A stretch of DNA of 64,000 nt, from NCBI GenBank assembly GCA_030145055.1, contig JAQYWK010000003.1:310001-374000 (forward strand), in the 5' to 3' direction. Position numbers and translations under genes: made by a program. Source of the stretch: Desulfovibrio sp. (lineage in GTDB: Bacteria; Desulfobacterota; Desulfovibrionia; Desulfovibrionales; Desulfovibrionaceae). The notes beneath the pieces are model-generated. The model was given only the letters and a program-made list of their open reading frames with translations. It was not told the origin of the DNA and ran no database searches. Shown piece after piece: positions 1 through 64,000 of this stretch (within the stretch, counting starts at the first letter, position 1; each line of letters starts with the position of its first letter).

Positions 1-4
1 GAGT

Positions 5-865
5 ATGAACAATAAAATATTATTTACCATAATTTTAAGCATATTACTTACACCAACATTTGCCTTATCTTCTGAATGCATTTCGGTGGCAAGCTATACT
101 GGAACCATAAAAAGTTACAAAAATTACATAGAATGTAACGGTGGAGACCCTCTTGCAATCAACGATTACGGAGCACCGGGAATAACTCGAACAATGCTTT
201 CAATTCTCATTCTTGTTCAAGCGTTACATGTCGGAGATTTTCCCTGCGAAATGGAGTTCAAGAATTACCCAAATTCAGGGCGCGCTATATCTGAAGTAAA
301 AAAGGGTAACGTAACACTTCTTGCTGAGGATATGTGGAAAAGTAATTTTGACGAATCAGTGTATATGACAGCCCCCCTCATCCGAGCAGGAGAGTTTGAA
401 AAAGGTATATACGTAAAAAAAGATTCGCATTTTCTAAACACGACCACACCATTAAAATCTCTAAAAGACCATGTGCCGCTAGTTGGGAACACATGGACGA
501 CAGATATAGACCTATTAAGAGAAATGGGATTTACGCAGATTGAAACCGCACCTAGATATAACCAAATTTTTAAAATGATGGGGAAGGGTCGTGCCGATTT
601 TTCTCTTATAGAATTCCCAAATCGCGATAACTTGTCACAAACAGTCGAAAACGTAGAACTACACCCCATTCCAAATGCAAAAATAGCATTCGCAGACAGC
701 AGAAATTTCATGGTTTCCAAAAAACATCCTCAAGGTAAAACCGTATATACGGCGCTTGAAAAAGGGATGAAAATATTAAGAGAGAATGGAACCATCGACC
801 GCGCACTTAGGCAGTCCGGCGTAATTAATGATAGAATTAAAGACTGGGCTGTTATTTATCCGTAA
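5..865 (+). CDS. Periplasmic substrate-binding-like protein (SBP family 3 type)
   Basis: The 286-residue product has a clear signal peptide (about residues 1-22, a hydrophobic stretch ending in an Ala-Leu-Ser region), so it is probably periplasmic. The rest has the layout of small bilobed solute-binding proteins of the SBP_bac_3/amino-acid type: a region reading YVKKDSHF, then a helix-strand segment around GNTWTTDIDLL that resembles the hinge and second lobe. No permease or ATPase gene lies next to it here, so it may be an orphan sensor-type binding protein. The ligand cannot be told. The start lies 4 bases from the window edge, so its promoter and upstream neighbours are not visible. It converges with the trp operon. 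Confidence 0.65.
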   Translation: MNNKILFTIILSILLTPTFALSSECISVASYTGTIKSYKNYIECNGGDPLAINDYGAPGITRTMLSILILVQALHVGDFPCEMEFKNYPNSGRAISEVKKGNVTLLAEDMWKSNFDESVYMTAPLIRAGEFEKGIYVKKDSHFLNTTTPLKSLKDHVPLVGNTWTTDIDLLREMGFTQIETAPRYNQIFKMMGKGRADFSLIEFPNRDNLSQTVENVELHPIPNAKIAFADSRNFMVSKKHPQGKTVYTALEKGMKILRENGTIDRALRQSGVINDRIKDWAVIYP

Positions 866-896
866 ATTAGGAAATGAATAGTTTTTAAAGGGAAGT

Positions 897-934
897 CCAG
901 AGGAGAAACCTTCCTAAAAAAGTTCCCCCTCTGG
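897..934. other. Inverted repeat in the convergent gap between the SBP gene and trpA
   Basis: CCAGAGG and CCTCTGG form a 7-bp stem around a long loop. It sits between two convergent stop codons, where a shared terminator would be expected, but there is no clean T-run on either side. Treat it as a weak terminator candidate. Confidence 0.3.
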
Positions 935-954
935 TCGCCGAAGGCCTATCCTAT

Positions 955-1722
955 TTAAGTCCAAACCTTCATAAATTCAGCGCTACTTTTACCTTCATCA
1001 ATATGACGAATAAGAGCAGATCCGAAAACCGCCGCGTCGACCAGACCTTCGAGCTGTTCTAACTGCGACGGGTGCTTTAGGCCGAACCCTAGGGCTACGG
1101 GTATATCAAATATTTCCTTCGCGTGCTTAAGCCCTACTTTGATCTCTTCAGGCAAAGAATCGCGATCGCCGGTTGTTCCGAGCACTGATACGAAATAGCA
1201 GAACCCGTTCCCGCCATTTGCATATAGCTTCATACGCTCAGGCTCAGTATTTAAGCCGACTAGAGGCACTAATGCTACCTCGTTTTCAGCGAGCAGATCA
1301 CGAAAATCAACACCCTCTTCGAAAGGTAGGTCAGCAATGATTAGACCATTTACTCCGGCGGCGTTGGCATCTTTTGCGAACTTTTCAAGTCCATATTGCA
1401 AGACGGGATTGTAATATCCCATCAGTACGATGCCTGCGTTTATCTGCGGACGAACTTCAGCAAGTCCTTCGATAATCCATTTAAGATTAACTCCTGCATC
1501 TAGGCACTTCATAGAAGCCGCTTCCACCACTGGTCCATCAGCAACAGGATCGGAAAAAGGCATTCCAATTTCAATTATATCTGCGCCATTTGCGTCTAGC
1601 TCTAGAATTTCTTTCCAGAACACTTCCTTGGTTGGATATCCACCGGGAAGAAACGGAATAAGAGCTGTGCGCCCTTTTGCATTGGCATCATTTATTTTAT
1701 CAGCAAGTGTTGTAATACTCAT
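955..1722 (-). CDS. trpA: Tryptophan synthase alpha chain
   Basis: This 255-residue protein cleaves indole-3-glycerol phosphate to indole and glyceraldehyde 3-phosphate and hands indole to TrpB. The stretch IEIGMPFSDPVADGP carries the catalytic Glu and Asp of the family. The ORF extends 29 codons further upstream into trpB, but MSITTLADKIN is the normal start for the family and is preceded by GGAGCAAATAAA, a good ribosome site; the longer start is rejected. It is the last gene of the aromatic operon and begins 13 bases after the trpB stop. Confidence 0.97.
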   Translation of the reverse strand: MSITTLADKINDANAKGRTALIPFLPGGYPTKEVFWKEILELDANGADIIEIGMPFSDPVADGPVVEAASMKCLDAGVNLKWIIEGLAEVRPQINAGIVLMGYYNPVLQYGLEKFAKDANAAGVNGLIIADLPFEEGVDFRDLLAENEVALVPLVGLNTEPERMKLYANGGNGFCYFVSVLGTTGDRDSLPEEIKVGLKHAKEIFDIPVALGFGLKHPSQLEQLEGLVDAAVFGSALIRHIDEGKSSAEFMKVWT

Positions 1723-1735
1723 TTTATTTGCTCCA

Positions 1736-2914
1736 CTATTTTCCGTGCTGCGCAAGGTAATCATCCAAGATATCCATATCTTTATCACCACGACCAGACA
1801 GATTAACAATTACATTTGCATCTTTAGGAATGATATCTTTGTTCTCGATAGCCCACGCTAGTGCATGTGAACTTTCAAGAGCAGGAAGAATTCCTTCCTT
1901 TTGACAAAGCATCTGGAAAGCATTGATAGCCTGACTATCGTTGACCATGCCAAACTCAGCCCTACCAGTATCATGTAAATGAACATGTTCCGGCCCTACT
2001 CCTGGGTAATCCAGTCCAGCGGCAATAGAATGTGATGGAAGTATCTGCCCGTCATCAGTCTGTAATAACAACGTATTCATTCCGTGAAGCACTCCCGGAG
2101 TACCAAGATTAATCGGTGCTGAATTTGTACATCCAGGCTTCCCAGTTCCGGCAGCCTCTACGCCCACTATCTTAACGGATTTTTCATTAACAAACTCGTG
2201 GAACATACCAATTGCATTGGACCCGCCACCAACACAGGCAACGACCATGTAAGGCATTTCGCCAGTACGTTCTTTAAACTGCTGTTTAGCCTCGCGCCCG
2301 ATTATAGACTGGAATTCTCTGACTAAAAGCGGGAACGGATGCGGGCCTGCTGCTGTTCCGAAACAGTAATGCGTGGTGCGCTGATTTGCGATCCACTGGC
2401 GAAGCGCCGCATTAATAGCATCTTTCAATGTCTGGGTGCCGGAATGAACCGGAATACATTTAGCTCCAAAAAGCTCCATGCGGCGTACATTGTGAGACTG
2501 ACGTTTAACGTCAGTTGCGCCCATGTAAATATCACATTCTAGATCAAGGAGGGCCGCGGCTGTTGCTGTTGCAACCCCGTGCTGACCTGCTCCGGTTTCA
2601 GCGAGCATCTTTGGCTTACCCATCATCTTAGTAAGCAGAGCCTGACCAACTGTGTTGTTGATTTTATGCGCTCCGGTATGTGCTAGATCTTCGCGCTTCA
2701 GCCAGAGGTTGAAACCAAGTTCGCGTGAAAGATTTTGGCAATGAGTAAGAGCTGTAGGACGTCCTACAAAATTCTTGAGTAGACTGGTGTATTCCTGCTG
2801 AAATTCTGCCGACTTTAAGATTTTACCCATAGCCTCTTCAAGTTCTAGAAGCGGAGGCATGAGCAGTTCAGGCACAAACTGTCCACCAAAATCTCCGTAG
2901 TATCCTCTTTTCAT
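1736..2914 (-). CDS. trpB: Tryptophan synthase beta chain
   Basis: This 392-residue PLP enzyme condenses indole with serine to give tryptophan. It begins with the typical YGDFGGQFVPELL and carries the PLP lysine in HTGAHKINNTVGQ. The phosphate-binding glycine run CVGGGSNAIG is also intact. Length and motifs fit the TrpB1 class that works as an alpha2beta2 complex with TrpA. Its ATG overlaps the trpF stop by 4 bases (ATGA), implying translational coupling. Confidence 0.98.
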   Translation of the reverse strand: MKRGYYGDFGGQFVPELLMPPLLELEEAMGKILKSAEFQQEYTSLLKNFVGRPTALTHCQNLSRELGFNLWLKREDLAHTGAHKINNTVGQALLTKMMGKPKMLAETGAGQHGVATATAAALLDLECDIYMGATDVKRQSHNVRRMELFGAKCIPVHSGTQTLKDAINAALRQWIANQRTTHYCFGTAAGPHPFPLLVREFQSIIGREAKQQFKERTGEMPYMVVACVGGGSNAIGMFHEFVNEKSVKIVGVEAAGTGKPGCTNSAPINLGTPGVLHGMNTLLLQTDDGQILPSHSIAAGLDYPGVGPEHVHLHDTGRAEFGMVNDSQAINAFQMLCQKEGILPALESSHALAWAIENKDIIPKDANVIVNLSGRGDKDMDILDDYLAQHGK

Positions 2915-3549
2915 GACTGATTCCTCTTATTTGCTAAGTGCACTGAAACAAAAGCTGCACTCAATTTATATTTATCTTTTATACCGGGGCTGACTTCAAC
3001 GCCGGAATTAAGGTCAACACCACTCGGCTTCGCAGCGCTTATGGCACCCATCAAATTTTTAGCTGATAACCCGCCGGCCAATAGCCATGGAATACGAATT
3101 TTCACTTCTGAAAAGATCGAACAATCGAGTGGCTTCCCATGACCTCCACCAGAACTTCCTGCGTCGAAAAGAAGATAGGTGCAATGCGGAGTAAAACGGT
3201 CAATATCCTCTTGAAACTCTTTCACAGAGTCATACCGCTGCGGCCAAAGAACTTTAATAATGCGGTTCTTTCCAACGGCGTTACAAAACTCTTCGTTCTG
3301 CCCGCCATGAAGCTGTGCATAATCAATCTTGCCGTTTTTTAAAATTTCAAGAACTTCTGCCGCGCTCTGCTTTACAAATACACCAACTTTATTGGCCTTT
3401 TCGGTAACAATTGAACTGGCAAAATCAACATCAACACAACGAGGGCTTGATTGATGGAAAATAAAACCTAAAAAATCAGCGCCCAATTCTTCACACGCAT
3501 CTACATCTTCAACGCGAGTCATACCGCAAACTTTTATGAGTAAGGTCAT
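2911..3549 (-). CDS. trpF: Phosphoribosylanthranilate isomerase
   Basis: This 212-residue single-domain (beta/alpha)8 enzyme catalyses the Amadori rearrangement of PRA to CdRP. The N-terminal KVCGMTRVED contains the catalytic cysteine, and LLFDAGSSGGGHGKPLD carries the catalytic Asp and the phosphate-binding Gly run. The C-terminal GVDLNSGVEVSPGIKD is the second phosphate site. It overlaps trpC by 4 bases at its start and trpB by 4 at its end. TrpF and TrpC are separate proteins here, not fused as in E. coli. Confidence 0.97.
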   Translation of the reverse strand: MTLLIKVCGMTRVEDVDACEELGADFLGFIFHQSSPRCVDVDFASSIVTEKANKVGVFVKQSAAEVLEILKNGKIDYAQLHGGQNEEFCNAVGKNRIIKVLWPQRYDSVKEFQEDIDRFTPHCTYLLFDAGSSGGGHGKPLDCSIFSEVKIRIPWLLAGGLSAKNLMGAISAAKPSGVDLNSGVEVSPGIKDKYKLSAAFVSVHLANKRNQS

Positions 3550-4325
3550 CGTACTGCCCCCGCAACCAAAGATGCCAGTTTATTTTCAGGACTCGCGTTT
3601 GACATTATCGAGGTTCCGACAAGTACGCAGTCATAACCTAGTTCAGCCATTTTCGTGCAATCGTCAGGCTCATTAATGCCACTGGCGCAAATCCATATTT
3701 CATTATCATTGCGCTCTTTAATGAACTCGACTGACCGGCTCATATCGATACCGAGATTATCAAGATCACGATTATTTATTTGAATAATCCGCGCTCCGGC
3801 ATTCTTCGCACGCATAAGGTCCTCCATATCGAAAGCCTCAACCACCGCATCAAGTCCGGCAGCATGAGTTTTATCAATCATTTCCTTAAGCAAAACGTCA
3901 TCTGCGAACATTCGTACTATAACTAATAGGGCGGACGCTGGAGTTGACGCTGTCTGGACCACTTGCAAAGGATCAACCAGAAAATCTTTACGCAGCATGG
4001 GCAATCCGCACGGCTTGATTTCATCAAGATAACCAAGGCTACCTTTGAAATAAAGTTCTTCAGTCAAAACTGAAATTGCAGAAGCACCGCCCCGTACGTA
4101 CATATTAGCTATATCAACCGGACCAAGCTCAAGGTTGATAATACCTTTTGATGGAGAGGCTCTTTTATATTCGGCGATAACTTTCATGCCGGACTTGTCA
4201 CGCTTAATTGCATCAGCAAACGAAGGTCGCTTACCGGTGTAAAGCGCGGGAAGTTTATCTTCCGCCTCAAGCTTGCGGAGCATGTCCACTTCGCCCTGTT
4301 TGCCTATGCGAAACTTTTCAAGCAT
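3546..4325 (-). CDS. trpC: Indole-3-glycerol-phosphate synthase
   Basis: This 259-residue enzyme closes the indole ring of CdRP. IAEYKRASPSKG is the canonical N-terminal substrate site and includes the catalytic Lys. LRKDFLVDPLQV carries the second catalytic Lys, and IQINNRDLDNL and ILVGTSIMS-like segments complete the barrel. It begins just 3 bases after the trpD stop and overlaps trpF by 4 bases. Confidence 0.97.
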   Translation of the reverse strand: MLEKFRIGKQGEVDMLRKLEAEDKLPALYTGKRPSFADAIKRDKSGMKVIAEYKRASPSKGIINLELGPVDIANMYVRGGASAISVLTEELYFKGSLGYLDEIKPCGLPMLRKDFLVDPLQVVQTASTPASALLVIVRMFADDVLLKEMIDKTHAAGLDAVVEAFDMEDLMRAKNAGARIIQINNRDLDNLGIDMSRSVEFIKERNDNEIWICASGINEPDDCTKMAELGYDCVLVGTSIMSNASPENKLASLVAGAVR

Positions 4326-4328
4326 TTC

Positions 4329-5318
4329 CTAATACTCCTTACTTACGCCAGTGGATACTTTGGCTTTTGCTTTCTCAATTCCATCGGCAAGACTGATTCC
4401 ATCAAGTAATGAAATCGCGGCCCCGAGGTTTAATGCTACCATATCAAGCATAGGCTGCGGAGCTGTTCCCCTCAGAACTTTGCGTATAGTTTCAAGCGCA
4501 TTCTTGCGGTCTGTAACTGCGACATCTTTCGGATCTGAAATCTCAAAACCATAGTCAGCAGGATTAATTTCAAGTTCAGTGAGTGTGCCATTATCTACAA
4601 GAATAGCTTTATTAACACCAAAAGGTGTCAGCTCATCAAAATTACCAGCTCCGTGAACAACATAAGCTTTTTCAACTTTTGTCAAAGCGAGAACTTCTGC
4701 CATAAGGCGCATAATTTCAGGTCTACCGACACCCAGTACCTGATGCGTAGGGCGGGCAGGATTTAAAAGCGGCCCCATAAGATTGAAAAGAGTTGGAATA
4801 CCAAGCTCTTTCCTGATGGGTCCGACTATGCCGAAAGCTGGATGATAGTTGGGCGCAAAAAGGAACACGAAATTCTCACGCTCAAGAACGTCAGGAACAT
4901 CTTCGGCAGTTGTTCCAACTGGAATTTCAAGTTCTTCCAATATGTCAGCACTTCCGCACGAAGAGGATACGGCCCTGTTACCGTGTTTAGCAACCTTATA
5001 TCCCATATCGGCAAGATACAAAGCCACCGCAGTTGAACAGTTAAAGCTATTACTCCCATCTCCACCAGTTCCGCAGGTATCAATATAAGGACCGCTCAAA
5101 CCTTTAACGAGTTTTGCTTTCTTAAGAGCAGCCTTTACACCCGAGGCAACTTCTGTCGCGGTTTCACCCTTTGTGCGCAGCCCCATGAGCAAAGCTCCGA
5201 CCTGCACATGGGAAACTTCTCCCGCAAAAAGAGCTCTAAAAACCGAGTCCGCCATATCCTCTGAAAGATCATTGCCTGCGGCAAGTTCATTTAAAGCCGA
5301 GGCTACACATTCCGCCAT
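4329..5318 (-). CDS. trpD: Anthranilate phosphoribosyltransferase
   Basis: The 329-residue product transfers phosphoribose from PRPP to anthranilate. The PRPP site [14 protein letters not shown] (GTGGD motif) is intact, as are [18 protein letters not shown] for anthranilate and PRPP binding and [12 protein letters not shown]. It is a free-standing enzyme, not fused to TrpG. The gene lies 37 bases downstream of trpG in the operon. Confidence 0.97.
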
Positions 5319-5355
5319 TATACTTCCCCCATATCCTTATATTCTTGAGATTTGC

Positions 5356-5928
5356 TTAAATATTACCATCAAGGAAGTTCTTTAGAAGCTTCGGCCCATC
5401 TGGAGTCAAAATTGACTCTGGATGAAATTGCACTCCCGCCCATGGACGGTCTTTGTAGCGCATTCCCATTACTTCTTTCTGATCAGTCCAGGCAGTGAGT
5501 TCCATCATATCAGGAGCGTCATCAACATTCACAACTAAGGAATGGTAACGACAAACCTGAAACGGATCACCCAGACCGCTAAAAAGCCCATCATTATTAT
5601 GGTAAACTTGCGATGTTTTCCCGTGCATGATGCGTCCCGCACGGACAACTGATGCTCCGCCGAATTGACCGAGAGTCTGATGACCGAGGCAAACACCAAA
5701 TACGGGAATGTCCTTTGGCAAGCGCGACAAAAATTCAAGGCTCAGCCCTGCGTTTTCCGGACGACTTGGTCCGGGAGAAAGACAGACGCGCTCAAGTTTA
5801 CCGGATTCAGCAAGTTCCAGAATTTCTTCGCGATCATTCCTTAGAACCAGAGGCTCAGCACCTAACTGCTGAAACGCCTGCACCAAATTGAAAGTGAATG
5901 AATCGTAATTATCAACAAGCAAAAACAT
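5356..5928 (-). CDS. trpG: Anthranilate synthase component II (glutamine amidotransferase)
   Basis: This 190-residue class I amidotransferase supplies ammonia to TrpE. FGVCLGHQTLGQFGG has the nucleophilic cysteine, and VQFHPESILT carries the catalytic His and Glu. The ORF extends about 100 codons upstream inside trpE in another frame. The true start is MFLLVDNYDSF, preceded by GGAGGGTGGCG, so trpE and trpG overlap by 17 bases, which suggests coupled translation of the two subunits. Confidence 0.97.
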   Translation of the reverse strand: MFLLVDNYDSFTFNLVQAFQQLGAEPLVLRNDREEILELAESGKLERVCLSPGPSRPENAGLSLEFLSRLPKDIPVFGVCLGHQTLGQFGGASVVRAGRIMHGKTSQVYHNNDGLFSGLGDPFQVCRYHSLVVNVDDAPDMMELTAWTDQKEVMGMRYKDRPWAGVQFHPESILTPDGPKLLKNFLDGNI

Positions 5929-7324
5929 CGCCACCCTCCGACTGCAAAATTTCCCGTAAAACTCTTGCCTTATTATTGCATTCTTCCCATTCCATTTCAG
6001 GAATGGAATCATAAACAATTCCAGCCCCTGCCTGCCAATGGCACTTGCCATCTCTGACCCACATGGAACGGATGGTGATACCAGTATCGAGGTTAATGGA
6101 ATCTTTATCCAAACCGATGAAACCAATGGCTCCGCCGTATGGTCCACGGGGAACTTCTTCAATTTCAGCGATAAGTTCCATAGCTCTGATTTTCGGAGCA
6201 CCAGACAAAGTGCCCGCAGGGAAAGTAGCCTGTAAAACATCTATCGCATCGTGGTCGTCGCGAAGATCCGCTTCGACATATGAAGTCAGATGCATGACGT
6301 GGCTGAAATATTCAACCTGCATAAACTTCTCAACGCTCACAGTGCCCGGTTTTGCAATGCGCCCGAGATCATTACGGCCGAGATCAACAAGCATCACGTG
6401 TTCCGCGCGCTCTTTCGGATCGGAGAGAAGTTTTTCGGAATTCTTGCGGTCCCCAGCAGCATCGGCTCCTCTAAGACAAGTCCCTGCGATGGGCCGAACC
6501 TCAAGTCTACCCCCTTCACAACGAGCCATCATTTCAGGTGATGATCCGAGCAGAATCTCTTCACGGCTGAACTTCATATAGAACATGAATGGAGATGGAT
6601 TCGCCTGACGAAGTCTACGATAGAGGTCAAAAGAATCTCCGCTGAACGGCGCGGAAAAACGAGTGGACAAGACCACCTGAATGCACTCACCTTCTGCGAT
6701 AAGATCTTTAACTTTTTTAACACCTTCAATATATTTCTCACGTCCCGGAGAAACTGTAGGTTCACCAACGACTGTCGGTTCACATTTTCTATTTAAGTCC
6801 TGAGGCGTGAATTCCGGTTTTGCTCCTTCATCTAAAGATAGAAAGCAACAACGATGCTTAAGATGGTCAAACAATACTGCGCGTCCCGGCAAAGCGAGGC
6901 GGACCTCAGCATCTTTAGCCGGGATTTTATCTGCCAACTTAGGCTCGAGCATCCCTGCGATACCATAACCAAGAGTTCCGTAGAGTCCTCTCGTTAAAGC
7001 CGGAAGCGGACCAACTTCTTTCTGAGTATTCACGTGCAGAGCTTTCATTACAGCCCGAAGACCTTCAAGAAAGTCCATACCGGAATACTGAGCAAGCCCT
7101 GCCAGACGAGAATCAGCACATTCAACAGAAAGCTTCCCGCGCACAGGAGTCAAAGAAAGTCTAAAATCCCAAGCGATAAGACTGTAACGCCCAAGCCTTC
7201 CATCAACCTCAGCACTTTCCAAAAGTATTCCCGGTGCATCCCCAACTAGTCCTAGATAAAGACTGATCGGAGTCTGCACGTCAGCCGGCAACCATTTGCC
7301 ATACTGCGTCAATTCAATTTTCAT
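5912..7324 (-). CDS. trpE: Anthranilate synthase component I
   Basis: This 470-residue protein converts chorismate plus ammonia to anthranilate. The C-terminal chorismate-binding domain is intact (LLGSSPEMMARCEGG, RPIAGTCLRG, ERAEHVMLVDLGRNDLGR, GAPKIRAMELI). The N-terminal ILLESAEVDGR matches the LLES element used for Trp feedback inhibition in this family, so allosteric control is likely on top of the attenuator upstream. The start is preceded by GGAGTG. The gene follows tyrA after a 112-base gap that holds a terminator-like attenuator. Confidence 0.97.
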   Translation of the reverse strand: MKIELTQYGKWLPADVQTPISLYLGLVGDAPGILLESAEVDGRLGRYSLIAWDFRLSLTPVRGKLSVECADSRLAGLAQYSGMDFLEGLRAVMKALHVNTQKEVGPLPALTRGLYGTLGYGIAGMLEPKLADKIPAKDAEVRLALPGRAVLFDHLKHRCCFLSLDEGAKPEFTPQDLNRKCEPTVVGEPTVSPGREKYIEGVKKVKDLIAEGECIQVVLSTRFSAPFSGDSFDLYRRLRQANPSPFMFYMKFSREEILLGSSPEMMARCEGGRLEVRPIAGTCLRGADAAGDRKNSEKLLSDPKERAEHVMLVDLGRNDLGRIAKPGTVSVEKFMQVEYFSHVMHLTSYVEADLRDDHDAIDVLQATFPAGTLSGAPKIRAMELIAEIEEVPRGPYGGAIGFIGLDKDSINLDTGITIRSMWVRDGKCHWQAGAGIVYDSIPEMEWEECNNKARVLREILQSEGGDVFAC

Positions 7325-7378
7325 ATATTCACTCCATTTTTTTATTATATAGTAAGTACTCGCTTAAAAGCGACACAT

Positions 7379-7412
7379 AAAAAAAGCCGCACCCTCTAGG
7401 AGAATGCGGCTT
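7379..7412 (-). terminator. Intrinsic terminator (attenuator) between tyrA and trpE
   Basis: On the minus strand AAGCCGCA (7412-7405) pairs with TGCGGCTT (7391-7384), followed by seven U residues (7385-7379). The 13-base loop contains TTCTCCTAG. Because trpEGDCFBA lie directly downstream and no other terminator separates them, this must be read through for trp expression, as expected for an attenuator. Confidence 0.85.
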
Positions 7413-7463
7413 AACTTTAATTTAAATGCTATTCTCCTAGTTTTTGTCTTCGCGCCACCACCA
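7396..7463 (-). promoter_or_regulatory. Trp attenuator: tandem Trp codons and antiterminator pairing at the tyrA 3' end
   Basis: Three TGG codons (7463-7455) stand 8, 7 and 6 codons before the tyrA stop (7439-7437). The 10 bases CTAGGAGAAT (7440-7431), which include the stop codon, are perfectly complementary to ATTCTCCTAG (7405-7396) in the terminator loop. Inference: a ribosome stalled for lack of charged tRNA-Trp leaves 7440-7431 free to form the alternative helix and weaken the terminator. A ribosome that reaches the stop covers this segment and allows termination. The spacing fits a ribosome footprint in both states. Confidence 0.7.
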
Positions 7464-8213
7464 AGATGCACGTTCGGAAAGAAGATCCATATCTCCTGAC
7501 GCAGCAAGGCTTAGGAATGAACGAAACAAACGAATAGCTTCAAGGCTATACTGATTTGCACCAGAAATAGTTACAAAAAGATCACTGTCCTGTGTCACCA
7601 TTTTCTTCGCAGCTTCAAGCCTGCGTTTAAAAGATGGAGTCACATACTTTTCAATATTAGGTAGCTCTCTCGCACATGCAAAAAATGCTATGGAGGAGCT
7701 GAAGTTTAAACTTTGAATCATTGCCATTGCCCGGTCGTGCTCTTCTTCTGTTGATTCGAATGCGCCAAAATCTAGCCGTTCAAAAAAATCTTTGACAGCA
7801 GGAAGTGAAGCTTGATCTCCATCACGCTCTGCAACAAGAGCAACCGTTGGATCAAAATCAACAGGAATGGTAGGCCCGAACAAAGGATGGGTTCCAACCA
7901 CAGGACCGTCATAAGCTCTGATCATCTGCTGCAACGGACGCCCTTTAACAGAACCTACATCAGAAAGAACCGCCCCTTTTTTCATATGCGGTACAACCTT
8001 AGGAAGCACCTCATCCATAACGGTTACAGGAATACAAAGCAGCACAAAGTCGCTCTTAGGAAGAAGGCGAGCCATCTCTTCCTCGTCAAGAGGCTGATCA
8101 AACCGGTGTACGAGAATACCCGCACGCTCGGCTTTCAGGGCGAGAAATCCGCCCATCTGTCCTCTTGAGCCGATTACGGCTATGCTGTGAATTCTGTCAA
8201 ACTCAGATTCCAT
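7437..8213 (-). CDS. tyrA: Prephenate dehydrogenase (TyrA family) with WWW tail
   Basis: The 258-residue protein has an N-terminal Rossmann fold (AVIGSRGQMGG) and the VGTHPLFGP segment with the family's catalytic His. SDVGSVKG is also conserved. It oxidises prephenate to 4-hydroxyphenylpyruvate for Tyr synthesis. It is shorter than E. coli TyrA because it lacks the chorismate mutase domain, which is carried by PheA here. The C-terminus reads SWWWREDKN; these three Trp codons sit just before the trpE attenuator and probably act as its leader peptide. The start overlaps aroA by 11 bases. Confidence 0.93.
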   Translation of the reverse strand: MESEFDRIHSIAVIGSRGQMGGFLALKAERAGILVHRFDQPLDEEEMARLLPKSDFVLLCIPVTVMDEVLPKVVPHMKKGAVLSDVGSVKGRPLQQMIRAYDGPVVGTHPLFGPTIPVDFDPTVALVAERDGDQASLPAVKDFFERLDFGAFESTEEEHDRAMAMIQSLNFSSSIAFFACARELPNIEKYVTPSFKRRLEAAKKMVTQDSDLFVTISGANQYSLEAIRLFRSFLSLAASGDMDLLSERASWWWREDKN

Positions 8214-9549
8214 TTAAGCAACCATTACCTTTTTTAATTTTATCCCATTCTTTCCAGAAATTCGGGAATGACTTTCTAACGCAATCCGGCTCTTCCGCAA
8301 TAGCATCGATACCCGCTAAGCTGAAAATAGCCGTACTCATTGCAAGTCTGTGATCATCATATGTCGAAAAGACAATCTTTTCACCCTTTTTGAGGGGGCT
8401 AGGATTAATTTTAATAAAATCGTCGCCAACTTCGGCGTTTCCGCCAGCTCGAAAAACTTCTGTAGCGCTTGCATCTAAGCGATCACATTCTTTAATACGT
8501 AAATGAGCTACATTAGTTATAGTAGTAGGGCTATCTGCAAAGGCGGCTGCTACTGCTACTGTCGGAACTAAATCAGGACAAAGTCCCATATCAACTTCAA
8601 TGCCGTGGAGTTTTGATGGATAAACCGTAACCCCGCAAGAGTCGCTTTCGATTTTAGCGCCCATAGCTTTCAAAATATCTATAATGGCTCTATCGCCCTG
8701 CAAAGAATCAATGGCCAAACCATCAATCCGAACAGGATGCTGCCCGACAGCTCCGGCAGCCAAAAAGTATGATGCGTTACTCCAGTCACCCTCAACACGG
8801 CAATTCTCGCTGTAATATTTTGAAGGCTGTACAACGAATCTAATCTCGCCTGGAATGACCTGTTCTACAAGGCGCCAATCTGTCTGCACCCATTTGCCAT
8901 CTTTAATAACTTCGACAGCGAATGACACACCGAAATCTTCCATCACATTCAGGGTCAAAGCAACATACGGCCAAGATACGGCTTTTTTACCGACAACCTT
9001 AATCGTTGTGCTCTTTTTCGCATATGGAGCGGCAAGAAGCAAACCGGACAAATACTGGCTACTTTCCTCAAGTGAAATTTCCATTTCACCGCCGCTGAAA
9101 CCATCCGATTCAAGTATTACTGGCGGATATCCTTCTTTCTCAGCAAAAGTAACTTTCACACCTTGAGATTCAAGCGCGCTAGTTAATTCACCGATAGGAC
9201 GATCGTGCATGCGGGGTGTCCCCTGAATGCGAAACAACCCTTTGCCCGCTCCTGCAATCGCAGTGATGAGTCTGCAAGTTGTCCCAGAATCCCTCATCTC
9301 GAGGATAGCAGGTTCTTTCTCGCCACCTTTGGGACCTCCGCTCATACCTATTACTATAGTAGATCCGGATTCCACGCTGAACTCAGCACCCATTGAGGTG
9401 AGGCAATCCATAGTGCGCTTAATATCATTACTATCAAGTGGATCAAGCACCACTGTAGTTCCTGCCGAAAAAGCGCCCGCAATAAGCGCTCTGTGTGACA
9501 AAGATTTCGAAGAAGGAGCCTTAATTTTAATACATGTATCGGAAGACAT
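8203..9549 (-). CDS. aroA: 3-phosphoshikimate 1-carboxyvinyltransferase (EPSP synthase)
   Basis: This 448-residue enzyme joins shikimate 3-phosphate and PEP. The substrate-binding KSLSHRALIAGAF, RDSGTTCRLI, and the C-terminal KECDRL and YDDHRLAMS motifs are present, so an active enzyme is expected. It starts MSSDTCIKIKAPSSKS and lies 39 bases after pheA in the operon; its stop overlaps the tyrA start. Confidence 0.96.
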   Translation of the reverse strand: MSSDTCIKIKAPSSKSLSHRALIAGAFSAGTTVVLDPLDSNDIKRTMDCLTSMGAEFSVESGSTIVIGMSGGPKGGEKEPAILEMRDSGTTCRLITAIAGAGKGLFRIQGTPRMHDRPIGELTSALESQGVKVTFAEKEGYPPVILESDGFSGGEMEISLEESSQYLSGLLLAAPYAKKSTTIKVVGKKAVSWPYVALTLNVMEDFGVSFAVEVIKDGKWVQTDWRLVEQVIPGEIRFVVQPSKYYSENCRVEGDWSNASYFLAAGAVGQHPVRIDGLAIDSLQGDRAIIDILKAMGAKIESDSCGVTVYPSKLHGIEVDMGLCPDLVPTVAVAAAFADSPTTITNVAHLRIKECDRLDASATEVFRAGGNAEVGDDFIKINPSPLKKGEKIVFSTYDDHRLAMSTAIFSLAGIDAIAEEPDCVRKSFPNFWKEWDKIKKGNGCLNGI

Positions 9550-9588
9550 CCGTTTATCCCTGTGTTTTCTTAAAAGCAGTTGTAAGAA

Positions 9589-10692
9589 CTAAAACTTGCT
9601 GCCGCCCTGCGAACCGCTAGGATAACTACCTAGAATTCTGAAAGTAAGACAGCGTTCCTTGAGTTCATCAATAATACTTTCATACTCATCGGTGCTTAGA
9701 TCACCTTGAAGATCCACAAAAAACATATACTTCCACTTTTCGCCAAGGAAAGGACGGGATTCAAGCTTGGTCATATTAATTTTTTTGCCCGAAAGGACAC
9801 TAAGAACACCAACCAATGCACCCGGCTTATCAGGCGTGGTAAAGAGGATAGTTGTTTTATCTCTTTTACCTTCAATACCGGGCTTAGGCCCAATTATCAA
9901 AAATCTTGTCCAGTTGTCCGGCAAATCTTCAATTGCTTCGGCAACAACATGAAGACCAAAAATATTTGCGAGCTTAATGTTACCCAGAGCCGCGCAGGAA
10001 TCATCGCCATCCGCAACCATTGAAGCTGCTTTAGCTGTTGAATCCACGGACTGTAGAGTCGCATTTGGCAAGTTGGCGCGTAGCCAGCCAGCACACTGCT
10101 CAATAGCTTTGGAGTGCGAGTATACAGTCTTGATCTTATCCAGTCCTGATCCTTTAGTAATAAGGCCATGACTGATGCGGCTGTAAACTTCATCCTGAAT
10201 AAAGACGGGATAACGCATGAACAAATCTACGTTCTGCCCGACTGTACCCTTGAGTGAATTTTCAAGAGGAATGATACCTAGATCTGCTTCCCCTTTAGAA
10301 ATTGCGACAAAAATATCTTCAAAATTATTCTTAGGAACTAGATCAGCCTGACGGCCCATGTGCTCAAGACCTGCGAAGTAAGAAAATGTTCCTTCGGGGC
10401 CGAGATAAACCACTCTTTCAGGGCGCTGTAATCTGCGCGAAGAAGATATGATCTCACGGTATATACCCTCAAGATGCTCTTCTGGAAGCGGCCCTGGATT
10501 TCTATCACTAAGCCCTTTAAGCACTTCTTGCTCACGGAAAGGCTTAAAAATCTGGTCATCAGATCCAGCCTTTACTGCCCCGACAGATAAAGAAGCTTCA
10601 GCCCTTTTATTAAGTAGCTCAAGAATCTCTGTATCGAGAGAGTCGATTGTTACCCTGAGACCATCCAATTGTTCTTTTTTAGAATCTGACAT
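9589..10692 (-). CDS. pheA: Bifunctional chorismate mutase / prephenate dehydratase (P-protein)
   Basis: This 367-residue protein has three parts. Residues about 1-90 are an AroQ-type chorismate mutase (LRVTIDSLDTEILELLNKR). Residues about 95-270 are the prephenate dehydratase domain, including the DNWTRFLIIG segment with the TRF motif. Residues about 280-360 are an ACT domain with KPGALVGVL and LESRP, the GALV and ESRP elements that bind Phe. It makes phenylpyruvate and is likely inhibited by Phe. It also supplies prephenate for the mutase-less TyrA. Confidence 0.96.
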   Translation of the reverse strand: MSDSKKEQLDGLRVTIDSLDTEILELLNKRAEASLSVGAVKAGSDDQIFKPFREQEVLKGLSDRNPGPLPEEHLEGIYREIISSSRRLQRPERVVYLGPEGTFSYFAGLEHMGRQADLVPKNNFEDIFVAISKGEADLGIIPLENSLKGTVGQNVDLFMRYPVFIQDEVYSRISHGLITKGSGLDKIKTVYSHSKAIEQCAGWLRANLPNATLQSVDSTAKAASMVADGDDSCAALGNIKLANIFGLHVVAEAIEDLPDNWTRFLIIGPKPGIEGKRDKTTILFTTPDKPGALVGVLSVLSGKKINMTKLESRPFLGEKWKYMFFVDLQGDLSTDEYESIIDELKERCLTFRILGSYPSGSQGGSKF

Positions 10693-10698
10693 TTCCTA

Positions 10699-11685
10699 TT
10701 AGTCCTCGACGATTTCTTCACTGATGCGCATTCCGAAATGGCGACCAGCATCGTCTAAGCGGCATAAAATTTCGTCGCCTGGCTTGATTGTTACTACACT
10801 TACAGGCTCACCTGCACCGCTTACTACTCTGATTGTTTCTGCGTTCTGCAAAAAGACCTTACCAGTTGCAGGACCCTCAGGGGTTGCAACTTCGGCAGTA
10901 ATCAACAGCATTGGTCTAACTTCAACCTTACAGCGGCCTACGGTTGCAATAGAAGTTTTACCTTCCGCATCAACTATAAGGACTTCTGTACCAGAAGCGA
11001 GCTCTTGAAGATAGGTTGTGCGATCGCCCGGCATCTGTGCGTAGGCATGAACAGCTCCGGCATTAACGCGAAACGGGCGAGCAGCAACGTATGGGTTGGA
11101 CTCAGTTTCGCCATGTACCAAAAATGTAAATGCGCTTGAATTACCGACTAGCATTCCCTGCCCTTTCTTAAGCATGGAAATAGTATCAACACAAACACGG
11201 TGACCAAGTCCTGCGGATTCAATCTTGGTAATTTTAGCTTTCTGTAAATCCATGTGACCCTGACTGAGTTTTAGTTCAGCGACAATTGCTTTCAACTCAT
11301 GTGCTGCTTCTGGAAGAACAACAATGGTATCTGCGCCTCTTTCAAGAACTCCTGCGGCAAGAGTTGCGCGGTCTAGTGACTCAACTTCAAGAGCAAGTTT
11401 ATCGACCTGTGCAAGAATGTTTTCAACTGGGATAATTTCCCACCCTTTAGAAAGACAAACTTCTGTGCCATCTTTTGCTAGATCAATGGCGATGTCTTCA
11501 TCACTCTTCTGATTAATTGCGACAAGCGGCATTTCTTCGGGAGTAATAACAACGACTCTGCCAAGTTCAGTTATCTCATCCTTGTGCTCGGACTCAGCAA
11601 GAACGGCGTCTACACCGGACTCGAGAGCTAGAGTCAAAAGGTTTTTATCGAACGGTATTGCTTTGTATACTATCTTTTTCATCAT
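10699..11685 (-). CDS. 3-dehydroquinate synthase II (archaeal-type AroB')
   Basis: The 328-residue product belongs to the DHQS-II family (MJ1249 type), which turns 2-amino-3,7-dideoxy-D-threo-hept-6-ulosonate into 3-dehydroquinate with NAD. Recognisable stretches are VDTISMLKKGQGMLVGNSSAF, cut here to VDTISMLKKGQGML, and RPFRVNAGAVHAYA. The ORF can open at an upstream TTG, but two adjacent ATGs (11685 and 11682) follow GGAA at normal spacing; I chose the first. It works with the ADTH synthase encoded just upstream, replacing DAHP synthase and AroB. Confidence 0.93.
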   Translation of the reverse strand: MMKKIVYKAIPFDKNLLTLALESGVDAVLAESEHKDEITELGRVVVITPEEMPLVAINQKSDEDIAIDLAKDGTEVCLSKGWEIIPVENILAQVDKLALEVESLDRATLAAGVLERGADTIVVLPEAAHELKAIVAELKLSQGHMDLQKAKITKIESAGLGHRVCVDTISMLKKGQGMLVGNSSAFTFLVHGETESNPYVAARPFRVNAGAVHAYAQMPGDRTTYLQELASGTEVLIVDAEGKTSIATVGRCKVEVRPMLLITAEVATPEGPATGKVFLQNAETIRVVSGAGEPVSVVTIKPGDEILCRLDDAGRHFGMRISEEIVED

Positions 11686-11699
11686 GATTTCCAATTATG

Positions 11700-12497
11700 T
11701 TATTCGCCGATGTATTTAAGAGCAGCTTCAACAGTTTCATCCTGATGAACCACTTGGCTGAGAGCTTCTACCAATCTTACGCGGTTCTTATGCTGGAAGA
11801 CATTACGTCCGACAGAAAGACCGGAACCACCTGCGCTGATTGAATCAGAAACCATCTGGAGGAAAGCGCGAGTTGAATCAAGCTTTGGTCCGCCAGCAAT
11901 AACAACCGGAATACAAACGCCATCAACAGCGCGTCCGAAAGATTCAGGATCACCAGTGTAGGAGACTTTAACAATATCAGCACCAAGCTCTTCACCGGCA
12001 CGGGCGCAATGAGCGACAACATCTGGATCGAACGCATCTTTAACTTTTGGCCCGCGAGCGTATACCATTGCAAGAACAGGCATCCCCCAACTGGAAGCTT
12101 TAGAAGCAACTTCTCCGAGATCACGAAGCATTTGAGTTTCAGTTATATCACCGAGATTTACGTGAACACTTACAGAATCAGCACCGAGACGAAGAGCATC
12201 TTCTACTGAGCCGACCAAAGTCTTCGCATTAGGGGTAGGAGAAAGTGATGTACTTGCAGAAAGATGAACAATAAGACCAACATCCTGACCTTCACTACGA
12301 TGTCCGCAACGAACAAGGCCTTTGTGCATAAGAACCGCATTGGCTCCGCCAGTTACCATATCACCAACAGCATTACGCATATTTTCTAGTCCGGAAATAG
12401 GACCTTCGCTGATACCATGGTCCATAGGGACGATTATTGTTCTTTGAGTTTCTCTATTCAAAATCCTTTCAAGCCTGATCTTTTTACCAACATCCAT
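11700..12497 (-). CDS. 2-amino-3,7-dideoxy-D-threo-hept-6-ulosonate (ADTH) synthase, class I aldolase fold
   Basis: This 265-residue protein is related to class I fructose-bisphosphate aldolases. It has [11 protein letters not shown] at the N-terminus, SVHVNLGD and [13 protein letters not shown]; the Lys of the latter is the expected Schiff-base residue. In the MJ0400 family it condenses 6-deoxy-5-ketofructose 1-phosphate with aspartate semialdehyde, the first step of the alternative shikimate entry. Its position as first gene of the aromatic operon and next to DHQS-II supports this rather than glycolytic aldolase activity. It follows a leader peptide and attenuator. Confidence 0.92.
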
Positions 12498-12558
12498 CGT
12501 ACTTCTCCGATTGTTTTTCCCTTATCCCAGAACCGCTTACCTATGGCGGCCTCAAATT

Positions 12559-12601
12559 AAAAAAAAAGGACCGCCGACGAGTTATCGCCTGCGGTCCTTT
12601 T
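12559..12601 (-). terminator. Attenuator terminator ahead of the aromatic operon
   Basis: On the minus strand AAAAGGACCGC (12601-12591) pairs with GCGGTCCTTTT (12574-12564), followed by a run of U residues (nine A on the plus strand, 12559-12567). It lies between the leader peptide stop (12635) and the ADTH synthase start (12497), so it can only act as an attenuator of the operon. Confidence 0.9.
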
Positions 12602-12718
12602 GTAGAGGTAATTTGCTAAGAATTTTCTAATTTCTCACGAGCAAACCTCCACGCGACCACAAGCGTAGGTGCACCAAAAATAAAAGAAATAGAAATATGA
12701 GAGGCTGGCGCCTGTGGT
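12586..12718 (-). promoter_or_regulatory. Competing RNA helices (regions 1, 2, 3) of the aromatic attenuator
   Basis: Region 1 is ACCACAGGCG (12718-12709), region 2 is CGCTTGTGGTC (12665-12655) and region 3 is GACCGCAGGCG (12596-12586). Regions 1 and 2 pair over 10 bp with one G-U. Regions 2 and 3 pair over 11 bp with two G-U. Region 3 shares GACCGC with the 5' arm of the terminator, so 2:3 and the terminator exclude each other. The aromatic codons (12697-12674) lie between regions 1 and 2, so a stalled ribosome would block 1:2 and favour 2:3. This is the classical attenuation design. Confidence 0.85.
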
Positions 12719-12742
12719 GGTGGTTAAAGTCTGCATAGACAT
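12635..12742 (-). CDS. Aromatic leader peptide (35 aa, run YFYFFYFW)
   Basis: A 35-codon ORF starts at ATG 12742 after AGGAG and stops at TGA 12637-12635. Residues 16-23 are Tyr-Phe-Tyr-Phe-Phe-Tyr-Phe-Trp, an eight-residue aromatic run with all three amino acids made by the operon downstream. It is followed by an intrinsic terminator and embedded in alternative helices, so it is almost certainly a regulatory leader rather than a functional protein. A second in-frame ATG is at 12736. The mixed run suggests sensing of Phe and Tyr mainly, plus Trp, in one leader. Confidence 0.88.
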   Translation of the reverse strand: MSMQTLTTTTGASLSYFYFFYFWCTYACGRVEVCS

Positions 12743-12981
12743 TAAGTAACCACTCCTACAAAAAAGAGTCAACAACTTTCTTTATTATTCTACTATCATT
12801 AATATAATAGACACTTATTGTTAATCCCACCCTAGTTTAAAAAGATACCCCACGTCATTTATTACTTTATTGTCAAATGTAGGGTGTTTTTAATATACAA
12901 AAAAGTTCATTAATACATTTTTGTAAGAGAGTATTTTTGCCCATTTGAGTTAATATCAGTAAATACAGTCACTTACAGAGT
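12743..12981. other. Intergenic region with divergent promoters of the aromatic operon and amtB
   Basis: About 240 AT-rich bases separate the aromatic leader from the sigma-54 site of amtB. The minus-strand promoter of the aromatic operon must lie here; TTAACA followed 17 bases later by TAATGA is the best guess but weak. CACCCTA (12828-12834) and TAGGGTG (12880-12886) form a widely spaced inverted repeat of unknown meaning. I see no ORF. Confidence 0.4.
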
Positions 12982-12997
12982 TGGCATAGTACATGCT
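12982..12997 (+). promoter_or_regulatory. Sigma-54 promoter of amtB-glnK
   Basis: TGGCATAGTACATGCT has GG and GC at exactly the -24/-12 spacing of RpoN promoters (consensus TGGCACN5TTGC). It lies about 50 bases before the amtB ATG. Nitrogen-controlled amtB-glnK operons are classical RpoN/NtrC targets, which agrees with the site. Confidence 0.8.
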
Positions 12998-13048
12998 TAG
13001 TGAGAGGCAACCCTAAAGCAATTTACACCCCCGAAGGAGGAGGAATCT

Positions 13049-14419
13049 ATGTCTTTTAAATTTCCATCTATTAACCGTAAAGTATCAGCTATCGCAGCGA
13101 TGCTAATTGTAGCTGCACCAACCGCAGCCTTTGCAGGCGAAGAGTATTTGACTCAGACCCACGCTAACATCTTATGGACACTTCTTGCAGCCATACTGGT
13201 TATGTTCATGCAGGCAGGCTTCGCATGTGTTGAAGCAGGATTCACTCGCAGTAAAAGTGCCGGTAACATCCTCATGAAAAACTTTCTTGATTTTTCAGCC
13301 GGATCTATCATCTTCTTCCTTTTCGGATTCGCACTGATGTTCGGTATGGACGCAGGCGGCTTCATCGGAACTTCCGGCTTCGGACTTGAAGGCGTCGGGC
13401 TCACTGATGCAGACGGGCAGTGGACTCTTACCTTCTGGTTCTTCCAGTCAGTATTTGCCGCAACAGCCGCAACAATCGTATCCGGCGGTATCGCTGAGCG
13501 TACTAAATTTAGCGGATATATCCTTGTAACCATGATCGTAACAGGACTTATCTACCCTATTTCAGGCCACTGGGCATGGGGAAGTCTCTGGCTCGGCGAC
13601 GCGGGTTCAGGCTGGCTTGAAGGGCTAGGATTCATGGACTTCGCTGGATCTACTGTAGTTCACTCAGTAGGTGGTTGGATCGCACTCGCAGGAGCTATCG
13701 TTCTTGGACCACGTATCGGAAAATACACAGCAGACGGTAAAGCAAAAGCTATCCCCGGACACAACATCCCAATGGCTGCACTTGGTGTGTTCATTCTCTG
13801 GTTCGGTTGGTTCGGATTCAACGCTGGTTCCACAACAACTGCGGACGGCTCTATCGGCCTCATCGCATTAGTAACAAGCCTCTCTGCTTGTGCCGGAACA
13901 CTTGGCGCAATGTTCACATCATGGTTCAGATTCGGCAAACCTGATATTTCCATGACTTGTAACGGAGCACTTGCAGGGCTCGTAGGTATCACCGCAGCTT
14001 GTGCAACTGTATCTCCAGCAGCATCCATTATCATCGGCCTTATCGCTGGTATCCTAGTAGTTCTGTCCATTGAATTTATCGACAAAGTACTCAGAATTGA
14101 TGACCCAGTTGGTGCAGTTTCCGTCCACGGTGTATGTGGAGCATGGGGAACACTAGCTTGTGGACTCTTCACAACTCCAGTTCTCAACGATGGCGTAGGT
14201 GGACTCTTCTACGGCGGCGGATTCGCTCTCGTAACCCCACAGCTTATCGGAATCGCAGCATGTTTCGTATGGGCATTCGGCGCAGGACTCATCGCTTTCG
14301 GCCTAGCTAAAGCAACCATCGGAATCAGAGTAACAGCAGAAGAAGAAATGAAAGGTCTTGATATCGCTGAGCACGGTTCTGAATCATACAACGGCTTCCA
14401 GATCTTCACCAACGAATAG
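13049..14419 (+). CDS. amtB: Ammonium transporter AmtB
   Basis: This 456-residue membrane channel has a cleavable signal peptide (ending PTAAFA) followed by eleven expected membrane segments. The twin pore histidines sit in STVVHSVGGW and GAVSVHGVCGAWG. It conducts ammonia into the cell under nitrogen limitation. GGAGGAGG lies ahead of the ATG, and glnK follows after 24 bases, the usual pairing in which GlnK plugs the channel. Expression is probably from the sigma-54 promoter just upstream. Confidence 0.97.
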   Translation: MSFKFPSINRKVSAIAAMLIVAAPTAAFAGEEYLTQTHANILWTLLAAILVMFMQAGFACVEAGFTRSKSAGNILMKNFLDFSAGSIIFFLFGFALMFGMDAGGFIGTSGFGLEGVGLTDADGQWTLTFWFFQSVFAATAATIVSGGIAERTKFSGYILVTMIVTGLIYPISGHWAWGSLWLGDAGSGWLEGLGFMDFAGSTVVHSVGGWIALAGAIVLGPRIGKYTADGKAKAIPGHNIPMAALGVFILWFGWFGFNAGSTTTADGSIGLIALVTSLSACAGTLGAMFTSWFRFGKPDISMTCNGALAGLVGITAACATVSPAASIIIGLIAGILVVLSIEFIDKVLRIDDPVGAVSVHGVCGAWGTLACGLFTTPVLNDGVGGLFYGGGFALVTPQLIGIAACFVWAFGAGLIAFGLAKATIGIRVTAEEEMKGLDIAEHGSESYNGFQIFTNE

Positions 14420-14443
14420 TCATACTAGACGAGGATAATAAAA

Positions 14444-14773
14444 ATGAAACTCATTATAGCATATACACGGCCCGAGTGTCTGACTCCAATTAAACAGGCT
14501 CTTTACGCAAAAGGCATCTACACCATGTCAGTGACCAACATCCTTGGTTCAGGAAGAGGCGCAGGATTCACAGAGACCTATCGCGGAGTTGTAATGGAAG
14601 TTAACCTGCTCAAAAAAGTTCGTCTCGAAATCGGACTCACAGAAGAAAAAGTTGAAGACGCAGTAGCCGCCATCAAAACAGGTGCTCATACTGGTAAAGA
14701 AGGCGACGGAGTTATCTTCGTACAGGATTTACCTAGAACCATCAGAATCAGAACTGGCGAAGAAGCTCTATAA
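14444..14773 (+). CDS. glnK: PII family nitrogen regulator GlnK (Met at position 51)
   Basis: This 109-residue protein has the PII fold and the C-terminal KTGAHTGKEGDGVIF signature that binds ATP. The T-loop reads ETYRGVVMEV: Tyr46 is kept, but residue 51, the Tyr uridylylated by GlnD in enterobacteria, is Met. So control is likely by ATP/ADP and 2-oxoglutarate binding without uridylylation. It should regulate AmtB encoded just upstream. Confidence 0.93.
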   Translation: MKLIIAYTRPECLTPIKQALYAKGIYTMSVTNILGSGRGAGFTETYRGVVMEVNLLKKVRLEIGLTEEKVEDAVAAIKTGAHTGKEGDGVIFVQDLPRTIRIRTGEEAL

Positions 14774-14830
14774 AATTAAAAAAATCTAGTCAGACTTCCC
14801 CCCCACGAAGGTAAGTCAGACCAAACAATT

Positions 14831-14892
14831 CCTGATGACCACCCACATCAGGCCACCCTCCGGCCGAAAGAGATTTACTCTCTTTCGGCCGG
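14831..14892 (+). other. Two tandem hairpins between glnK and the EAL gene
   Basis: CCTGATG (14831-14837) pairs with CATCAGG (14846-14852). Directly after it a perfect 14-bp stem joins 14860-14873 and 14879-14892 (CCGGCCGAAAGAGA with its complement, loop TTTAC). No T-run follows, so this is not a standard terminator. It may end the amtB-glnK transcript, stabilise its 3' end, or limit translation of the next gene, whose ATG is at 14910. Confidence 0.6.
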
Positions 14893-14909
14893 ACCCTATA
14901 GCCACTCTT

Positions 14910-16142
14910 ATGTACAGCAAATCAAAAATATCAATTCACGAAATCATTGAAAGAGAATGTTTGGCAACCATGTTTCAGCCGCTCATTTCAATGAATAGAA
15001 AGTCAGTAATCGGCTATGAAGCCCTCAGCAGAGGGATCAACCCGTACACTGAAGAAGTAATCTCGCCTCTTGATTTATTCGCGATGTGCAAAGATGTGAA
15101 GACTCTAACCAAGTTAGACCGAGCATGCAGAAGGAAAGCCTTTAAAACCTTTGCTCCCATATTTCATAAGGATCGCTCTCTCATTCTATCCGTAAACGTT
15201 GATGCGGCAGTACTTGGCGAGAACACGCTAAGTCTAGGCACCACAAAAAAGATGATCAGCGAATTCGGCATAGCAGCGAACAACATTGTCATAGAGATCA
15301 TTGAATCCAAGGCTGGAACCGAAGATGTTCTTAGCCGCTTTGTTAAAAACTGCCGCAAACAGGGATTCCTCATAGCATTGGATGATATCGGTACAGGCCA
15401 CTCAAATCTAGACCGTATACCAGCTCTAAAACCGGACATCATTAAGATAGACCGCTCGCTGATCACCGACATCGACACTAAATTTCACAACTACGAAGTC
15501 ACGCGCTCGCTCATTAATCTTGCTGAAAGAACAGGTTCCCTGCCCCTCGCGGAAGGTATTGAAACAACACAGGAAGCCTTAACCCTTATGCGGTTAGGAA
15601 TAGACGTCTTTCAGGGCTACTATTTCGGCAAGCCCATGAATGCTGATAATGTAGAAAAAGACCACACTGCGCCCATAAAATCTGTCGCTGCAAGATTCAA
15701 AACTCACATGATGGAAAAGCTAGCCTTAAAAAAGGCACGCGATAAAAATTACAAACGAGTTGCAAAACAGCTTAAAAGTTTACTCCTCGAGAGCAAAAAT
15801 ACTAATTTAGATTCAATTCTATCATCATTTATAGATGAGAACAGTCACATTGAATGTGCATATATTTTAAATGCGCGCGGCAAACAGGTATCACAGACCA
15901 TATGTAATCCTTTCAGACTTAAAGAAAACAGACGGTTAATCTATCAGCCTGCCCCCGTTGGAGCAGACCACTCTCTTAAGGAATACTATTTAAATATTCG
16001 CTCCGGCAAAGCTTGGCACACAACCTGCCCATATATATCCCTTGCCTCGGGGAATACGTGCATAACAGTTTCTACAAAACTGGGCTGCGGAGAAGACAGC
16101 AAAGTGCTTTGCATCGACATAAGCACTAATATTAATGAGTAG
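14910..16142 (+). CDS. EAL-domain cyclic-di-GMP phosphodiesterase
   Basis: Residues about 10-245 form an EAL domain with the catalytic elements YEALSRG, the Glu of IVIEIIES, ALDDIGTGHSNL, IIKIDRS, AEGIET and QGYYFGKP all in place, so it probably hydrolyses c-di-GMP. The C-terminal ~150 residues resemble the sensory tail of YkuI-type EAL proteins. No membrane segment is seen, so it is cytoplasmic. The ORF can be extended to 14835, but that would run through a perfect hairpin; MYSKSKISIHEI is a better start although its ribosome site is weak. Confidence 0.85.
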   Translation: MYSKSKISIHEIIERECLATMFQPLISMNRKSVIGYEALSRGINPYTEEVISPLDLFAMCKDVKTLTKLDRACRRKAFKTFAPIFHKDRSLILSVNVDAAVLGENTLSLGTTKKMISEFGIAANNIVIEIIESKAGTEDVLSRFVKNCRKQGFLIALDDIGTGHSNLDRIPALKPDIIKIDRSLITDIDTKFHNYEVTRSLINLAERTGSLPLAEGIETTQEALTLMRLGIDVFQGYYFGKPMNADNVEKDHTAPIKSVAARFKTHMMEKLALKKARDKNYKRVAKQLKSLLLESKNTNLDSILSSFIDENSHIECAYILNARGKQVSQTICNPFRLKENRRLIYQPAPVGADHSLKEYYLNIRSGKAWHTTCPYISLASGNTCITVSTKLGCGEDSKVLCIDISTNINE

Positions 16143-16240
16143 TTATTATTTTAATTTTCAAATAAAGACTTTTCAAGTCCACCAAGTTCAGAGTACAAAT
16201 TCTGTGAGCCTAATCTATTCTTTTTACTCTGGATTTAATA

Positions 16241-17140
16241 ATGAACACCCGCACCCGCGAGGGACTTTTTTTTGCTGCCGCCACATTTATCATGTGGGGG
16301 CTTCTTCCTATCTACTGGAAGGCATTAAAAGAAGTCGCCCCGCTTGAACTTATCTGCCACCGCATTGTGTGGTCTTTTTTCTTTTTAGCCTTTGTGGTTA
16401 CTGCCAAAAAAGGCTGGACCGAAATTCTTACAGCTCTCAAAGATCCGAAGGGTAAAGTATTACTAGCCGCCAGTAGTTCTTTAATCGCAGTGAACTGGTA
16501 TACTTTCATCTGGTCGGTAAGCAACGATCATGTTGTTGAAGCCAGCTTAGGCTATTATATTAACCCCCTCGTAAACGTTCTTTTGGGCTTCATCGTCATG
16601 GGTGACAAGCTTAACAAGTTACAAGCAACCGCAATTGGTTTTGCCATCGCAGGAGTTCTCTACTCTGTCATAGACCTTGGGAGATTTCCCTATATTGCAA
16701 TGACTTTGGCGGTAAGCTTCGCCCTTTACGGACTTGTCCGCAAAGTTATGAAAGTTGAATCTATTCCGGGCTTATTTGTTGAAACAGCAATATTGCTCCC
16801 CCTAGCCGGAGGCTATCTGCTATGGCTAAACAGTCAGGGCAATCTCAGCTTCGGTAATATAGGAATAAAAGAAACAACCCTTCTTCTCGGCGCGGGAGTA
16901 GTAACGTCTATACCTCTCATTACCTTTGCCAACGCAGCAAGGCGCTTAAAACTAATGACTCTGGGGATGTTCCAATACCTTTCACCAACACTAATGCTCC
17001 TGCTCGGAGTATTCATGTACAATGAACCGTTCAGCGAGGCTCGTCTGGTTACGTTCTGTTTCATCTGGATAGGGATTGCCATTTACCTTTACGACGGTAT
17101 CCATAAGCATATGAATTCAGTTCAAAAAGCAAATATATAA
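16241..17140 (+). CDS. rarD: EamA-family permease RarD
   Basis: This 299-residue protein has about ten membrane segments and matches the RarD branch of the drug/metabolite transporters: the N-terminal FIMWGLLPIYWKAL and ELICHRIVWS are typical, as is the C-terminal QYLSPTLMLLLGVFMYNEPF. The substrate is unknown. It stands alone between the EAL gene and aspA. Confidence 0.9.
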   Translation: MNTRTREGLFFAAATFIMWGLLPIYWKALKEVAPLELICHRIVWSFFFLAFVVTAKKGWTEILTALKDPKGKVLLAASSSLIAVNWYTFIWSVSNDHVVEASLGYYINPLVNVLLGFIVMGDKLNKLQATAIGFAIAGVLYSVIDLGRFPYIAMTLAVSFALYGLVRKVMKVESIPGLFVETAILLPLAGGYLLWLNSQGNLSFGNIGIKETTLLLGAGVVTSIPLITFANAARRLKLMTLGMFQYLSPTLMLLLGVFMYNEPFSEARLVTFCFIWIGIAIYLYDGIHKHMNSVQKANI

Positions 17141-17311
17141 TAGTCCATTGACCCCTCATGTCATTATGATAAAAAGTACTTAAGAATTAACGTAAAATCT
17201 CTGCATCTGAGGTTTTACATCTTGCATATTTCCTTTATGTTATAGCATCAAATGTGAATATTTATAAAAAACAACCTTATATTTTTACTTACAAATTCTC
17301 AGGAGAATACG

Positions 17312-18730
17312 ATGAAAACACGTATAGAACATGATTGCATTGGAGAGATGAACGTCCCCGAAGACGCTTTATATGGAGTGCAAACTCTTAGAGCCGCTGA
17401 GAACTTTAAAATAACTGGAATTCCAATTTCTCACTATCCGCAAATTGTTAATGCCCTAGCTTACATCAAAAAAGCTGCCGCTCTTACTAACAATGAGCTT
17501 GGCAAACTAGAAGATGACAAAACAAAAGCAATAGTATTCGCATCCGATGAACTGCTGAGCGGTAAGTACCATGATCAGTTTATTGTAGATATTATTCAGG
17601 GCGGGGCCGGAACTTCAACCAACATGAACGCAAACGAAGTTATTGCGAATGTCGGACTTGAATTCTTAGGTCATGAAAAAGCTCAATATGAACACCTTCA
17701 CCCTAACATTCACGTAAATATGGCGCAGTCCACAAATGACGTTTACCCGACATGCCTAAGGCTCGCCCTTCTTGAAAAGATGAACTTGCTTACAAGCGCA
17801 ATGGAATATTTACAGAAAAGTTTTGCTGCAAAAGGCGCTGAATTTTCGCACATTTTGAAAATGGGAAGAACTCAGCTTCAAGACGCAGTCCCTATGTCAC
17901 TCGGACAGGAATTCAACTCCTACGCCATTATGATTGGTGAAGATATTGAAAGAGTTCGTGAAGCAAAAGAACTTATCTGCGAAATCAACATGGGCGGGAC
18001 AGCTATCGGAACAGGTCTTAACGCTCCTCCGCAGTATGCAGAAAAAGTGACCGAAAAACTTAAAGAACTCACAGGTTTTGACTTAATTTTAGCCCCTGAC
18101 CTGATTGAAGCCACGCAGGACACAGGAGCCTACGTTCAGCTTTCAGGTGTTCTTAAGCGCGTTGCTGTTAAAATTTCTAAAATTTGTAATGACCTTCGCC
18201 TCCTTTCCTCCGGTCCTCGTTGCGGATTAAATGAAATCAATCTGCCGCGTATGGCTCCTGGTTCCTCAATTATGCCTGGAAAAGTTAATCCAATTATCCC
18301 TGAAGTCGTGAACCAAATTGCATTCACCGTTATTGGCGGCGATGTAACCGTAACTATGGCCGCCGAAGCTGGACAACTTGAGCTTAACGTCATGGAACCA
18401 GTTATCACTGCCAGCCTGCTAAATTCACTGACAATCATGCGCCGAGGGTTCAGAACCTTAGCTGACAAATGTGTGTCCGGCATAACTGCAAACGAAGATG
18501 TATGTAGAGGATATGTAGAAAACAGTATAGGACTGGTGACAGCCTTAAACCCCTACATCGGCTATGAAAAATCAACTGAAGTAGCTAACGAAGCCCTTAA
18601 CACAGGCGGGTCGGTTTACGACATTGTTATCAAGAAGGGTTACATGTCCAAGAAAGACTTGGACAAAGCGCTCTCTCCTGAAAGCATGATTCATTCACAT
18701 CCACTGACACTGGAACCACCTTGCTGCTAA
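17312..18730 (+). CDS. aspA: Aspartate ammonia-lyase (aspartase)
   Basis: This 472-residue enzyme of the fumarase/aspartase superfamily reversibly deaminates aspartate to fumarate. The signature loop GSSIMPGKVNP is intact, and the N-terminal RIEHDCIGEMNVPEDALYGVQT is aspartase- rather than fumarase-like. AGGAG precedes the ATG. In sulfate reducers it links aspartate to fumarate for anaplerosis or respiration. The 171 bases upstream are AT-rich with no ORF and must hold the promoter. Confidence 0.95.
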   Translation: MKTRIEHDCIGEMNVPEDALYGVQTLRAAENFKITGIPISHYPQIVNALAYIKKAAALTNNELGKLEDDKTKAIVFASDELLSGKYHDQFIVDIIQGGAGTSTNMNANEVIANVGLEFLGHEKAQYEHLHPNIHVNMAQSTNDVYPTCLRLALLEKMNLLTSAMEYLQKSFAAKGAEFSHILKMGRTQLQDAVPMSLGQEFNSYAIMIGEDIERVREAKELICEINMGGTAIGTGLNAPPQYAEKVTEKLKELTGFDLILAPDLIEATQDTGAYVQLSGVLKRVAVKISKICNDLRLLSSGPRCGLNEINLPRMAPGSSIMPGKVNPIIPEVVNQIAFTVIGGDVTVTMAAEAGQLELNVMEPVITASLLNSLTIMRRGFRTLADKCVSGITANEDVCRGYVENSIGLVTALNPYIGYEKSTEVANEALNTGGSVYDIVIKKGYMSKKDLDKALSPESMIHSHPLTLEPPCC

Positions 18731-18739
18731 TTTTATAGA

Positions 18740-18772
18740 AAGGTCTGCAACTCTACCAGAGTTGCAGACCTT
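18740..18772. terminator. Strong hairpin after aspA
   Basis: AAGGTCTGCAACTCT (18740-18754) and AGAGTTGCAGACCTT (18758-18772) form a perfect 15-bp stem with a 3-base loop. Only a short AT tail follows, so termination may be partial and let some transcription into the permease gene downstream. Confidence 0.65.
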
Positions 18773-18819
18773 AAATATTGCCATTCAAACTTGACTCTCA
18801 ATCTTTACAGGAGACCTGA

Positions 18820-20055
18820 ATGTCTGACAAAAAATCCGTATCCGCGATGACAATGATGTTTGTTGTTGTTGGTAATATGCTCGGGGCAGGAATACTGGCA
18901 ATTCCTGTCAATTTATGTGCAGCCGGACTATATCCGGCGCTTGCAGCAACACTGGTGATGTGGGTGCTGATGACCTACACTGCTCTCATTTATGCTGATC
19001 AGAAAAGCTTAACCTACAACGAACATGCTGACCTACCTACATTCTTTCACGAGGAACTGGGGGCAATCGGAAAATGGGTTAGCATCGTTGCAAATATGAT
19101 CGTTCTATATGGGGTACTTGTAGCTTACCTGGCTGGAATTTCCGCGATCATAATGAGTTTGCAATCAACGTTATCAATGTCCGTTGTCATGATTATTTAT
19201 TTCATCGTAGTTACAAGCATGACAGCTTTCGGCATGACAATGATGAAAAAATGTACCCCAGCCATGGTTATCACCATGTGGATTACCTTTGGAATGCTAG
19301 TTTTCATGGTCGTACCCGATGTCACTGCAACAAATCTCGAGCACTTTGATTGGACCTACGTCCCAGCCGGATTGCCTGTTCTGTTAATGGCTTTCCATTT
19401 CCACAATATCATTCCAAGTATCTGTCGTACGCTTGATCATGACGCAAAAAAGATCAAGACAGCAATCATAGGTGGTACCACCATCGGAATGTTCATGAAT
19501 CTGACTTGGCTGTTTGTTGTTCTGGGAGCGGTTCCGCTGTCGTCACCTGACGGAGTTGACCTGATCTCAGCCTTTGCTAAAAATCAGCCAGCGACAATTC
19601 CACTAGAGCAACTGCTTAAAACACCCGCATTTACTTATGTGGCACTAGTTTTTGCTTTAGTTGCAATGTCGACGGCGTTCATGGCGAATGGAACAGCTCT
19701 TATGAGTTTCATACGAGATTTAACTGCCACGTACATGGGCACAAAGAATAAATCACTAGTCTGGTGTTTGTCCTTCATACCACCACTTCTAGTCGCTCTC
19801 ATTTATCCAGATATTTTTCTCATCGCCATCAACATGGTTGGCGGAGTGGGCGAATGTATCATCTTCGGGATTTTACCGGGATTCATTGTTTGGAAATATT
19901 CCACACCTGGAAGTTTCAAAAGGATGAGCGGAATAGTCTTAATTGTCTGTTTCAGCGCAGTCTTGCTCATTGAGCTTGGACAAGAAACCGGCCTGCTTCA
20001 CCTCAGCCCGGACGTAGAGTACTGGACTCATCCGCTACGTAATAGAACTCCTTAA
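18820..20055 (+). CDS. Aromatic/neutral amino acid permease (HAAAP-like)
   Basis: This 411-residue protein has about eleven membrane segments. The first carries GNMLGAGILAIPVNL, the hallmark of the hydroxy/aromatic amino acid permease family (TyrP, Mtr, SdaC). Substrate is uncertain: Tyr/Trp, Ser/Thr or possibly aspartate, given the aspA neighbour on the same strand. It follows aspA after a hairpin and ends in a strong terminator. Confidence 0.82.
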   Translation: MSDKKSVSAMTMMFVVVGNMLGAGILAIPVNLCAAGLYPALAATLVMWVLMTYTALIYADQKSLTYNEHADLPTFFHEELGAIGKWVSIVANMIVLYGVLVAYLAGISAIIMSLQSTLSMSVVMIIYFIVVTSMTAFGMTMMKKCTPAMVITMWITFGMLVFMVVPDVTATNLEHFDWTYVPAGLPVLLMAFHFHNIIPSICRTLDHDAKKIKTAIIGGTTIGMFMNLTWLFVVLGAVPLSSPDGVDLISAFAKNQPATIPLEQLLKTPAFTYVALVFALVAMSTAFMANGTALMSFIRDLTATYMGTKNKSLVWCLSFIPPLLVALIYPDIFLIAINMVGGVGECIIFGILPGFIVWKYSTPGSFKRMSGIVLIVCFSAVLLIELGQETGLLHLSPDVEYWTHPLRNRTP

Positions 20056-20073
20056 TATACTGACTAACACAGC

Positions 20074-20110
20074 AAAAGCCCCTTGCAGAACTAAACTGCA
20101 AGGGGCTTTT
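20074..20110 (+). terminator. Intrinsic terminator after the permease
   Basis: AAAAGCCCCTTGCAG (20074-20088) pairs with CTGCAAGGGGCTTTT (20096-20110), a 15-bp stem with a 7-base loop and a T-rich 3' arm. It can work in both directions, also for the convergent gene at 20137. Confidence 0.9.
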
Positions 20111-20136
20111 ATATAAAACATCAAAATTTATTTTTC

Positions 20137-21135
20137 TTAAAACTCAACCTTACTTTTTACCTTCCACTCACCAAGTTCCCTCTTAAGAGTATACAACGAA
20201 TTTTCGGTAACTAAATTATCTCTAAGATCGAATATAACAGTATAATCACCCTTCACCCAAAGTTCTACTTCTGTCGGCGTATGAGTTCTAAAATTGTAGC
20301 GTAAGCCTGAGGTGGAAACGATTGCTTCCTGATATTTCTTAAGCACTCCGCGTTTATCAAGCATCGCCCTGAAACTTTCAAAATATGAACTTTCCCGCAA
20401 AAATTGGGACTCAACGAACATGCGCGGGTACTCTTCACTGATAGTAACAAAAGCGGTATAAAACTTATCAAAAAATGTTTCTATTTCAGCCCGTAAAATC
20501 TTTTCCTGTTCTAATTTTGCCATCTTTTCAGCAAGTATTTCTTTTTGCTTGGCTGACAGGTAACGTTTTTCAGCTACAATCTTTTTGCTCACAACCAAAG
20601 TCGCCAATTCTTCTGTGGTAGGATCATGATACTCTACTAAAATCTCAGAAAATCCTGCAACACTATTGGTTGCGTTTGAATACACGGAATCAATCGTAAG
20701 TTCGAGACTTTTAGTCATACACTTCACAGCTTCAATCTTCTGCATCCTATCAGTCTCTTTAAGGATAAACGACTGCCGATGCACCCCGCCGAAAGAAACT
20801 CGCATACCTTTAACTTTACTAATTTCCTGATCTGAAACATCCGAATCAAATCCGTTCCTGAAAACAACAGAATCGACAACAACATCTTTAGGGAAAACAA
20901 ACTGTAACCATTGGCCCGTACCGTTGCCAGCAACATTTTCAAGCCAGCCAGTTGATTCATCCCCATCAGAAAGAGAACTCGCATTAAACGAACTTGAGCC
21001 AGCTTGCGGGACAAATGATGAAACTTTAATTTGCACAATATCAGCTTCAGTTTCAGCCTTGGCTTTAGCGTCAGCACTACACAAGCTAGGAATTGCCATC
21101 AAGATGGCTACTATAAAAAATAATTTGCGAATCAT
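20137..21135 (-). CDS. Secreted protein with NADase-type glycan-binding/discoidin-like domain
   Basis: The 332-residue product has a signal peptide (cleavage near CSADA). Residues about 30-160 resemble the discoidin-like, NADase-type glycan-binding fold: SSLSDGDESTGWLE, GQWLQFVFPKDVVVDSVVFRNG and a closing FSEILVEYHD. A short helical linker rich in Lys and Glu follows (about 165-215), then a C-terminal alpha/beta domain of about 110 residues ending LKRELGEWKVKSKVEF, similar in outline to NTF2-like folds. It is likely periplasmic or surface-exposed. No partner gene is adjacent. Confidence 0.6.
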   Translation of the reverse strand: MIRKLFFIVAILMAIPSLCSADAKAKAETEADIVQIKVSSFVPQAGSSSFNASSLSDGDESTGWLENVAGNGTGQWLQFVFPKDVVVDSVVFRNGFDSDVSDQEISKVKGMRVSFGGVHRQSFILKETDRMQKIEAVKCMTKSLELTIDSVYSNATNSVAGFSEILVEYHDPTTEELATLVVSKKIVAEKRYLSAKQKEILAEKMAKLEQEKILRAEIETFFDKFYTAFVTISEEYPRMFVESQFLRESSYFESFRAMLDKRGVLKKYQEAIVSTSGLRYNFRTHTPTEVELWVKGDYTVIFDLRDNLVTENSLYTLKRELGEWKVKSKVEF

Positions 21136-21213
21136 ATTTAATGCTCCAGAAAATTTTCAAACATAGAAAGAACTAACTTAAGTTAACCCATGATTGAATA
21201 AAATAGCAAAAAC

Positions 21214-21248
21214 AAAAAAACGCCCGTTTCCCTTGAGGGAAACGGGCG
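21214..21248 (-). terminator. Intrinsic terminator of the RRM gene
   Basis: CGCCCGTTTCCC pairs perfectly with GGGAAACGGGCG around a TTGA loop (minus strand TCAA) and is followed by U7 on the minus strand. It lies 33 bases after the RRM stop codon. Confidence 0.93.
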
Positions 21249-21280
21249 AAAAGAGCAGAATCTGCTTATATACTGGGATA

Positions 21281-21544
21281 CTACCAGCGTGGGCGTTCTT
21301 CGCGAGGCTTAGCTTCGTTAACCTTGAGGTTACGACCGTCGAAATCTTTACCGTCAAGACTACTGATAGCTTCGAGAGCACCAGCATCGTCCATTTCGAC
21401 GAAACCGAATCCGCGAGGGCGGCCTGTTTCTCTATCTTCAATAAGTTTAACAGAAATGACTTCGCCGAAAGCTTCAAAAGCTGCGCGGACGTCGTCTTCA
21501 CTAGCGGACCAGGGCAAGTTGCCTACATAGATGTTCTTAGACAT
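21281..21544 (-). CDS. Small RRM RNA-binding protein
   Basis: The 87-residue protein is a single RNA recognition motif: RNP2 is IYVGNLP (residues 5-11) and RNP1 is RGFGFVEM (about 44-51). Such glycine-poor single-RRM proteins are found in cyanobacteria and delta-proteobacteria and are often cold-inducible RNA chaperones. It has its own promoter, a long leader and a terminator, and sits downstream of rhlE, another RNA-remodelling gene. Confidence 0.93.
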   Translation of the reverse strand: MSKNIYVGNLPWSASEDDVRAAFEAFGEVISVKLIEDRETGRPRGFGFVEMDDAGALEAISSLDGKDFDGRNLKVNEAKPREERPRW

Positions 21545-21574
21545 TCAATATTCTCCATAAAAAGTAATGATGCA

Positions 21575-21725
21575 TGGCACTCATGTGCCACAGATATAAT
21601 CCAAGGACAGCATACAAGATGCGTAACTGCTCCTTGATATATCTGTCTTAATCGAAATTCGGCGCCTTCACAGAGGTCGCCATCCAATTAAGGAATACAT
21701 TGAGCCAATCGCTACAAAATGTCAA
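21575..21725 (-). promoter_or_regulatory. Promoter and long 5' leader of the RRM gene
   Basis: TTGACA (21725-21720) followed 17 bases later by CAATGT (21702-21697) is a fair sigma-70 promoter. It implies a leader of roughly 145 bases containing the small hairpin TGGCAC-TCAT-GTGCCA (21575-21590). Long structured leaders are common in cold-shock RNA-binding genes. Confidence 0.45.
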
Positions 21726-21793
21726 GAGGAATTATCTCCGAAATAAATCTAACTTTCAGAGACGTCCCCACACAGATCAAGACACTAAAATAA

Positions 21794-23062
21794 TTAGCGT
21801 TTAGTACGAGAAGGAGCCCTACTTGTGCGCCTGTTGCCAGGTGCGGAAGGACGTCTTTTGTCAGAGCCGTAACTTTTTTTATGCTTGGCCGGAGCAGGTC
21901 CTCTACGGTCCATTCCCGGCACACTTTTAATAGGCTGATCGTAATCGAACTCTTCAACTTTACGACGGTCAATCTGCCTGCCAACAATTTTCTCTATTTC
22001 ACGCATTAAGCGTTCATCTTCTTTTGTTACAAGACTGAGAGCCATACCACTTCGTCCGGCGCGGCCAGTACGACCAATACGGTGAGTGTAAGTTTCAGCA
22101 GTATCAGGCACATCAAAGTTAATAACATGAGTAATGCGATCACAATCAATACCGCGAGCTGCGATATCTGTAGCAACCATGACTTTAAAAGTACCGTCTT
22201 TAAAGCCATCAAGCGCACGCTGACGCTGATTCTGACTCATGTTGCCTTGCAAAAATGTCGCTTCGTGTCCACGAAAACTAAGCTTTCTAGCCAAGTTTTT
22301 AGCACGATGTTTTGTACGGGTAAAAACAAGCATGCTATCATACTTAGTCACGTCCAGCAGGGCTTCCAAGAGACCGACCTTAAGCTGTGGGTGCACAGGG
22401 TAGAAAGTATGTCCAACGCTTGTAGCAGGTGCAGTGTTCGCAACTTGAACAGTTGCCGGATTAACAAGAATCTTTCCGGCAAGCTCACGAATATCATGTG
22501 GCATAGTCGCTGAGAACAGCAGGTTCTGACGATTAACAGGTAAACGTGCAAGGATTTTCTTAATGTCAGGCATGAAACCCATATCAAGCATACGGTCAGC
22601 TTCATCAAGAACCAAAGTATCAACCTGATCAAGCTTAAGTACGCCCTGATTCAGGAGATCAATAAGTCTACCCGGACAAGCTACAATCACGGTAGCTTTG
22701 TTAGCGGCCTTAATCTGAGGATTGGCGCCGACGCCTCCAAATACAGCTGCGCTGCGGATGCCGGTCTGTTTTCCAAGAGAAATAAAATTTTCGTGAATCT
22801 GCAAAGCGAGTTCACGTGTAGGAGCAAGCACCAATGTGCGACAAGGCCCCTGCTTAGGAGCATTGCTGGTGAGCAAGCGCTGTAAAATAGGAAGTGCAAA
22901 AGCAGCTGTCTTTCCTGTTCCTGTCTGAGCAAGGCCCATAACATCGCGACCGCTTAAAACTTCCGGGATAGCACGAACTTGAATTGGAGTAGGAATAGTA
23001 TAGCCGCAACCGATGATGCCAGTGACAATGCGCTGGTCAAAAGAAAATGAATCAAAATTCAC
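21794..23062 (-). CDS. rhlE: DEAD-box RNA helicase, RhlE type
   Basis: The 422-residue ATPase has all helicase motifs: AQTGTGKT (Walker A), PTRELALQ, DEAD in VLDEADRMLDMGF, SATMP, ATDIAARGID and HRIGRTGRAG. A basic C-terminal tail (about 385-422, rich in Arg, Pro and Lys) should bind RNA. It unwinds RNA, for example in ribosome assembly or decay. The start is GTG, preceded by AGGATTTACTT. It lies upstream of the RRM gene on the same strand. Confidence 0.94.
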   Translation of the reverse strand: MNFDSFSFDQRIVTGIIGCGYTIPTPIQVRAIPEVLSGRDVMGLAQTGTGKTAAFALPILQRLLTSNAPKQGPCRTLVLAPTRELALQIHENFISLGKQTGIRSAAVFGGVGANPQIKAANKATVIVACPGRLIDLLNQGVLKLDQVDTLVLDEADRMLDMGFMPDIKKILARLPVNRQNLLFSATMPHDIRELAGKILVNPATVQVANTAPATSVGHTFYPVHPQLKVGLLEALLDVTKYDSMLVFTRTKHRAKNLARKLSFRGHEATFLQGNMSQNQRQRALDGFKDGTFKVMVATDIAARGIDCDRITHVINFDVPDTAETYTHRIGRTGRAGRSGMALSLVTKEDERLMREIEKIVGRQIDRRKVEEFDYDQPIKSVPGMDRRGPAPAKHKKSYGSDKRRPSAPGNRRTSRAPSRTKR

Positions 23063-23302
23063 AAGTAAATCCTAGTGTGAAAGGGAATTATATAACGACG
23101 GCGCGTGACAGCGGTCGTAATCCGATTATTTCGGAGGGTATTTATCTGAGGCTCTGGAACATGAATTTGATCGTAATCCGGCGTATGTGCGGAGTAGTTT
23201 GCCAATGGATGGCAAAGAGGATTTCCGTGAGTCCAGTCACGCTGAGGTGTGGGTTATTTACTCACTCTACTGAAAAAGTAAAGACATATTTGTAAAAAAA
23301 AT
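23063..23302. other. Gap upstream of rhlE with a possible gene remnant
   Basis: No complete gene is supported. On the plus strand an open frame at 23121-23270 without a usable start reads like real protein (EALEHEFDRNPAYVRSS, then HAEVWVIYSLY and stop). An upstream part in another frame, RDSGRNP, could be its N-terminal side, which would mean a frameshifted remnant. The rhlE promoter must also lie in this gap. Confidence 0.3.
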
Positions 23303-23360
23303 AAAAAAAACCCATTCGAATTACCCCCTGCCAGCAATGACATCAGCTAAAACGAATGGG
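23303..23360 (-). terminator. Terminator of ahcY
   Basis: On the minus strand CCCATTCG (23360-23353) pairs with CGAATGGG (23318-23311) around a long 34-base loop, followed by U8. The position, 52 bases after the ahcY stop, fits a terminator, although the loop is unusually long. Confidence 0.75.
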
Positions 23361-23411
23361 CCTTTATGATTCAATATACTAAAAAAATAAGACTAAATTA
23401 ATCGACTTACT

Positions 23412-24830
23412 TTAGTAACGGTAGTGATTAGGCTTGTATGGACCTTCAGCATCAACGTTAATGTAATCAGCCTGTTCTTTAGAAAGAACTTCAAGCTCAA
23501 CGCCAAGACGCGCAAGATGCAGACGCGCAACTTCTTCATCCAGTTTTTTAGGCAGAATCATAACAGTTGGCTCGTATGTGTTCTGTGCAAGGTCAATCTG
23601 AGCAAGAACCTGGTTGGTGAAGCTGTTACTCATAACAAAGCTAGGATGGCCTGTTGCGCAACCAAGGTTAACCAGACGCCCTTCAGCAAGAACGATTACA
23701 GACTTACCAGACTCAAGAGTCCATTTATCAACCTGCGGTTTAACTTCAAGCTTCACAGCTTTAGAATCAACTTCGAGGTAGCTCATTTCAATTTCGTTAT
23801 CGAAGTGGCCGATGTTACAGATGATAGCTTCATCTTTCATCAGCTCAATGTCTTTGCCTGTGATAACGTGGTAGTTACCTGTGCAAGTAACAAAGATATC
23901 ACCGCGTTCAACAGCTTTCGCCATTGGAGCGACTTCGAATCCTTCCATAGCAGCCTGAAGCGCACAAATAGGATCAATTTCAGTAACGATAACGCGAGCA
24001 CCAAAACCACGCATGGACTGAGCACAACCTTTACCAACATCTCCGTAACCAATAACAACAACGATCTTACCAGCGATCATAACGTCAGTTGCACGTTTGA
24101 TTCCGTCAGCAAGAGACTCGCGGCAACCGTAAAGGTTGTCGAACTTGGATTTAGTAACAGAGTCATTAACATTGATAGCAGGGAAAAGAAGTTCGCCAGC
24201 TTCAAGCATCTGATAAAGACGATGAACACCAGTGGTTGTTTCTTCAGAAACGCCCTGAACTTTCTTGGCTATTTCTGTCCATTTAGTTGGATTTTCAGCA
24301 ACAGAAGCTTTCAAACGGTCGATAACCATCTGAAATTCTTTGTTGTCATATTTTTTTTCTAGCATGGAAGGATCTTTTTCAGCCTGAACACCTTTGTGAA
24401 TCATGAGAGTAGCATCGCCACCGTCATCAACGATAAGGTCAGGACCGGAACCGTCAGGCCATGTCAAAGCCTGCTCTGTACACCACCAGAACTCTTCAAG
24501 AGTTTCGCCCTTCCAAGCGAAAACTTTAGAAGTTCCGTTTGCTGCGATAGCTGCTGCTGCGTGATCCTGAGTGGAAAAAATATTACACGAAGCCCAACGC
24601 AGGTCAGCACCGAGCTCAGTAAGAGTTTCGATAAGCATTGCAGTCTGGATAGTCATGTGCAAGCTGCCCATGATTTTGAGACCTTTAAGAGGCTTTTCTT
24701 TACCGTACTTTTCACGCAGGGACATAAGACCCGGCATTTCACGCTCGGAAAGCTGCATTTCTTTGTTGCCCCAATCAGCAAGAGACATATCCGCTACTTT
24801 ATTGTCCATTTTAGGATCTAATTTAAGCAT
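23412..24830 (-). CDS. ahcY: S-adenosylhomocysteine hydrolase
   Basis: The 472-residue NAD enzyme splits S-adenosylhomocysteine into adenosine and homocysteine. The NAD site [20 protein letters not shown], the substrate-binding [12 protein letters not shown] and the C-terminal KPNHYRY are intact. [10 protein letters not shown] preceded by GGAGTTTGTA is the start; an ATG four codons earlier is rejected because it overlaps the ribosome site. It lies 34 bases downstream of the sahR-like gene, so the two are probably one SAH-controlled unit. Confidence 0.96.
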
Positions 24831-24864
24831 TACAAACTCCATTTTTTTTGTAGGCTAATGCCCA

Positions 24865-25776
24865 CTATTTTTTTTCAGAAACGTAAACCAAAACAGTAAG
24901 ACCTTCTTTCACAGGGAAACGATGAGTCTTTATTGAACCGAGATCGGCCTCATCCATCCACCCACGAAGCTCTTCCTCTGTAAAACCTAATCTGCGATCA
25001 CCAAATTCTGTCCGCATCTTCTCATTTGAGTGCATCACAAAATCGGCCACCACCAGCCTGCCTCCGCTCGATAAAGCTCTTGCCGCCTCGGCTACAGCTT
25101 TATCAGGATTCGGCAAATGGTGAAGAACCATCGAAATGACCGCGAAATCTGCTTCCCAATCCCGAAGCGGCAAATGCGTAAGCTCGCCGATACGAAGACT
25201 AACTCCGGAATTTTCGCCTATCCTATTAGATGCAAGTTCAAGCATCTTCCGGGAACTATCCACACCGATAACAGATTTACACTTAGAAAGCATATCTCCG
25301 AGCAAAGATCCGTTACCGCACCCAAGGTCCACACCGACCGAACAGTCGTTCATGAAACTGAGTACTTCGGAATTCAAGTTGAAATCACCAAAAACCTCGC
25401 GCTGTAAACGCTCCCAGTCTTCAGCAATTTCATCAAAAAACCTACGTGTTTCCAGATTGCGCTCAGCTAAAACTTCAACAACCCTTCGCTTATCTGCTAA
25501 AACTTCATCCTCATTTTCAATCAACCAGCTAATTGAATCTGAAAACCGCAGACCAACACCAGACTGAGCCAACCTGTAAAAATTCCATAAACCTTCGCGC
25601 CTTGATTCAAGCAATCCGCTCTCATGAAGAATCTTGAGATGACGGGAAACACGCGGCTGAGACATCCCTAAAACCTGGACGACTTCACCGACGTTTAGCT
25701 CGTTATCGCGGAGCATAGCTAAAAGCCGCACTCGTATTTCATCTGATAACGCTTTGCTGAATTTAATAATTTCCAT
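24865..25776 (-). CDS. sahR: ArsR-family regulator fused to a SAM methyltransferase domain (SahR-like)
   Basis: This 303-residue protein has an N-terminal ArsR winged helix (about 1-85; SDEIRVRLLAML, SQPRVSRHLKIL). A class I methyltransferase fold follows (about 110-300), with motif I VGVDLGCGNGSLLG and the family segment ISMVLHHLPNP. In Desulfovibrio-type bacteria the SahR regulator has this architecture and represses methionine-cycle genes in response to S-adenosylhomocysteine; its place directly before ahcY supports this. The start MEIIKFSK is preceded by GGGTGAGGG; the longer ORF to 25926 would read through the candidate operator. Confidence 0.85.
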   Translation of the reverse strand: MEIIKFSKALSDEIRVRLLAMLRDNELNVGEVVQVLGMSQPRVSRHLKILHESGLLESRREGLWNFYRLAQSGVGLRFSDSISWLIENEDEVLADKRRVVEVLAERNLETRRFFDEIAEDWERLQREVFGDFNLNSEVLSFMNDCSVGVDLGCGNGSLLGDMLSKCKSVIGVDSSRKMLELASNRIGENSGVSLRIGELTHLPLRDWEADFAVISMVLHHLPNPDKAVAEAARALSSGGRLVVADFVMHSNEKMRTEFGDRRLGFTEEELRGWMDEADLGSIKTHRFPVKEGLTVLVYVSEKK

Positions 25777-25809
25777 CAAGACCCTCACCCTAAAGCGACA
25801 TAAGAAGTG

Positions 25810-25835
25810 GTTATATAAAAACATCTTTATATAAC
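25810..25835. promoter_or_regulatory. Candidate SahR operator upstream of sahR-ahcY
   Basis: GTTATATAAA (25810-25819) and TTTATATAAC (25826-25835) form a perfect 10-bp inverted repeat with a 6-base spacer, 34 bases upstream of the sahR start. A perfect dyad this close to an ArsR-type gene suggests the autoregulatory binding site. Confidence 0.65.
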
Positions 25836-26067
25836 AATATAAACACTGCCTATCCTCCAAAATTAATATCGTCAAGCTTAAAAACTTGATTAGTGGATTT
25901 ATTCCGCAATCCCATTTAAGTAGCATCGCAGTTGTATTTCAGGAATTACCAGTGCTTCACACAGTCATAGACAAATAAAATATCTACACAAACAGAACCC
26001 TTTGCAATTCAGCGGATAGATGTATATAGTTAGAAATTGAATAAACACATTATCTCAAACTGCCCTT

Positions 26068-26571
26068 ATGGTTAAAAAAACGAAATATACAGGACCTAAA
26101 AAAAGGTTCTTTCACCCCCGCCAGCGCTCGCTATGCACTATGGGCGAAGCTATGACGGAGTTTGTTTCTACCCTTGATGGTAAAAACAAACTCAGACTTG
26201 CTAAGCTTTGGAAGGCATGGCCGGACCTTATGGGTGAACTTGCTGAGTTCGCAAAACCACTGGGACATCGAAAGACTACATTAATTCTCGCAGCAGAGGA
26301 TTCTGTTGCCGCGCAGGAGCTGACATACTTCGCTCCAGAGATTTTATTGAGAATTAATTCGTTTTTTGGCGAAGAAGTCTTTGACAAGGTGCTATTCGAG
26401 CTGTTAAACGGCAGGGTTCCATTGGGTGGGTACGAATTACAGCGAACTCACTTCCAAAGAGCCAAGGTCAAAAATCCCGGAAACATTGGCGGGATGAAAG
26501 ACAAATTTGATCCAGAATCGGCGGTCGGCAGATGTTATCTGAAGTACGTCCGTCTATTTGAAAATTCATAA
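26068..26571 (+). CDS. DUF721 / DciA-like protein
   Basis: The 167-residue product contains a DUF721 domain (about residues 35-120): LAKLWKAWPDLMGELAEFAKPLGH, cut to LAKLWKAWPDLMG, then LILAAEDSVAAQELTYFAPEI. The family includes DciA, the ancestral replicative helicase loader. The N-terminus is basic (KKTKYTGPKKRFF), as in nucleic-acid-binding members. It is 36 bases upstream of the next gene on the same strand. Confidence 0.75.
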   Translation: MVKKTKYTGPKKRFFHPRQRSLCTMGEAMTEFVSTLDGKNKLRLAKLWKAWPDLMGELAEFAKPLGHRKTTLILAAEDSVAAQELTYFAPEILLRINSFFGEEVFDKVLFELLNGRVPLGGYELQRTHFQRAKVKNPGNIGGMKDKFDPESAVGRCYLKYVRLFENS

Positions 26572-26607
26572 GATTTCACGGCCGGAGACGGCCCTAAGGA
26601 GAATATC

Positions 26608-26955
26608 ATGAGCGAAGACAAAATCACATTAGAAGGCCTAGCACTTAAGAAGCCTCTCGACAAAATGACCACTAAAGAACTCCGCGAGATCTGCATCAAC
26701 AAGATGCCTTTGATCGCTGGCGTATCCGGAATGGACAAAGCAACTATCATCACCAACGTTAAAGAATTTCTCGGAATCGTTGAAGAAGAAGGCGCTGTCT
26801 CACCTTACAAAGATCAGATCTTTACTATTAAAGGCCAGATCAAAACTATGCGTGAAGATAAAGTTAAAGCTGAATCCCGCAAGGATCGTGACCTTATCCG
26901 TCGCAAAATCAACAAACTGAAAAAACGCACTCGCGCAATGGCGAGAGCAGTTTAA
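26608..26955 (+). CDS. Conserved small basic protein with SAP/Rho-N-like segment
   Basis: The 115-residue protein has no enzyme motif. Residues about 15-55 (LDKMTTKELREICI, then VSGMDKATIITNVKEFLG) look like the SAP or Rho N-terminal helix-extended-helix module that binds nucleic acid. The rest is a Lys/Arg-rich coiled-coil-like helix (IRRKINKLKKRTRAMARAV). GGAG precedes the ATG. A role in RNA or DNA binding is inference. Confidence 0.6.
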   Translation: MSEDKITLEGLALKKPLDKMTTKELREICINKMPLIAGVSGMDKATIITNVKEFLGIVEEEGAVSPYKDQIFTIKGQIKTMREDKVKAESRKDRDLIRRKINKLKKRTRAMARAV

Positions 26956-26985
26956 TCTTATTTTCAAAATATTTGAAGATTACTG

Positions 26986-27014
26986 TTGACAGACTGAGAG
27001 ATTCCAAATAAACA
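26986..27014 (+). promoter_or_regulatory. Sigma-70 promoter of the first tRNA module
   Basis: TTGACA, 17 bases, TAAACA; the transcript would start about 8 bases before tRNA-Gln. The second tRNA module has the same arrangement. Confidence 0.7.
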
Positions 27015-27028
27015 CTCATTTCTGTTGC

Positions 27029-27103
27029 AGGGACATCGTTCAATTGGCAGGACAGCGGATTCTGATTCCGTCAATCAAGGTTCGAGTCCTTGTGTCCCTG
27101 CCA
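27029..27103 (+). tRNA. tRNA-Gln(CTG)
   Basis: The acceptor stem AGGGACA pairs with TGTCCCT, discriminator G and encoded CCA. The anticodon loop TTCTGAT gives CTG. The T arm AAGGTTCGAGTCCTT is normal. It is identical to the copy at 27740. Confidence 0.95.
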
Positions 27104-27125
27104 GCAACATTTTTTTGATTAATGC

Positions 27126-27203
<78 letters not shown>

Positions 27204-27315
27204 AATCAAATTAGTGAGACTCGCTAAAGCCAATAGAGTCGTGCTGGCTGCAACAACATTACCCGCTTCATTTACGCGATCAGGCTCGCAGAAGCAGGTA
27301 CGATTTTCTAGATGC

Positions 27316-27393
<78 letters not shown>

Positions 27394-27404
27394 CGAATTT
27401 GAAA

Positions 27405-27432
27405 AAGGACTGAATCGCAAGATTCAGTCCTT
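27405..27432 (+). terminator. Terminator of the first tRNA module
   Basis: AAGGACTGAATC pairs with GATTCAGTCCTT around GCAA and is followed by a T-rich tail. Confidence 0.9.
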
Positions 27433-27698
27433 TCTTCGTTTTTGAGGGCACTCAGATATTGCCCTCACAAAAGCAAGCCTCGTTTGTGACAACTACAAGT
27501 TTACAATTAGAGAGTCACTCCTCATACAAGACAAAAAACTCTCTACCACCTCCTACAGCCACCTAATCAGCATTTTCAAGACAGCAGTCCATATTAGTAA
27601 GAACGAAAGCTTACAGACGGTATTCCTAACGCAAACAAACAGTAAGTTTGTTAGACAATAAATACTTCAACATTTTTTAAATTTTGTTCGATAAGTTG
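27433..27698. other. Gap between tRNA modules
   Basis: About 270 bases without a supported gene. A hairpin GAGGGCA (27444-27450) with TGCCCTC (27460-27466) lies just after the terminator; the rest is AT-rich. Confidence 0.4.
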
Positions 27699-27727
27699 TT
27701 GACAGAACACCCCTTTCCACATAGAAC
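27699..27727 (+). promoter_or_regulatory. Sigma-70 promoter of the second tRNA module
   Basis: TTGACA, 17 bases, TAGAAC, ending 12 bases before the second tRNA-Gln. Confidence 0.7.
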
Positions 27728-27739
27728 CACTTTCGTTGC

Positions 27740-27814
27740 AGGGACATCGTTCAATTGGCAGGACAGCGGATTCTGATTCCGTCAATCAAGGTTCGAGTCC
27801 TTGTGTCCCTGCCA
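27740..27814 (+). tRNA. tRNA-Gln(CTG), second copy
   Basis: Same 75-base sequence as 27029-27103, with encoded CCA and anticodon CTG. Confidence 0.95.
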
Positions 27815-27834
27815 CACAAATTTCTTTTAGATGC

Positions 27835-27912
<78 letters not shown>

Positions 27913-27914
27913 CT

Positions 27915-27962
27915 AAAAGAGAAAAAGCCTTACGTTACCAAACGTAAGGCTTTTTCTCTTTT
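27915..27962 (+). terminator. Long terminator of the second tRNA module
   Basis: A perfect 22-bp stem (27915-27936 with 27941-27962, core AAAAAGCCTTACGTT) with the loop ACCA and A/T-rich ends, which should terminate both the tRNAs and the convergent gene at 28000. Confidence 0.93.
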
Positions 27963-27999
27963 GTATGTCCGCACATAAAAAGCATCTAAAAAAGGACCA

Positions 28000-28419
28000 T
28001 TATCTAAGCGCCTGAACCACCCCACTGTGCGTAACAAATCTCACAACTCCATCACGGTCAACCAGAATGGCCCGCGGCACCTCATCAACTTTCCTGACCA
28101 TCTGCACCTTGCCGTCAGGAGTGACCCTGAATAGCCTTTTATGGGTATGCGACATTACATACACAGAATTATCCGGCGCAGCCGCCATACCGGAAATATA
28201 ACCGAATCCATCCGCTAAAAGAATCTTCTCATCATCGGCATATACAACGTGTACTTTCCCTTCCGTCTGGTCCGCAATGAAATAGCATTTTTTACCAGTA
28301 GCAACCAACATCCCGCTCGTGGCTTCATAGACTCCTGCGAAAGTAAAAGATGCGCATGCGATTACAAACAAACACGATACTACGCAGCAAACCATTACCC
28401 TTGAAATTTTAAAAGTCAT
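28000..28419 (-). CDS. Small exported protein with NHL/beta-propeller-like repeats
   Basis: The 139-residue protein has a signal peptide (cleavage after FAG near residue 29). The mature part contains three blade-like segments (GKKCYFIADQTEGKVHVV, GYISGMAAAPDNSVYVMSH, and PRAILVDRDGVVRFV), as in NHL or SMP-30 propellers. It is too short for a full propeller, so it may oligomerise or be a remnant. It is divergent from a LysR gene with a 92-base gap, which suggests that regulator controls it. Confidence 0.6.
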   Translation of the reverse strand: MTFKISRVMVCCVVSCLFVIACASFTFAGVYEATSGMLVATGKKCYFIADQTEGKVHVVYADDEKILLADGFGYISGMAAAPDNSVYVMSHTHKRLFRVTPDGKVQMVRKVDEVPRAILVDRDGVVRFVTHSGVVQALR

Positions 28420-28511
28420 AATGACCTCCTTGCTGTTTCATATGTTGTATGGCACGTTATCATACAAATCCAATACCATTTAACGACTTAATAATACCAA
28501 AAAGGTATCAT

Positions 28512-29402
28512 ATGAGAATGCGCCAATTACGCTACTTTGAAGCCGTAGCAGAAGAACTTCATTTCGGAAGAGCAGCTGAACGTTTGCACATACAGCAACC
28601 TCCGCTCAGTAGACAGATTCAAAAATTAGAAGAAGACCTAGGTGTGCAACTGTTCGATCGCACAAATCGAAAAGTTGAATTAACCGACGCTGGTAAGTAT
28701 TTCTTGGAAGAAGCGAAAGGAATGCTAAAAAATCAATCACGCGCGCGGTCTACGCTTCAAGCAATGGGAGACGGCAATGCGGGTAAACTTCATGTAAGTT
28801 TTGTTTATTTAGTGCTGTCGACAGCTTTTCCATCCATTATTGCAGATTTCATAAAAAAATATCCAGCAGTTGAAGTCGCCCTACACGACGAAACAAGCTT
28901 CCAGCAAATTGAATCTGTAAGCGATGGGACGCGCCATATTGGTTTTGTCACGCTTAACCTTGTCGACCTCAAAGATTTGTCACATATTATTGTGCAGCGA
29001 ACTATGCCTCGAGCTGCAATACCCGAAAATCACCCCCTTGCAGTCCAAAAAAGTGTTACTCTTCAAGATCTTTCTAAAATACCTTACATCTGCAGCACTG
29101 ATTCTCATTGCAGAATGCGAGTAAAAGAAATGGAAAAAAGGTTTCAAAACGAAGGATTGGAGCTAATGCTAGGGATGAGATACAGGCGCAAACATACAGG
29201 TTCTGTATTCGTTGCAGCCGGACTTGGATGGACTATCACCAATGAGGGATCAGAAAGGATTTTACCGCAAGGCATAACTCTTAGACCTATCGAAGCGGAC
29301 CTTCCTCCATTCGAAGTGGGGATGATCTGGGACCCCAATAGAGTAACACCGTTAATACAGAATTTCCTTGATTACTACAGAGATAGTATTGAAGATTTAT
29401 AA
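28512..29402 (+). CDS. LysR-family transcriptional regulator
   Basis: The 296-residue product has an N-terminal winged helix (MRQLRYFEAVAEELHFGRAA, then QPPLSRQIQKLEEDLG) and a C-terminal effector-binding domain. The N-terminus is close to the BenM/CatM/CbbR-like group. The ORF opens 21 codons earlier, but the ATG at 28512 matches the usual family start. It is divergent from the exported protein at 28000 and may regulate it. A paralogue lies at 46482. Confidence 0.9.
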   Translation: MRMRQLRYFEAVAEELHFGRAAERLHIQQPPLSRQIQKLEEDLGVQLFDRTNRKVELTDAGKYFLEEAKGMLKNQSRARSTLQAMGDGNAGKLHVSFVYLVLSTAFPSIIADFIKKYPAVEVALHDETSFQQIESVSDGTRHIGFVTLNLVDLKDLSHIIVQRTMPRAAIPENHPLAVQKSVTLQDLSKIPYICSTDSHCRMRVKEMEKRFQNEGLELMLGMRYRRKHTGSVFVAAGLGWTITNEGSERILPQGITLRPIEADLPPFEVGMIWDPNRVTPLIQNFLDYYRDSIEDL

Positions 29403-29532
29403 TTAGCCCTTCGAAAATAATATTTTGAACTTCACGAAAATGATATTAATCAACGGACCAAGTTGATAAGAAAACGGTATCAACAAATAAATTTACTTGA
29501 TGCTAACCATAAATTTTTAGAATATTTTATCA

Positions 29533-29538
29533 TATAAT
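29533..29538 (+). promoter_or_regulatory. Possible -10 box of the GAK cluster
   Basis: A perfect TATAAT lies 18 bases before the GTG start of the first cluster gene. I find no good -35 at 17 bases, so the assignment is weak. Confidence 0.35.
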
Positions 29539-29555
29539 AGAATTAAAGGTGATCC

Positions 29556-30107
29556 GTGCAGAATAAACCAACCATAACTATCCCAACCGAGCAGGAATGC
29601 GAGCGGCTTTTAACCGAAGTCTTCAATATTTCTGAAAGCGAACTTAATAACGCACGACTTGTTAAAACAGTCGCCATGCGCATTGGTCGTGACCTGAAAT
29701 GGCTTCGCGACAGAGGGCCGAATCTCAGCCTGATTAAAGCAGGATCTATTTTGAGCGCCATTACTATCGGTAACGATAAAGATACTAAAGACGGCTGCGC
29801 TAAACTTATAGAGTTGGGCTACTCAAATATTACTGAAATTGTGGACCAAAATAAATGTCCCGATTTTTCAGAAGGTTCTTCCGTTTCCGAAAAAGAGATT
29901 ATATTTATAGCGGACAAGCTGGTTGATGAAGAAGAACTTGTCAGCGTTGTATATAAATACGACCATGCAATAGAAGCTGTTAATAATGACCCGCAAAAAT
30001 CAGCGGATTTGAAACGTAAAAAAACAATCGCACTTAAAATAAAATCAGCCATTGAACGTGAAACAGGTAAGAATCTGGAAGAACTCGCCATCGCGGACAA
30101 TGATTAG
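29556..30107 (+). CDS. Degenerate HD-domain protein, first gene of the GAK cluster
   Basis: The 183-residue product follows the outline of the short HD-domain phosphohydrolases of Desulfovibrio-type bacteria: an N-terminal helix pair, a GCAKLIELGYSNITEIVDQ segment, then SEKEIIFIADKLVDEEELVSV and a C-terminal helix KIKSAIERETGKNLEEL. The metal-binding His and His-Asp are absent: the place of the HD dyad reads SILSAI. So it is probably a non-catalytic binding protein. Start is GTG after AAAGGTGATCC. The next gene starts 36 bases later. Confidence 0.55.
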   Translation: MQNKPTITIPTEQECERLLTEVFNISESELNNARLVKTVAMRIGRDLKWLRDRGPNLSLIKAGSILSAITIGNDKDTKDGCAKLIELGYSNITEIVDQNKCPDFSEGSSVSEKEIIFIADKLVDEEELVSVVYKYDHAIEAVNNDPQKSADLKRKKTIALKIKSAIERETGKNLEELAIADND

Positions 30108-30143
30108 TCCCGAATAGGTACAAAAGAACATTGGAGAGCTGTC

Positions 30144-30701
30144 ATGGGAAAAGGCAAGAAAATTGAAAGGTCCATAAAGCCGGAAGAACTGCCCAATTTT
30201 CTGCGCCAAATGGCTGATGCAATTGAATCGGGTGGAACTGATGCCATGACTAACTTCACGGCGATCGAAGGTTTTAAAAAACTCAAGATTAAAATCAGCC
30301 AAGATCTAGAAAACACTATCATCAAAATAAAAGCAAAACCTGAAAAGTGCAGTCCGCTATCCGCGCAGGAAAAACAGGGTACGGATCATTCTCAGACGCC
30401 TCAAACTCCAGCAAAACCAAGGTACACAGACCTTAAAAAGCGCATGAAAAACTCGTTTAAAACAATTTTTAAATCTATTCATGCTGGAGTTCTCCCACCT
30501 GAGAGGATTGCAAAGCAGTTCATCGAGGATTCCAAATTAATGGTCACTTATGAAGGTCATGGCGAAAATTACTATGCAGAATACACCGTTGCCTGTGATG
30601 AATTTGTGAGCGCTCTTGAAAATAAAAACATCGAAGATGCCCATAAAGCGTGTGACAGCCTGAACAACATAAAAGCCCATTGCCACTCTCAATATAAGTA
30701 A
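30144..30701 (+). CDS. XXXCH-domain protein of the GAK system
   Basis: The 185-residue protein has two parts. Residues about 10-65 form a helix plus beta hairpin (SIKPEELPNFLRQMADAIES, then KKLKIKIS and TIIKIKAK) like the amphi-Trp module. A Pro/Gln/Thr linker follows (66-92). Residues 93-185 are helical and end in NNIKAHCHSQYK, the XXXCH motif, a partner of CXXCH heme sites that lacks the first Cys. No signal peptide is seen, so it is cytoplasmic. GGAGAGCTGTC precedes the ATG. I know no experimental function for the family. Confidence 0.8.
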   Translation: MGKGKKIERSIKPEELPNFLRQMADAIESGGTDAMTNFTAIEGFKKLKIKISQDLENTIIKIKAKPEKCSPLSAQEKQGTDHSQTPQTPAKPRYTDLKKRMKNSFKTIFKSIHAGVLPPERIAKQFIEDSKLMVTYEGHGENYYAEYTVACDEFVSALENKNIEDAHKACDSLNNIKAHCHSQYK

Positions 30702-30708
30702 GAATACA

Positions 30709-31851
30709 ATGAATACAAATAATGTGTGCGCTGAAGATGTTACGGTAGACCCTGAAATTTCCGATGAAGATCGCGAAATTTTCTTCATGGTTATGTCAAC
30801 GGAGCTTGCCGACTGGCAAATTCAGCAGATAGTAACCCCTTCTAATATTTACCCTGAGCAGGAACAGATTCTCGCCGCACACTGGCATCCAGAATTTGTT
30901 CCCATGAATTTAATCTCTCAGCGAATCGGCGCAATGTTCCCGAACTGCAAAGACGAAATGCTTATTCCGACTCAACATAATGAGATGATGAGCTATGGCG
31001 ATTACACTGGAGTGGAAGTGGACTGTTACGCCAGTGGTTTCAACCAGAAAGTTCAGCTTTTGCTACATTTCGAAAATGAAAAAATTGAAAAAGCGCACGT
31101 TTTAAAATCCATGCTGGCACACACATTTAAATATCGCTCATCGCAACTTTTTGAATTCATGGATTCCATCACTAAGCCCATCGAAAAAAGAGTACGTGAA
31201 GCTGCACGCAAAACCGGAGCGGACAAAAACCTCGTTGAAATGGTCAGAATCTACGTAACAAAAATTCAAACCATGCTAGACGAAAATTGGTCCGACATTT
31301 CTAAAGCTTCCGTAAAAAATAAACTGCTCAAAAACTACTTTGATGCCATGCGCCCCAAATATGGCAATACTCTTATTAATAGAGCGCAGGCCTACCTCAA
31401 AGCAATTAAAGCACAAGTTAAAGCCGATTTTTCGTTAAAATTTTTCTATAGAGCAACTGAAGTAATCGAAGAAACGCACGCGCTCGGCGGATGTGTTGTT
31501 ATACCCCATCCCGAAGAATTTTGGCCCATTTTGCTCGCTAAATATGATGTGGATGGCATTGAGGCATGGAATCCTCAATCTCAAAGGTACACCGACTTCC
31601 TAATATCAGTCATAAATGAACAAAACATAAACCGCGCAAGTGGAAGCAAAGAAGTATTCATATTCATGGGCGACGACTGCCACATGAGCGAAAAGACCAA
31701 AACTCTCAGCACACAGGATCCGGTAAAAGCTGCCAGAGAAATAGGACTACAACCAGCATGGGATGATCTGAATATCAGAAAAAAACTCATCATGGCCGGC
31801 ATAGACAGGCATTCGATTATCAGGGAATACAAAGCACGGCTTGCCGGGTAA
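30709..31851 (+). CDS. PHP-like metal-dependent hydrolase of the GAK cluster
   Basis: The 380-residue product has scattered metal-ligand motifs of the PHP phosphoesterase/amidohydrolase type: AAHWHPEFVP, TQHNEMMS, VVIPHPEEFWP, DVDGIEAWNP and GDDCHMSEK. The middle (about 150-240) is a helical insert. A phosphatase or hydrolase acting on a small molecule is likely; the substrate is unknown. It starts 7 bases after the XXXCH gene. Its end overlaps the longest frame of the next gene, but that gene's better start lies 71 bases downstream. Confidence 0.65.
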   Translation: MNTNNVCAEDVTVDPEISDEDREIFFMVMSTELADWQIQQIVTPSNIYPEQEQILAAHWHPEFVPMNLISQRIGAMFPNCKDEMLIPTQHNEMMSYGDYTGVEVDCYASGFNQKVQLLLHFENEKIEKAHVLKSMLAHTFKYRSSQLFEFMDSITKPIEKRVREAARKTGADKNLVEMVRIYVTKIQTMLDENWSDISKASVKNKLLKNYFDAMRPKYGNTLINRAQAYLKAIKAQVKADFSLKFFYRATEVIEETHALGGCVVIPHPEEFWPILLAKYDVDGIEAWNPQSQRYTDFLISVINEQNINRASGSKEVFIFMGDDCHMSEKTKTLSTQDPVKAAREIGLQPAWDDLNIRKKLIMAGIDRHSIIREYKARLAG

Positions 31852-31921
31852 ATACTTCCATCATTATTTAAGATGTTTGAAAAATTTCACGGATTTAGTC
31901 TTACACGGAGAATTCATACCA

Positions 31922-33574
31922 ATGTTAACATTTGAAGGTTTAGACGAGAACTTTAAATTTCTCGTCTTTGAAGTAAGAAAACAGATCAGCGCGACACGAC
32001 AATTCGTGCAGTCCCCGTCACGATCTCTTTTCCGCAAAATCACATCGCGCGACGATCACATTGATAATCTTAAAACCATTATCGAAAACAAAAGCTATTC
32101 ACGCATAAACAGAGATACTGAGCTGGATGATAAAACTCTAAACAAAATCAGAGCAATTCAACTTGCCTCGGTTAACCTCGAAAGAATCGGCGACTATTGC
32201 GTTAATATTGTTAATCAAATGGCTTACCTTGAAGACAAAAATTTTATTAACCGCTTTGAGTGCCCTGAAGCTTTTGACATAATCGAAGGTACTACAGACC
32301 TAATTGATAAAGGGTTTACCGAAGACAACATGCCCCTAGCCCTTGAAATATGTAAATCAGAAAACAGTCTGGACTCGCTCTATAAAGACAATTTCAATCG
32401 CATCATGGCGGAAATGGGAAGTGGTAAAAATATACCCAACCTTGTCACAGTCCTTTTCATTTTCAGATACCTTGAAAGAATCGGCGATTCCCTCCTGAAC
32501 ATAGGTGAAGCAATCATTTTTTCAATCCTAGGTGAGCGCATCAAAATTGAACAATTTGAATCTTTGCAGCAAACCCTCTCAGTTTCAGGCTACGACGGTT
32601 CATTTTCAGATATTGATTTTCAGGGAATCTGGGGATCGCGATCAGGATGCCGCATTGGACACGTGCAGGCAAAGGATAAAGAAAACGGACCACCTGTCGC
32701 GCAAGGAAGTATTTATAAAGAAGGCAACCTTGATAAGATTAGAGGAGAACGGAAAAACCTTAAGATATGGAGCGATAAATTCCCAGGCATGGTTCCAGAT
32801 GTCTTCGGGTATCATGAAAGTCCTGATGAAAATAAAGGTTCAATGCTGGTCGAATTTTTGCCGGGATGCACACTTGACACCATGCTTCTTACTTCTGATG
32901 ATGCAGATATCGAGAACGGCCTGTTTACATTAGAGCAAACCCTGCGGCACATCTGGGTGAAAACCATAAACCCAACCCCTTTTAAAACCAGCTACATGGA
33001 TCAGCTCAAATCCCGTCAACCGGGAGTGTTGCAGGTTCACCCTGAGTTTTACCGCTATGCTAGATCCCCCGGATCACCAGAATTAATATCATCAGAAGAA
33101 CTCATCCTAAAAGCTATGGGGGCAGAGAACGATATTCCGGCCCCATTCTCCGTATTCATCCACGGTGACCTCAACTGTAATAATGTTGTATACAGTAATA
33201 GTGATGAAAGAGTGCGTTTCATTGATCTTCATAGGTCTAGGGATTTCGACTATATTCAGGATGCATCAGTCTTTCTTGTATCGAGCTTTCGCATGCCCGT
33301 CTTTGATCGGCCCATACGGAACAAGATCAATGGCGTAATCTCACGATTCTACAGTTTTACTGAGGAATTCGCGCTGGAACACGAAGATTCCACATGGCAG
33401 GCACGCATGGCACTTGCCTTAGCCCGTTCCCTCTATACATCCACACGATTCGAGTTTAATTACGGCTTTGCAAAAGATATGTTTAGCCGCTCCATGTTCC
33501 TCCTTGAGAAGGTAAACCGCTACAACGGTAAATGGGACGAGTTCATTCTTCCAGAAGACATTCTTCACTATTAA
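31922..33574 (+). CDS. PhoU-domain / aminoglycoside-phosphotransferase-like kinase fusion
   Basis: The 550-residue product joins two modules. Residues about 1-215 are PhoU-like three-helix repeats (NLERIGDYCVNIVNQM and YLERIGDSLLNIGEAI are the two signature copies). Residues about 245-550 are an APH/choline-kinase-like fold with FIHGDLNCNNVVY (catalytic loop, HGDxxxxN) and VRFIDLHRSRDFDY (metal Asp). It probably phosphorylates a small molecule or protein; PhoU suggests a phosphate-linked or docking role. MLTFEGLDENF with GGAGAATTCATACCA upstream was chosen over the frame start at 31841. Confidence 0.75.
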   Translation: MLTFEGLDENFKFLVFEVRKQISATRQFVQSPSRSLFRKITSRDDHIDNLKTIIENKSYSRINRDTELDDKTLNKIRAIQLASVNLERIGDYCVNIVNQMAYLEDKNFINRFECPEAFDIIEGTTDLIDKGFTEDNMPLALEICKSENSLDSLYKDNFNRIMAEMGSGKNIPNLVTVLFIFRYLERIGDSLLNIGEAIIFSILGERIKIEQFESLQQTLSVSGYDGSFSDIDFQGIWGSRSGCRIGHVQAKDKENGPPVAQGSIYKEGNLDKIRGERKNLKIWSDKFPGMVPDVFGYHESPDENKGSMLVEFLPGCTLDTMLLTSDDADIENGLFTLEQTLRHIWVKTINPTPFKTSYMDQLKSRQPGVLQVHPEFYRYARSPGSPELISSEELILKAMGAENDIPAPFSVFIHGDLNCNNVVYSNSDERVRFIDLHRSRDFDYIQDASVFLVSSFRMPVFDRPIRNKINGVISRFYSFTEEFALEHEDSTWQARMALALARSLYTSTRFEFNYGFAKDMFSRSMFLLEKVNRYNGKWDEFILPEDILHY

Positions 33575-33599
33575 TTTGAGCGGCAAAAAAGGACAACTC

Positions 33600-34475
33600 A
33601 TGAGAATAGGCGTAATAGGGATCAAAAATGCATGGTCCACGGAACAACTTGCTGAAGCTGTTGCACGCAAAACGGGACAAGAAAAAATGATTTATGAGAT
33701 GCAAGATATTCGTCTTGATCTCCCTTCTGGAAGAGCTGTAATCGATGGAATAGACCTTTCAGAACTTGATGGAATAATAATAAAAAAGATCGGCAGGCAA
33801 TATTCTCCGGACTTGCTGGACCGTTTAGAAATGCTTCGCCTGCTCGAAGGGCGCGGAGTCAAAATATTTTCATCACCAAGCAGCATCCTGAGAGTTTTGG
33901 ACCGGCTGAGTTGTACCATTACCTTGCAACTTGGTAACATCCCTATGCCACCGACCACCATCACCGAAAACATAGATCACGCTCTTGCTGCGGTGGAAGA
34001 ATATAAAGAGGCAGTCTTCAAGCCATTATACAGCACGAAGGCAAGAGGTATGTTTGTACTTAGTCCAAACCCCACGGCCCGCAACACCATCGAAGAATAC
34101 AGCAAAGAAAAAAAGATACTCTACATCCAAAAAACAATAGATTTCAAAGATCGTGACCTAGGAATAGTATTTCTAGGCGGAAAATATGTAACTACCTACG
34201 CACGCTGTAAGGCAAATGGTTCTTGGAACACCACCACAGTAAATGGCGGAAAATACGCCCCCGTAGACCCCTCGAAGGAAGTCATAGAACTAGCGCGTAA
34301 AGCTCAGTCCCTTTTTAACCTAGACTTCACGTGTGTGGATGTAGCCCTGACAGACGAAGGACCACTGGTCTTCGAAGTTTCAGCTTTTGGTGGATTCAGA
34401 GGGCTTCTTGATGCGAGAAACATAGACGCGGCGTCTTTGTACGCGGACTATGCAATTGCAAGGATAAAAGAGTAG
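33600..34475 (+). CDS. GAK system ATP-grasp ligase
   Basis: The 291-residue protein is a RimK/GshB-like ATP-grasp enzyme. AVFKPLYSTKARGM carries the ATP-binding Lys and loop, ILYIQKTID is the central strand, and VDVALTDEGPLVFEVSAFGGF supplies the metal-binding acidic residues. Such enzymes join a carboxylate to an amine via an acyl phosphate, often tailoring peptides or proteins. Start MRIGVIG is preceded by AAGGACAACTC. It is followed after 1 base by the HprK-like kinase, the constant partner in GAK loci. Confidence 0.85.
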   Translation: MRIGVIGIKNAWSTEQLAEAVARKTGQEKMIYEMQDIRLDLPSGRAVIDGIDLSELDGIIIKKIGRQYSPDLLDRLEMLRLLEGRGVKIFSSPSSILRVLDRLSCTITLQLGNIPMPPTTITENIDHALAAVEEYKEAVFKPLYSTKARGMFVLSPNPTARNTIEEYSKEKKILYIQKTIDFKDRDLGIVFLGGKYVTTYARCKANGSWNTTTVNGGKYAPVDPSKEVIELARKAQSLFNLDFTCVDVALTDEGPLVFEVSAFGGFRGLLDARNIDAASLYADYAIARIKE

Positions 34476-34476
34476 C

Positions 34477-35583
34477 ATGACAACTATAACACGAGCCGAA
34501 CTTGTAAAAAAATACCGTCATGATTTTCCGGCGACAAAAGCTCTGTTTATGCGCTTTGACGACCTCACAATCGAAGTACGGATTAACACGGGAAAACTAC
34601 ACTCATATCTGGAAAACTACTTCAAAGATTTCTTAGAATCCAAACGAAAGTCCGACATTTTAATCACCGTTCACGAATGCCTTGCTGTAGACCTAAGCAT
34701 TGATTACACCGTGAAACAACCTGATCATGGTAAAATTAACATCAAGGAAGAATTTTCGAATCTTAGCGATGGAACAATCGTACGCAAAATTCTTACAGGT
34801 ATGGTATTCGGTTTCGGAGATGGGGATAATATCGCAATCGGACCTTGCACCGAAAACTCAAATCAAGTGATTAATTTCATTAACACCCGCTTCATTGAGC
34901 ATAAGCTTAACCAAGGATGCTTTCTAGGTCATGCCGCAGGTGTTATTCAGAGCGGACGCGGTCTGGCTATTGCAGGATTCTCCGGAATGGGTAAATCGAC
35001 TCTAGCCCTGCACCTGATGAGCAAAGGTGCGACCTTCGTCAGCAATGACAGAGTCATGGTTAAAGGATCAGGGGATCGGCTCACTTTTTACGGAGTGGCG
35101 AAACAGCCTAGAATAAATCCGGGCACTGCGCTTAATAATCCAGATCTGCTACCAATCATTCCTTTAGAAGAACGTGAAAATTTTGCTTCTCTTCCAAAGG
35201 CAGCACTTTGGGATTTAGAGCACAAATATGATGCTCTTATTCGCGAGTGTTTCGGCACAGAAAAATTTATTTTACGCGCGCCGATGAATGCATTAATAAT
35301 CCTGAACTGGCAAAGGAACAAAAGCGAAACTGTCATTAAAGTAATTGATCCGCTTAAGCGAAAAGAGCTACTTCCCGCTTTCATAAAAGAGACTGGGCTG
35401 TTCTATACTCCAGACTCTTCGAGTAAAATTAAAGATCAAGACATTGAATCCTACGCAAAACTTCTTTCCAAGACTACCGTTATCGAAATTAGCGGCGGTG
35501 TAAATTTTGATATGGCGGCAAAAATGTGTCATGAGTTCATGACGCGCGGAACTTTTCAGCCCACCACGGCGAAACACGCATAG
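34477..35583 (+). CDS. HprK-related kinase of the GAK system
   Basis: The 368-residue product resembles the C-terminal kinase domain of HPr kinase. AIAGFSGMGKSTLALHLMSKG (shortened here to AGFSGMGKSTLAL) is the P-loop, about residue 170, and FVSNDRVMV is the following Walker B-like strand with the Asp used as base. The Arg-rich capture region of true HprK is not evident, and no HPr gene is nearby, so the target is probably another protein or a small molecule of the cluster. It lies 1 base after the ATP-grasp gene. Confidence 0.85.
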   Translation: MTTITRAELVKKYRHDFPATKALFMRFDDLTIEVRINTGKLHSYLENYFKDFLESKRKSDILITVHECLAVDLSIDYTVKQPDHGKINIKEEFSNLSDGTIVRKILTGMVFGFGDGDNIAIGPCTENSNQVINFINTRFIEHKLNQGCFLGHAAGVIQSGRGLAIAGFSGMGKSTLALHLMSKGATFVSNDRVMVKGSGDRLTFYGVAKQPRINPGTALNNPDLLPIIPLEERENFASLPKAALWDLEHKYDALIRECFGTEKFILRAPMNALIILNWQRNKSETVIKVIDPLKRKELLPAFIKETGLFYTPDSSSKIKDQDIESYAKLLSKTTVIEISGGVNFDMAAKMCHEFMTRGTFQPTTAKHA

Positions 35584-35651
35584 GTTTTTTTAAACAAACA
35601 TGGAAATCCGGCAATAATCCAGTCGATTTTCCGCAACCTCAGAGGTATTGC

Positions 35652-36113
35652 ATGAGTAAGGATAAGAAGAACAAAGTCACTGTTAAAAAAACTATGACCA
35701 GTGATGAAGCTGTGGCGTATCTCAGAGATATTCTGAAAAAATTTAAAGAAGGCAAAATAAATTTGTCCACTGACGATAGCAAATTAACTCTTGCACCCAC
35801 AGATGAAATAAGCCTCGAAGTAAAAGGTGGATTCAAGCGCGGTAAAAGCAAATTAAGCATGAAGCTGGTGTGGCAAGAAGAGGAAACTCCTACTACCGTC
35901 ATGATTGATGCAGACAAAAAAGAAGCTAAGCCGAAAAAAGCGAAAGCTAAGCCTAAAGACAAAAAAGAAGATGAAGATAAAAAGCCGAAAAAAGCTGCAG
36001 CCAAGACAGTAAAACCTAAAGCTAAAGCTGAAGCTAAACCGAAGGCAAAGGCTAAACCCAAAGCTGCTCCGAAGGCAAAACCTGCCACAAAAAAAGAAGA
36101 AGAGTCTAAATAA
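35652..36113 (+). CDS. Amphi-Trp domain protein with histone-like Lys/Ala/Pro tail
   Basis: The 153-residue protein starts with an amphi-Trp module (about 1-75): helix SDEAVAYLRDILKKFKEGKI, then strands LTLAPTDEISLEVKGGFK and KLSMKLVWQEE with the name-giving Trp. From about residue 88 it is a low-complexity tail of Lys, Ala, Pro and Glu (KAKAKPKDK, KPKAKAEAKPKAKAKPKA), like histone H1 tails, which suggests binding to DNA, RNA or polyphosphate. It closes the GAK cluster and is followed by a terminator. Confidence 0.8.
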   Translation: MSKDKKNKVTVKKTMTSDEAVAYLRDILKKFKEGKINLSTDDSKLTLAPTDEISLEVKGGFKRGKSKLSMKLVWQEEETPTTVMIDADKKEAKPKKAKAKPKDKKEDEDKKPKKAAAKTVKPKAKAEAKPKAKAKPKAAPKAKPATKKEEESK

Positions 36114-36153
36114 GAAGATAAAGCATAATTTTCTAAGACAGATTAATAGCTGG

Positions 36154-36185
36154 CCCCTCCCTGCATATTTGCACGGAGGGGTTTT
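36154..36185 (+). terminator. Terminator of the GAK cluster
   Basis: CCCCTCC pairs with GGAGGGG, with an inner TGCA/TGCA stem and a TATT loop, followed by TTTT. It marks the end of the 29.5-36.1 kb cluster. Confidence 0.88.
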
Positions 36186-36362
36186 CTTGTTGGTGCTCTA
36201 AAGTTAGAAAAAAGATAACTATCTGCATTTAATAAGTTAAGAACACAGCACGCCTCACTCTAGTTGACAACAATTATCAAGTAGTTAGTATATTAATGAA
36301 GGTGGTTGCACTTTCATAAGGAAAAATTAAATTTAAGTGAATATATTGCAATGGAGGACAAA

Positions 36363-36899
36363 ATGAGATCCCTCACCATAAAGACTATTTTTTTTACCAT
36401 TTTGTTGACTATTGCACTTGTTCTATCCGGTGCAACCGCTAACAGCGCAAGTTTCAAGTTTGAACTTGATAACAAGGGAAAGACTTGGGAACTCGGCAAC
36501 ACCAATTATCTAGGTTCGGTTGGATTCAAGAACCTTGATATCACTTCTACCTTTACTTTGGCTGACATCCAAGGACAGCTTAGTAAGGGATCAGCCGTTA
36601 AGTTTTATGCAGGAACAAACTTGAATGGACTAAATGAGTTCGTCCAGTTGTCGCCATCCACTGAGTTTGATTACACGGGTTCGACAACACAGACCGTTGC
36701 GAACGCCTTTTATATTGAATTCACCCCTAAGAAGATTCAGTTGAATCACTTAGGTTATGGAGGGTCCAAGACATTGAAGGATAATGGCAAGATGGGATTC
36801 CTCAGCGCTGTTCCTGCACCGATTCCGATTCCCGCTTCATGGCTAATCATAAGCGGAGGACTGCTAATCATCACAGGAGTAAAGCGAACATTATCGTAA
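36363..36899 (+). CDS. Secreted protein with PEP-CTERM-like sorting tail
   Basis: The 178-residue protein has a signal peptide (about 1-29, ending ATANSA) and a C-terminal tail AVPAPIPIPASWLIISGGLL followed by a basic TGVKRTLS. This is the VPxPASxWLL-type sorting signal handled by exosortase-like systems and linked to exopolysaccharide. The middle is beta-rich with no Cys. ATGAGATCC at 36363 follows GGAGGACAAA, so the upstream frame start at 36306 is rejected. No exosortase gene is in the window. Confidence 0.75.
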   Translation: MRSLTIKTIFFTILLTIALVLSGATANSASFKFELDNKGKTWELGNTNYLGSVGFKNLDITSTFTLADIQGQLSKGSAVKFYAGTNLNGLNEFVQLSPSTEFDYTGSTTQTVANAFYIEFTPKKIQLNHLGYGGSKTLKDNGKMGFLSAVPAPIPIPASWLIISGGLLIITGVKRTLS

Positions 36900-36926
36900 A
36901 CAAACATAATAGATAGATTACAATTG

Positions 36927-36958
36927 AAGGCCGCCCATGAAAAAGGGTGGCCTTTTTT
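36927..36958 (+). terminator. Terminator of the PEP-CTERM-like gene
   Basis: AAGGCCGCCC pairs with GGGTGGCCTT around ATGAAAAA, followed by TTTT. Confidence 0.92.
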
Positions 36959-37152
36959 ATTTAGCCAAAAAGACTAGCCAATTCTGAAAAATGATTTATC
37001 TTTTATCACAATACAATTTAATGCATCGCAGCAACAAAATGCAATTAACTTCACTTTTGAGCTGAACACTTACTAAACCCTGGCCGCGCTGACAAAACAA
37101 CAGTTCAACTAGCAACAGCCCGTAGATTTAACCAAAGACATAGGACCTGAAA

Positions 37153-38016
37153 ATGATGCCAGTAACAATCGATGCAAGTCTGTGTAATTCTGATGGACAT
37201 TGCGTCCGCGACTGCCCCGCTTCCATTCTTATTATTAATGAAAAGGGACAAGCGCCAGTCGTAAATCCTAAAAAAGCTAAATTCTGTATAAACTGTGGGC
37301 ACTGTGCTTCGGTTTGTCCTACCAATGCCATTACTTTGAACGCTTTTGCAGACCAACAGCCCGTCCCTTACACCACCGAAAACATAGCGGACTATGCATC
37401 AGTCGAAGCTTTCTTTAAGAGCAGACGCTCAGTTCGCCAATTTAAAAAGACACCTCTTACTATTGATGAAATCGGTGAACTGATCCACTTGAGCGCATAC
37501 GCTCCCTCCGGTCACAATGCCCAGCCTGTATCATGGACAGTCCTTAATCAGCCTGAAAAAGTTCAGGAACTCGGAGCACTTGTTATAGATTGGATGGCTG
37601 AAATGGTCACCACCAATCCGGCTATGGCTGAAAAAATGTTTCTCTCGGCTATAGTCTACGCTTTTAAAAATGGATCTGACATAATCTGTCGTAATGCTCC
37701 GGCTGTTGCAGCAAGCTGGGCACCAACAGTTGGTATTACCCCAGATCTTGATGCCATCATCGCCGCCACTCACCTCGAACTTGCCGCTCACGGTAAAGGG
37801 CTTGGCGCATGCTGGGGCGGATATGTATTGCTTGCCGCGAAATTCCACAAACCCATAAGAGATTTCCTAGGCGTGCCTGAAGATCATAGCCTACATGGTG
37901 TAATGCTACTGGGACATCCTTCAGTAAAATACCATAACGCGCCTCCACGTCACAAGGCTGCCGCAGAAAAGTCGGGAGAAAGGTACATCTTCCCCGCTCG
38001 TAAAAATGAGCATTAG
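37153..38016 (+). CDS. Ferredoxin-nitroreductase fusion protein
   Basis: Residues about 1-65 hold two [4Fe-4S] sites (CNSDGHCVRDCP and CINCGHCASVCP). Residues about 75-285 are an FMN-dependent nitroreductase (FFKSRRSVRQFKKTPL, AYAPSGHNAQPVSW, GLGACWGGYV). Such fusions reduce an unknown electron acceptor using ferredoxin-type electrons and are common in anaerobes. Two Met codons open the frame; either could start. It stands alone. Confidence 0.9.
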   Translation: MMPVTIDASLCNSDGHCVRDCPASILIINEKGQAPVVNPKKAKFCINCGHCASVCPTNAITLNAFADQQPVPYTTENIADYASVEAFFKSRRSVRQFKKTPLTIDEIGELIHLSAYAPSGHNAQPVSWTVLNQPEKVQELGALVIDWMAEMVTTNPAMAEKMFLSAIVYAFKNGSDIICRNAPAVAASWAPTVGITPDLDAIIAATHLELAAHGKGLGACWGGYVLLAAKFHKPIRDFLGVPEDHSLHGVMLLGHPSVKYHNAPPRHKAAAEKSGERYIFPARKNEH

Positions 38017-38053
38017 AAAAAGCAGATTTCACTAAATTTAATATTGATACAAA

Positions 38054-38089
38054 AGAAAGTCTCCAGCTTGTTTAAGCTGGAGACTTTCT
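38054..38089. terminator. Bidirectional terminator between convergent genes
   Basis: AGAAAGTCTCCAGCTT (38054-38069) pairs perfectly with AAGCTGGAGACTTTCT (38074-38089), loop GTTT. It serves the nitroreductase gene; its last 2 bases overlap the stop codon of the opposite gene. Confidence 0.85.
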
Positions 38090-38585
38090 AATCAGATTTA
38101 ACATGCTTACCCGGACGAAAAGCTGTCTTCAAAAATGATGGGGTAAATATCCTAAAAGGGTTTTTAACCAGCACATCGGGCATCAAGTGATACCACCGGT
38201 AGCCAAGGCCGTGATAGACTTTCTTTGCTAAACACCCGTATCCGGTCTGTTTCGCGGCCCAGATAGCTGCGTCTCTCTGACAACGCGAAGCAGCTACTGC
38301 TTTAAAAATCTTTTCACTATACCCTTTATCCGCGAGCATTTTCTTTATTCTCAAGTATTCTCTATGCCTGCTAATTATATCAGCAACGGAAAAGAACGCT
38401 CCGGTCACCCAGCTAAGCGCAATCGCGGTGGATGATAAAAATCCAAAGCTGTGCCCATCGCGATAAAACTCTGCAGCAAGCCACGCTAAAGTCACGACCA
38501 TGCCGATGCATAAGCCTAAAACGAAATGAGGCAACGGGGCTACCCGCAAATAATTATTATGCCTAACGGCAAAAGACTTTATCAT
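38088..38585 (-). CDS. Hypothetical inner-membrane protein
   Basis: The 165-residue product has two membrane segments (about 18-40 and 48-68), then a basic cytoplasmic tail with several Trp, Tyr and His residues (GYRWYHLMPDVLVKNPF). I do not recognise a family. The neighbours are unrelated, and the stop codon lies inside a terminator hairpin. Confidence 0.55.
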   Translation of the reverse strand: MIKSFAVRHNNYLRVAPLPHFVLGLCIGMVVTLAWLAAEFYRDGHSFGFLSSTAIALSWVTGAFFSVADIISRHREYLRIKKMLADKGYSEKIFKAVAASRCQRDAAIWAAKQTGYGCLAKKVYHGLGYRWYHLMPDVLVKNPFRIFTPSFLKTAFRPGKHVKSD

Positions 38586-38734
38586 CGAAATTTTACCACA
38601 TTAAGTCATTTATGTTGATTTCATCCGCCACGGATAGGAAATAACACCGTAAACGCTTACCTTCAAGCAGTTCTTTGTGACAAAATATCTAGAACATAAG
38701 TTGCCGAAATAAATCTTCAAATTGTAAAATAAAA

Positions 38735-41700
38735 TTAGGCAACTTTTTCAAGCTCTGCTAGAAGATCTTCAAAATTAAATGGCTTAGTAATGCGATCATC
38801 CATACCACACTGCTTACAACGCTGCCAATAATCATCATCATTGTTAGCAGTAAGGGCGACAATTCTCACAGGAATATGAAGTTTACGAATTGCCGAAGCA
38901 GCTTCAAAACCGTCCATCACAGGCATCTGAAGGTCCATAAAAATTATGTCGAAATCTTCTTCGGCGGTAAAAATGTCAACCGCTTCCTTGCCGTTTTCAA
39001 CAATGGTAAATTTCTCGACATTATATTTCTCAAAGATTTTCCGCAATAGAATTTGATTCATTCGACTATCTTCGGCAACTAACACTTTCACTTTTGACAA
39101 GTCTGTTAGCTTATTGGACCTTTGTACCTCCAAAACTTTCACATCTGAGCAATTTGGCAAAACACATTCCTCAATAGGCAGTGTAAAGTAGAAAACCGCC
39201 CCACCTTCGGGATTGCTTCTTGCTTCTAGTTTGCCACCCATAAGACTTACCAACCTATGACAAATAGCCAGCCCCAAACCAGTTCCACCAAATTGCCGAG
39301 TAATTGAAGGATCGCCTTGAATAAATGATTTGAAAAGAGATTCAACATCCTCTTCAGGAAGGCCTATCCCCGTATCAGAAATTTCAAAATAAAGTTTACG
39401 CTTTTTTGTAGGATTGATTTCAGGCAACATTTTTACAGTCAAGATAACAGAGCCTTCACTTGTAAACTTAATCGCATTTCCAAGCAGGTTCACTAGAATT
39501 TGGCGCAATTTCATGCTGTCAATTCTAATCACATGAGGAAGCCCCTCCGCCTGAAGGACTACATTGAAATTTTTGTTTGCAGCCCCAATGTCCATAACAT
39601 CGCGCATTTCTTGCAAAAACGGAGACAATTCAAGAGGCGCAACTTGCATTTCCATGTGGCCTGAACCCATTTTTGAAAAATCAAGTATATCATTTACGAT
39701 ACCCAGCAAACTATCAACGGACGATTTAATGAGACGTATATGTTCGCTCTGTTCATCAGATAAATCCGTTGTTTCAATAAGTTGGGCCATACCTTTAATG
39801 GAATTCATCGGAGTTCTAAACTCGTGACTCATATTCGCGAGAAACTGTCCTTTGGCTTCGTTTGCTCTTTGCGCTTCTTCCTTACTTAGACGCAATTCAT
39901 TTTCAATATGCTTAATCTCTGAAATGTCCTCGACAGTAGCTAGCACCCTCTTCCATGAATCTTCATATCCTGGAATCATGGTACAATTCACAATAAAGTA
40001 CTGCTCCTTACCATCTTCACGGACATAATAAAATTCGCTACGGTGATGCATCACCCCGGAAACCAAATCAAGAAGAATTGTCCTAAAATACTTCCATGAC
40101 TTCTCTGTAAGATATGAGGAAAAACCATTTTCCAGCAGCTTGTCATGCGACTTTAAACCAAGAAATTCCAAAGCCAAATTATTAGCAGAAATAATTTTAA
40201 CCAGCTCTAAATTACTGAGAACATCATCCATAGAACCAAATAAACTATTACGAATATCTTCAATAGTTGTATCTTCACACGAGTCAATTCTCTCTTTCAA
40301 CCTTGAAAAATCGAGTTCCCACAGCGCTACAGGAGAATTATCAAAAAGAGAACGAAGGCGATTCTGATTATTAAGAAGTTTTTGTTCAGCCTTTTTACGA
40401 GAACTTATGTCTATAACAAACCCTTCAATATACCCCGAAGTTTCACCGTCCGATTCTACAAGCCGTATATCCCCTGATGTCCAGAGCACAGAGCCATCTT
40501 TACAAACCCATTGGGCCTCATAACGAACAACTTGACCGGACTTTTTAAGCTCACCTACAATATTATCCCAATCCGCTCTATTCAGAAAAATTTGGTTTCT
40601 GACACTGCTAACCGAATTCATCAAATCGTCAGCATCATTGTAGTGCAAAAGATCAACCAAGGCATTGTTAACAGTCAAATATCTCCCATCGAAATCGATT
40701 TGAAATATTCCCATGGGTGTATTATCGAATATTTCTTGATATCTAGACTCAGCTTGAACCCTGAGACTGTCTGCAAGTTTTCTACCCTCAACTTCGTTCT
40801 CCAAAATCAATCGTTGCTTATTAATAGCATCTTCACGTCTGCCTGCTTCAGAAATACGGGCTTCGTACACCTGACGCATGATGGTGGATCTTACCAAGTA
40901 ATAACAGCCACCTGTAATGGAAAGGAAAAGGACGATTGAAAACATCAATAAATTCTGAGGATCAATATTTCCGAAAATTTCATGTTCTTCAACTAGGCTT
41001 ACAACATTGAGAGATGTTTTTTTTACAGGAGAAGATATAGCGAGATAATCCACTTTACGTCCGGACTTCCCGGCTTTAAGTTGAGTCACTCCACTCCAGT
41101 CTCCACTGAGAACGTCCATAAGGAGCAACTGCCCGCTCTGGTGAGCGGAACTACTTGAGATTGCCAAAACAACATTCTCAACAACAAGGAAATCACTCCC
41201 GACAGAAGGAGAAGCGGTCATATCGCGAAGGCTCTCAAACAAACTTCCAGCTCTCACCCATCCGACAACAGTGCCGATGCTCCCAGTACCATCAATTATA
41301 GGCATACTGATCAAAATTGAAAAGACTCCGCCAATATTTCCCGCCCTAAACGATACGTCTTCACCTTTTGCCGCATATTTAGCATAAATATCATTATCGA
41401 GAATTAAAACACACTCACTATCCGTATCCGCAATCAAATCCCCGTGGCCGTCAAGAATCGCTATTTTAGCAAAAACCTGCTCTATCCCTAAATATTTGGT
41501 ATAAACAGTCTCTACAATTTTATCACACACACCACTAAGTTGAGTTGGTTGTTTTTCATCATGCTCAGTAGAGCCTATTGCAATCGCATTTTTTGCTAGC
41601 GACATGATATCAGCATTAGACGCAAGATCATTAAGCTCGGTCAATCTTCCAGAGAAGAAAAAACTCACTGCCATAGCTCTTTTGGCTGACTCGCCCACAA

Positions 41701-41860
41701 AAAAAGATCTCGCTGTTCGCCTTACCTGTAGCTGTGAACAGTAGCTCGTCCAGAGCAAATAACCGATAAGCCCGGCAAAAAAGATTACCGCACTAATAAA
41801 AAATAGCCGGAAACGAAAATAATTTGGAGAGACTTCTCCGTATTTAATATCATTTACCAT
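38735..41860 (-). CDS. Hybrid sensor histidine kinase (Cache-PAS-PAS-HK-REC)
   Basis: The 1041-residue protein has one membrane segment near residue 25, an extracytoplasmic Cache-like domain, a second segment near 310 and two PAS domains (about 370-495 and 500-660). Then come a HisKA domain with MSHEFRTPMNSIKG, an ATPase domain (DTGIGLPEEDV, FGGTGLGLAICHRLV), and a C-terminal receiver whose phospho-Asp is in DIIFMDLQMPVMDG. The frame opens at a TTG six codons earlier; the ATG at 41860 is used here. No cognate regulator is adjacent. Confidence 0.93.
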   Translation of the reverse strand: MVNDIKYGEVSPNYFRFRLFFISAVIFFAGLIGYLLWTSYCSQLQVRRTARSFFVGESAKRAMAVSFFFSGRLTELNDLASNADIMSLAKNAIAIGSTEHDEKQPTQLSGVCDKIVETVYTKYLGIEQVFAKIAILDGHGDLIADTDSECVLILDNDIYAKYAAKGEDVSFRAGNIGGVFSILISMPIIDGTGSIGTVVGWVRAGSLFESLRDMTASPSVGSDFLVVENVVLAISSSSAHQSGQLLLMDVLSGDWSGVTQLKAGKSGRKVDYLAISSPVKKTSLNVVSLVEEHEIFGNIDPQNLLMFSIVLFLSITGGCYYLVRSTIMRQVYEARISEAGRREDAINKQRLILENEVEGRKLADSLRVQAESRYQEIFDNTPMGIFQIDFDGRYLTVNNALVDLLHYNDADDLMNSVSSVRNQIFLNRADWDNIVGELKKSGQVVRYEAQWVCKDGSVLWTSGDIRLVESDGETSGYIEGFVIDISSRKKAEQKLLNNQNRLRSLFDNSPVALWELDFSRLKERIDSCEDTTIEDIRNSLFGSMDDVLSNLELVKIISANNLALEFLGLKSHDKLLENGFSSYLTEKSWKYFRTILLDLVSGVMHHRSEFYYVREDGKEQYFIVNCTMIPGYEDSWKRVLATVEDISEIKHIENELRLSKEEAQRANEAKGQFLANMSHEFRTPMNSIKGMAQLIETTDLSDEQSEHIRLIKSSVDSLLGIVNDILDFSKMGSGHMEMQVAPLELSPFLQEMRDVMDIGAANKNFNVVLQAEGLPHVIRIDSMKLRQILVNLLGNAIKFTSEGSVILTVKMLPEINPTKKRKLYFEISDTGIGLPEEDVESLFKSFIQGDPSITRQFGGTGLGLAICHRLVSLMGGKLEARSNPEGGAVFYFTLPIEECVLPNCSDVKVLEVQRSNKLTDLSKVKVLVAEDSRMNQILLRKIFEKYNVEKFTIVENGKEAVDIFTAEEDFDIIFMDLQMPVMDGFEAASAIRKLHIPVRIVALTANNDDDYWQRCKQCGMDDRITKPFNFEDLLAELEKVA

Positions 41861-42120
41861 ATAATTTCTAAGACCCAACTAATTCTACTGCTAATAAATT
41901 CATGATTTAAGCTTAACATCTCAAAAAAGTCACATATTCAATTTATAGTTTACAATAAAACATGTTAAAACCCACACCTATATTTAACCACAAAGAACTA
42001 TAAAAGACATTACAAAACATCATATTCAGCAGGTTTAAATATATGACGCCCACAAGGATTGACAATGAGTCTCATTTTCAATAGAGATTAATTCAAGAAC
42101 TAATAAAAAAGGAGAAACTT
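41861..42120. other. Divergent intergenic region
   Basis: This 260-base AT-rich gap separates the kinase and the DUF2325 gene. It must hold both promoters. I see no ORF, strong hairpin or repeat in it. Confidence 0.4.
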
Positions 42121-42396
42121 ATGTGCGCAGCACTTATTGGTGGGATGGATCGGCTAAAAAGAAATTACATCACTTCTGCTAAGGAGCAAGGGATAAAGCT
42201 TAAAGTTTTTACTGGAAAAGAAAATAACGTTACCGCTATGCTAGGAAAAGCAGATCACGTGATAATTTTTACTAATCAAATATCACATTCTGCAAAAATA
42301 GGTGCGGTTAAGTATGCAAAGGCCAACAATATCCCCCTGCACATGTTTCACTCGTGTGGCGTTTCGACTCTTAAAACGTGCCTGAAAAAACTATGA
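42121..42396 (+). CDS. DUF2325-domain protein
   Basis: The 91-residue protein is a single DUF2325 domain: AALIGGMDRLKRNYITSAKE, then KADHVIIFTNQISHSAKIGAV, cut to DHVIIFTNQISHSAK, and HMFHSCGVSTLKTCL with conserved His and Cys that may bind metal. The family is of unknown function and is often found with metal or stress genes. A strong AAAAAGGAG site precedes the ATG. It is convergent with nfo. Confidence 0.85.
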   Translation: MCAALIGGMDRLKRNYITSAKEQGIKLKVFTGKENNVTAMLGKADHVIIFTNQISHSAKIGAVKYAKANNIPLHMFHSCGVSTLKTCLKKL

Positions 42397-42397
42397 T

Positions 42398-43264
42398 CTA
42401 TAGTGCAGCCTCGCTTAAGCGAAGAGAACGCAATACTTCAAGATTCATTCTATCAGCCTCAAATCCAGCATCATCACCTTTAGGAGTCTCAAGAACCTTT
42501 GGAATGGTAGAAAAACGAGCATCATTAATAAGGGATCTGAATCCTTCAATTCCGATTTGGCCCTTACCTATGTTCTCGTGACGATCCTTGTTGCTCTCCA
42601 GCCCTTCTTTACAATCATTTAAATGGAAAAATCTTATGAAATCTAAGCCGATGAGACTATCAAATCTTTCGAAAACTTTTTCATAACTTTCAGGTGTCCG
42701 CAAATCATATCCTGCTGCAAAAGCATGACACGTATCAAAACAGACTCCCATCCGTTCCGTATAGCCGGAATCCTCTAGAATCGTAGCAAGCTCACCAAAT
42801 CTACTACCTAAATTCGTTCCCTGCCCCGCTGTGTTTTCAAGAAGAACCCTAACCTCTTCGGTCTCGGACATAGCGATAGCCTGATCAAGATTAGCGACAT
42901 ACCGTTCAAGAGCTTCAACTTTCCCTGAACCAAGATGTGATCCGGGGTGCGTCACAACATATTCGATTCCAAGGCGTTCGGTTCTGGCAAGTTCCTTCGC
43001 AAAAGCCTTCATTGATTTCTCAGCACTTTCCGGTTTGGGCGAGGCTAAATTGATTAGATATGAATCATGAACAGAAACGGGATAATTACCCCACTCTGCC
43101 CTGCGTACTTTAAAATTTGCGACCAATTCATCGTCCAGCGGCTTAACTTTCCACTGCCTCTGGTTGTGAGTGAAAATCTGCAAAGCAGTCCCACCAATAG
43201 ACATTATCCTTTCAACAGCCTTATCGAGTCCGCCGGTAATCGGCATATGAGCGCCCAAGTACAT
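42398..43264 (-). CDS. nfo: Endonuclease IV (AP endonuclease)
   Basis: The 288-residue TIM-barrel enzyme cuts at abasic sites. MYLGAHMPITGGLDKAVE is the standard start; YVVTHPGSHLG, GVCFDTCHAFAAGYDL and FFHLNDCKEGL contribute the zinc ligands. It is 61 bases downstream of the CofD-like gene on the same strand, so the two may be co-transcribed. Confidence 0.95.
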   Translation of the reverse strand: MYLGAHMPITGGLDKAVERIMSIGGTALQIFTHNQRQWKVKPLDDELVANFKVRRAEWGNYPVSVHDSYLINLASPKPESAEKSMKAFAKELARTERLGIEYVVTHPGSHLGSGKVEALERYVANLDQAIAMSETEEVRVLLENTAGQGTNLGSRFGELATILEDSGYTERMGVCFDTCHAFAAGYDLRTPESYEKVFERFDSLIGLDFIRFFHLNDCKEGLESNKDRHENIGKGQIGIEGFRSLINDARFSTIPKVLETPKGDDAGFEADRMNLEVLRSLRLSEAAL

Positions 43265-43325
43265 ATTGTATATAGATCCCTATTAACTTTAAAAATTATA
43301 AGCAGAAAACGGACAAAACAATAAA

Positions 43326-44459
43326 TCAAATGTTCTGGGCTATCCCCATCAGTACAGGTGCAAGTAGATCAGGATCAATAAGCGGGGTAGATTTTTCGGA
43401 AACAAGCTTACAATCAATGATCGTCAGGGGCAGCTTTTGAATAGCTTCTAAAGATAGTCCCCCTTCGTAATTTCCATTTTCCGAATCAATTAGTATTGTA
43501 GACAAAACAGATTCGCCAGGAATTTCAGCAGCATTATCCATTCTCAATATTTCAAGCAGTTTTTCAACCTGCATGGGCACATCATGCCCGAAAAGTTCAG
43601 GATCATGTCCCATATTAGGGATAAATATTTTTGGGCAGTGATTTCTGGATATAGCCTGCCCCATTCCTCTCGGAATAAGGGATGCAAGTATACTCGAATA
43701 AAAACTCCCCATGGGATACACTATGAGATCTGCCTCTTTAATAAGCATCATAGCAAGCGAGGAAGCATGAACAGAACTGGGCCACGGGTCTTCAACACCG
43801 GAACAGGCCCACATACCATCTATTGGAGATGAAACAGGAGGAGCTTCCTTGCCGGTAAATAAATGCTGTCCGGCAATTACTTCACCATCAAGCAATCGAA
43901 CGGCCAGATGCCCGCTATCCATAGAAGCAGCGCGAACGACCCCCCTAGCCCGAATGAGTCTGGAAAATTGAGCGATGGGAGGAGCTAATACACCCTTATG
44001 AATCATATATCCGGTAGCAAGAATGATATTGCCAAGGCAAGCATATGCTGGATCAAATCTACCGTCAGACAGTTCGATAAAGCGGGCAAAATGATTTGAA
44101 AGAATCTTACAAACCACTTCTGAAATATTTTCCATTAACGGATGGGTACCGTTTGCCAAATGAGACAGTTCGCCATTAAGAGCTTCTTTATCCCCGTATT
44201 TAGGAAAACGATAAGCGAGCAACCTTACAATTTCTGATCTCTCAGGTGAATCAAGATTTGCGAGCGAAATAAGTCTATTCCGGATATCGCCAACAGCAGG
44301 CATATCAAAAATTTTTCGCAGTTCGGCAGAACTACCACCGGAATCAAATGTTGTTATAATATAAGAACACTCGGGATTAACATCAGCCAAGCTTCCGGAA
44401 AGACCCGCAAGAGCTGTCCCTCCACTGAAAAAAACAATCCCGGGATGATCCTTTACCAC
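43326..44459 (-). CDS. GAK system CofD-like protein
   Basis: The 377-residue product belongs to the CofD/YvcK fold (2-phospho-L-lactate transferase-like). IVFFSGGTALAGLSG is the nucleotide-binding glycine loop, and TTFDSGGSSAELRK plus GDIRNRLISLA are the family hallmarks; DLIVYPMGSFYSSILASLIP follows (shortened: DLIVYPMGSFYSS). The GAK version differs from YvcK in having an extended C-terminal half. It lies 7 kb from the main GAK cluster. Start is GTG after GGAGAGAAAT. Confidence 0.85.
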   Translation of the reverse strand: MVKDHPGIVFFSGGTALAGLSGSLADVNPECSYIITTFDSGGSSAELRKIFDMPAVGDIRNRLISLANLDSPERSEIVRLLAYRFPKYGDKEALNGELSHLANGTHPLMENISEVVCKILSNHFARFIELSDGRFDPAYACLGNIILATGYMIHKGVLAPPIAQFSRLIRARGVVRAASMDSGHLAVRLLDGEVIAGQHLFTGKEAPPVSSPIDGMWACSGVEDPWPSSVHASSLAMMLIKEADLIVYPMGSFYSSILASLIPRGMGQAISRNHCPKIFIPNMGHDPELFGHDVPMQVEKLLEILRMDNAAEIPGESVLSTILIDSENGNYEGGLSLEAIQKLPLTIIDCKLVSEKSTPLIDPDLLAPVLMGIAQNI

Positions 44460-44662
44460 ATTTCTCTCCTATTAACAAAAACAAAACCTACAAGGGCTGT
44501 TATGTATTAACTTTTTTAAGCAGCCATAAGCACTGCTTAAGGACTATGCCTTCAAATATCCGCCCCGTCTACTATCAGATGAGGAACGGTACAAGGTACA
44601 ATTATCCTTTGACTTTAAAAGTACCATCACACTACTCATTATCATGACTTGGAGGAAGTAAA

Positions 44663-45268
44663 ATGGAAAATATTTTTTTGAACATTCACGGATTCGGCTC
44701 ATCCGGGCAGAATTCCAAAGCTCAGGCTCTGATTGCCTCTTTTCCTAATCACAAATTGATTAGCCCAGATCTTCCCACTGATCCGCAAGAAAGTTTAAAT
44801 ATTCTTGAAAAGATAATATTTGAGAACGGCTCCGACAGAATAATTATGCAAGGCTCATCCATGGGTGGATTCTACGCTCTGGTAATGCATTTAAGGCACA
44901 ATATTCCAGCATTACTGATAAATCCTGCCCTTACACCTGCGGCCCTTGTCCAGTCGAGAGTGGGTGAAATGTATGACTTTAAAAACGGTAAGAAGCTCCT
45001 CATAGAGCAAGAGCATGTAGAAATATTTGCGCTTATAGAAAAAGAAATCACTGAAGCTCTCACCTCAGGCGGCGTAAATAAAGGTGACGTTCTAGCTCTT
45101 ATCGGTGAGCAAGATGAAGTATTAGATCAGAACATAATGAAAGGAATACTTGCAAAACTCGGCGCGGAAATCATTTCATATGACACCGACCATCACTTTG
45201 CAGGCTATGACAAAATAACTGAAAATGATCAAAAAGTTAGGTCTTTTTTGTTAACTCTCCGTTCTTAA
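44663..45268 (+). CDS. YqiA/YcfP-family alpha/beta hydrolase
   Basis: The 201-residue protein has an alpha/beta hydrolase core: FLNIHGFGSSGQNSKAQALI near the N-terminus and IMQGSSMGGFYAL with the nucleophilic Ser elbow, and a C-terminal HHFAGYD with the catalytic His. It is probably an esterase or thioesterase of unknown substrate. GGAGGAAG lies upstream. Its last 32 bases overlap the 3' end of the convergent gene. Confidence 0.85.
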   Translation: MENIFLNIHGFGSSGQNSKAQALIASFPNHKLISPDLPTDPQESLNILEKIIFENGSDRIIMQGSSMGGFYALVMHLRHNIPALLINPALTPAALVQSRVGEMYDFKNGKKLLIEQEHVEIFALIEKEITEALTSGGVNKGDVLALIGEQDEVLDQNIMKGILAKLGAEIISYDTDHHFAGYDKITENDQKVRSFLLTLRS

Positions 45269-46451
45269 TATGGTCTAGCGAGTGCCCTTTAATGATAGGC
45301 ATCATATCATTCATTTCATTGATATAGCCGTTCTCCAAAGTATTCACCTCAAGAATGTAAGTCTTGAAAGTCAAATCCATTGAAGGATCACTGAACTTGT
45401 GAAGACTGTAACAGGGAGCGGATAAGAACCCGCGTCTGGCTTTATGTTCGCCGCCCATTCCTGGATCGTATAGACGGATGTTGTTGGCAATAGCCCATTC
45501 GATCGGAGCATAGTAGCACAATTCAAAGTGTAAAAATCTTACTTCTTCAAAGCAACCCCAGTATCTGCCCCAAAGCTTGTCGCCAGCAAAAACGAACATA
45601 GACATAGCAATAGGATCTGGACTCCCTTCTTTAAACGCAACAGTGAAAAGAAGATTTTTGCGCATATACTTTTGCAGACCGTCAAAGAAGCTTTCATTCA
45701 AGAATTTACAACTCCAGACACCGAACTTATCGTTCGTTGCGGCATAGCACTTATACATCATTGGGAAATATTCATCAGGGATGTCATCCCCCACGAGTGT
45801 CTCGATTCTTATATTTTCGGCATTAAGCGACTTCCGCTCGCGGCGGACAGTTTTTCTGCGGTTACCATTCAGGGTAGCCAGCCACTGTTCATAATCTGCG
45901 AAATTATGATTTTCCCAGACGTATCCCTGATGCTGCCATGTGGCATAGCCGTGCGTTTCCATTTCAGCCGTCCACTCTGGATCAACAAAATTAAATGCAC
46001 TGCTTCCAAGGTCATTTGCCGCACAAAACCTATCCAAAGTCTGACAAATCAAGCGTACTATATGCTCAGAATTAGCGTCAGGAGCAATCAAAAAGCGGTA
46101 TCCAGAAGCTGGAGTATAAGGACTCATCCCAACAACTTTTGGATAATAAGTTATGCCTCCTTTCTGAGCCACTTCATACCAGACACGGTCAAAAATAAAT
46201 TCCCCTTCACTTTGATCTCGCACATATAACGGAACAGCAGCAACAAGCCTGCCCTCATGACGGACAAGCATGTGCGCACTAAGCCATCCGGTTTCGGCAC
46301 ATATGCTTCCGCTTTCTTCAAGAAGGCGCAACCAATCCCATTCCAGAAAAGGAAAATCGATAAGACTCGCAAGCCCATTCCATTCGTCTTTATCAACGCT
46401 TGTAACGGTATTAGCCCAAGATATGTCATAACCTTTTAAAATATCTGTCAT
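45237..46451 (-). CDS. GNAT-type N-acyltransferase (COG3146 / DUF482)
   Basis: The 404-residue protein has the double GNAT/FemX-like fold of predicted N-acyltransferases: FPFLEWDWLRLLEESGSI, ISMPL-like strand AAVPLYVRDQSEGEF, and a C-terminal RLYDPGMGGEHKARRGF that is diagnostic. The substrate is unknown. GAAGGTCGCATA precedes the ATG. It overlaps the YqiA-like gene tail to tail. Confidence 0.88.
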   Translation of the reverse strand: MTDILKGYDISWANTVTSVDKDEWNGLASLIDFPFLEWDWLRLLEESGSICAETGWLSAHMLVRHEGRLVAAVPLYVRDQSEGEFIFDRVWYEVAQKGGITYYPKVVGMSPYTPASGYRFLIAPDANSEHIVRLICQTLDRFCAANDLGSSAFNFVDPEWTAEMETHGYATWQHQGYVWENHNFADYEQWLATLNGNRRKTVRRERKSLNAENIRIETLVGDDIPDEYFPMMYKCYAATNDKFGVWSCKFLNESFFDGLQKYMRKNLLFTVAFKEGSPDPIAMSMFVFAGDKLWGRYWGCFEEVRFLHFELCYYAPIEWAIANNIRLYDPGMGGEHKARRGFLSAPCYSLHKFSDPSMDLTFKTYILEVNTLENGYINEMNDMMPIIKGHSLDHIKNGELTKKT

Positions 46452-46481
46452 TATGCGACCTTCATTATAAATGTTGCCGAT

Positions 46482-47396
46482 TTATTCGCTGATCTCATCA
46501 AAGAATAATGCATACTTTGAAAAATAGCCCGCAACACTCTCCATAAAACCTTTATTGGTATTAGAGTAGTCTCCTCTTTTCCATACCATAAAAAGGTCCA
46601 TTGTAGGAAATTCATCCCGTATTGGAATCAGAGTTATCCCTTTCCGAAATACGCGGCTGTTATCAGGCAAAAAAGTAATGCCCATCCCAGAAGCAATTAA
46701 AGCGGCAGCGCCGGACAATCCGGCTACCTCTTGACTTATTATCGGCACCAATCCCTTTTCACTGAAGGCCTTAATTATAGAATCATACAAATCAGGCTGA
46801 CCTGATCGAGGAAATAGTATCAACTTTTCAGGTGCAATATCTTCTAATGATAAACTTTTTTCACTCGCAAATTTATGATCATCAGGGACAGCAATTGCAT
46901 GTTTTTTTGAAAATAATCTTATGGAAGCAAGTCCATCCATCCCATGTAAAAAAACTGTAGAAAAACCAACATCAAGCTTACCAGAACGAATATTTGCAAG
47001 TTGTGCAGAAGCCCCAAGCTGACTAATTTGAACGGACACATCGGGGGACCCCTGCCTGAAAGCCCGTATGGCCTCTGGCAAGGGGCTATCCATGGCTATC
47101 TCCATAAATCCAACATTCACACAGCCAAATTCACCTTTCGCCATTCTGGCAACAGTAAGAGCCGCAACGTCTGCCTGCGCCAAAATAGAAACGGCCTGAT
47201 CATAAAAATACTGCCCTTCCGCAGTAAGTCTAACTTTACGGCTATTCCGCTCAAGCAATCTTGCTCCGATTTCTTCCTCAAGACCCTTTATTTGCTGAGA
47301 AAAAGGGGGCTGAGCTATATGCACTCTGCTTGCGGCCCGCCCGAAATGCAATTCCTCTGCAACTGCAACAAAATATCTAAGCTGTCGTAATTCCAT
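46482..47396 (-). CDS. LysR-family transcriptional regulator (paralogue)
   Basis: The 304-residue regulator begins MELRQLRYFVAVAEELHFGR with the HTH segment QPPFSQQIKGLEEEIG and continues with a typical effector-binding domain. It is closely similar in its N-terminus to the LysR at 28512. The frame opens at an upstream GTG, but the ATG at 47396 matches the family. It is divergent from a NifU-like gene 164 bases away and could control it. Confidence 0.9.
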   Translation of the reverse strand: MELRQLRYFVAVAEELHFGRAASRVHIAQPPFSQQIKGLEEEIGARLLERNSRKVRLTAEGQYFYDQAVSILAQADVAALTVARMAKGEFGCVNVGFMEIAMDSPLPEAIRAFRQGSPDVSVQISQLGASAQLANIRSGKLDVGFSTVFLHGMDGLASIRLFSKKHAIAVPDDHKFASEKSLSLEDIAPEKLILFPRSGQPDLYDSIIKAFSEKGLVPIISQEVAGLSGAAALIASGMGITFLPDNSRVFRKGITLIPIRDEFPTMDLFMVWKRGDYSNTNKGFMESVAGYFSKYALFFDEISE

Positions 47397-47560
47397 TTCT
47401 AAAAACACCTGATAATCATTTTTTAAATTTTAAATTTGCCTAATTAATTATTATCAAACGGAGCAAATTCATGAAAGGCTTTATTTTTCAACAAAATACT
47501 TGTAATAGCTCGCACAGCTCATTTTTGGTAGCTACAAAAAGAACAAACAAGGAGACCCAA

Positions 47561-47998
47561 ATGAGTGATCCACTAGATAGTTTATTATCAGAAATTCAAA
47601 TGAAATGTGACAATACGGCCGTAGACATGTTCGGCAAAGAAACAACTATCAGATGGAAAAACCCGTCTTTTGCCGCAACAATGGAAAACCCTGATGCAAT
47701 CGGGGAAGTAAAAGGTACATGCGGAGACAGCATAAAAATATTCCTTCTATTTGAAGGGGACAAAATATCTGAAGCATCCTTTTCTACAGACGGGTGCGGA
47801 GCGACCATCGTGAGCTCTGATGTAGCCTGTGAACTCGCTATAGGAAATAACATTGATAAGGCTTCTGAAATAGGAGGAGAAGAGATTATTGAAGTGCTAG
47901 GAAAAATACCGGAAGACAAAAGGCACTGTGCCCACCTTGCGTCATCGGCTTTGCAGGATGCTCTTGGAGTATGGTTGAATAGAAGTTCTAACTCTTAA
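47561..47998 (+). CDS. NifU-like Fe-S cluster scaffold
   Basis: The 145-residue protein is an IscU/NifU N-terminal-type scaffold with three conserved Cys in GTCGDS, TDGCGATIVSS and KRHCAHLASSAL. It probably builds or carries a [2Fe-2S] cluster. GGAGACCCAA precedes ATG 47561; the frame start at 47471 has no ribosome site. It stands apart from any cysteine desulfurase gene. Confidence 0.88.
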   Translation: MSDPLDSLLSEIQMKCDNTAVDMFGKETTIRWKNPSFAATMENPDAIGEVKGTCGDSIKIFLLFEGDKISEASFSTDGCGATIVSSDVACELAIGNNIDKASEIGGEEIIEVLGKIPEDKRHCAHLASSALQDALGVWLNRSSNS

Positions 47999-48029
47999 AT
48001 ATTCTTTTTTTTCTGCTTGGCCAGTTTAT

Positions 48030-51000
48030 TTACGTTGTAAATTTCAAAATATTTCTGACCAAATCAATCTTCTTGATCGGTTTTGTAAGATAACCATCAT
48101 ATCCGTGATCAATACGGTGTTGTATATCTTCTTCGATTTCGTTTGCTATCATAATAACAATGGGAGTATTGGGATACCCATTCTTTCTCTCATAACACCG
48201 TATTTCTTTTGTAGCCTCATATCCATCCAAAACGGGCATGTTGACATCCATCAGAACTAGATCAAAGTTGTGCTTTTTATACACATCTACAGCCGTGCGG
48301 CCATCAGGCACAGACGTAATTCTGAACGGAGTATCTTTCAGGTAAAATTCGATCAACCTTCTATTATTGTCAGAATCTTCAGCAAAAAGAATTCGTGTTG
48401 ATAAAAGTACTGCTTCCGACTCTTTCACCAAACATTCCATGGAATCATTTTTCAACACCTTCAGCATTGTACTCTGCAAAACACCTCGTGTCATGGGCCA
48501 GCGAATGCTACCCTTCACCCCAAACAATTTGTTAACAATCGGGCTATTGCAACTTTCACCTGGAGAGGAAGAAAGCAGACAAACATCCGGCTCAGAAAAA
48601 GTCATACATTCTTTAATGGCTTCAACTTCCCCAAGCCCATCTGTCTCTCCAAATTTCTCAGATATAATTATAAGATCAATTTTTTTATTGTTTTTTTTAA
48701 GCTGCTGACAAGCAGATATGCTATTCTCTGCTAAAATACATTCTGCGCCCCACTTTTCAATGCACGCACAAATATAACTTCTAACAACATGGCGCGGATC
48801 AACCACCAAGATATTATGACCGCGAACAACTTTTTCGATATCGGCCATTTGCAAATCAATATCATCAGCCTCACCCACAACTATTTCAACATTAAACTGT
48901 GCACCACCTGAAATGCCATTTGAAGCCGAAATGGTCCCGTCCATAAGTTCTACAAGATTTTTCGTAATGGCAAGCCCAAGCCCGGTACCACCGAATTTAC
49001 GAGTTGTAGAAGAATCCGCCTGCGTAAAATTTTCAAAGAGGAGATCGACATTCTCATCTGTAAGACCGATACCCGAATCAGTTACAACCAGATGTAAAAT
49101 AACTTTGCCATCACTCAAAGCATCACTGCTTATGTCGAGCGTGACAGCCCCCTCATCTGTAAATTTAATTGCATTACTCAGCAAATTCATAATAATTTGC
49201 TTTATTCTTGTTGGATCTCCCACAAAGAACGATGGGGTAGAGGGATCTATATGGCAATCTAAAGATTGGTTTTTCTTCCACGCGCTGACAGACATAATCC
49301 CTGAAACTTCATCAATCAAATCATCCAAACAAAACTCGGTTTTTTCTATAGTAAGCTCGCCGGCTTCAATTTTTGATAAGTCTAAAATATCATTAATAAG
49401 TTCCATAAGAACGATACCGGAATCATGAAAAATATTCACATAGCTATTCTGTTCAGCGTCAAGAGAAGTATCCTTAAGCATATCCGCCATCCCAAGAATT
49501 GAATTCATGGGAGTACGGATCTCATGACTCATTTGGGCAAGGAAACTACTTTTAGTTTGACTTGCAACCTCAGCACGAGCCATTGCCTCTTCCAACTGTT
49601 TAAGGGTATCTGCCATATGCGCGGAGTTTCTCTCCTCCATCTCATTAGCCCGAAGTAATTCTGCTGCATAGCGCTGCAACTCTTCATCATCATTTTTTCT
49701 ATCAGTCGCATCACGAACAACATTAAGCAAAACATCTCTGCCGTGATACTTAATCTTTCGGGAACGAACTTCAGAGTAGACCGTTAGCCCCGACTTAGTC
49801 ATCATAGGGCATTCAAAACTATCCGTTGTCCCTCCTCCCATAATGTCATTTAACACAGAGCGTAAAGAAGCCCGTTCATGCGCCGGAACCAGCTCGAAAA
49901 TAGTTTTAGACAGCAGTTCGTTCTTAGAATAGCCAAGCTGATTAGTAATTTGGATATTTGTTTCGAGGAAAAGACCATCAATATCTGTAATACAAACAAG
50001 ATCACCAACATTATCAAAGTAAAACTGATAAACCTCAAGTCTCTTTGCTCTGCGTAAGGCTTCGAACATATAAGACAAAGACCCTTCAAGCGTACGGATC
50101 TCGTAAATTTGGCTCTCCTTACCATTTATATTTACATCAATCCCTTTTGAAACATTCTCCACGGTGTCAGTGATGTATTGAAGCGGTTTTCCGAGTTTGC
50201 GACTGATAAGGAGTGCTACAAACATACATATTCCAGAAATCACAACAAGAAAAGGAAGTGAAAGATAGAATGCGTTCGAAATAACTTTGAAGAGCCGCTC
50301 ATCTGAAACGAAATAAGAAAGTCCGGGAACTAGTGAACTTCGGAATAGAGCACCCTCCAGCTTACCGTCGAGACTAGCTTGAACCATTTCATCAGAAATA
50401 GCTTCATTTATGCCTAAAGAAAGAGGCTTACCTGTGAGAAAATCAAAGGCTCCGCCTTGATCGAATAAAATAATCTTTCCGCCTGTACCGCTTTCAACAA
50501 GCGAATCAAGCCTCGATTTAGAGGCATCAACAATGCAAGCAGCACTACCGACAACTTTAAGCCTACTACGAATAGGTACAGAAAAAACAGTAACCAATCT
50601 CCCGTCAGAAGATCGGCAAAACGTACAGCGATATGGCGGGTTTTCCAGAGCTTGCCTTACAAGAGAGCTATCGAAATCTTTAGATGTAGATGAAAAAATT
50701 TGATCATCACCTTTTTTCAATATAAAATAATCCACCCCTGAAGGAGTTTGATCGTACCCTTCAAGCTTTTCAATAAGCGGATAATCAGCTCCGAGCATCA
50801 TCGTGACTCGAATTGAATTATCTCTGCTAAGTTCACCAAGCCTAGACATAGCCCTATTCAAAAAACTATATACTTCAAGGCTTTGCACCTCTCCTTCAGC
50901 TCTGACACGGTCATGAAATTCAGATTTAAGGCTTGTGAAATAACTATAAGAAAGGACTCCGCCAATAGACAGCGCAGAAAGTAGTGCAATGCCGCAAATA

Positions 51001-51068
51001 GCTGCAGCCATCAACGTAGACAAACTATAATATTTTCTACTTGTTCTATTTTCGACTGGTTTCAACAA
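48030..51068 (-). CDS. Hybrid histidine kinase with two receivers (one degenerate)
   Basis: The 1012-residue product has an N-terminal membrane anchor, a periplasmic sensing domain, a second membrane segment near 270 with a HAMP-like stretch, and a PAS domain (about 350-475). It continues with HisKA (AQMSHEIRTPMNSILG) and ATPase (DSGIGLTDENV, FGGTGLGLAITKNLV). The first receiver reads DLIIISEKFGETDG where the phospho-Asp should be, so it cannot be phosphorylated in the usual way. The second has LVLMDVNMPVLDG with the Asp. It starts 4 bases after a periplasmic binding-protein gene. Confidence 0.93.
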   Translation of the reverse strand: MLKPVENRTSRKYYSLSTLMAAAICGIALLSALSIGGVLSYSYFTSLKSEFHDRVRAEGEVQSLEVYSFLNRAMSRLGELSRDNSIRVTMMLGADYPLIEKLEGYDQTPSGVDYFILKKGDDQIFSSTSKDFDSSLVRQALENPPYRCTFCRSSDGRLVTVFSVPIRSRLKVVGSAACIVDASKSRLDSLVESGTGGKIILFDQGGAFDFLTGKPLSLGINEAISDEMVQASLDGKLEGALFRSSLVPGLSYFVSDERLFKVISNAFYLSLPFLVVISGICMFVALLISRKLGKPLQYITDTVENVSKGIDVNINGKESQIYEIRTLEGSLSYMFEALRRAKRLEVYQFYFDNVGDLVCITDIDGLFLETNIQITNQLGYSKNELLSKTIFELVPAHERASLRSVLNDIMGGGTTDSFECPMMTKSGLTVYSEVRSRKIKYHGRDVLLNVVRDATDRKNDDEELQRYAAELLRANEMEERNSAHMADTLKQLEEAMARAEVASQTKSSFLAQMSHEIRTPMNSILGMADMLKDTSLDAEQNSYVNIFHDSGIVLMELINDILDLSKIEAGELTIEKTEFCLDDLIDEVSGIMSVSAWKKNQSLDCHIDPSTPSFFVGDPTRIKQIIMNLLSNAIKFTDEGAVTLDISSDALSDGKVILHLVVTDSGIGLTDENVDLLFENFTQADSSTTRKFGGTGLGLAITKNLVELMDGTISASNGISGGAQFNVEIVVGEADDIDLQMADIEKVVRGHNILVVDPRHVVRSYICACIEKWGAECILAENSISACQQLKKNNKKIDLIIISEKFGETDGLGEVEAIKECMTFSEPDVCLLSSSPGESCNSPIVNKLFGVKGSIRWPMTRGVLQSTMLKVLKNDSMECLVKESEAVLLSTRILFAEDSDNNRRLIEFYLKDTPFRITSVPDGRTAVDVYKKHNFDLVLMDVNMPVLDGYEATKEIRCYERKNGYPNTPIVIMIANEIEEDIQHRIDHGYDGYLTKPIKKIDLVRNILKFTT

Positions 51069-51072
51069 TTAA

Positions 51073-52128
51073 CTACCTGTAAATTGCATCGGAAGCCATT
51101 AGTACGTCGTTAGGAATGGTTATTCCAAGTTCCTTGGCGCGCTTAAGATTAAATACTAACGCATAACGTTTGGCATCCTCAATAGCGATGTCTCCGGGCT
51201 TAGCTCCATTCAGTATTCGTCCAACCATAGTGCCAGCTTGCCGCCCCATGGAAATAAAGTCTACTCCGGCCCCACCAAGCATTCCAAGACGGGCAAATGA
51301 ATAATTAAGAGAAATAGACGGTTTCCGGCAATTCTTAACTGTCCATTGGATAATTTCAGTGGCGGAATATACTTGCCCGCTCTTATCTTTTAGAAGAGTG
51401 GCTGCGGGGTAAATAGTCCCAATATCGGGATTAGAACACCCTTTTCGAATGATGTTGGTATAATCTTCCCATGAAGTAGCAATCTTAATATCAAAAAGGA
51501 CATCTACGCTTTCTTCCGAAAGTTCTATATTTACTTCCTTCAAAACAGCTTTTCCGGTGGGAGATTCATCAGAAATAATTAGCGCCCGCTCTAAATCGGG
51601 GATAATTTTCTTCTGAATCTTAAACGCCTGCACAAAATGAAGTTTTTCATAAACACCAGTAATATTGTGGCCAGGTTTATTGCGAGAATCCATCCATTTT
51701 ACAATTTTATTGTAGTCTTCCAACTGCCCATTAAGCCCTGAAAAAACCACAGCGATATTAGAATCAACAAGACTAAGTGCCACCGTCCTGAATGCATTAT
51801 CATCTAAAACAACAACGACGTCAGGATGAACAGACTCTATTTCAGCCAAAACAATTTTTGCTTGCTTATCAACTAAGAGACTAGTATTATTTACTTTTTT
51901 AGTTTCCATTGCATAAAAATGAATTTTAACATCTTTATCAATCTGATACCCATCACTGGCAATAGCTTCAAGAAGTCCCTGATACTGCGGCAGCCCGCAA
52001 ATATTATCATACGCATAACTACTTACAATGAATACTTTTTTAGAATCGGGTGCTTCCGCAAATGTAAAAGGACATAGCAAAAGCACGCCAAGTACGAGTG
52101 TTAAACACAAGCCGAATACCCTTTTCAT
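51073..52128 (-). CDS. ABC_sub_bind-type periplasmic binding protein paired with the kinase
   Basis: The 351-residue protein has a signal peptide (ending FTFAEA) and a Rossmann-like bilobed fold of the ABC_sub_bind family (FIVSSYAYDNI, HPDVVVVLDDNAFR, ALIISDESPTGKAV). Its conserved C-terminal SMGRQAGTMVGRILNGAKPGDI, cut to GRQAGTMVGRILNG, is typical. No transporter genes follow; instead the gene is directly ahead of a hybrid kinase, so it may present a ligand to that sensor. Start chosen after GGAGCTTGC; the longer frame from 52158 is rejected. Confidence 0.85.
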   Translation of the reverse strand: MKRVFGLCLTLVLGVLLLCPFTFAEAPDSKKVFIVSSYAYDNICGLPQYQGLLEAIASDGYQIDKDVKIHFYAMETKKVNNTSLLVDKQAKIVLAEIESVHPDVVVVLDDNAFRTVALSLVDSNIAVVFSGLNGQLEDYNKIVKWMDSRNKPGHNITGVYEKLHFVQAFKIQKKIIPDLERALIISDESPTGKAVLKEVNIELSEESVDVLFDIKIATSWEDYTNIIRKGCSNPDIGTIYPAATLLKDKSGQVYSATEIIQWTVKNCRKPSISLNYSFARLGMLGGAGVDFISMGRQAGTMVGRILNGAKPGDIAIEDAKRYALVFNLKRAKELGITIPNDVLMASDAIYR

Positions 52129-52288
52129 GCAAGCTCCGCATTCAGACAATAAATACAATTAAAAAAGAATAAAACCTATTACGACTCATAATTGTTAAAA
52201 GCATATCACTTTTTCATACATTCTAAAACAAACATTCACACCACTTAATGATTCAACATATAACATCACTAAATTAAATCGGCTTACA

Positions 52289-53335
52289 CTACTGTAATTT
52301 AAAAGTTGCGATAATGGGTAAATGATCAGAAGAATCTATACCGTGTACAATTTCAGAGTCTAAAATAGTCATAATTTTAGAGAAATACATAAAATCATAA
52401 CGATGTTTACGTTCAGGAAATGTATAATAACTATGAATTGATCGAGCATCAGAAGATTTAGAGCTATACAATTCTGAAATTGTTGGAATTTCATCCCACA
52501 AATGTTTTACGAAAGGAGGTTTGGACATATCGACAGTGGGAATAGGAGTCCCTCTTATATAAGCTTGAAAATTAAAATCTCCTGCAACTATAAAGTCGCT
52601 GCCAAGGGTTTTTCCGTTAATCCACTTTGCCAAATATTTGATCTGTTCAACTCGTGCGGCTCTGCTCCATACGCAAAGATGTACATTATAGATATCAATA
52701 GGCTTCCCTCTCACTAAAATGGAAACACGCTGCATGGTCGATTTCCATAACAGGGGATAATAAAAGATATTTAATAATTTGTTTTCAAAATTAGGCTTGC
52801 AGGAAGTAAGGGTATAATCATTAGAAGATATGGGGAATTTAGACAAAACAACAGTGGCCTTAACAATTTTATGCTCCTTACGAAGCGGAAAGTATAAGTC
52901 CCAATCAACCACGGGGGCAGCATATCCCCACCCCAGGCGGTCCATTACATACTCGAGTTGATCCATATAGCTAGTACGTTTAGATTCTAAATCAACCTCT
53001 TGTAATAAAACAACATCTACGTCTTTAGATTTAACCAATTCAATAAATTTATCTAAATTTTCAGTATAAAAATATTCGGGATGATCATCAGCCAAAGTAT
53101 CCTGCATTGGCCCAGCAGCAAAACCAAGATTATAGCTAAGAACGGTCAGTTTTCCGATTTTAGTATTAACATCATTTGCACCATTATCAAACTTAAGAAC
53201 CGTTCCATGCTTAAGATCACTTATCTCAAATTCAGGACTGGTATACCAATTAAAAATCAACCAGCACGCAACCACAAATACCATTATCAACAAAACGGCA
53301 AAAAGCGGTTTGAAAAAAGCATAACCTAATGTCAT
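52289..53335 (-). CDS. Membrane-anchored endonuclease/exonuclease/phosphatase-family protein
   Basis: The 348-residue product has an N-terminal membrane segment (about 8-28) followed by an EEP fold: LLQEVDLESKRTSY with the metal-binding Glu, YNVHLCVWSRAAR, FIVAGDFNFQAYIRG and DSSDHLPIIATF with the catalytic His. It may hydrolyse phosphodiesters in lipids or nucleic acids outside the membrane. Confidence 0.85.
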   Translation of the reverse strand: MTLGYAFFKPLFAVLLIMVFVVACWLIFNWYTSPEFEISDLKHGTVLKFDNGANDVNTKIGKLTVLSYNLGFAAGPMQDTLADDHPEYFYTENLDKFIELVKSKDVDVVLLQEVDLESKRTSYMDQLEYVMDRLGWGYAAPVVDWDLYFPLRKEHKIVKATVVLSKFPISSNDYTLTSCKPNFENKLLNIFYYPLLWKSTMQRVSILVRGKPIDIYNVHLCVWSRAARVEQIKYLAKWINGKTLGSDFIVAGDFNFQAYIRGTPIPTVDMSKPPFVKHLWDEIPTISELYSSKSSDARSIHSYYTFPERKHRYDFMYFSKIMTILDSEIVHGIDSSDHLPIIATFKLQ

Positions 53336-53538
53336 AACAGCCTCTTCTGAGTAATTTAATTATTGATAAAAAAGTGATAAAATTATCTTTCCATCCGCAA
53401 TATTACAAAATGAGCAAAATCCAATATCCAAAATAGAACTACATAAGACATGAATCTTGTTATTACTTGTTTTAGATAAACATATATCTGTCATTACACA
53501 AAGTAGTTCATTTAAAGTTACAAAAAAAAATAAAAAAT
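53336..53538. other. Gap before a small-gene terminator
   Basis: About 200 AT-rich bases with no supported ORF; probably holds the promoter of the minus-strand EEP gene. Confidence 0.3.
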
Positions 53539-53568
53539 AGGCGTATCAAATATTAATTTGATACGCCT
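53530..53568 (-). terminator. Terminator downstream of the 57-residue gene
   Basis: AGGCGTATCAAAT pairs with ATTTGATACGCCT (13 bp, loop ATTA / minus TAAT) and is followed on the minus strand by ATTTTTTATTTTTTTT. Confidence 0.9.
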
Positions 53569-53640
53569 CATAAAATTCACATTATGTGAGAAATGAGAAT
53601 ATAAGTCTTAGCTGTTATAACCTCATCTCAGTTACCCCTT

Positions 53641-53814
53641 CTATTGCCCCTTGGGGAAAAATAAAGGGCAATTTTTGCCTTCAATTCTATCAAATTCAAC
53701 AACACGCTTAATTTTAACCTGCCTTGAATTAAGAGACGAATAAACGCTAATTCCAGATTGTAAAAGCAACGCACCACTTATAAAAACTAACCCCAAAGCC
53801 AAAACCTTCCTCAT
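53641..53814 (-). CDS. Small exported protein, 57 residues
   Basis: This frame starts MRKVLALGLVFISGALLLQ after a perfect GGAGGTAGCTC ribosome site. It continues with a basic, hydrophilic segment (SRQVKIKRVVEFDRIE) and ends KNCPLFFPKGQ with one Cys. The N-terminus is a signal peptide or single membrane anchor. A strong terminator follows. No family is recognised. It is too short for many gene callers. Confidence 0.65.
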   Translation of the reverse strand: MRKVLALGLVFISGALLLQSGISVYSSLNSRQVKIKRVVEFDRIEGKNCPLFFPKGQ

Positions 53815-53894
53815 GAGCTACCTCCAATAGGGATTAATTTTCCATACCCGTATTCGTATGCAAAAAAGAACCCAGTCAGGAGGCTATTTTCAAT

Positions 53895-54371
53895 CTAAGG
53901 ACACTTTAGTTTCATGATTTCTGTTTGTGTATTTTTTGCGCGCTTTAGCTTGTCACCACATGAATATTCTACGTACAGATATTTACCCTTTCCAGGGTAA
54001 GGATCCCCGCAAATCTTACTACCTACAATAATTCTGCAGGCCTTTTTACCGTCACAAAGTTCAACCAAAGCACCTTTTGCATCACAAAAATATTGCTTAT
54101 AACCGAGTTCATTACCTAGTTCAAAACTAACATTGCCATATTTCGCACTTTCGATTCTAATTGAATCTTTCGCAAAGACAGGCTGCACTTCATTATCAGC
54201 CGCTTTTGCATTCACGTAAGAAATAGATTCAACGCTATCTTCCGAAACAGGAACATCGATAACTTTTCCATCTTTTAACGTTATTCTCATTTCAGCACAC
54301 AAGCTTGTTGCTAAAATCAGAACGGACAAAACTAATACCAAAGGAATTATTTTCCAGTAAAGACGAATCAT
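53895..54371 (-). CDS. Secreted protein with SUEL/rhamnose-binding-lectin-like domain
   Basis: The 158-residue product has a signal peptide (cleavage near SLCAEM). Residues about 70-138 match the outline of the SUEL/Gal_Lectin domain: IRIESAKYGNV, a Cys near 96, LCDGKKACRIIVGS (Cys 106 and 112), CGDPYPGKGKYLYVEYSC (Cys 121 and 138). A short beta-rich segment precedes it. Rhamnose or galactose binding is inference from the fold. AGGAGAATAGC precedes the ATG. Confidence 0.65.
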   Translation of the reverse strand: MIRLYWKIIPLVLVLSVLILATSLCAEMRITLKDGKVIDVPVSEDSVESISYVNAKAADNEVQPVFAKDSIRIESAKYGNVSFELGNELGYKQYFCDAKGALVELCDGKKACRIIVGSKICGDPYPGKGKYLYVEYSCGDKLKRAKNTQTEIMKLKCP

Positions 54372-54459
54372 GCTATTCTCCTATGCAAACTTATTTTTTT
54401 CATCCTATATTAAGTTATTAAAATTCGCCAGTAAACAGAATCTAATAAAAGGAAAATCA

Positions 54460-55023
54460 ATGATCAAAACAATGATCTTAATTCTATCAATCATGATCAT
54501 ATCCGTATCAAGTGCTTCTGGAAAAGAAGCGTACCCTCCTTCAACGGGTATAATGCCGATATTCCCTTTAAGTCAGCCCCAAATTGCCAACACTACTCCT
54601 ACGGAAACTAAAGTTGAAAATTACAAGGCATCTAGGTTTGTTGGGAAATTCACAGGTAAGGTTATCGTACACTATCAAAACAAAATGGTAGAAACGGCTG
54701 CGAGCATAACAATAAGCTTGGATCAAAAGGATCTTGCTAAAAGTGATTATGATTTTTATATTGTTCCAGCAGATGATACTTTTTTAGAACATGAATGGGA
54801 TTTAGACGGCCTTAAAGTCAAAAGATCTGTCACTATCTCAGGAAAAACTATATATATAACTGATATTATCAACTATGTAGAAGATGGTGGCAATTCACAA
54901 ATTAGATCATTAGTTTTCAACTCAGACTTTTCAGGGGTAACATTTCTTAAGACTGAATTTGATGATGCAAAGACTAATCCCGCAACTGGGCAGATAATTG
55001 GACGATTTACCCGCATTAAATAA
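54460..55023 (+). CDS. Hypothetical exported protein
   Basis: The 187-residue protein has a signal peptide (ending SSASGKEA), a Pro-rich stretch (YPPSTGIMPIFPLSQP) and a beta-rich domain from about residue 50 (FVGKFTGKVIVHYQN, KRSVTISGKTIYITD), ending with IGRFTRIK. No family recognised. ATG 54460 with AAAGGAAAATCA upstream is preferred over the frame start at 54370, which overlaps the divergent gene. Confidence 0.55.
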   Translation: MIKTMILILSIMIISVSSASGKEAYPPSTGIMPIFPLSQPQIANTTPTETKVENYKASRFVGKFTGKVIVHYQNKMVETAASITISLDQKDLAKSDYDFYIVPADDTFLEHEWDLDGLKVKRSVTISGKTIYITDIINYVEDGGNSQIRSLVFNSDFSGVTFLKTEFDDAKTNPATGQIIGRFTRIK

Positions 55024-55127
55024 GATTAATTTGTGCAGATAACCATATTAATAATTTGTTAATTTGCTTTTCTCGCTCATTATCAATAATATATCCTTCT
55101 AAGCTATAAAATATGGAGATACCATTT

Positions 55128-55466
55128 ATGTATATATTAAAAAAAGGCCAAGACAATAAGTTTCAAGACCTCATCCCTTTAGGTGAAACAGATTGGCCTG
55201 ACCATGTTAAAAAAGAAATTTGCGCCTTCTTTAAAGATGCTGGTGTAGAAGATCCTCTGAAGCAAAAGCTCGTAGAACCGGGACTTCAGGGGTTTAGGCA
55301 TAAGGCAAATAATGATGATATAGACTGGGATGATGTGGTTGCATATTTCAAATATGAAGCTTTAAGCGTCCTTGTAATGCATGATAAGAATTTCAAACAA
55401 AAAGCGGAAAAATTGTACAAGGAATTTTTCTCTGATCATAAATTTAAAGTATGGAATAGGGATTAA
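55128..55466 (+). CDS. Hypothetical small cytoplasmic protein
   Basis: The 112-residue protein is hydrophilic and mostly helical (VKKEICAFFKDAGVEDPLKQ, then DIDWDDVVAYFKYEALSVLV). There is no signal peptide or Cys pair beyond a single Cys. GGAGATACCATTT precedes ATG 55128; an ATG five codons earlier overlaps this site. No family recognised. Confidence 0.5.
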   Translation: MYILKKGQDNKFQDLIPLGETDWPDHVKKEICAFFKDAGVEDPLKQKLVEPGLQGFRHKANNDDIDWDDVVAYFKYEALSVLVMHDKNFKQKAEKLYKEFFSDHKFKVWNRD

Positions 55467-55556
55467 ATTCAAAAAGCCTTTATCGGGAAGATAAGTATTT
55501 CTAAAGATATAATAGAGAATAAATAACTGTAGAAGTAGAAAATTAAGAGAAACCTA

Positions 55557-56330
55557 ATGACCGCGAAACCTTCTATGTTTCTTCCTCTTCTTGTTCTAAT
55601 GTTGTTGCTTTCAAGTGTATCTGTCTATGCGTCCCAAATAATTTCTTTTGCTTCTTTCCCAATTCCTGTTCTTATACAAAACTCGAAAAACGGAATCTTC
55701 ATTGAGATAGTCAGAGAAGCTTGCTTAAGACTTAATATTAAGCCCGAAATCCTCATCTACCCACCGAAACGCTCATTCAAATATTTCAGTGAAAACAAAA
55801 CCCAAGCATTTTTTCCCGCAATCCCTTTTCATGTAAGCGAACAAATCGTCACGACGACGCCCTTCCATTATAAAAGGGCTTTCGCTTTTACTAAAAGAGG
55901 AACTAAAGCAATAACAACCGTGGCTGAGCTAAAAGGAAAGCGAGTTGGTCTGACTACTGGATTCGCGTACCCACCAAACATAGTAAATGACTCTGACATC
56001 ACGGTCGATTTTACTGAGTTCTTTCAAGCAAGCCTCAAAAAATTACAAGCAGGCCGCATAGACTGCTTTATTGGAGACCCGGACATAACTCTTAACGCAA
56101 TGAGGAAGCTAAACTTTTCATTAAGCTACGATTTAGAAAAACCCATTTATGAAGAACCGGTATTTATAGCCTTCCATAAAACCGCTGCCGGTATAGAATT
56201 AGCTGACAAATTTTCCCTAGCTATATCAAAAATGCTGGATGATGGTACGATCCTCAAAATTAAATCGGGCCTTCACCCCATAAGTTCACAGCACCCTGTA
56301 CTAGAAAAAAAAGTCGTAGAGAGTAAGTAG
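55557..56330 (+). CDS. Orphan periplasmic substrate-binding protein (SBP family 3 type)
   Basis: The 257-residue protein has a signal peptide (ending SVYASQ), FIEIVREACLRLNIKPEI, a TVAELKGKRVGLTTGFAYPP hinge segment and KLQAGRIDCFIGD, all typical of SBP_bac_3. As with the gene at position 5 and the binding protein at 51073, no permease is nearby, so a signalling or adaptation role is possible. Confidence 0.8.
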   Translation: MTAKPSMFLPLLVLMLLLSSVSVYASQIISFASFPIPVLIQNSKNGIFIEIVREACLRLNIKPEILIYPPKRSFKYFSENKTQAFFPAIPFHVSEQIVTTTPFHYKRAFAFTKRGTKAITTVAELKGKRVGLTTGFAYPPNIVNDSDITVDFTEFFQASLKKLQAGRIDCFIGDPDITLNAMRKLNFSLSYDLEKPIYEEPVFIAFHKTAAGIELADKFSLAISKMLDDGTILKIKSGLHPISSQHPVLEKKVVESK

Positions 56331-56337
56331 AGACACA

Positions 56338-57048
56338 CTACTTAGGTAAACAAAAATCAATATCGAGACCTTGAGTCAAATTGTGGAGCGCCTTTTCTGC
56401 TCCATCCCAGCCAGCAGCACACTCAGGGCTTAAGCTGACCGTTAGAATTCCTATCACGCCTGAATCAAGGGCTACGCGTAAAGATTTCGCAAAATCCCTG
56501 ATATAAACATCAGTAAAAAGCCTCTCCATCTGCCCATTTCCCATCCTTCCAAAAAAATAATCAAGATCTAGATTAAATATCCACTTTCCTGTCAAGTCAC
56601 TTATTGCGGATGGAAATTCCCAAGGTTCATAGACTGCATAGCTGATATCTTTCGGCGCAGAACCTTTTCCATGCGTTGCAAACGCCCATCCGGATATTTG
56701 CTCACGATATTTCTCAATAAATAAGCCTAAATAATTATCCCACCTGAAAAGCGGTGTAACTGCAAAGAAATCGTTATCGTAACCGCATGCGAGATAATCT
56801 TCGATGTCCATGGATTCAAAATCATCATGAGGAAAGTGTGCATAATCCTGAGCAGAAAACAAAGCATCAAAATGTCTGTCTACGTGAAAGACATTCAGAG
56901 GTTGTCCCTCTTTTATACTTTGAATCCAGCACCAAAGAGCTGCTCTATGGTTATCCATTATGAAAATATTTTTATCGTTCCAAAGAAAATTCAGCTTTAT
57001 AGCCATAGAGTGATTACGGCCTTTAAAATCTACAATCCATTTTCCCAT
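56338..57048 (-). CDS. UPF0489 family protein
   Basis: The 236-residue product shows the family's acidic metal-like motifs: NVFHVDRHFDALFS near residue 55, WIFNLDLDYFFGRMG near 165, and TVSLSPECAAGWDGAEKAL near the C-terminus. The arrangement resembles arginase/deacetylase-like folds that bind two metals. The biochemical role is unknown. GGAGGACGT precedes the ATG. Confidence 0.8.
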   Translation of the reverse strand: MGKWIVDFKGRNHSMAIKLNFLWNDKNIFIMDNHRAALWCWIQSIKEGQPLNVFHVDRHFDALFSAQDYAHFPHDDFESMDIEDYLACGYDNDFFAVTPLFRWDNYLGLFIEKYREQISGWAFATHGKGSAPKDISYAVYEPWEFPSAISDLTGKWIFNLDLDYFFGRMGNGQMERLFTDVYIRDFAKSLRVALDSGVIGILTVSLSPECAAGWDGAEKALHNLTQGLDIDFCLPK

Positions 57049-57063
57049 ACGTCCTCCACTTAA

Positions 57064-57465
57064 TTCTTAATCTAAAAAAAGCATTACCTTTCAAGGACTA
57101 AAAAGGAAAGAGAATCACGTACCGAAATACGCATCATTTCTACTTCTAAGCGTAAGCTGAAGACCTAAATACATGACACTTACAAATTAAAAAACAGCAG
57201 AAAAGAGACATGCCGCCTGAACGGCGGCATGTAGGAAGAAAATGGATGGGAATCAATTGAAGGAGTGTGTAAAAGGCAGTCACTTTCCCGGTAAACAACA
57301 GGGGGGAAGTTTACCGAAATTTACAAAATTTGTGTTCTCTCTGAACTAATTTCAACTCAGCTATTTGCAAGATAAAAATGAGTACGCGTAAAAAGTTTTA
57401 ATTTCATTTAAATCTAGGATTTAAATTACTCAATGCTGTTACTGCAAAAATATACAGTTCTTCTG
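57064..57465. other. Gene-free 400-base gap with two hairpins
   Basis: No ORF is supported. ACATGCCGCC (57208-57217) pairs with GGCGGCATGT (57223-57232), and CGGTAAAC (57289-57296) pairs with GTTTACCG (57309-57316) around a G-rich loop GGGGGG. No T-run follows the first. A small RNA or the leader of a neighbouring gene could lie here. Confidence 0.35.
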
Positions 57466-57633
57466 TTACTTCAGGCTATCAATGCTAAGAGGATTCCCAC
57501 AATGCGGACAGGCTTTGACAGTCTTTCCAAAAGTAGAACCCATTATCCAGAAACGTGTAAACCAATCTTCGGATCTTTTACTATGGTACTGAACAATTAC
57601 CGGATTCCCACATTTGCAATATCTTTCCTGCAT
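57466..57633 (-). CDS. Small zinc-ribbon protein
   Basis: The 55-residue protein begins MQERYCKCGNPVIVQYHSK and ends with ACPHCGNPLSIDSLK, giving two Cys pairs (CxC and CxxC) of a zinc ribbon. Similar small proteins are common in Desulfovibrio-type genomes with unknown role. AGGAGAGTTGTT precedes ATG 57633; the frame start 19 codons upstream is rejected. Confidence 0.7.
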   Translation of the reverse strand: MQERYCKCGNPVIVQYHSKRSEDWFTRFWIMGSTFGKTVKACPHCGNPLSIDSLK

Positions 57634-57861
57634 AACAACTCTCCTGAAATTCATCTGATTGACATGGAAGCATTCACACTTCCTCCGCAACTCTTGACAT
57701 GTGACAACCTAAATCAACCACAACACAACCTCCTTGTCAATCATAAATTGACTACTTAGTTATATTTAATTAACAAAGTAAACATCATTTGACAATAAAA
57801 AAGCGAGATCGCAGTGTAGACACTAAACGAACTCGCTAATAATATACTAACTTATTTGACT

Positions 57862-58518
57862 TTAATGATATTCGCGCGAAGCCCACATCACCTGACCGAG
57901 CACTCTTACGTTTTGCAATTCATCTCCGCCAAGAAAAATAGGTGTATAGTCTTTATTATCGCTGTGAAGCACTATTTGACCTGGGCGCTTTTCTACACGC
58001 TTTACCATAACAGTATCTTCAACGCCGATAGCATATATTCCACCAGCTAAGACATCTTGCTTAGACTGATCAAGTAAAACAACATCACCCTCTTTTAATT
58101 CAGGCTCCATGCTGTTTCCATAGACTTCCATCAGCACCATATCTGAAGGATTTCCCTTCGTTCCTATCCAATCTTTACGAAAAGCATAATATCCTTCTAC
58201 CTCACCGCCAGTCTCAAAAGACCCGCCCCCAGCTGACAACCTTGCAGCAACTTTAGGTATTCTTGCAAAATCGTCTGCAAAAGCTTCGGAACTTTCCTCC
58301 GGGTGTGGCAACCCGACGCCAGATTCAAGCCAAGTTGAATCAATATTATAACGGACAGACAACTCTAGTATCCATCGTGGAGGGACAGCTCCCTTTTTCT
58401 TCACCAAAGAAACAGCAGCCCGTCCAACCCCTAAAACTCGGGCAAGAGCAGCCTGCGTAGAAATGTCGGTCTGCTCCTGTAAGCGTTTGAAGAATGAATC
58501 AAAATCTTTATTTGTCAT
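57862..58518 (-). CDS. HTH / S24 peptidase-type (CI/LexA-like) regulator
   Basis: The 218-residue protein has a CI-like helix-turn-helix (about 10-65; TQAALARVLGVGRAAVSLVK) and a C-terminal S24 domain (about 85-218) with Ser in YGNSMEPELKEGD and Lys in VMVKRVEKR, the catalytic pair for self-cleavage. No phage genes are nearby, so it is more likely a stand-alone stress repressor than a prophage remnant. Start ATG 58518 follows GGAGCGAGTA. Confidence 0.88.
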   Translation of the reverse strand: MTNKDFDSFFKRLQEQTDISTQAALARVLGVGRAAVSLVKKKGAVPPRWILELSVRYNIDSTWLESGVGLPHPEESSEAFADDFARIPKVAARLSAGGGSFETGGEVEGYYAFRKDWIGTKGNPSDMVLMEVYGNSMEPELKEGDVVLLDQSKQDVLAGGIYAIGVEDTVMVKRVEKRPGQIVLHSDNKDYTPIFLGGDELQNVRVLGQVMWASREYH

Positions 58519-58678
58519 TACTCGCTCCAATCAATCTTAATTTAACATGCGTTTATCTATGATTAACTCATGAGCAATTTTGGCGCAACCATTTTATAAA
58601 TACAGATTGCTTTTCAAACCTGAAGGTATGTAGTAATGACTTTATATATTATACGGAATAAATCTGGAGCCATACGAC

Positions 58679-58978
58679 ATGACCAAGGGAAGAGATATGC
58701 AACATGTTGCAGCAGAATATGCAGAGCACTTCGATTTTGACTTTGGAGAGTCAGGAATGATACTGACTATTGCAAAGGAAGCCCCCTCTGAAATCTCTTC
58801 TATGCTCAAAGATTTATTCGGCAACAATTCACAGGAATCTCTCGTAAAATTATACGAAGCTCTTAATATCATATCCGAAGCTGATGACGTTTTCAGTTGT
58901 GAAGTTGATGAAAAAGTCATCAGTTTGCCTCTTTTTTGCAAAGTAGTCAGACACTTAGACAAGGCCACTGGCAAATAA
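58679..58978 (+). CDS. Hypothetical small acidic protein
   Basis: The 99-residue protein is hydrophilic, with FDFDFGESGMILTIAKEAPS and a helical C-terminal half (LFCKVVRHLDKATGK). An internal ATG at residue 7 is preceded by GGGAAGAGAT and may be the true start. It is divergent from the S24 regulator (161-base gap) and could be its target. No family recognised. Confidence 0.5.
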   Translation: MTKGRDMQHVAAEYAEHFDFDFGESGMILTIAKEAPSEISSMLKDLFGNNSQESLVKLYEALNIISEADDVFSCEVDEKVISLPLFCKVVRHLDKATGK

Positions 58979-58992
58979 ACGAAGTCTGCTAG

Positions 58993-61266
58993 CTAAACAA
59001 ATTTCTTAAAATCTTCCGCCCCGCTTACCACCGATAAATTCGCTTCAAGCATTTCCAAGCTAACAGAATCCAGTTTTACCTTTATTCTCTGCCCCATTCT
59101 GAATGACTTACCTGAACGCTCGCCCACAATCATCTGACGATCAGGCCAGAAAGTATAATAATCGTCGCTTAAATTTGCTAATCTAATCATACCTTCAGCC
59201 ATAACACCTTGGAATTCTACCCAGAATCCAAAATCTGCCATAGAAGAGACAATCGCGTCGAAAGTTTCACCGACTCTATCTTTAAGGAAAATAATAGTCA
59301 GGCGCTTGAGTATTTCACGCTCAGCTTCCATGGCAACTCTTTCGCGTCCACTTAAGTGAGCGCCAAGACTCGTAAGCTGTTTCTGAGCAGGCATGGCCTG
59401 ATGCTGATCACCAAGCGTAACTTTTAAAAATCTATGAACAGCAAGGTCGGCATAACGTCTGATTGGCGAAGTAAAGTGGCAATAGCATTCGGAAGCAAGC
59501 CCGAAATGACCTTCGTTACCAGGCTCATACTTAGCTTGTTTCATTGAACGAATGAGCATCCTGCTGACCAAAAATTCCTGATCCTCACCTACTGCGCTGC
59601 TTAGCACTTGCTGCAAAGCCTGCGGTGTCACGGCGTCTGGAATCTCTCCGGCAACACCCATTTTATTCAATACCTTGAAAAAGTTTCTCAGCTTTTCTGG
59701 ATCTGGGCCAGGATGCACACGGTACAAACACGGCATTTCACGCGCAGTAAGAAATTCCGCGACAGCTTCATTAGCCGCGATCATAAATTCTTCGATCATC
59801 TGATGGGCAAAATTGCGGGGTCTTGGGCAAATATCAACAGTAATTCCCTCTATATTAGAAATAATTTCTGGTTCAGGCAGATCAAACTGCAAACTCCCAC
59901 GCTCATTCCTTCGCGCATTAATCTGGCGGGCAAGTTTTTCCGCGACTTCAAGCATCGGAATAACTTCTTTAATCTTTTCGCGCTCTGCTTTGTCACCCTC
60001 GATAACAGCATTGAAAACCTGATCATAAGTGAGTCGGGCATGACTACGGATTACGACAGGAGCGAAGGTCGAAGACTTTGGAACGCCATTTTTATCAAAC
60101 TCGATTGTTGCGTTCATGGCGAGGCGTTCAACATTGGGATTAAGACTGCATAGCCCGTTACTAAGGGCTTCAGGGAACATAGGTTCCACTGATTTCGGGA
60201 AATAGTATGAGTTACCGCGTCTGCGAGCTTCACGGTCCATGGGCGTTTCCATTGCGACATAATGACTCACGTCCGCAATTGCGACCCGTAAGCGGTATCC
60301 GGTAGGAGTGGTTTCGACATGAATTGCGTCATCGAAATCTTTTGCGGTAGCTCCGTCGATGGTGACGAACTGAATTTCGCGCATGTCTTCGCGAGTTTTA
60401 TAATCAGCTTCGGTTGGCTGCTCAGGCAACTTACCTGCCTGAGCAAGCACAGACCCTGGAAATTCAGTAGGAACGCCGTGATTTGCCTTAACAATAGCTT
60501 CCTGCACAAGAGTATCATCTTCGCGTCCAAGGTATTTAAGAATCTTACCTTTCCACAAATCAGACTTAAGACGCGCGCCGGGCGCAACAAGCAAAATATC
60601 TCCGCGAGAAACTTTTGAATAATCGAATTCAGCTTCCACGTTTTCTGGAACATCAGCCGGGCTATTTGCTTTTTCAAAAGCTTCTTTGCCGACATTCTCA
60701 TCAATGTGTTTTTTCTTCTTCGGCTTAGGTTTAACAGTATTGCGAGGTTCAACCAGAATGCCAAAATCAAGCCTTGGATCTGTTGGGTTACATAACAGCC
60801 CACTTTCGCCCATAGGCCCTACGACTCTAACCGGAAAGACCTGTTTCCCCCGTTCTAGCACAGCAACAATGCGCCCTTCGGGGTTCTTGCCACGGCTTTT
60901 ACCACCGATGAGTGCAACAGAAACCCTGTCTCCATGCCACGCATCACCCATTGCCCGAGGGCTGATAAATATATCGTTGCTACCTTTATCTTCGCGAATA
61001 ACAAATGCAACGCGGGATCTTTGAACTTGTAATTTACCAATTATAAGATCCATTTTTTCAAGCAAACCATAGCCCCTTTTGGCTTTGACAATGGTTCCGT
61101 CATTGACGAGATCAATGAGTATATTCTTTACAAATTTACGATGTTGTTTTGTGAGTCCAAGTTTTTTTTGAACTTCGCCACCTGAAAGAGGTCTTTCGGC
61201 TGCGCGCAAAACTTTAAGTACTTCGAAAGGCTTAAGCACGCCTGATTTCTTTGATTTTTTTCCCAT
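58993..61266 (-). CDS. rnr: Ribonuclease R
   Basis: The 757-residue exoribonuclease has an N-terminal winged helix (about 10-70), OB/cold-shock domains, the RNB catalytic domain (about 300-620; TIDGATAKDFDDAIHVE with the metal Asp residues) and a C-terminal S1 domain. It degrades structured RNA 3' to 5'. An extra Lys-rich insert (KPKPKKKKHIDENVGKEA) lies near residue 195. Start MGKKSKKSG after AGGATAAATATC; the longer frame to 61314 is rejected. Confidence 0.96.
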   Translation of the reverse strand: MGKKSKKSGVLKPFEVLKVLRAAERPLSGGEVQKKLGLTKQHRKFVKNILIDLVNDGTIVKAKRGYGLLEKMDLIIGKLQVQRSRVAFVIREDKGSNDIFISPRAMGDAWHGDRVSVALIGGKSRGKNPEGRIVAVLERGKQVFPVRVVGPMGESGLLCNPTDPRLDFGILVEPRNTVKPKPKKKKHIDENVGKEAFEKANSPADVPENVEAEFDYSKVSRGDILLVAPGARLKSDLWKGKILKYLGREDDTLVQEAIVKANHGVPTEFPGSVLAQAGKLPEQPTEADYKTREDMREIQFVTIDGATAKDFDDAIHVETTPTGYRLRVAIADVSHYVAMETPMDREARRRGNSYYFPKSVEPMFPEALSNGLCSLNPNVERLAMNATIEFDKNGVPKSSTFAPVVIRSHARLTYDQVFNAVIEGDKAEREKIKEVIPMLEVAEKLARQINARRNERGSLQFDLPEPEIISNIEGITVDICPRPRNFAHQMIEEFMIAANEAVAEFLTAREMPCLYRVHPGPDPEKLRNFFKVLNKMGVAGEIPDAVTPQALQQVLSSAVGEDQEFLVSRMLIRSMKQAKYEPGNEGHFGLASECYCHFTSPIRRYADLAVHRFLKVTLGDQHQAMPAQKQLTSLGAHLSGRERVAMEAEREILKRLTIIFLKDRVGETFDAIVSSMADFGFWVEFQGVMAEGMIRLANLSDDYYTFWPDRQMIVGERSGKSFRMGQRIKVKLDSVSLEMLEANLSVVSGAEDFKKFV

Positions 61267-61364
61267 GATATTTATCCTGATTCTAAATTGTTGTGATGTA
61301 AATAAGTAGCTCAAACGGCTACATGTTTTCGAAGATTATATAAGTTGATCTTTTAAAATTCGAC

Positions 61365-61382
61365 TGCGATCTAGAGATCGCA
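61365..61382. other. Small hairpin upstream of rnr
   Basis: TGCGATC-TAGA-GATCGCA followed by ATTTTTT on the plus strand. It lies between lpxK and rnr, both on the minus strand, where it lacks a U tail. It may slow transcription or be a weak terminator. Confidence 0.35.
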
Positions 61383-61501
61383 ATTTTTTACAAATCTATT
61401 CTGAAATTTTATGTAAACGGCATAATCTAAACGCTAGTTATGCATACTATTATTAATTGATGCGCACTTTTATTTATGCACCTTTATTTACGACTTCTTA
61501 T

Positions 61502-62626
61502 TTAAACACTTTCATTTTCACCGATACGTTCCTGCGAATATGAATTAAGTCTGTCACGATTCCACCAACTATCAAAACCGCAAGACTCAGTTTCGTCAAA
61601 GAAAATTGATTCTGAAAATTCAACTCGAAGGTCAATTGTATAAAACTCATCACACCCTAGGGCGCTTAATTTGACTGCATCTTTAGGGGTACATATAACT
61701 TTTACAAAATTATATTGACCATTTTCACGCGCAATGAGTTTAGCTTTGCGCCTGATATCATCCACATCCTGTGCTCGGTACGGATGATGATCCTTAAATA
61801 CAAGGTGCCCAGCTGGCTCCTGACGCATAAACTTAACACTGTCGTCAAAGAACTGTTCAGGTTTTCCGATCCCTGAAACCAATAGAAATTTATCGCAACC
61901 GAAAGGTGCAGAATCACCACTTTTTAAAGATATTAAGCTTTCCGCTTTCAAACTAAATTGAAATACAGGTTTCTTAAATTCGCCCAACCTTTCTGTTATC
62001 ACGCCCTTCATGGAATTAAAATCCGCAACCGAGCTCTTAACGAAAAAGACATCTGCCCGGCACAAAGCATCTTCCGTTTCTCGCCATGTTCCTCGCGGAA
62101 TTACCTTGTTCCAGCCGTCAGTAAAATCATCAGGAGTCATCAGTACAAAGTCTAAATCGCGCTGGACAGCCATATGCTGAAAACCATCATCCAGCACAAT
62201 TAAATCAGGCTGAAAAGACGCAGTCGCCCATTTACCGGAACGCTTTCGGACAGGATCAACAATGACCCGCGCATAAGGGTTATCAGTTGCAAGCATTAAA
62301 GGTTCATCACCAGACTCTTTTACTGGGGTCTCAGCAGTGACCAGACATGGAAATTTTTTGGGAGATGCACCGTATCCACGCGTAAGAAGAGCAGATTCCA
62401 TTCCCTGTTTATGTGCCCATTTCAAAAGCCACCCGGATAGCGGTGTTTTTCCACTACCGCCAGACCCTATATTCCCTACGGAAACACACGGGCATGAGGG
62501 ATTAAAACGACTAAAGACCCCCCTGCGAAAGAGATTAGCCCTGCACCCCATTATAGATCCGTAAACATGTCCTGCCGGAGTCAATATGGGACTGAGAATA
62601 TTTTGCGCGGTACGTAAACAAGCCAT
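61502..62626 (-). CDS. lpxK: Tetraacyldisaccharide 4'-kinase
   Basis: The 374-residue inner-membrane-associated kinase phosphorylates the lipid A precursor. The P-loop VGNIGSGGSGKTPLSGWLL is intact, DLIVLDDGFQHMAVQRD carries the catalytic Asp-His region, and VSGIGKPEQFFD is typical. GGTGAGAAACTA precedes the ATG. Its presence shows a lipid A-bearing Gram-negative envelope. Confidence 0.95.
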   Translation of the reverse strand: MACLRTAQNILSPILTPAGHVYGSIMGCRANLFRRGVFSRFNPSCPCVSVGNIGSGGSGKTPLSGWLLKWAHKQGMESALLTRGYGASPKKFPCLVTAETPVKESGDEPLMLATDNPYARVIVDPVRKRSGKWATASFQPDLIVLDDGFQHMAVQRDLDFVLMTPDDFTDGWNKVIPRGTWRETEDALCRADVFFVKSSVADFNSMKGVITERLGEFKKPVFQFSLKAESLISLKSGDSAPFGCDKFLLVSGIGKPEQFFDDSVKFMRQEPAGHLVFKDHHPYRAQDVDDIRRKAKLIARENGQYNFVKVICTPKDAVKLSALGCDEFYTIDLRVEFSESIFFDETESCGFDSWWNRDRLNSYSQERIGENESV

Positions 62627-62646
62627 TAGTTTCTCACCTGAAAAAT

Positions 62647-62672
62647 CAAGGGGAACCTCGCGGCTCCCCTTG
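62647..62672 (-). terminator. Terminator of the BI-1 gene
   Basis: CAAGGGGA and TCCCCTTG with inner CC/GG pairs around a 4-base loop, followed on the minus strand by ATTTTT. It separates the BI-1 gene from lpxK. Confidence 0.85.
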
Positions 62673-62771
62673 TTACTATTAATCTCATTTTAATACAGAC
62701 ACTTAAATGAACATCATATATTACAAACAATCATCTGCACCAAGTCAATTAGAGCAAATCATGCTCGCAAA

Positions 62772-63506
62772 TTAATTGCGTGAAGAACCCATAAATCTTA
62801 GTAAGAATAAGAACAAGTTGATGAAATCAAGGTAGAGTGTCAGCGCGCCCATTATTGTTCCGCGTCTGAGAGCAACCTCATCACCTTCTGGAACATTTTC
62901 GCCCATAATCCTAAGCTTCTGAGAATCGTAAGCTGTAAGACCAGCGAATACAACGACTCCAATTACGGAGATCACGAAATTCATTGCAGAACTCTGCATG
63001 AACATGTTCACAACAGAAGCAATAATAATTCCAAAAACACCCATCATCATAAAGGTGCCCATGCCAGTCAGATCTTTCTTTGTAGTAAGACCGTAAATGG
63101 ATAAAGCCGCGAACATTCCAGCTGTGACAAGGAATGTCTGAAAGATAGAAGATGCGGTGTAAGCAAGCAGAAGAACGGACAAAGTTAAGCCGTTAAGCCC
63201 ACTGTAAGCCATGAATAAACCAGTTGCAGCACTGGCAGAAAGAGTCGCGATACGGGCGCTTAAGTAGAAAACAAGCCCTATTTCACCGACGAGAGCTGCC
63301 CAGAACAGCATGGTAGGACCAGCTACTCCGGTTGTTGGATTAACTGAATAAACCATATTCAAAATGGCTGGAGTTGATGCGGTAAACCACGCAACAGCAG
63401 CAGTCATCAAAAGTCCCAAACTCATCCAATTATAAACCCCGCGCATAAAAGCGTTCAGGGCTTCCGGTTTTGTCTGAATTGAACCGGCAGAACCAAATCT
63501 AGTCAT
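62772..63506 (-). CDS. Bax inhibitor-1 / YccA-family membrane protein
   Basis: The 244-residue protein has seven membrane segments of the BI-1/TMBIM family, with the diagnostic FAGLTAYDSQKLRIM near residue 190 (Asp in the sixth to seventh segment region) and ALTLYLDFINLFLFLLRF at the end. Members can act as pH-gated calcium leak channels or interact with FtsH. GAGGAGAAAATT precedes ATG 63506, so the longer frame is rejected. Confidence 0.92.
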   Translation of the reverse strand: MTRFGSAGSIQTKPEALNAFMRGVYNWMSLGLLMTAAVAWFTASTPAILNMVYSVNPTTGVAGPTMLFWAALVGEIGLVFYLSARIATLSASAATGLFMAYSGLNGLTLSVLLLAYTASSIFQTFLVTAGMFAALSIYGLTTKKDLTGMGTFMMMGVFGIIIASVVNMFMQSSAMNFVISVIGVVVFAGLTAYDSQKLRIMGENVPEGDEVALRRGTIMGALTLYLDFINLFLFLLRFMGSSRN

Positions 63507-63685
63507 AATTTTCTCCTCACAATTTTTATTATCCAATGAAAATAAACAGGATAGCTGACAAAAGCAGCCCCTGCCAATATTCAAAACATTCTATTTCTTC
63601 CAACCATTGTGAACAAAAGATAGTCACCTTCTTTGAAACAGGCAAGACATTTAGCTCAGAATAATCTTTTCAAGGTTAATGATCA

Positions 63686-64000
63686 CTAGTCGCTAATATG
63701 TTTTTTAAGAACAGGCACGAAAAGAGTCATCACAAGCGCAATGGCTCCAGTAACAAGGCCAATCCTCATAAATAGATCTCCATAAATAATCAGGGACTTG
63801 GTCGCATGAATGCCCCCTTGCGGAACACTTGCCATGGTTGCGATAAACCCGCCAAGCACCATAGCAACGGACTGAAACATAAACCATGCTCCCATCATAA
63901 ATCCCATAGATCTCTCAGGAGTCAAACGCGCAACCATTGCCAGCCCCAGCCCGCTGACGAGCAGCTCTCCCAAGCTTTGAAAACAGTAGCTAATAACAAG
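63686..64000 (-). CDS. Proton-dependent oligopeptide transporter (POT), C-terminal part
   Basis: The last 104 codons of a gene that runs off the window. SLGELLVSGLGLAMVARLTP, then GFMMGAWFMFQSVAMVLGGF and a final hydrophobic helix (VTGAIALVMTLFVPVLKKH) are typical of the last membrane segments of POT peptide transporters. The start and N-terminal 12-helix body lie beyond 64000. Confidence 0.75.
   Translation of the reverse strand, partial: LVISYCFQSLGELLVSGLGLAMVARLTPERSMGFMMGAWFMFQSVAMVLGGFIATMASVPQGGIHATKSLIIYGDLFMRIGLVTGAIALVMTLFVPVLKKHISD

Follow-up and report, generated by a model that had tools for sequence, protein, structure and literature searches.

Background

The usual view of leader peptides is that they are short, dedicated to their task and disposable. 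In the aromatic supraoperon of Bacillus subtilis a TRAP attenuator lies inside a larger aromatic run, between an upstream aromatic gene and trpE, and attenuators of the TRAP type carry 9-11 closely spaced (G/U)AG repeats. The locus analysed here resembles this arrangement in that a putative trp attenuator lies inside a run of aromatic genes before trpE. However, the B. subtilis sensor is the TRAP protein on its (G/U)AG repeats, whereas the candidate sensor here is a run of Trp codons, and inspection by eye from the tyrA stop to the terminator loop gave five scattered (G/U)AG triplets and no repeats of the TRAP type. With Escherichia coli trpL (NC_000913.3, analysed with the same code) the locus shares tandem Trp codons, an arm that in E. 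coli follows about 14 nt after them, and a terminator before the trp genes. The E. coli leader is a dedicated peptide of 14 aa, while the candidate leader here is the tail of an enzyme of 258 aa, and the four-segment leader of E. coli has a 1:2 protector/pause hairpin, which was not detected at the loci with a tyrA tail.

A WWW motif that senses Trp in a full-length protein gene, and affects trp expression, is reported for YtgCR of Chlamydia (PMC7755916, accessible text). YtgCR acts in trans, as a repressor that is made less upon stalling, whereas the tyrA tail would act in cis, by antiterminator and terminator. The same gene run joined to the trp operon was reported in D. vulgaris; however, the attenuator predicted there precedes the first gene of the run, and none is described between tyrA and trpE in the accessible sections of that paper (PMC1173090). 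An attenuator at the latter position would be missed by a screen such as that of PMC2965389, which by its accessible text drops terminators closer to the upstream than to the downstream gene, because the terminator here is nearer to the upstream gene. Other papers (PMC12218461, PMC3840689, PMC3766115, PMC1262725, PMC4833913, PMC5343134) deal in their accessible parts with other systems, and a term search of the available text of PMC545781 for tryptophan and trpE gave no match. The initial annotation of this DNA had known of no described case of this design, and no trp attenuator in an enzyme tail was found described in the open-access full-text papers searched. Ribosome-mediated trp attenuation is already known; what appears to be new is an enzyme gene that would serve as the leader, conserved across an order.

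Results and discussion

The window, i.e. the whole stretch of 64,000 nucleotides that was analysed, holds on its minus strand the genes for an ADH synthase/aldolase and 3-dehydroquinate synthase II, followed by pheA, aroA, tyrA and trpE, G, D, C, F, B and A. The features are the following.

8203..12497, minus strand: upstream aromatic genes, i.e. DhnA-type aldolase/ADH synthase, 3-dehydroquinate synthase II, pheA and aroA (ORFs, domain models)
7437..8213, minus strand: tyrA (prephenate dehydrogenase, 258 aa), its last codons being the putative leader (Pfam PF02153 and NCBIfam prephenate dehydrogenase models)
7455..7463, minus strand: three consecutive Trp codons, the candidate sensor, codons -8, -7 and -6 from the stop (sequence; 3-4 Trp in 116 of 118 embedded loci)
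7439-7437, minus strand: tyrA stop codon TAG
7431..7440, minus strand: predicted antiterminator 5' arm, CTAGGAGAAT, straddling the tyrA stop codon
7396..7405, minus strand: predicted antiterminator 3' arm, ATTCTCCTAG, overlapping the 5' arm and loop of the terminator
7384..7412, minus strand: intrinsic terminator hairpin, 13 bp, 3-nt loop, -19.6 kcal/mol (terminator scan and folding; pair covariation in the genus)
7383-7379, minus strand: T run after the terminator hairpin
5912..7324, minus strand: trpE, the first gene under the proposed control, ATG at 7324 (domain models)
955..5919, minus strand: trpG, trpD, trpC, trpF, trpB and trpA, the rest of the trp operon (ORFs, domain models)
934-897, minus strand: terminator-like hairpin at the end of the trp operon

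Of these genes, trpF and trpB were recognised from their translated ORFs alone. A search of the window against Rfam gave only tRNAs at the gathering score, a level that Trp_leader (RF00513) did not reach, and Trp_leader is absent as well from the seven sub-threshold matches at 7300-7520. Elsewhere in the window, at 27029-27909, there is a block of five tRNA genes of two kinds, which recur with identical scores, as if duplicated.

The C-terminus of TyrA reads ...SWWWREDKN (tyrA ends in ERASWWWREDKN), and the three TGG codons are located 8 to 6 codons before the stop (7463-7455, with the stop at 7439-7437), as the initial annotation had stated. It had further claimed that the ten bases across the stop are perfectly complementary to the loop of a terminator. 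The complementarity is indeed exact (7440-7431 with 7405-7396), but the partner is not confined to the loop: besides it, six bases of the terminator 5' arm and one of the 3' arm take part. In place of the 8-bp stem with a large loop assumed earlier, terminator scan and folding give a stem of 13 bp with a loop of 3 nt. The argument that both helices could coexist only as an implausible pseudoknot is therefore dropped; it is not needed either, as antiterminator and terminator compete directly because the partner overlaps the terminator stem. None of 100 dinucleotide shuffles and none of 59 terminators from other genera match the pairing of the window's arm with its terminator. Of the 13 terminator-bearing gene ends in the window, tyrA has the second-best pairing energy, after that of a 129-aa ORF that ends at 13155 and lies antisense within the ORF at 13049-14419. 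Considered on its own, the pairing in the window is suggestive, and as it is not unique there, the weight of the case comes from conservation.

Together with its relatives, the sequence of the locus makes it very probable that this is a ribosome-mediated Trp attenuator with the C-terminus of TyrA as its leader peptide. RNA polymerase would transcribe the aromatic genes through tyrA, followed by ribosomes. With ample charged tRNA-Trp, a ribosome would pass the Trp codons, cover the arm over the last codons and stop, and with the arm covered the terminator would form ahead of trpE. When charged tRNA-Trp is scarce, the ribosome would stall at the Trp codons, its front edge stopping just short of the arm, and the free arm could pair with the emerging 5' half of the terminator, upon which polymerase would continue into trpEGDCFBA. 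Trp shortage may also cut TyrA, the enzyme of the competing branch, because stalling delays its completion; if true, one RNA would act as a two-way switch at the branch point, because TyrA competes for chorismate-derived carbon. Direct support exists for the sequence elements, their conservation, the pairing with the own partner across genera and the fixed spacing from the Trp codons; the response of the attenuator to Trp and the effect on TyrA are what I infer. Three features by which attenuation is recognised are present: a translated ORF in which codons for the regulated amino acid are clustered directly ahead of the switch (116 of 118 loci have 3-4 Trp), a mutually exclusive antiterminator and intrinsic terminator before biosynthetic genes, and, as geometry only, an arm that a stalled ribosome leaves free and that a ribosome finishing the ORF covers.

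When the window RNA is folded according to ribosome position, a Trp codon in the A site gives the antiterminator a probability of 0.99 as far as the emergence of base 7388, and the terminator prevails from the emergence of 7386 onwards. A ribosome with the stop codon in its A site precludes the antiterminator, and the terminator forms instead. About nine bases are held inside RNA polymerase, which together with these switch points means that the choice would favour the antiterminator when polymerase is in the T run. These foldings, together with a spacing of +17 nt between Trp codons and arm, agree in their geometry with the earlier proposal that a ribosome on the Trp codons leaves the arm open and one at the stop covers it. 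In the full-length window RNA the terminator wins even with a stalled ribosome (the median for the genus is 8.3 kcal/mol in favour of the terminator), so the switch in this genus must be kinetic. The window's genus has the weakest antiterminators among the groups, and the antiterminator is at least as stable as the terminator in 91 of 129 loci. A 1:2 protector hairpin as in E. coli was not detected: over the loci the arm shows no excess of pairing either with the linker (median z 0.35) or with the 60 nt upstream (median z 0.17). A ribosome that trails polymerase along a long gene could already be in step with it and need no pause hairpin, which could explain why this hairpin is missing. In one E. 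coli system a terminating ribosome interferes with a terminator at distances of up to 27 nt (PMC4824070, accessible text). With 24 nt between the tyrA stop and the hairpin, the window is just inside this limit, so termination with ample Trp may be incomplete.

In the window's family 199 genomes were searched, with a TyrA match in 177, and 150 tyrA ends were read, the weakest TyrA matches being left out. A locus was counted as embedded if a terminator with a folding energy below -15 kcal/mol starts at most 100 nt from the stop, with trpE behind it and Trp codons before it; the arm was not used as a filter. This combination of terminator, trpE and Trp codons is present in 75 of the 150 loci, from 13 genera, and the Trp filter removed no locus that had both terminator and trpE. 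Five other families of the order contributed 40 loci, of which 38 show a terminator (energy below -12) and the arm, the two exceptions having an LWW tail and no trpE that could be found; family f6 is represented by a single genome. Five further loci of the window's family (L151-L154 and L156) bring the total to 118 of the 195 tyrA ends read, in six families. L155 was dropped as a copy of the genome of L032, L223-L226 were dropped as matches to other chorismate enzymes, and the terminator of L043, with a weak T run that escapes the script, was entered by hand. In 117 of the 118 embedded loci trpE lies behind the attenuator, and in L166 the sequence ends before the position of trpE. The Trp run is WWW in 111, WWWW in five and WW in two of them.

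The suggestion of the initial annotation that relatives be compared for tandem Trp codons and pairing thus yields Trp codons, arm and terminator together in 118 of 195 tyrA ends. The pattern it had named as contrary, a terminator kept with the Trp codons gone, is not seen beside tyrA, two loci having WW only; the one case is a separate trpE locus (L215, see below). Outside the order, the best TyrA matches in the sample of the rest of the phylum end before the tail. A Trp run is missing from all 20 outgroup tyrA ends read, and the stretches read behind these genes, up to about 1.5 kb long (in one case only 292 bases), gave no trpE.

Named genomes were scanned with an alignment query, a single-protein query having given no match, and the best 80 of 234 loci were considered; these overlap with the main set and are not added to the 118. 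By the same test 33 of these best 80 loci are embedded. They include Pseudodesulfovibrio pelocollis, Halodesulfovibrio spirochaetisodalis, Nitratidesulfovibrio liaohensis and N. oxamicus, and records titled Humidesulfovibrio, Desulfocurvus, Desulfonauticus, Desulfonatronaceae and Desulfohalobiaceae. Another 13 of the best 80 (Solidesulfovibrio, Fundidesulfovibrio and others) have an adjacent trpE without a detected attenuator; one of these, L265, has a tail identical to that of L043, where the script misses the weak T run. No trpE was found beside tyrA in 34 of the best 80, including Desulfovibrio piger.

Several other types of junction were observed. In five loci (L045, L053, L056, L064 and L068, from g13, g22 and g10) tyrA has WWW and an adjacent trpE, with no T-run terminator detected; two of them, L045 and L056, have a GC-rich hairpin without a T run between the genes. 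Another control is possible at junctions of this type. In g41 (L067, L069, L070) and in loci of g25 (e.g. L083, L098, L100, L102) trpE starts at the tyrA stop or within a few bases of it, the attenuator is absent and the Trp run is reduced to WW. In L019, L021 and L025 the gaps from the tyrA stop to trpE amount to 534-867 nt.

Over the 118 loci the arm core begins 17 nt past the last Trp codon (quartiles 15-18, sd 2.7), whereas relative to the stop it ranges from -20 to +11 (sd 9.1), so that the arm is held at a fixed distance from the Trp codons and not from the stop, which moves. In shuffled sequences the spread of the arm after the Trp run is 14.6, and in E. coli K-12 trpL (NC_000913.3) the same code places the arm at +14. 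In many lineages the arm lies inside the coding sequence of tyrA and encodes its last residues (e.g. GGVRPS, GGPAS). The stop codon was considered as the key element and is ruled out by the range of -20 to +11 nt. Counted from the first base of the stop, the hairpin starts at a median of 38 nt, and at 24 nt or more in 116 of the 118 loci.

One could imagine a general sensor of translation, in which any slow ribosome near the end of tyrA alters termination with no specificity for Trp. A terminator can be blocked by a ribosome that sits at a stop codon close by (PMC4824070, accessible text), and the arm would become free whatever caused a stall upstream of it. However, such a sensor does not account for Trp runs of 3-4 at a fixed distance from the arm in 116 of 118 loci, nor for the Trp runs of free leaders described below, and with the median of 38 nt most hairpins are too far away to be blocked directly by a ribosome at the stop codon. 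I regard this possibility as extremely improbable.

The match between arm and terminator favours the attenuator as well. In 66 of the 75 family loci no more than five of 100 shuffles equal the native pairing; in the remaining nine more than five do so, up to 15 of 100. For 24 genus representatives the duplex of the arm with its own terminator has a mean of -22.8 kcal/mol, against -17.8 kcal/mol (sd 0.57) when partners are permuted, and none of 20,000 permutations reaches the own-partner mean. The own terminator is the best partner for nine of the 24 and the second for five, the others ranking 3rd to 16th, as expected because the arms are G-rich. Across 129 loci, 82 different arm pairs occur. 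Within the window's genus the terminator pairs covary, and no covariation of the antiterminator was found (16 sequences, 8 pairs, 88.9% of cells paired). This last result speaks against the attenuator, as do the nine loci with more than five equal shuffles and the fact that only nine of the 24 arms have their own terminator as the single best partner. The idea of the initial annotation that an enzyme gene doubles as Trp sensor gains support from this fit to the own terminator across genera and from the conservation among relatives.

Alternatively, the terminator could merely end or dampen the aromatic transcript, with a promoter for trpE between the terminator and the ATG, the Trp codons and the pairing being incidental. 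A TATAAT at 7349-7344 of the window would suit such a promoter; it is missing by eye in the near relatives L002 and L003, and a consensus scan gave no promoter-like site on the minus strand between the terminator and the trpE ATG. RNA-seq data for Maridesulfovibrio hydrothermalis (published as D. hydrothermalis) bear on the same question. At 10 versus 0.1 MPa trpE, trpG and trpD are significantly down, while neither tyrA nor any of the four genes ahead of it has a significant entry in the accessible part of the expression table, and at 26 versus 0.1 MPa all ten cluster genes are down (PMC4162548, Table 1). However, at 10 MPa trpC and trpF have no entry either, the stimulus is pressure, and non-significance is not constancy. 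From the expression table alone, this break fits a control point between tyrA and trpE, and an internal promoter would equally let trpE, trpG and trpD change apart from tyrA. Yet a bare terminator explains neither the pairing with the own partner nor the constant spacing from the Trp codons nor the Trp leaders of displaced trpE genes, and I consider this alternative highly unlikely.

These displaced genes were sought in 30 genomes, 28 of which had been chosen as having no trpE beside tyrA. Four gave no trpE match, two had an adjacent trpE after all, and 24 separate trpE loci were obtained (L198 and L200-L222). A short ORF with WW or WWW precedes 23 of the 24 (e.g. MNVFSNTISNSFKGWWWRIQLRGGDVRA), and in 13 of the 24 the Trp run is followed by GGDVR or GGVR, as in several tyrA tails. 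In the 11 free leaders that were measured the arm is at +16 (sd 0.8), followed by a terminator; L208, where the script missed the terminator, is not among them. L215 has a separate trpE with a terminator and no WW leader, and its clade relatives carry the leader. In L220 two tandem WW(W) leader ORFs precede trpE, with ends at -587 and -181 from the match start, which suggests tandem attenuators.

In a TrpE tree of 175 rows (midpoint-rooted for drawing only) all separate rows but one (23 of 24) fall into a single clade with a support of 100, sister to the embedded genus g38 and nested inside embedded lineages. The remaining row, L198, stands elsewhere and looks like a second separation. Because the clade is nested in lineages with a tyrA tail, its free leaders probably descend from that tail. 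A short dedicated leader in E. coli style is seen in the order only where trpE lies apart from tyrA, and the tyrA-tail form would be ancestral in the order, given its presence in all six families.

The Trp run may also serve the TyrA protein, because it persists in tyrA genes that have no embedded attenuator: 38 of these 77 keep at least three consecutive Trp and 31 more keep WW. On this ground the run could have been kept for the protein and be older than the regulation, so that the attenuator exploits it without its having been selected as a sensor. The run lies in a predicted terminal helix (residues 242-257), a prediction of low confidence for this stretch (residues 251-258 have a mean pLDDT of 57). 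On the other hand, WW or WWW is kept in free leaders, which are not joined to any TyrA, and the tail lies outside the TyrA family models (no match to PF02153 or the NCBIfam prephenate dehydrogenase models passes residue 232, the tail from 233 being beyond them) and is absent in 20 of 20 outgroup ends. Moreover, fewer than three Trp in a row occur in 39 of 77 genes without the attenuator versus 2 of 118 with it. A tree-based test of Trp run against attenuator with independent pairs gave p values of 0.06-1, and with five pairs it cannot reach 0.05. Runs without an attenuator may stem from a role in the protein or from slow decay of a relic. I consider a protein-first history unlikely, with an appreciable chance of being right; it would alter the origin of the attenuator and not its working.

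Conclusions

The end of a gene for a tyrosine-making enzyme appears, in one order of sulfate-reducing bacteria, to do the job of a tiny dedicated leader peptide, the candidate sensor being a full enzyme gene. Taken furthest, this would mean that the ancestral trp leader of the order was the tail of a working enzyme, that the free trpL of one clade was cut loose when the trp operon moved, and that a single stall lowers TyrA and switches on TrpE; I put this forward tentatively, as a plausible account that is slightly more doubtful than secure. With an enzyme gene as leader, one transcript could set the Tyr/Phe genes and the Trp genes separately. Since enzyme tails and free leaders share a similar attenuator core, it may be possible in these bacteria to trace how a leader peptide gene arises.
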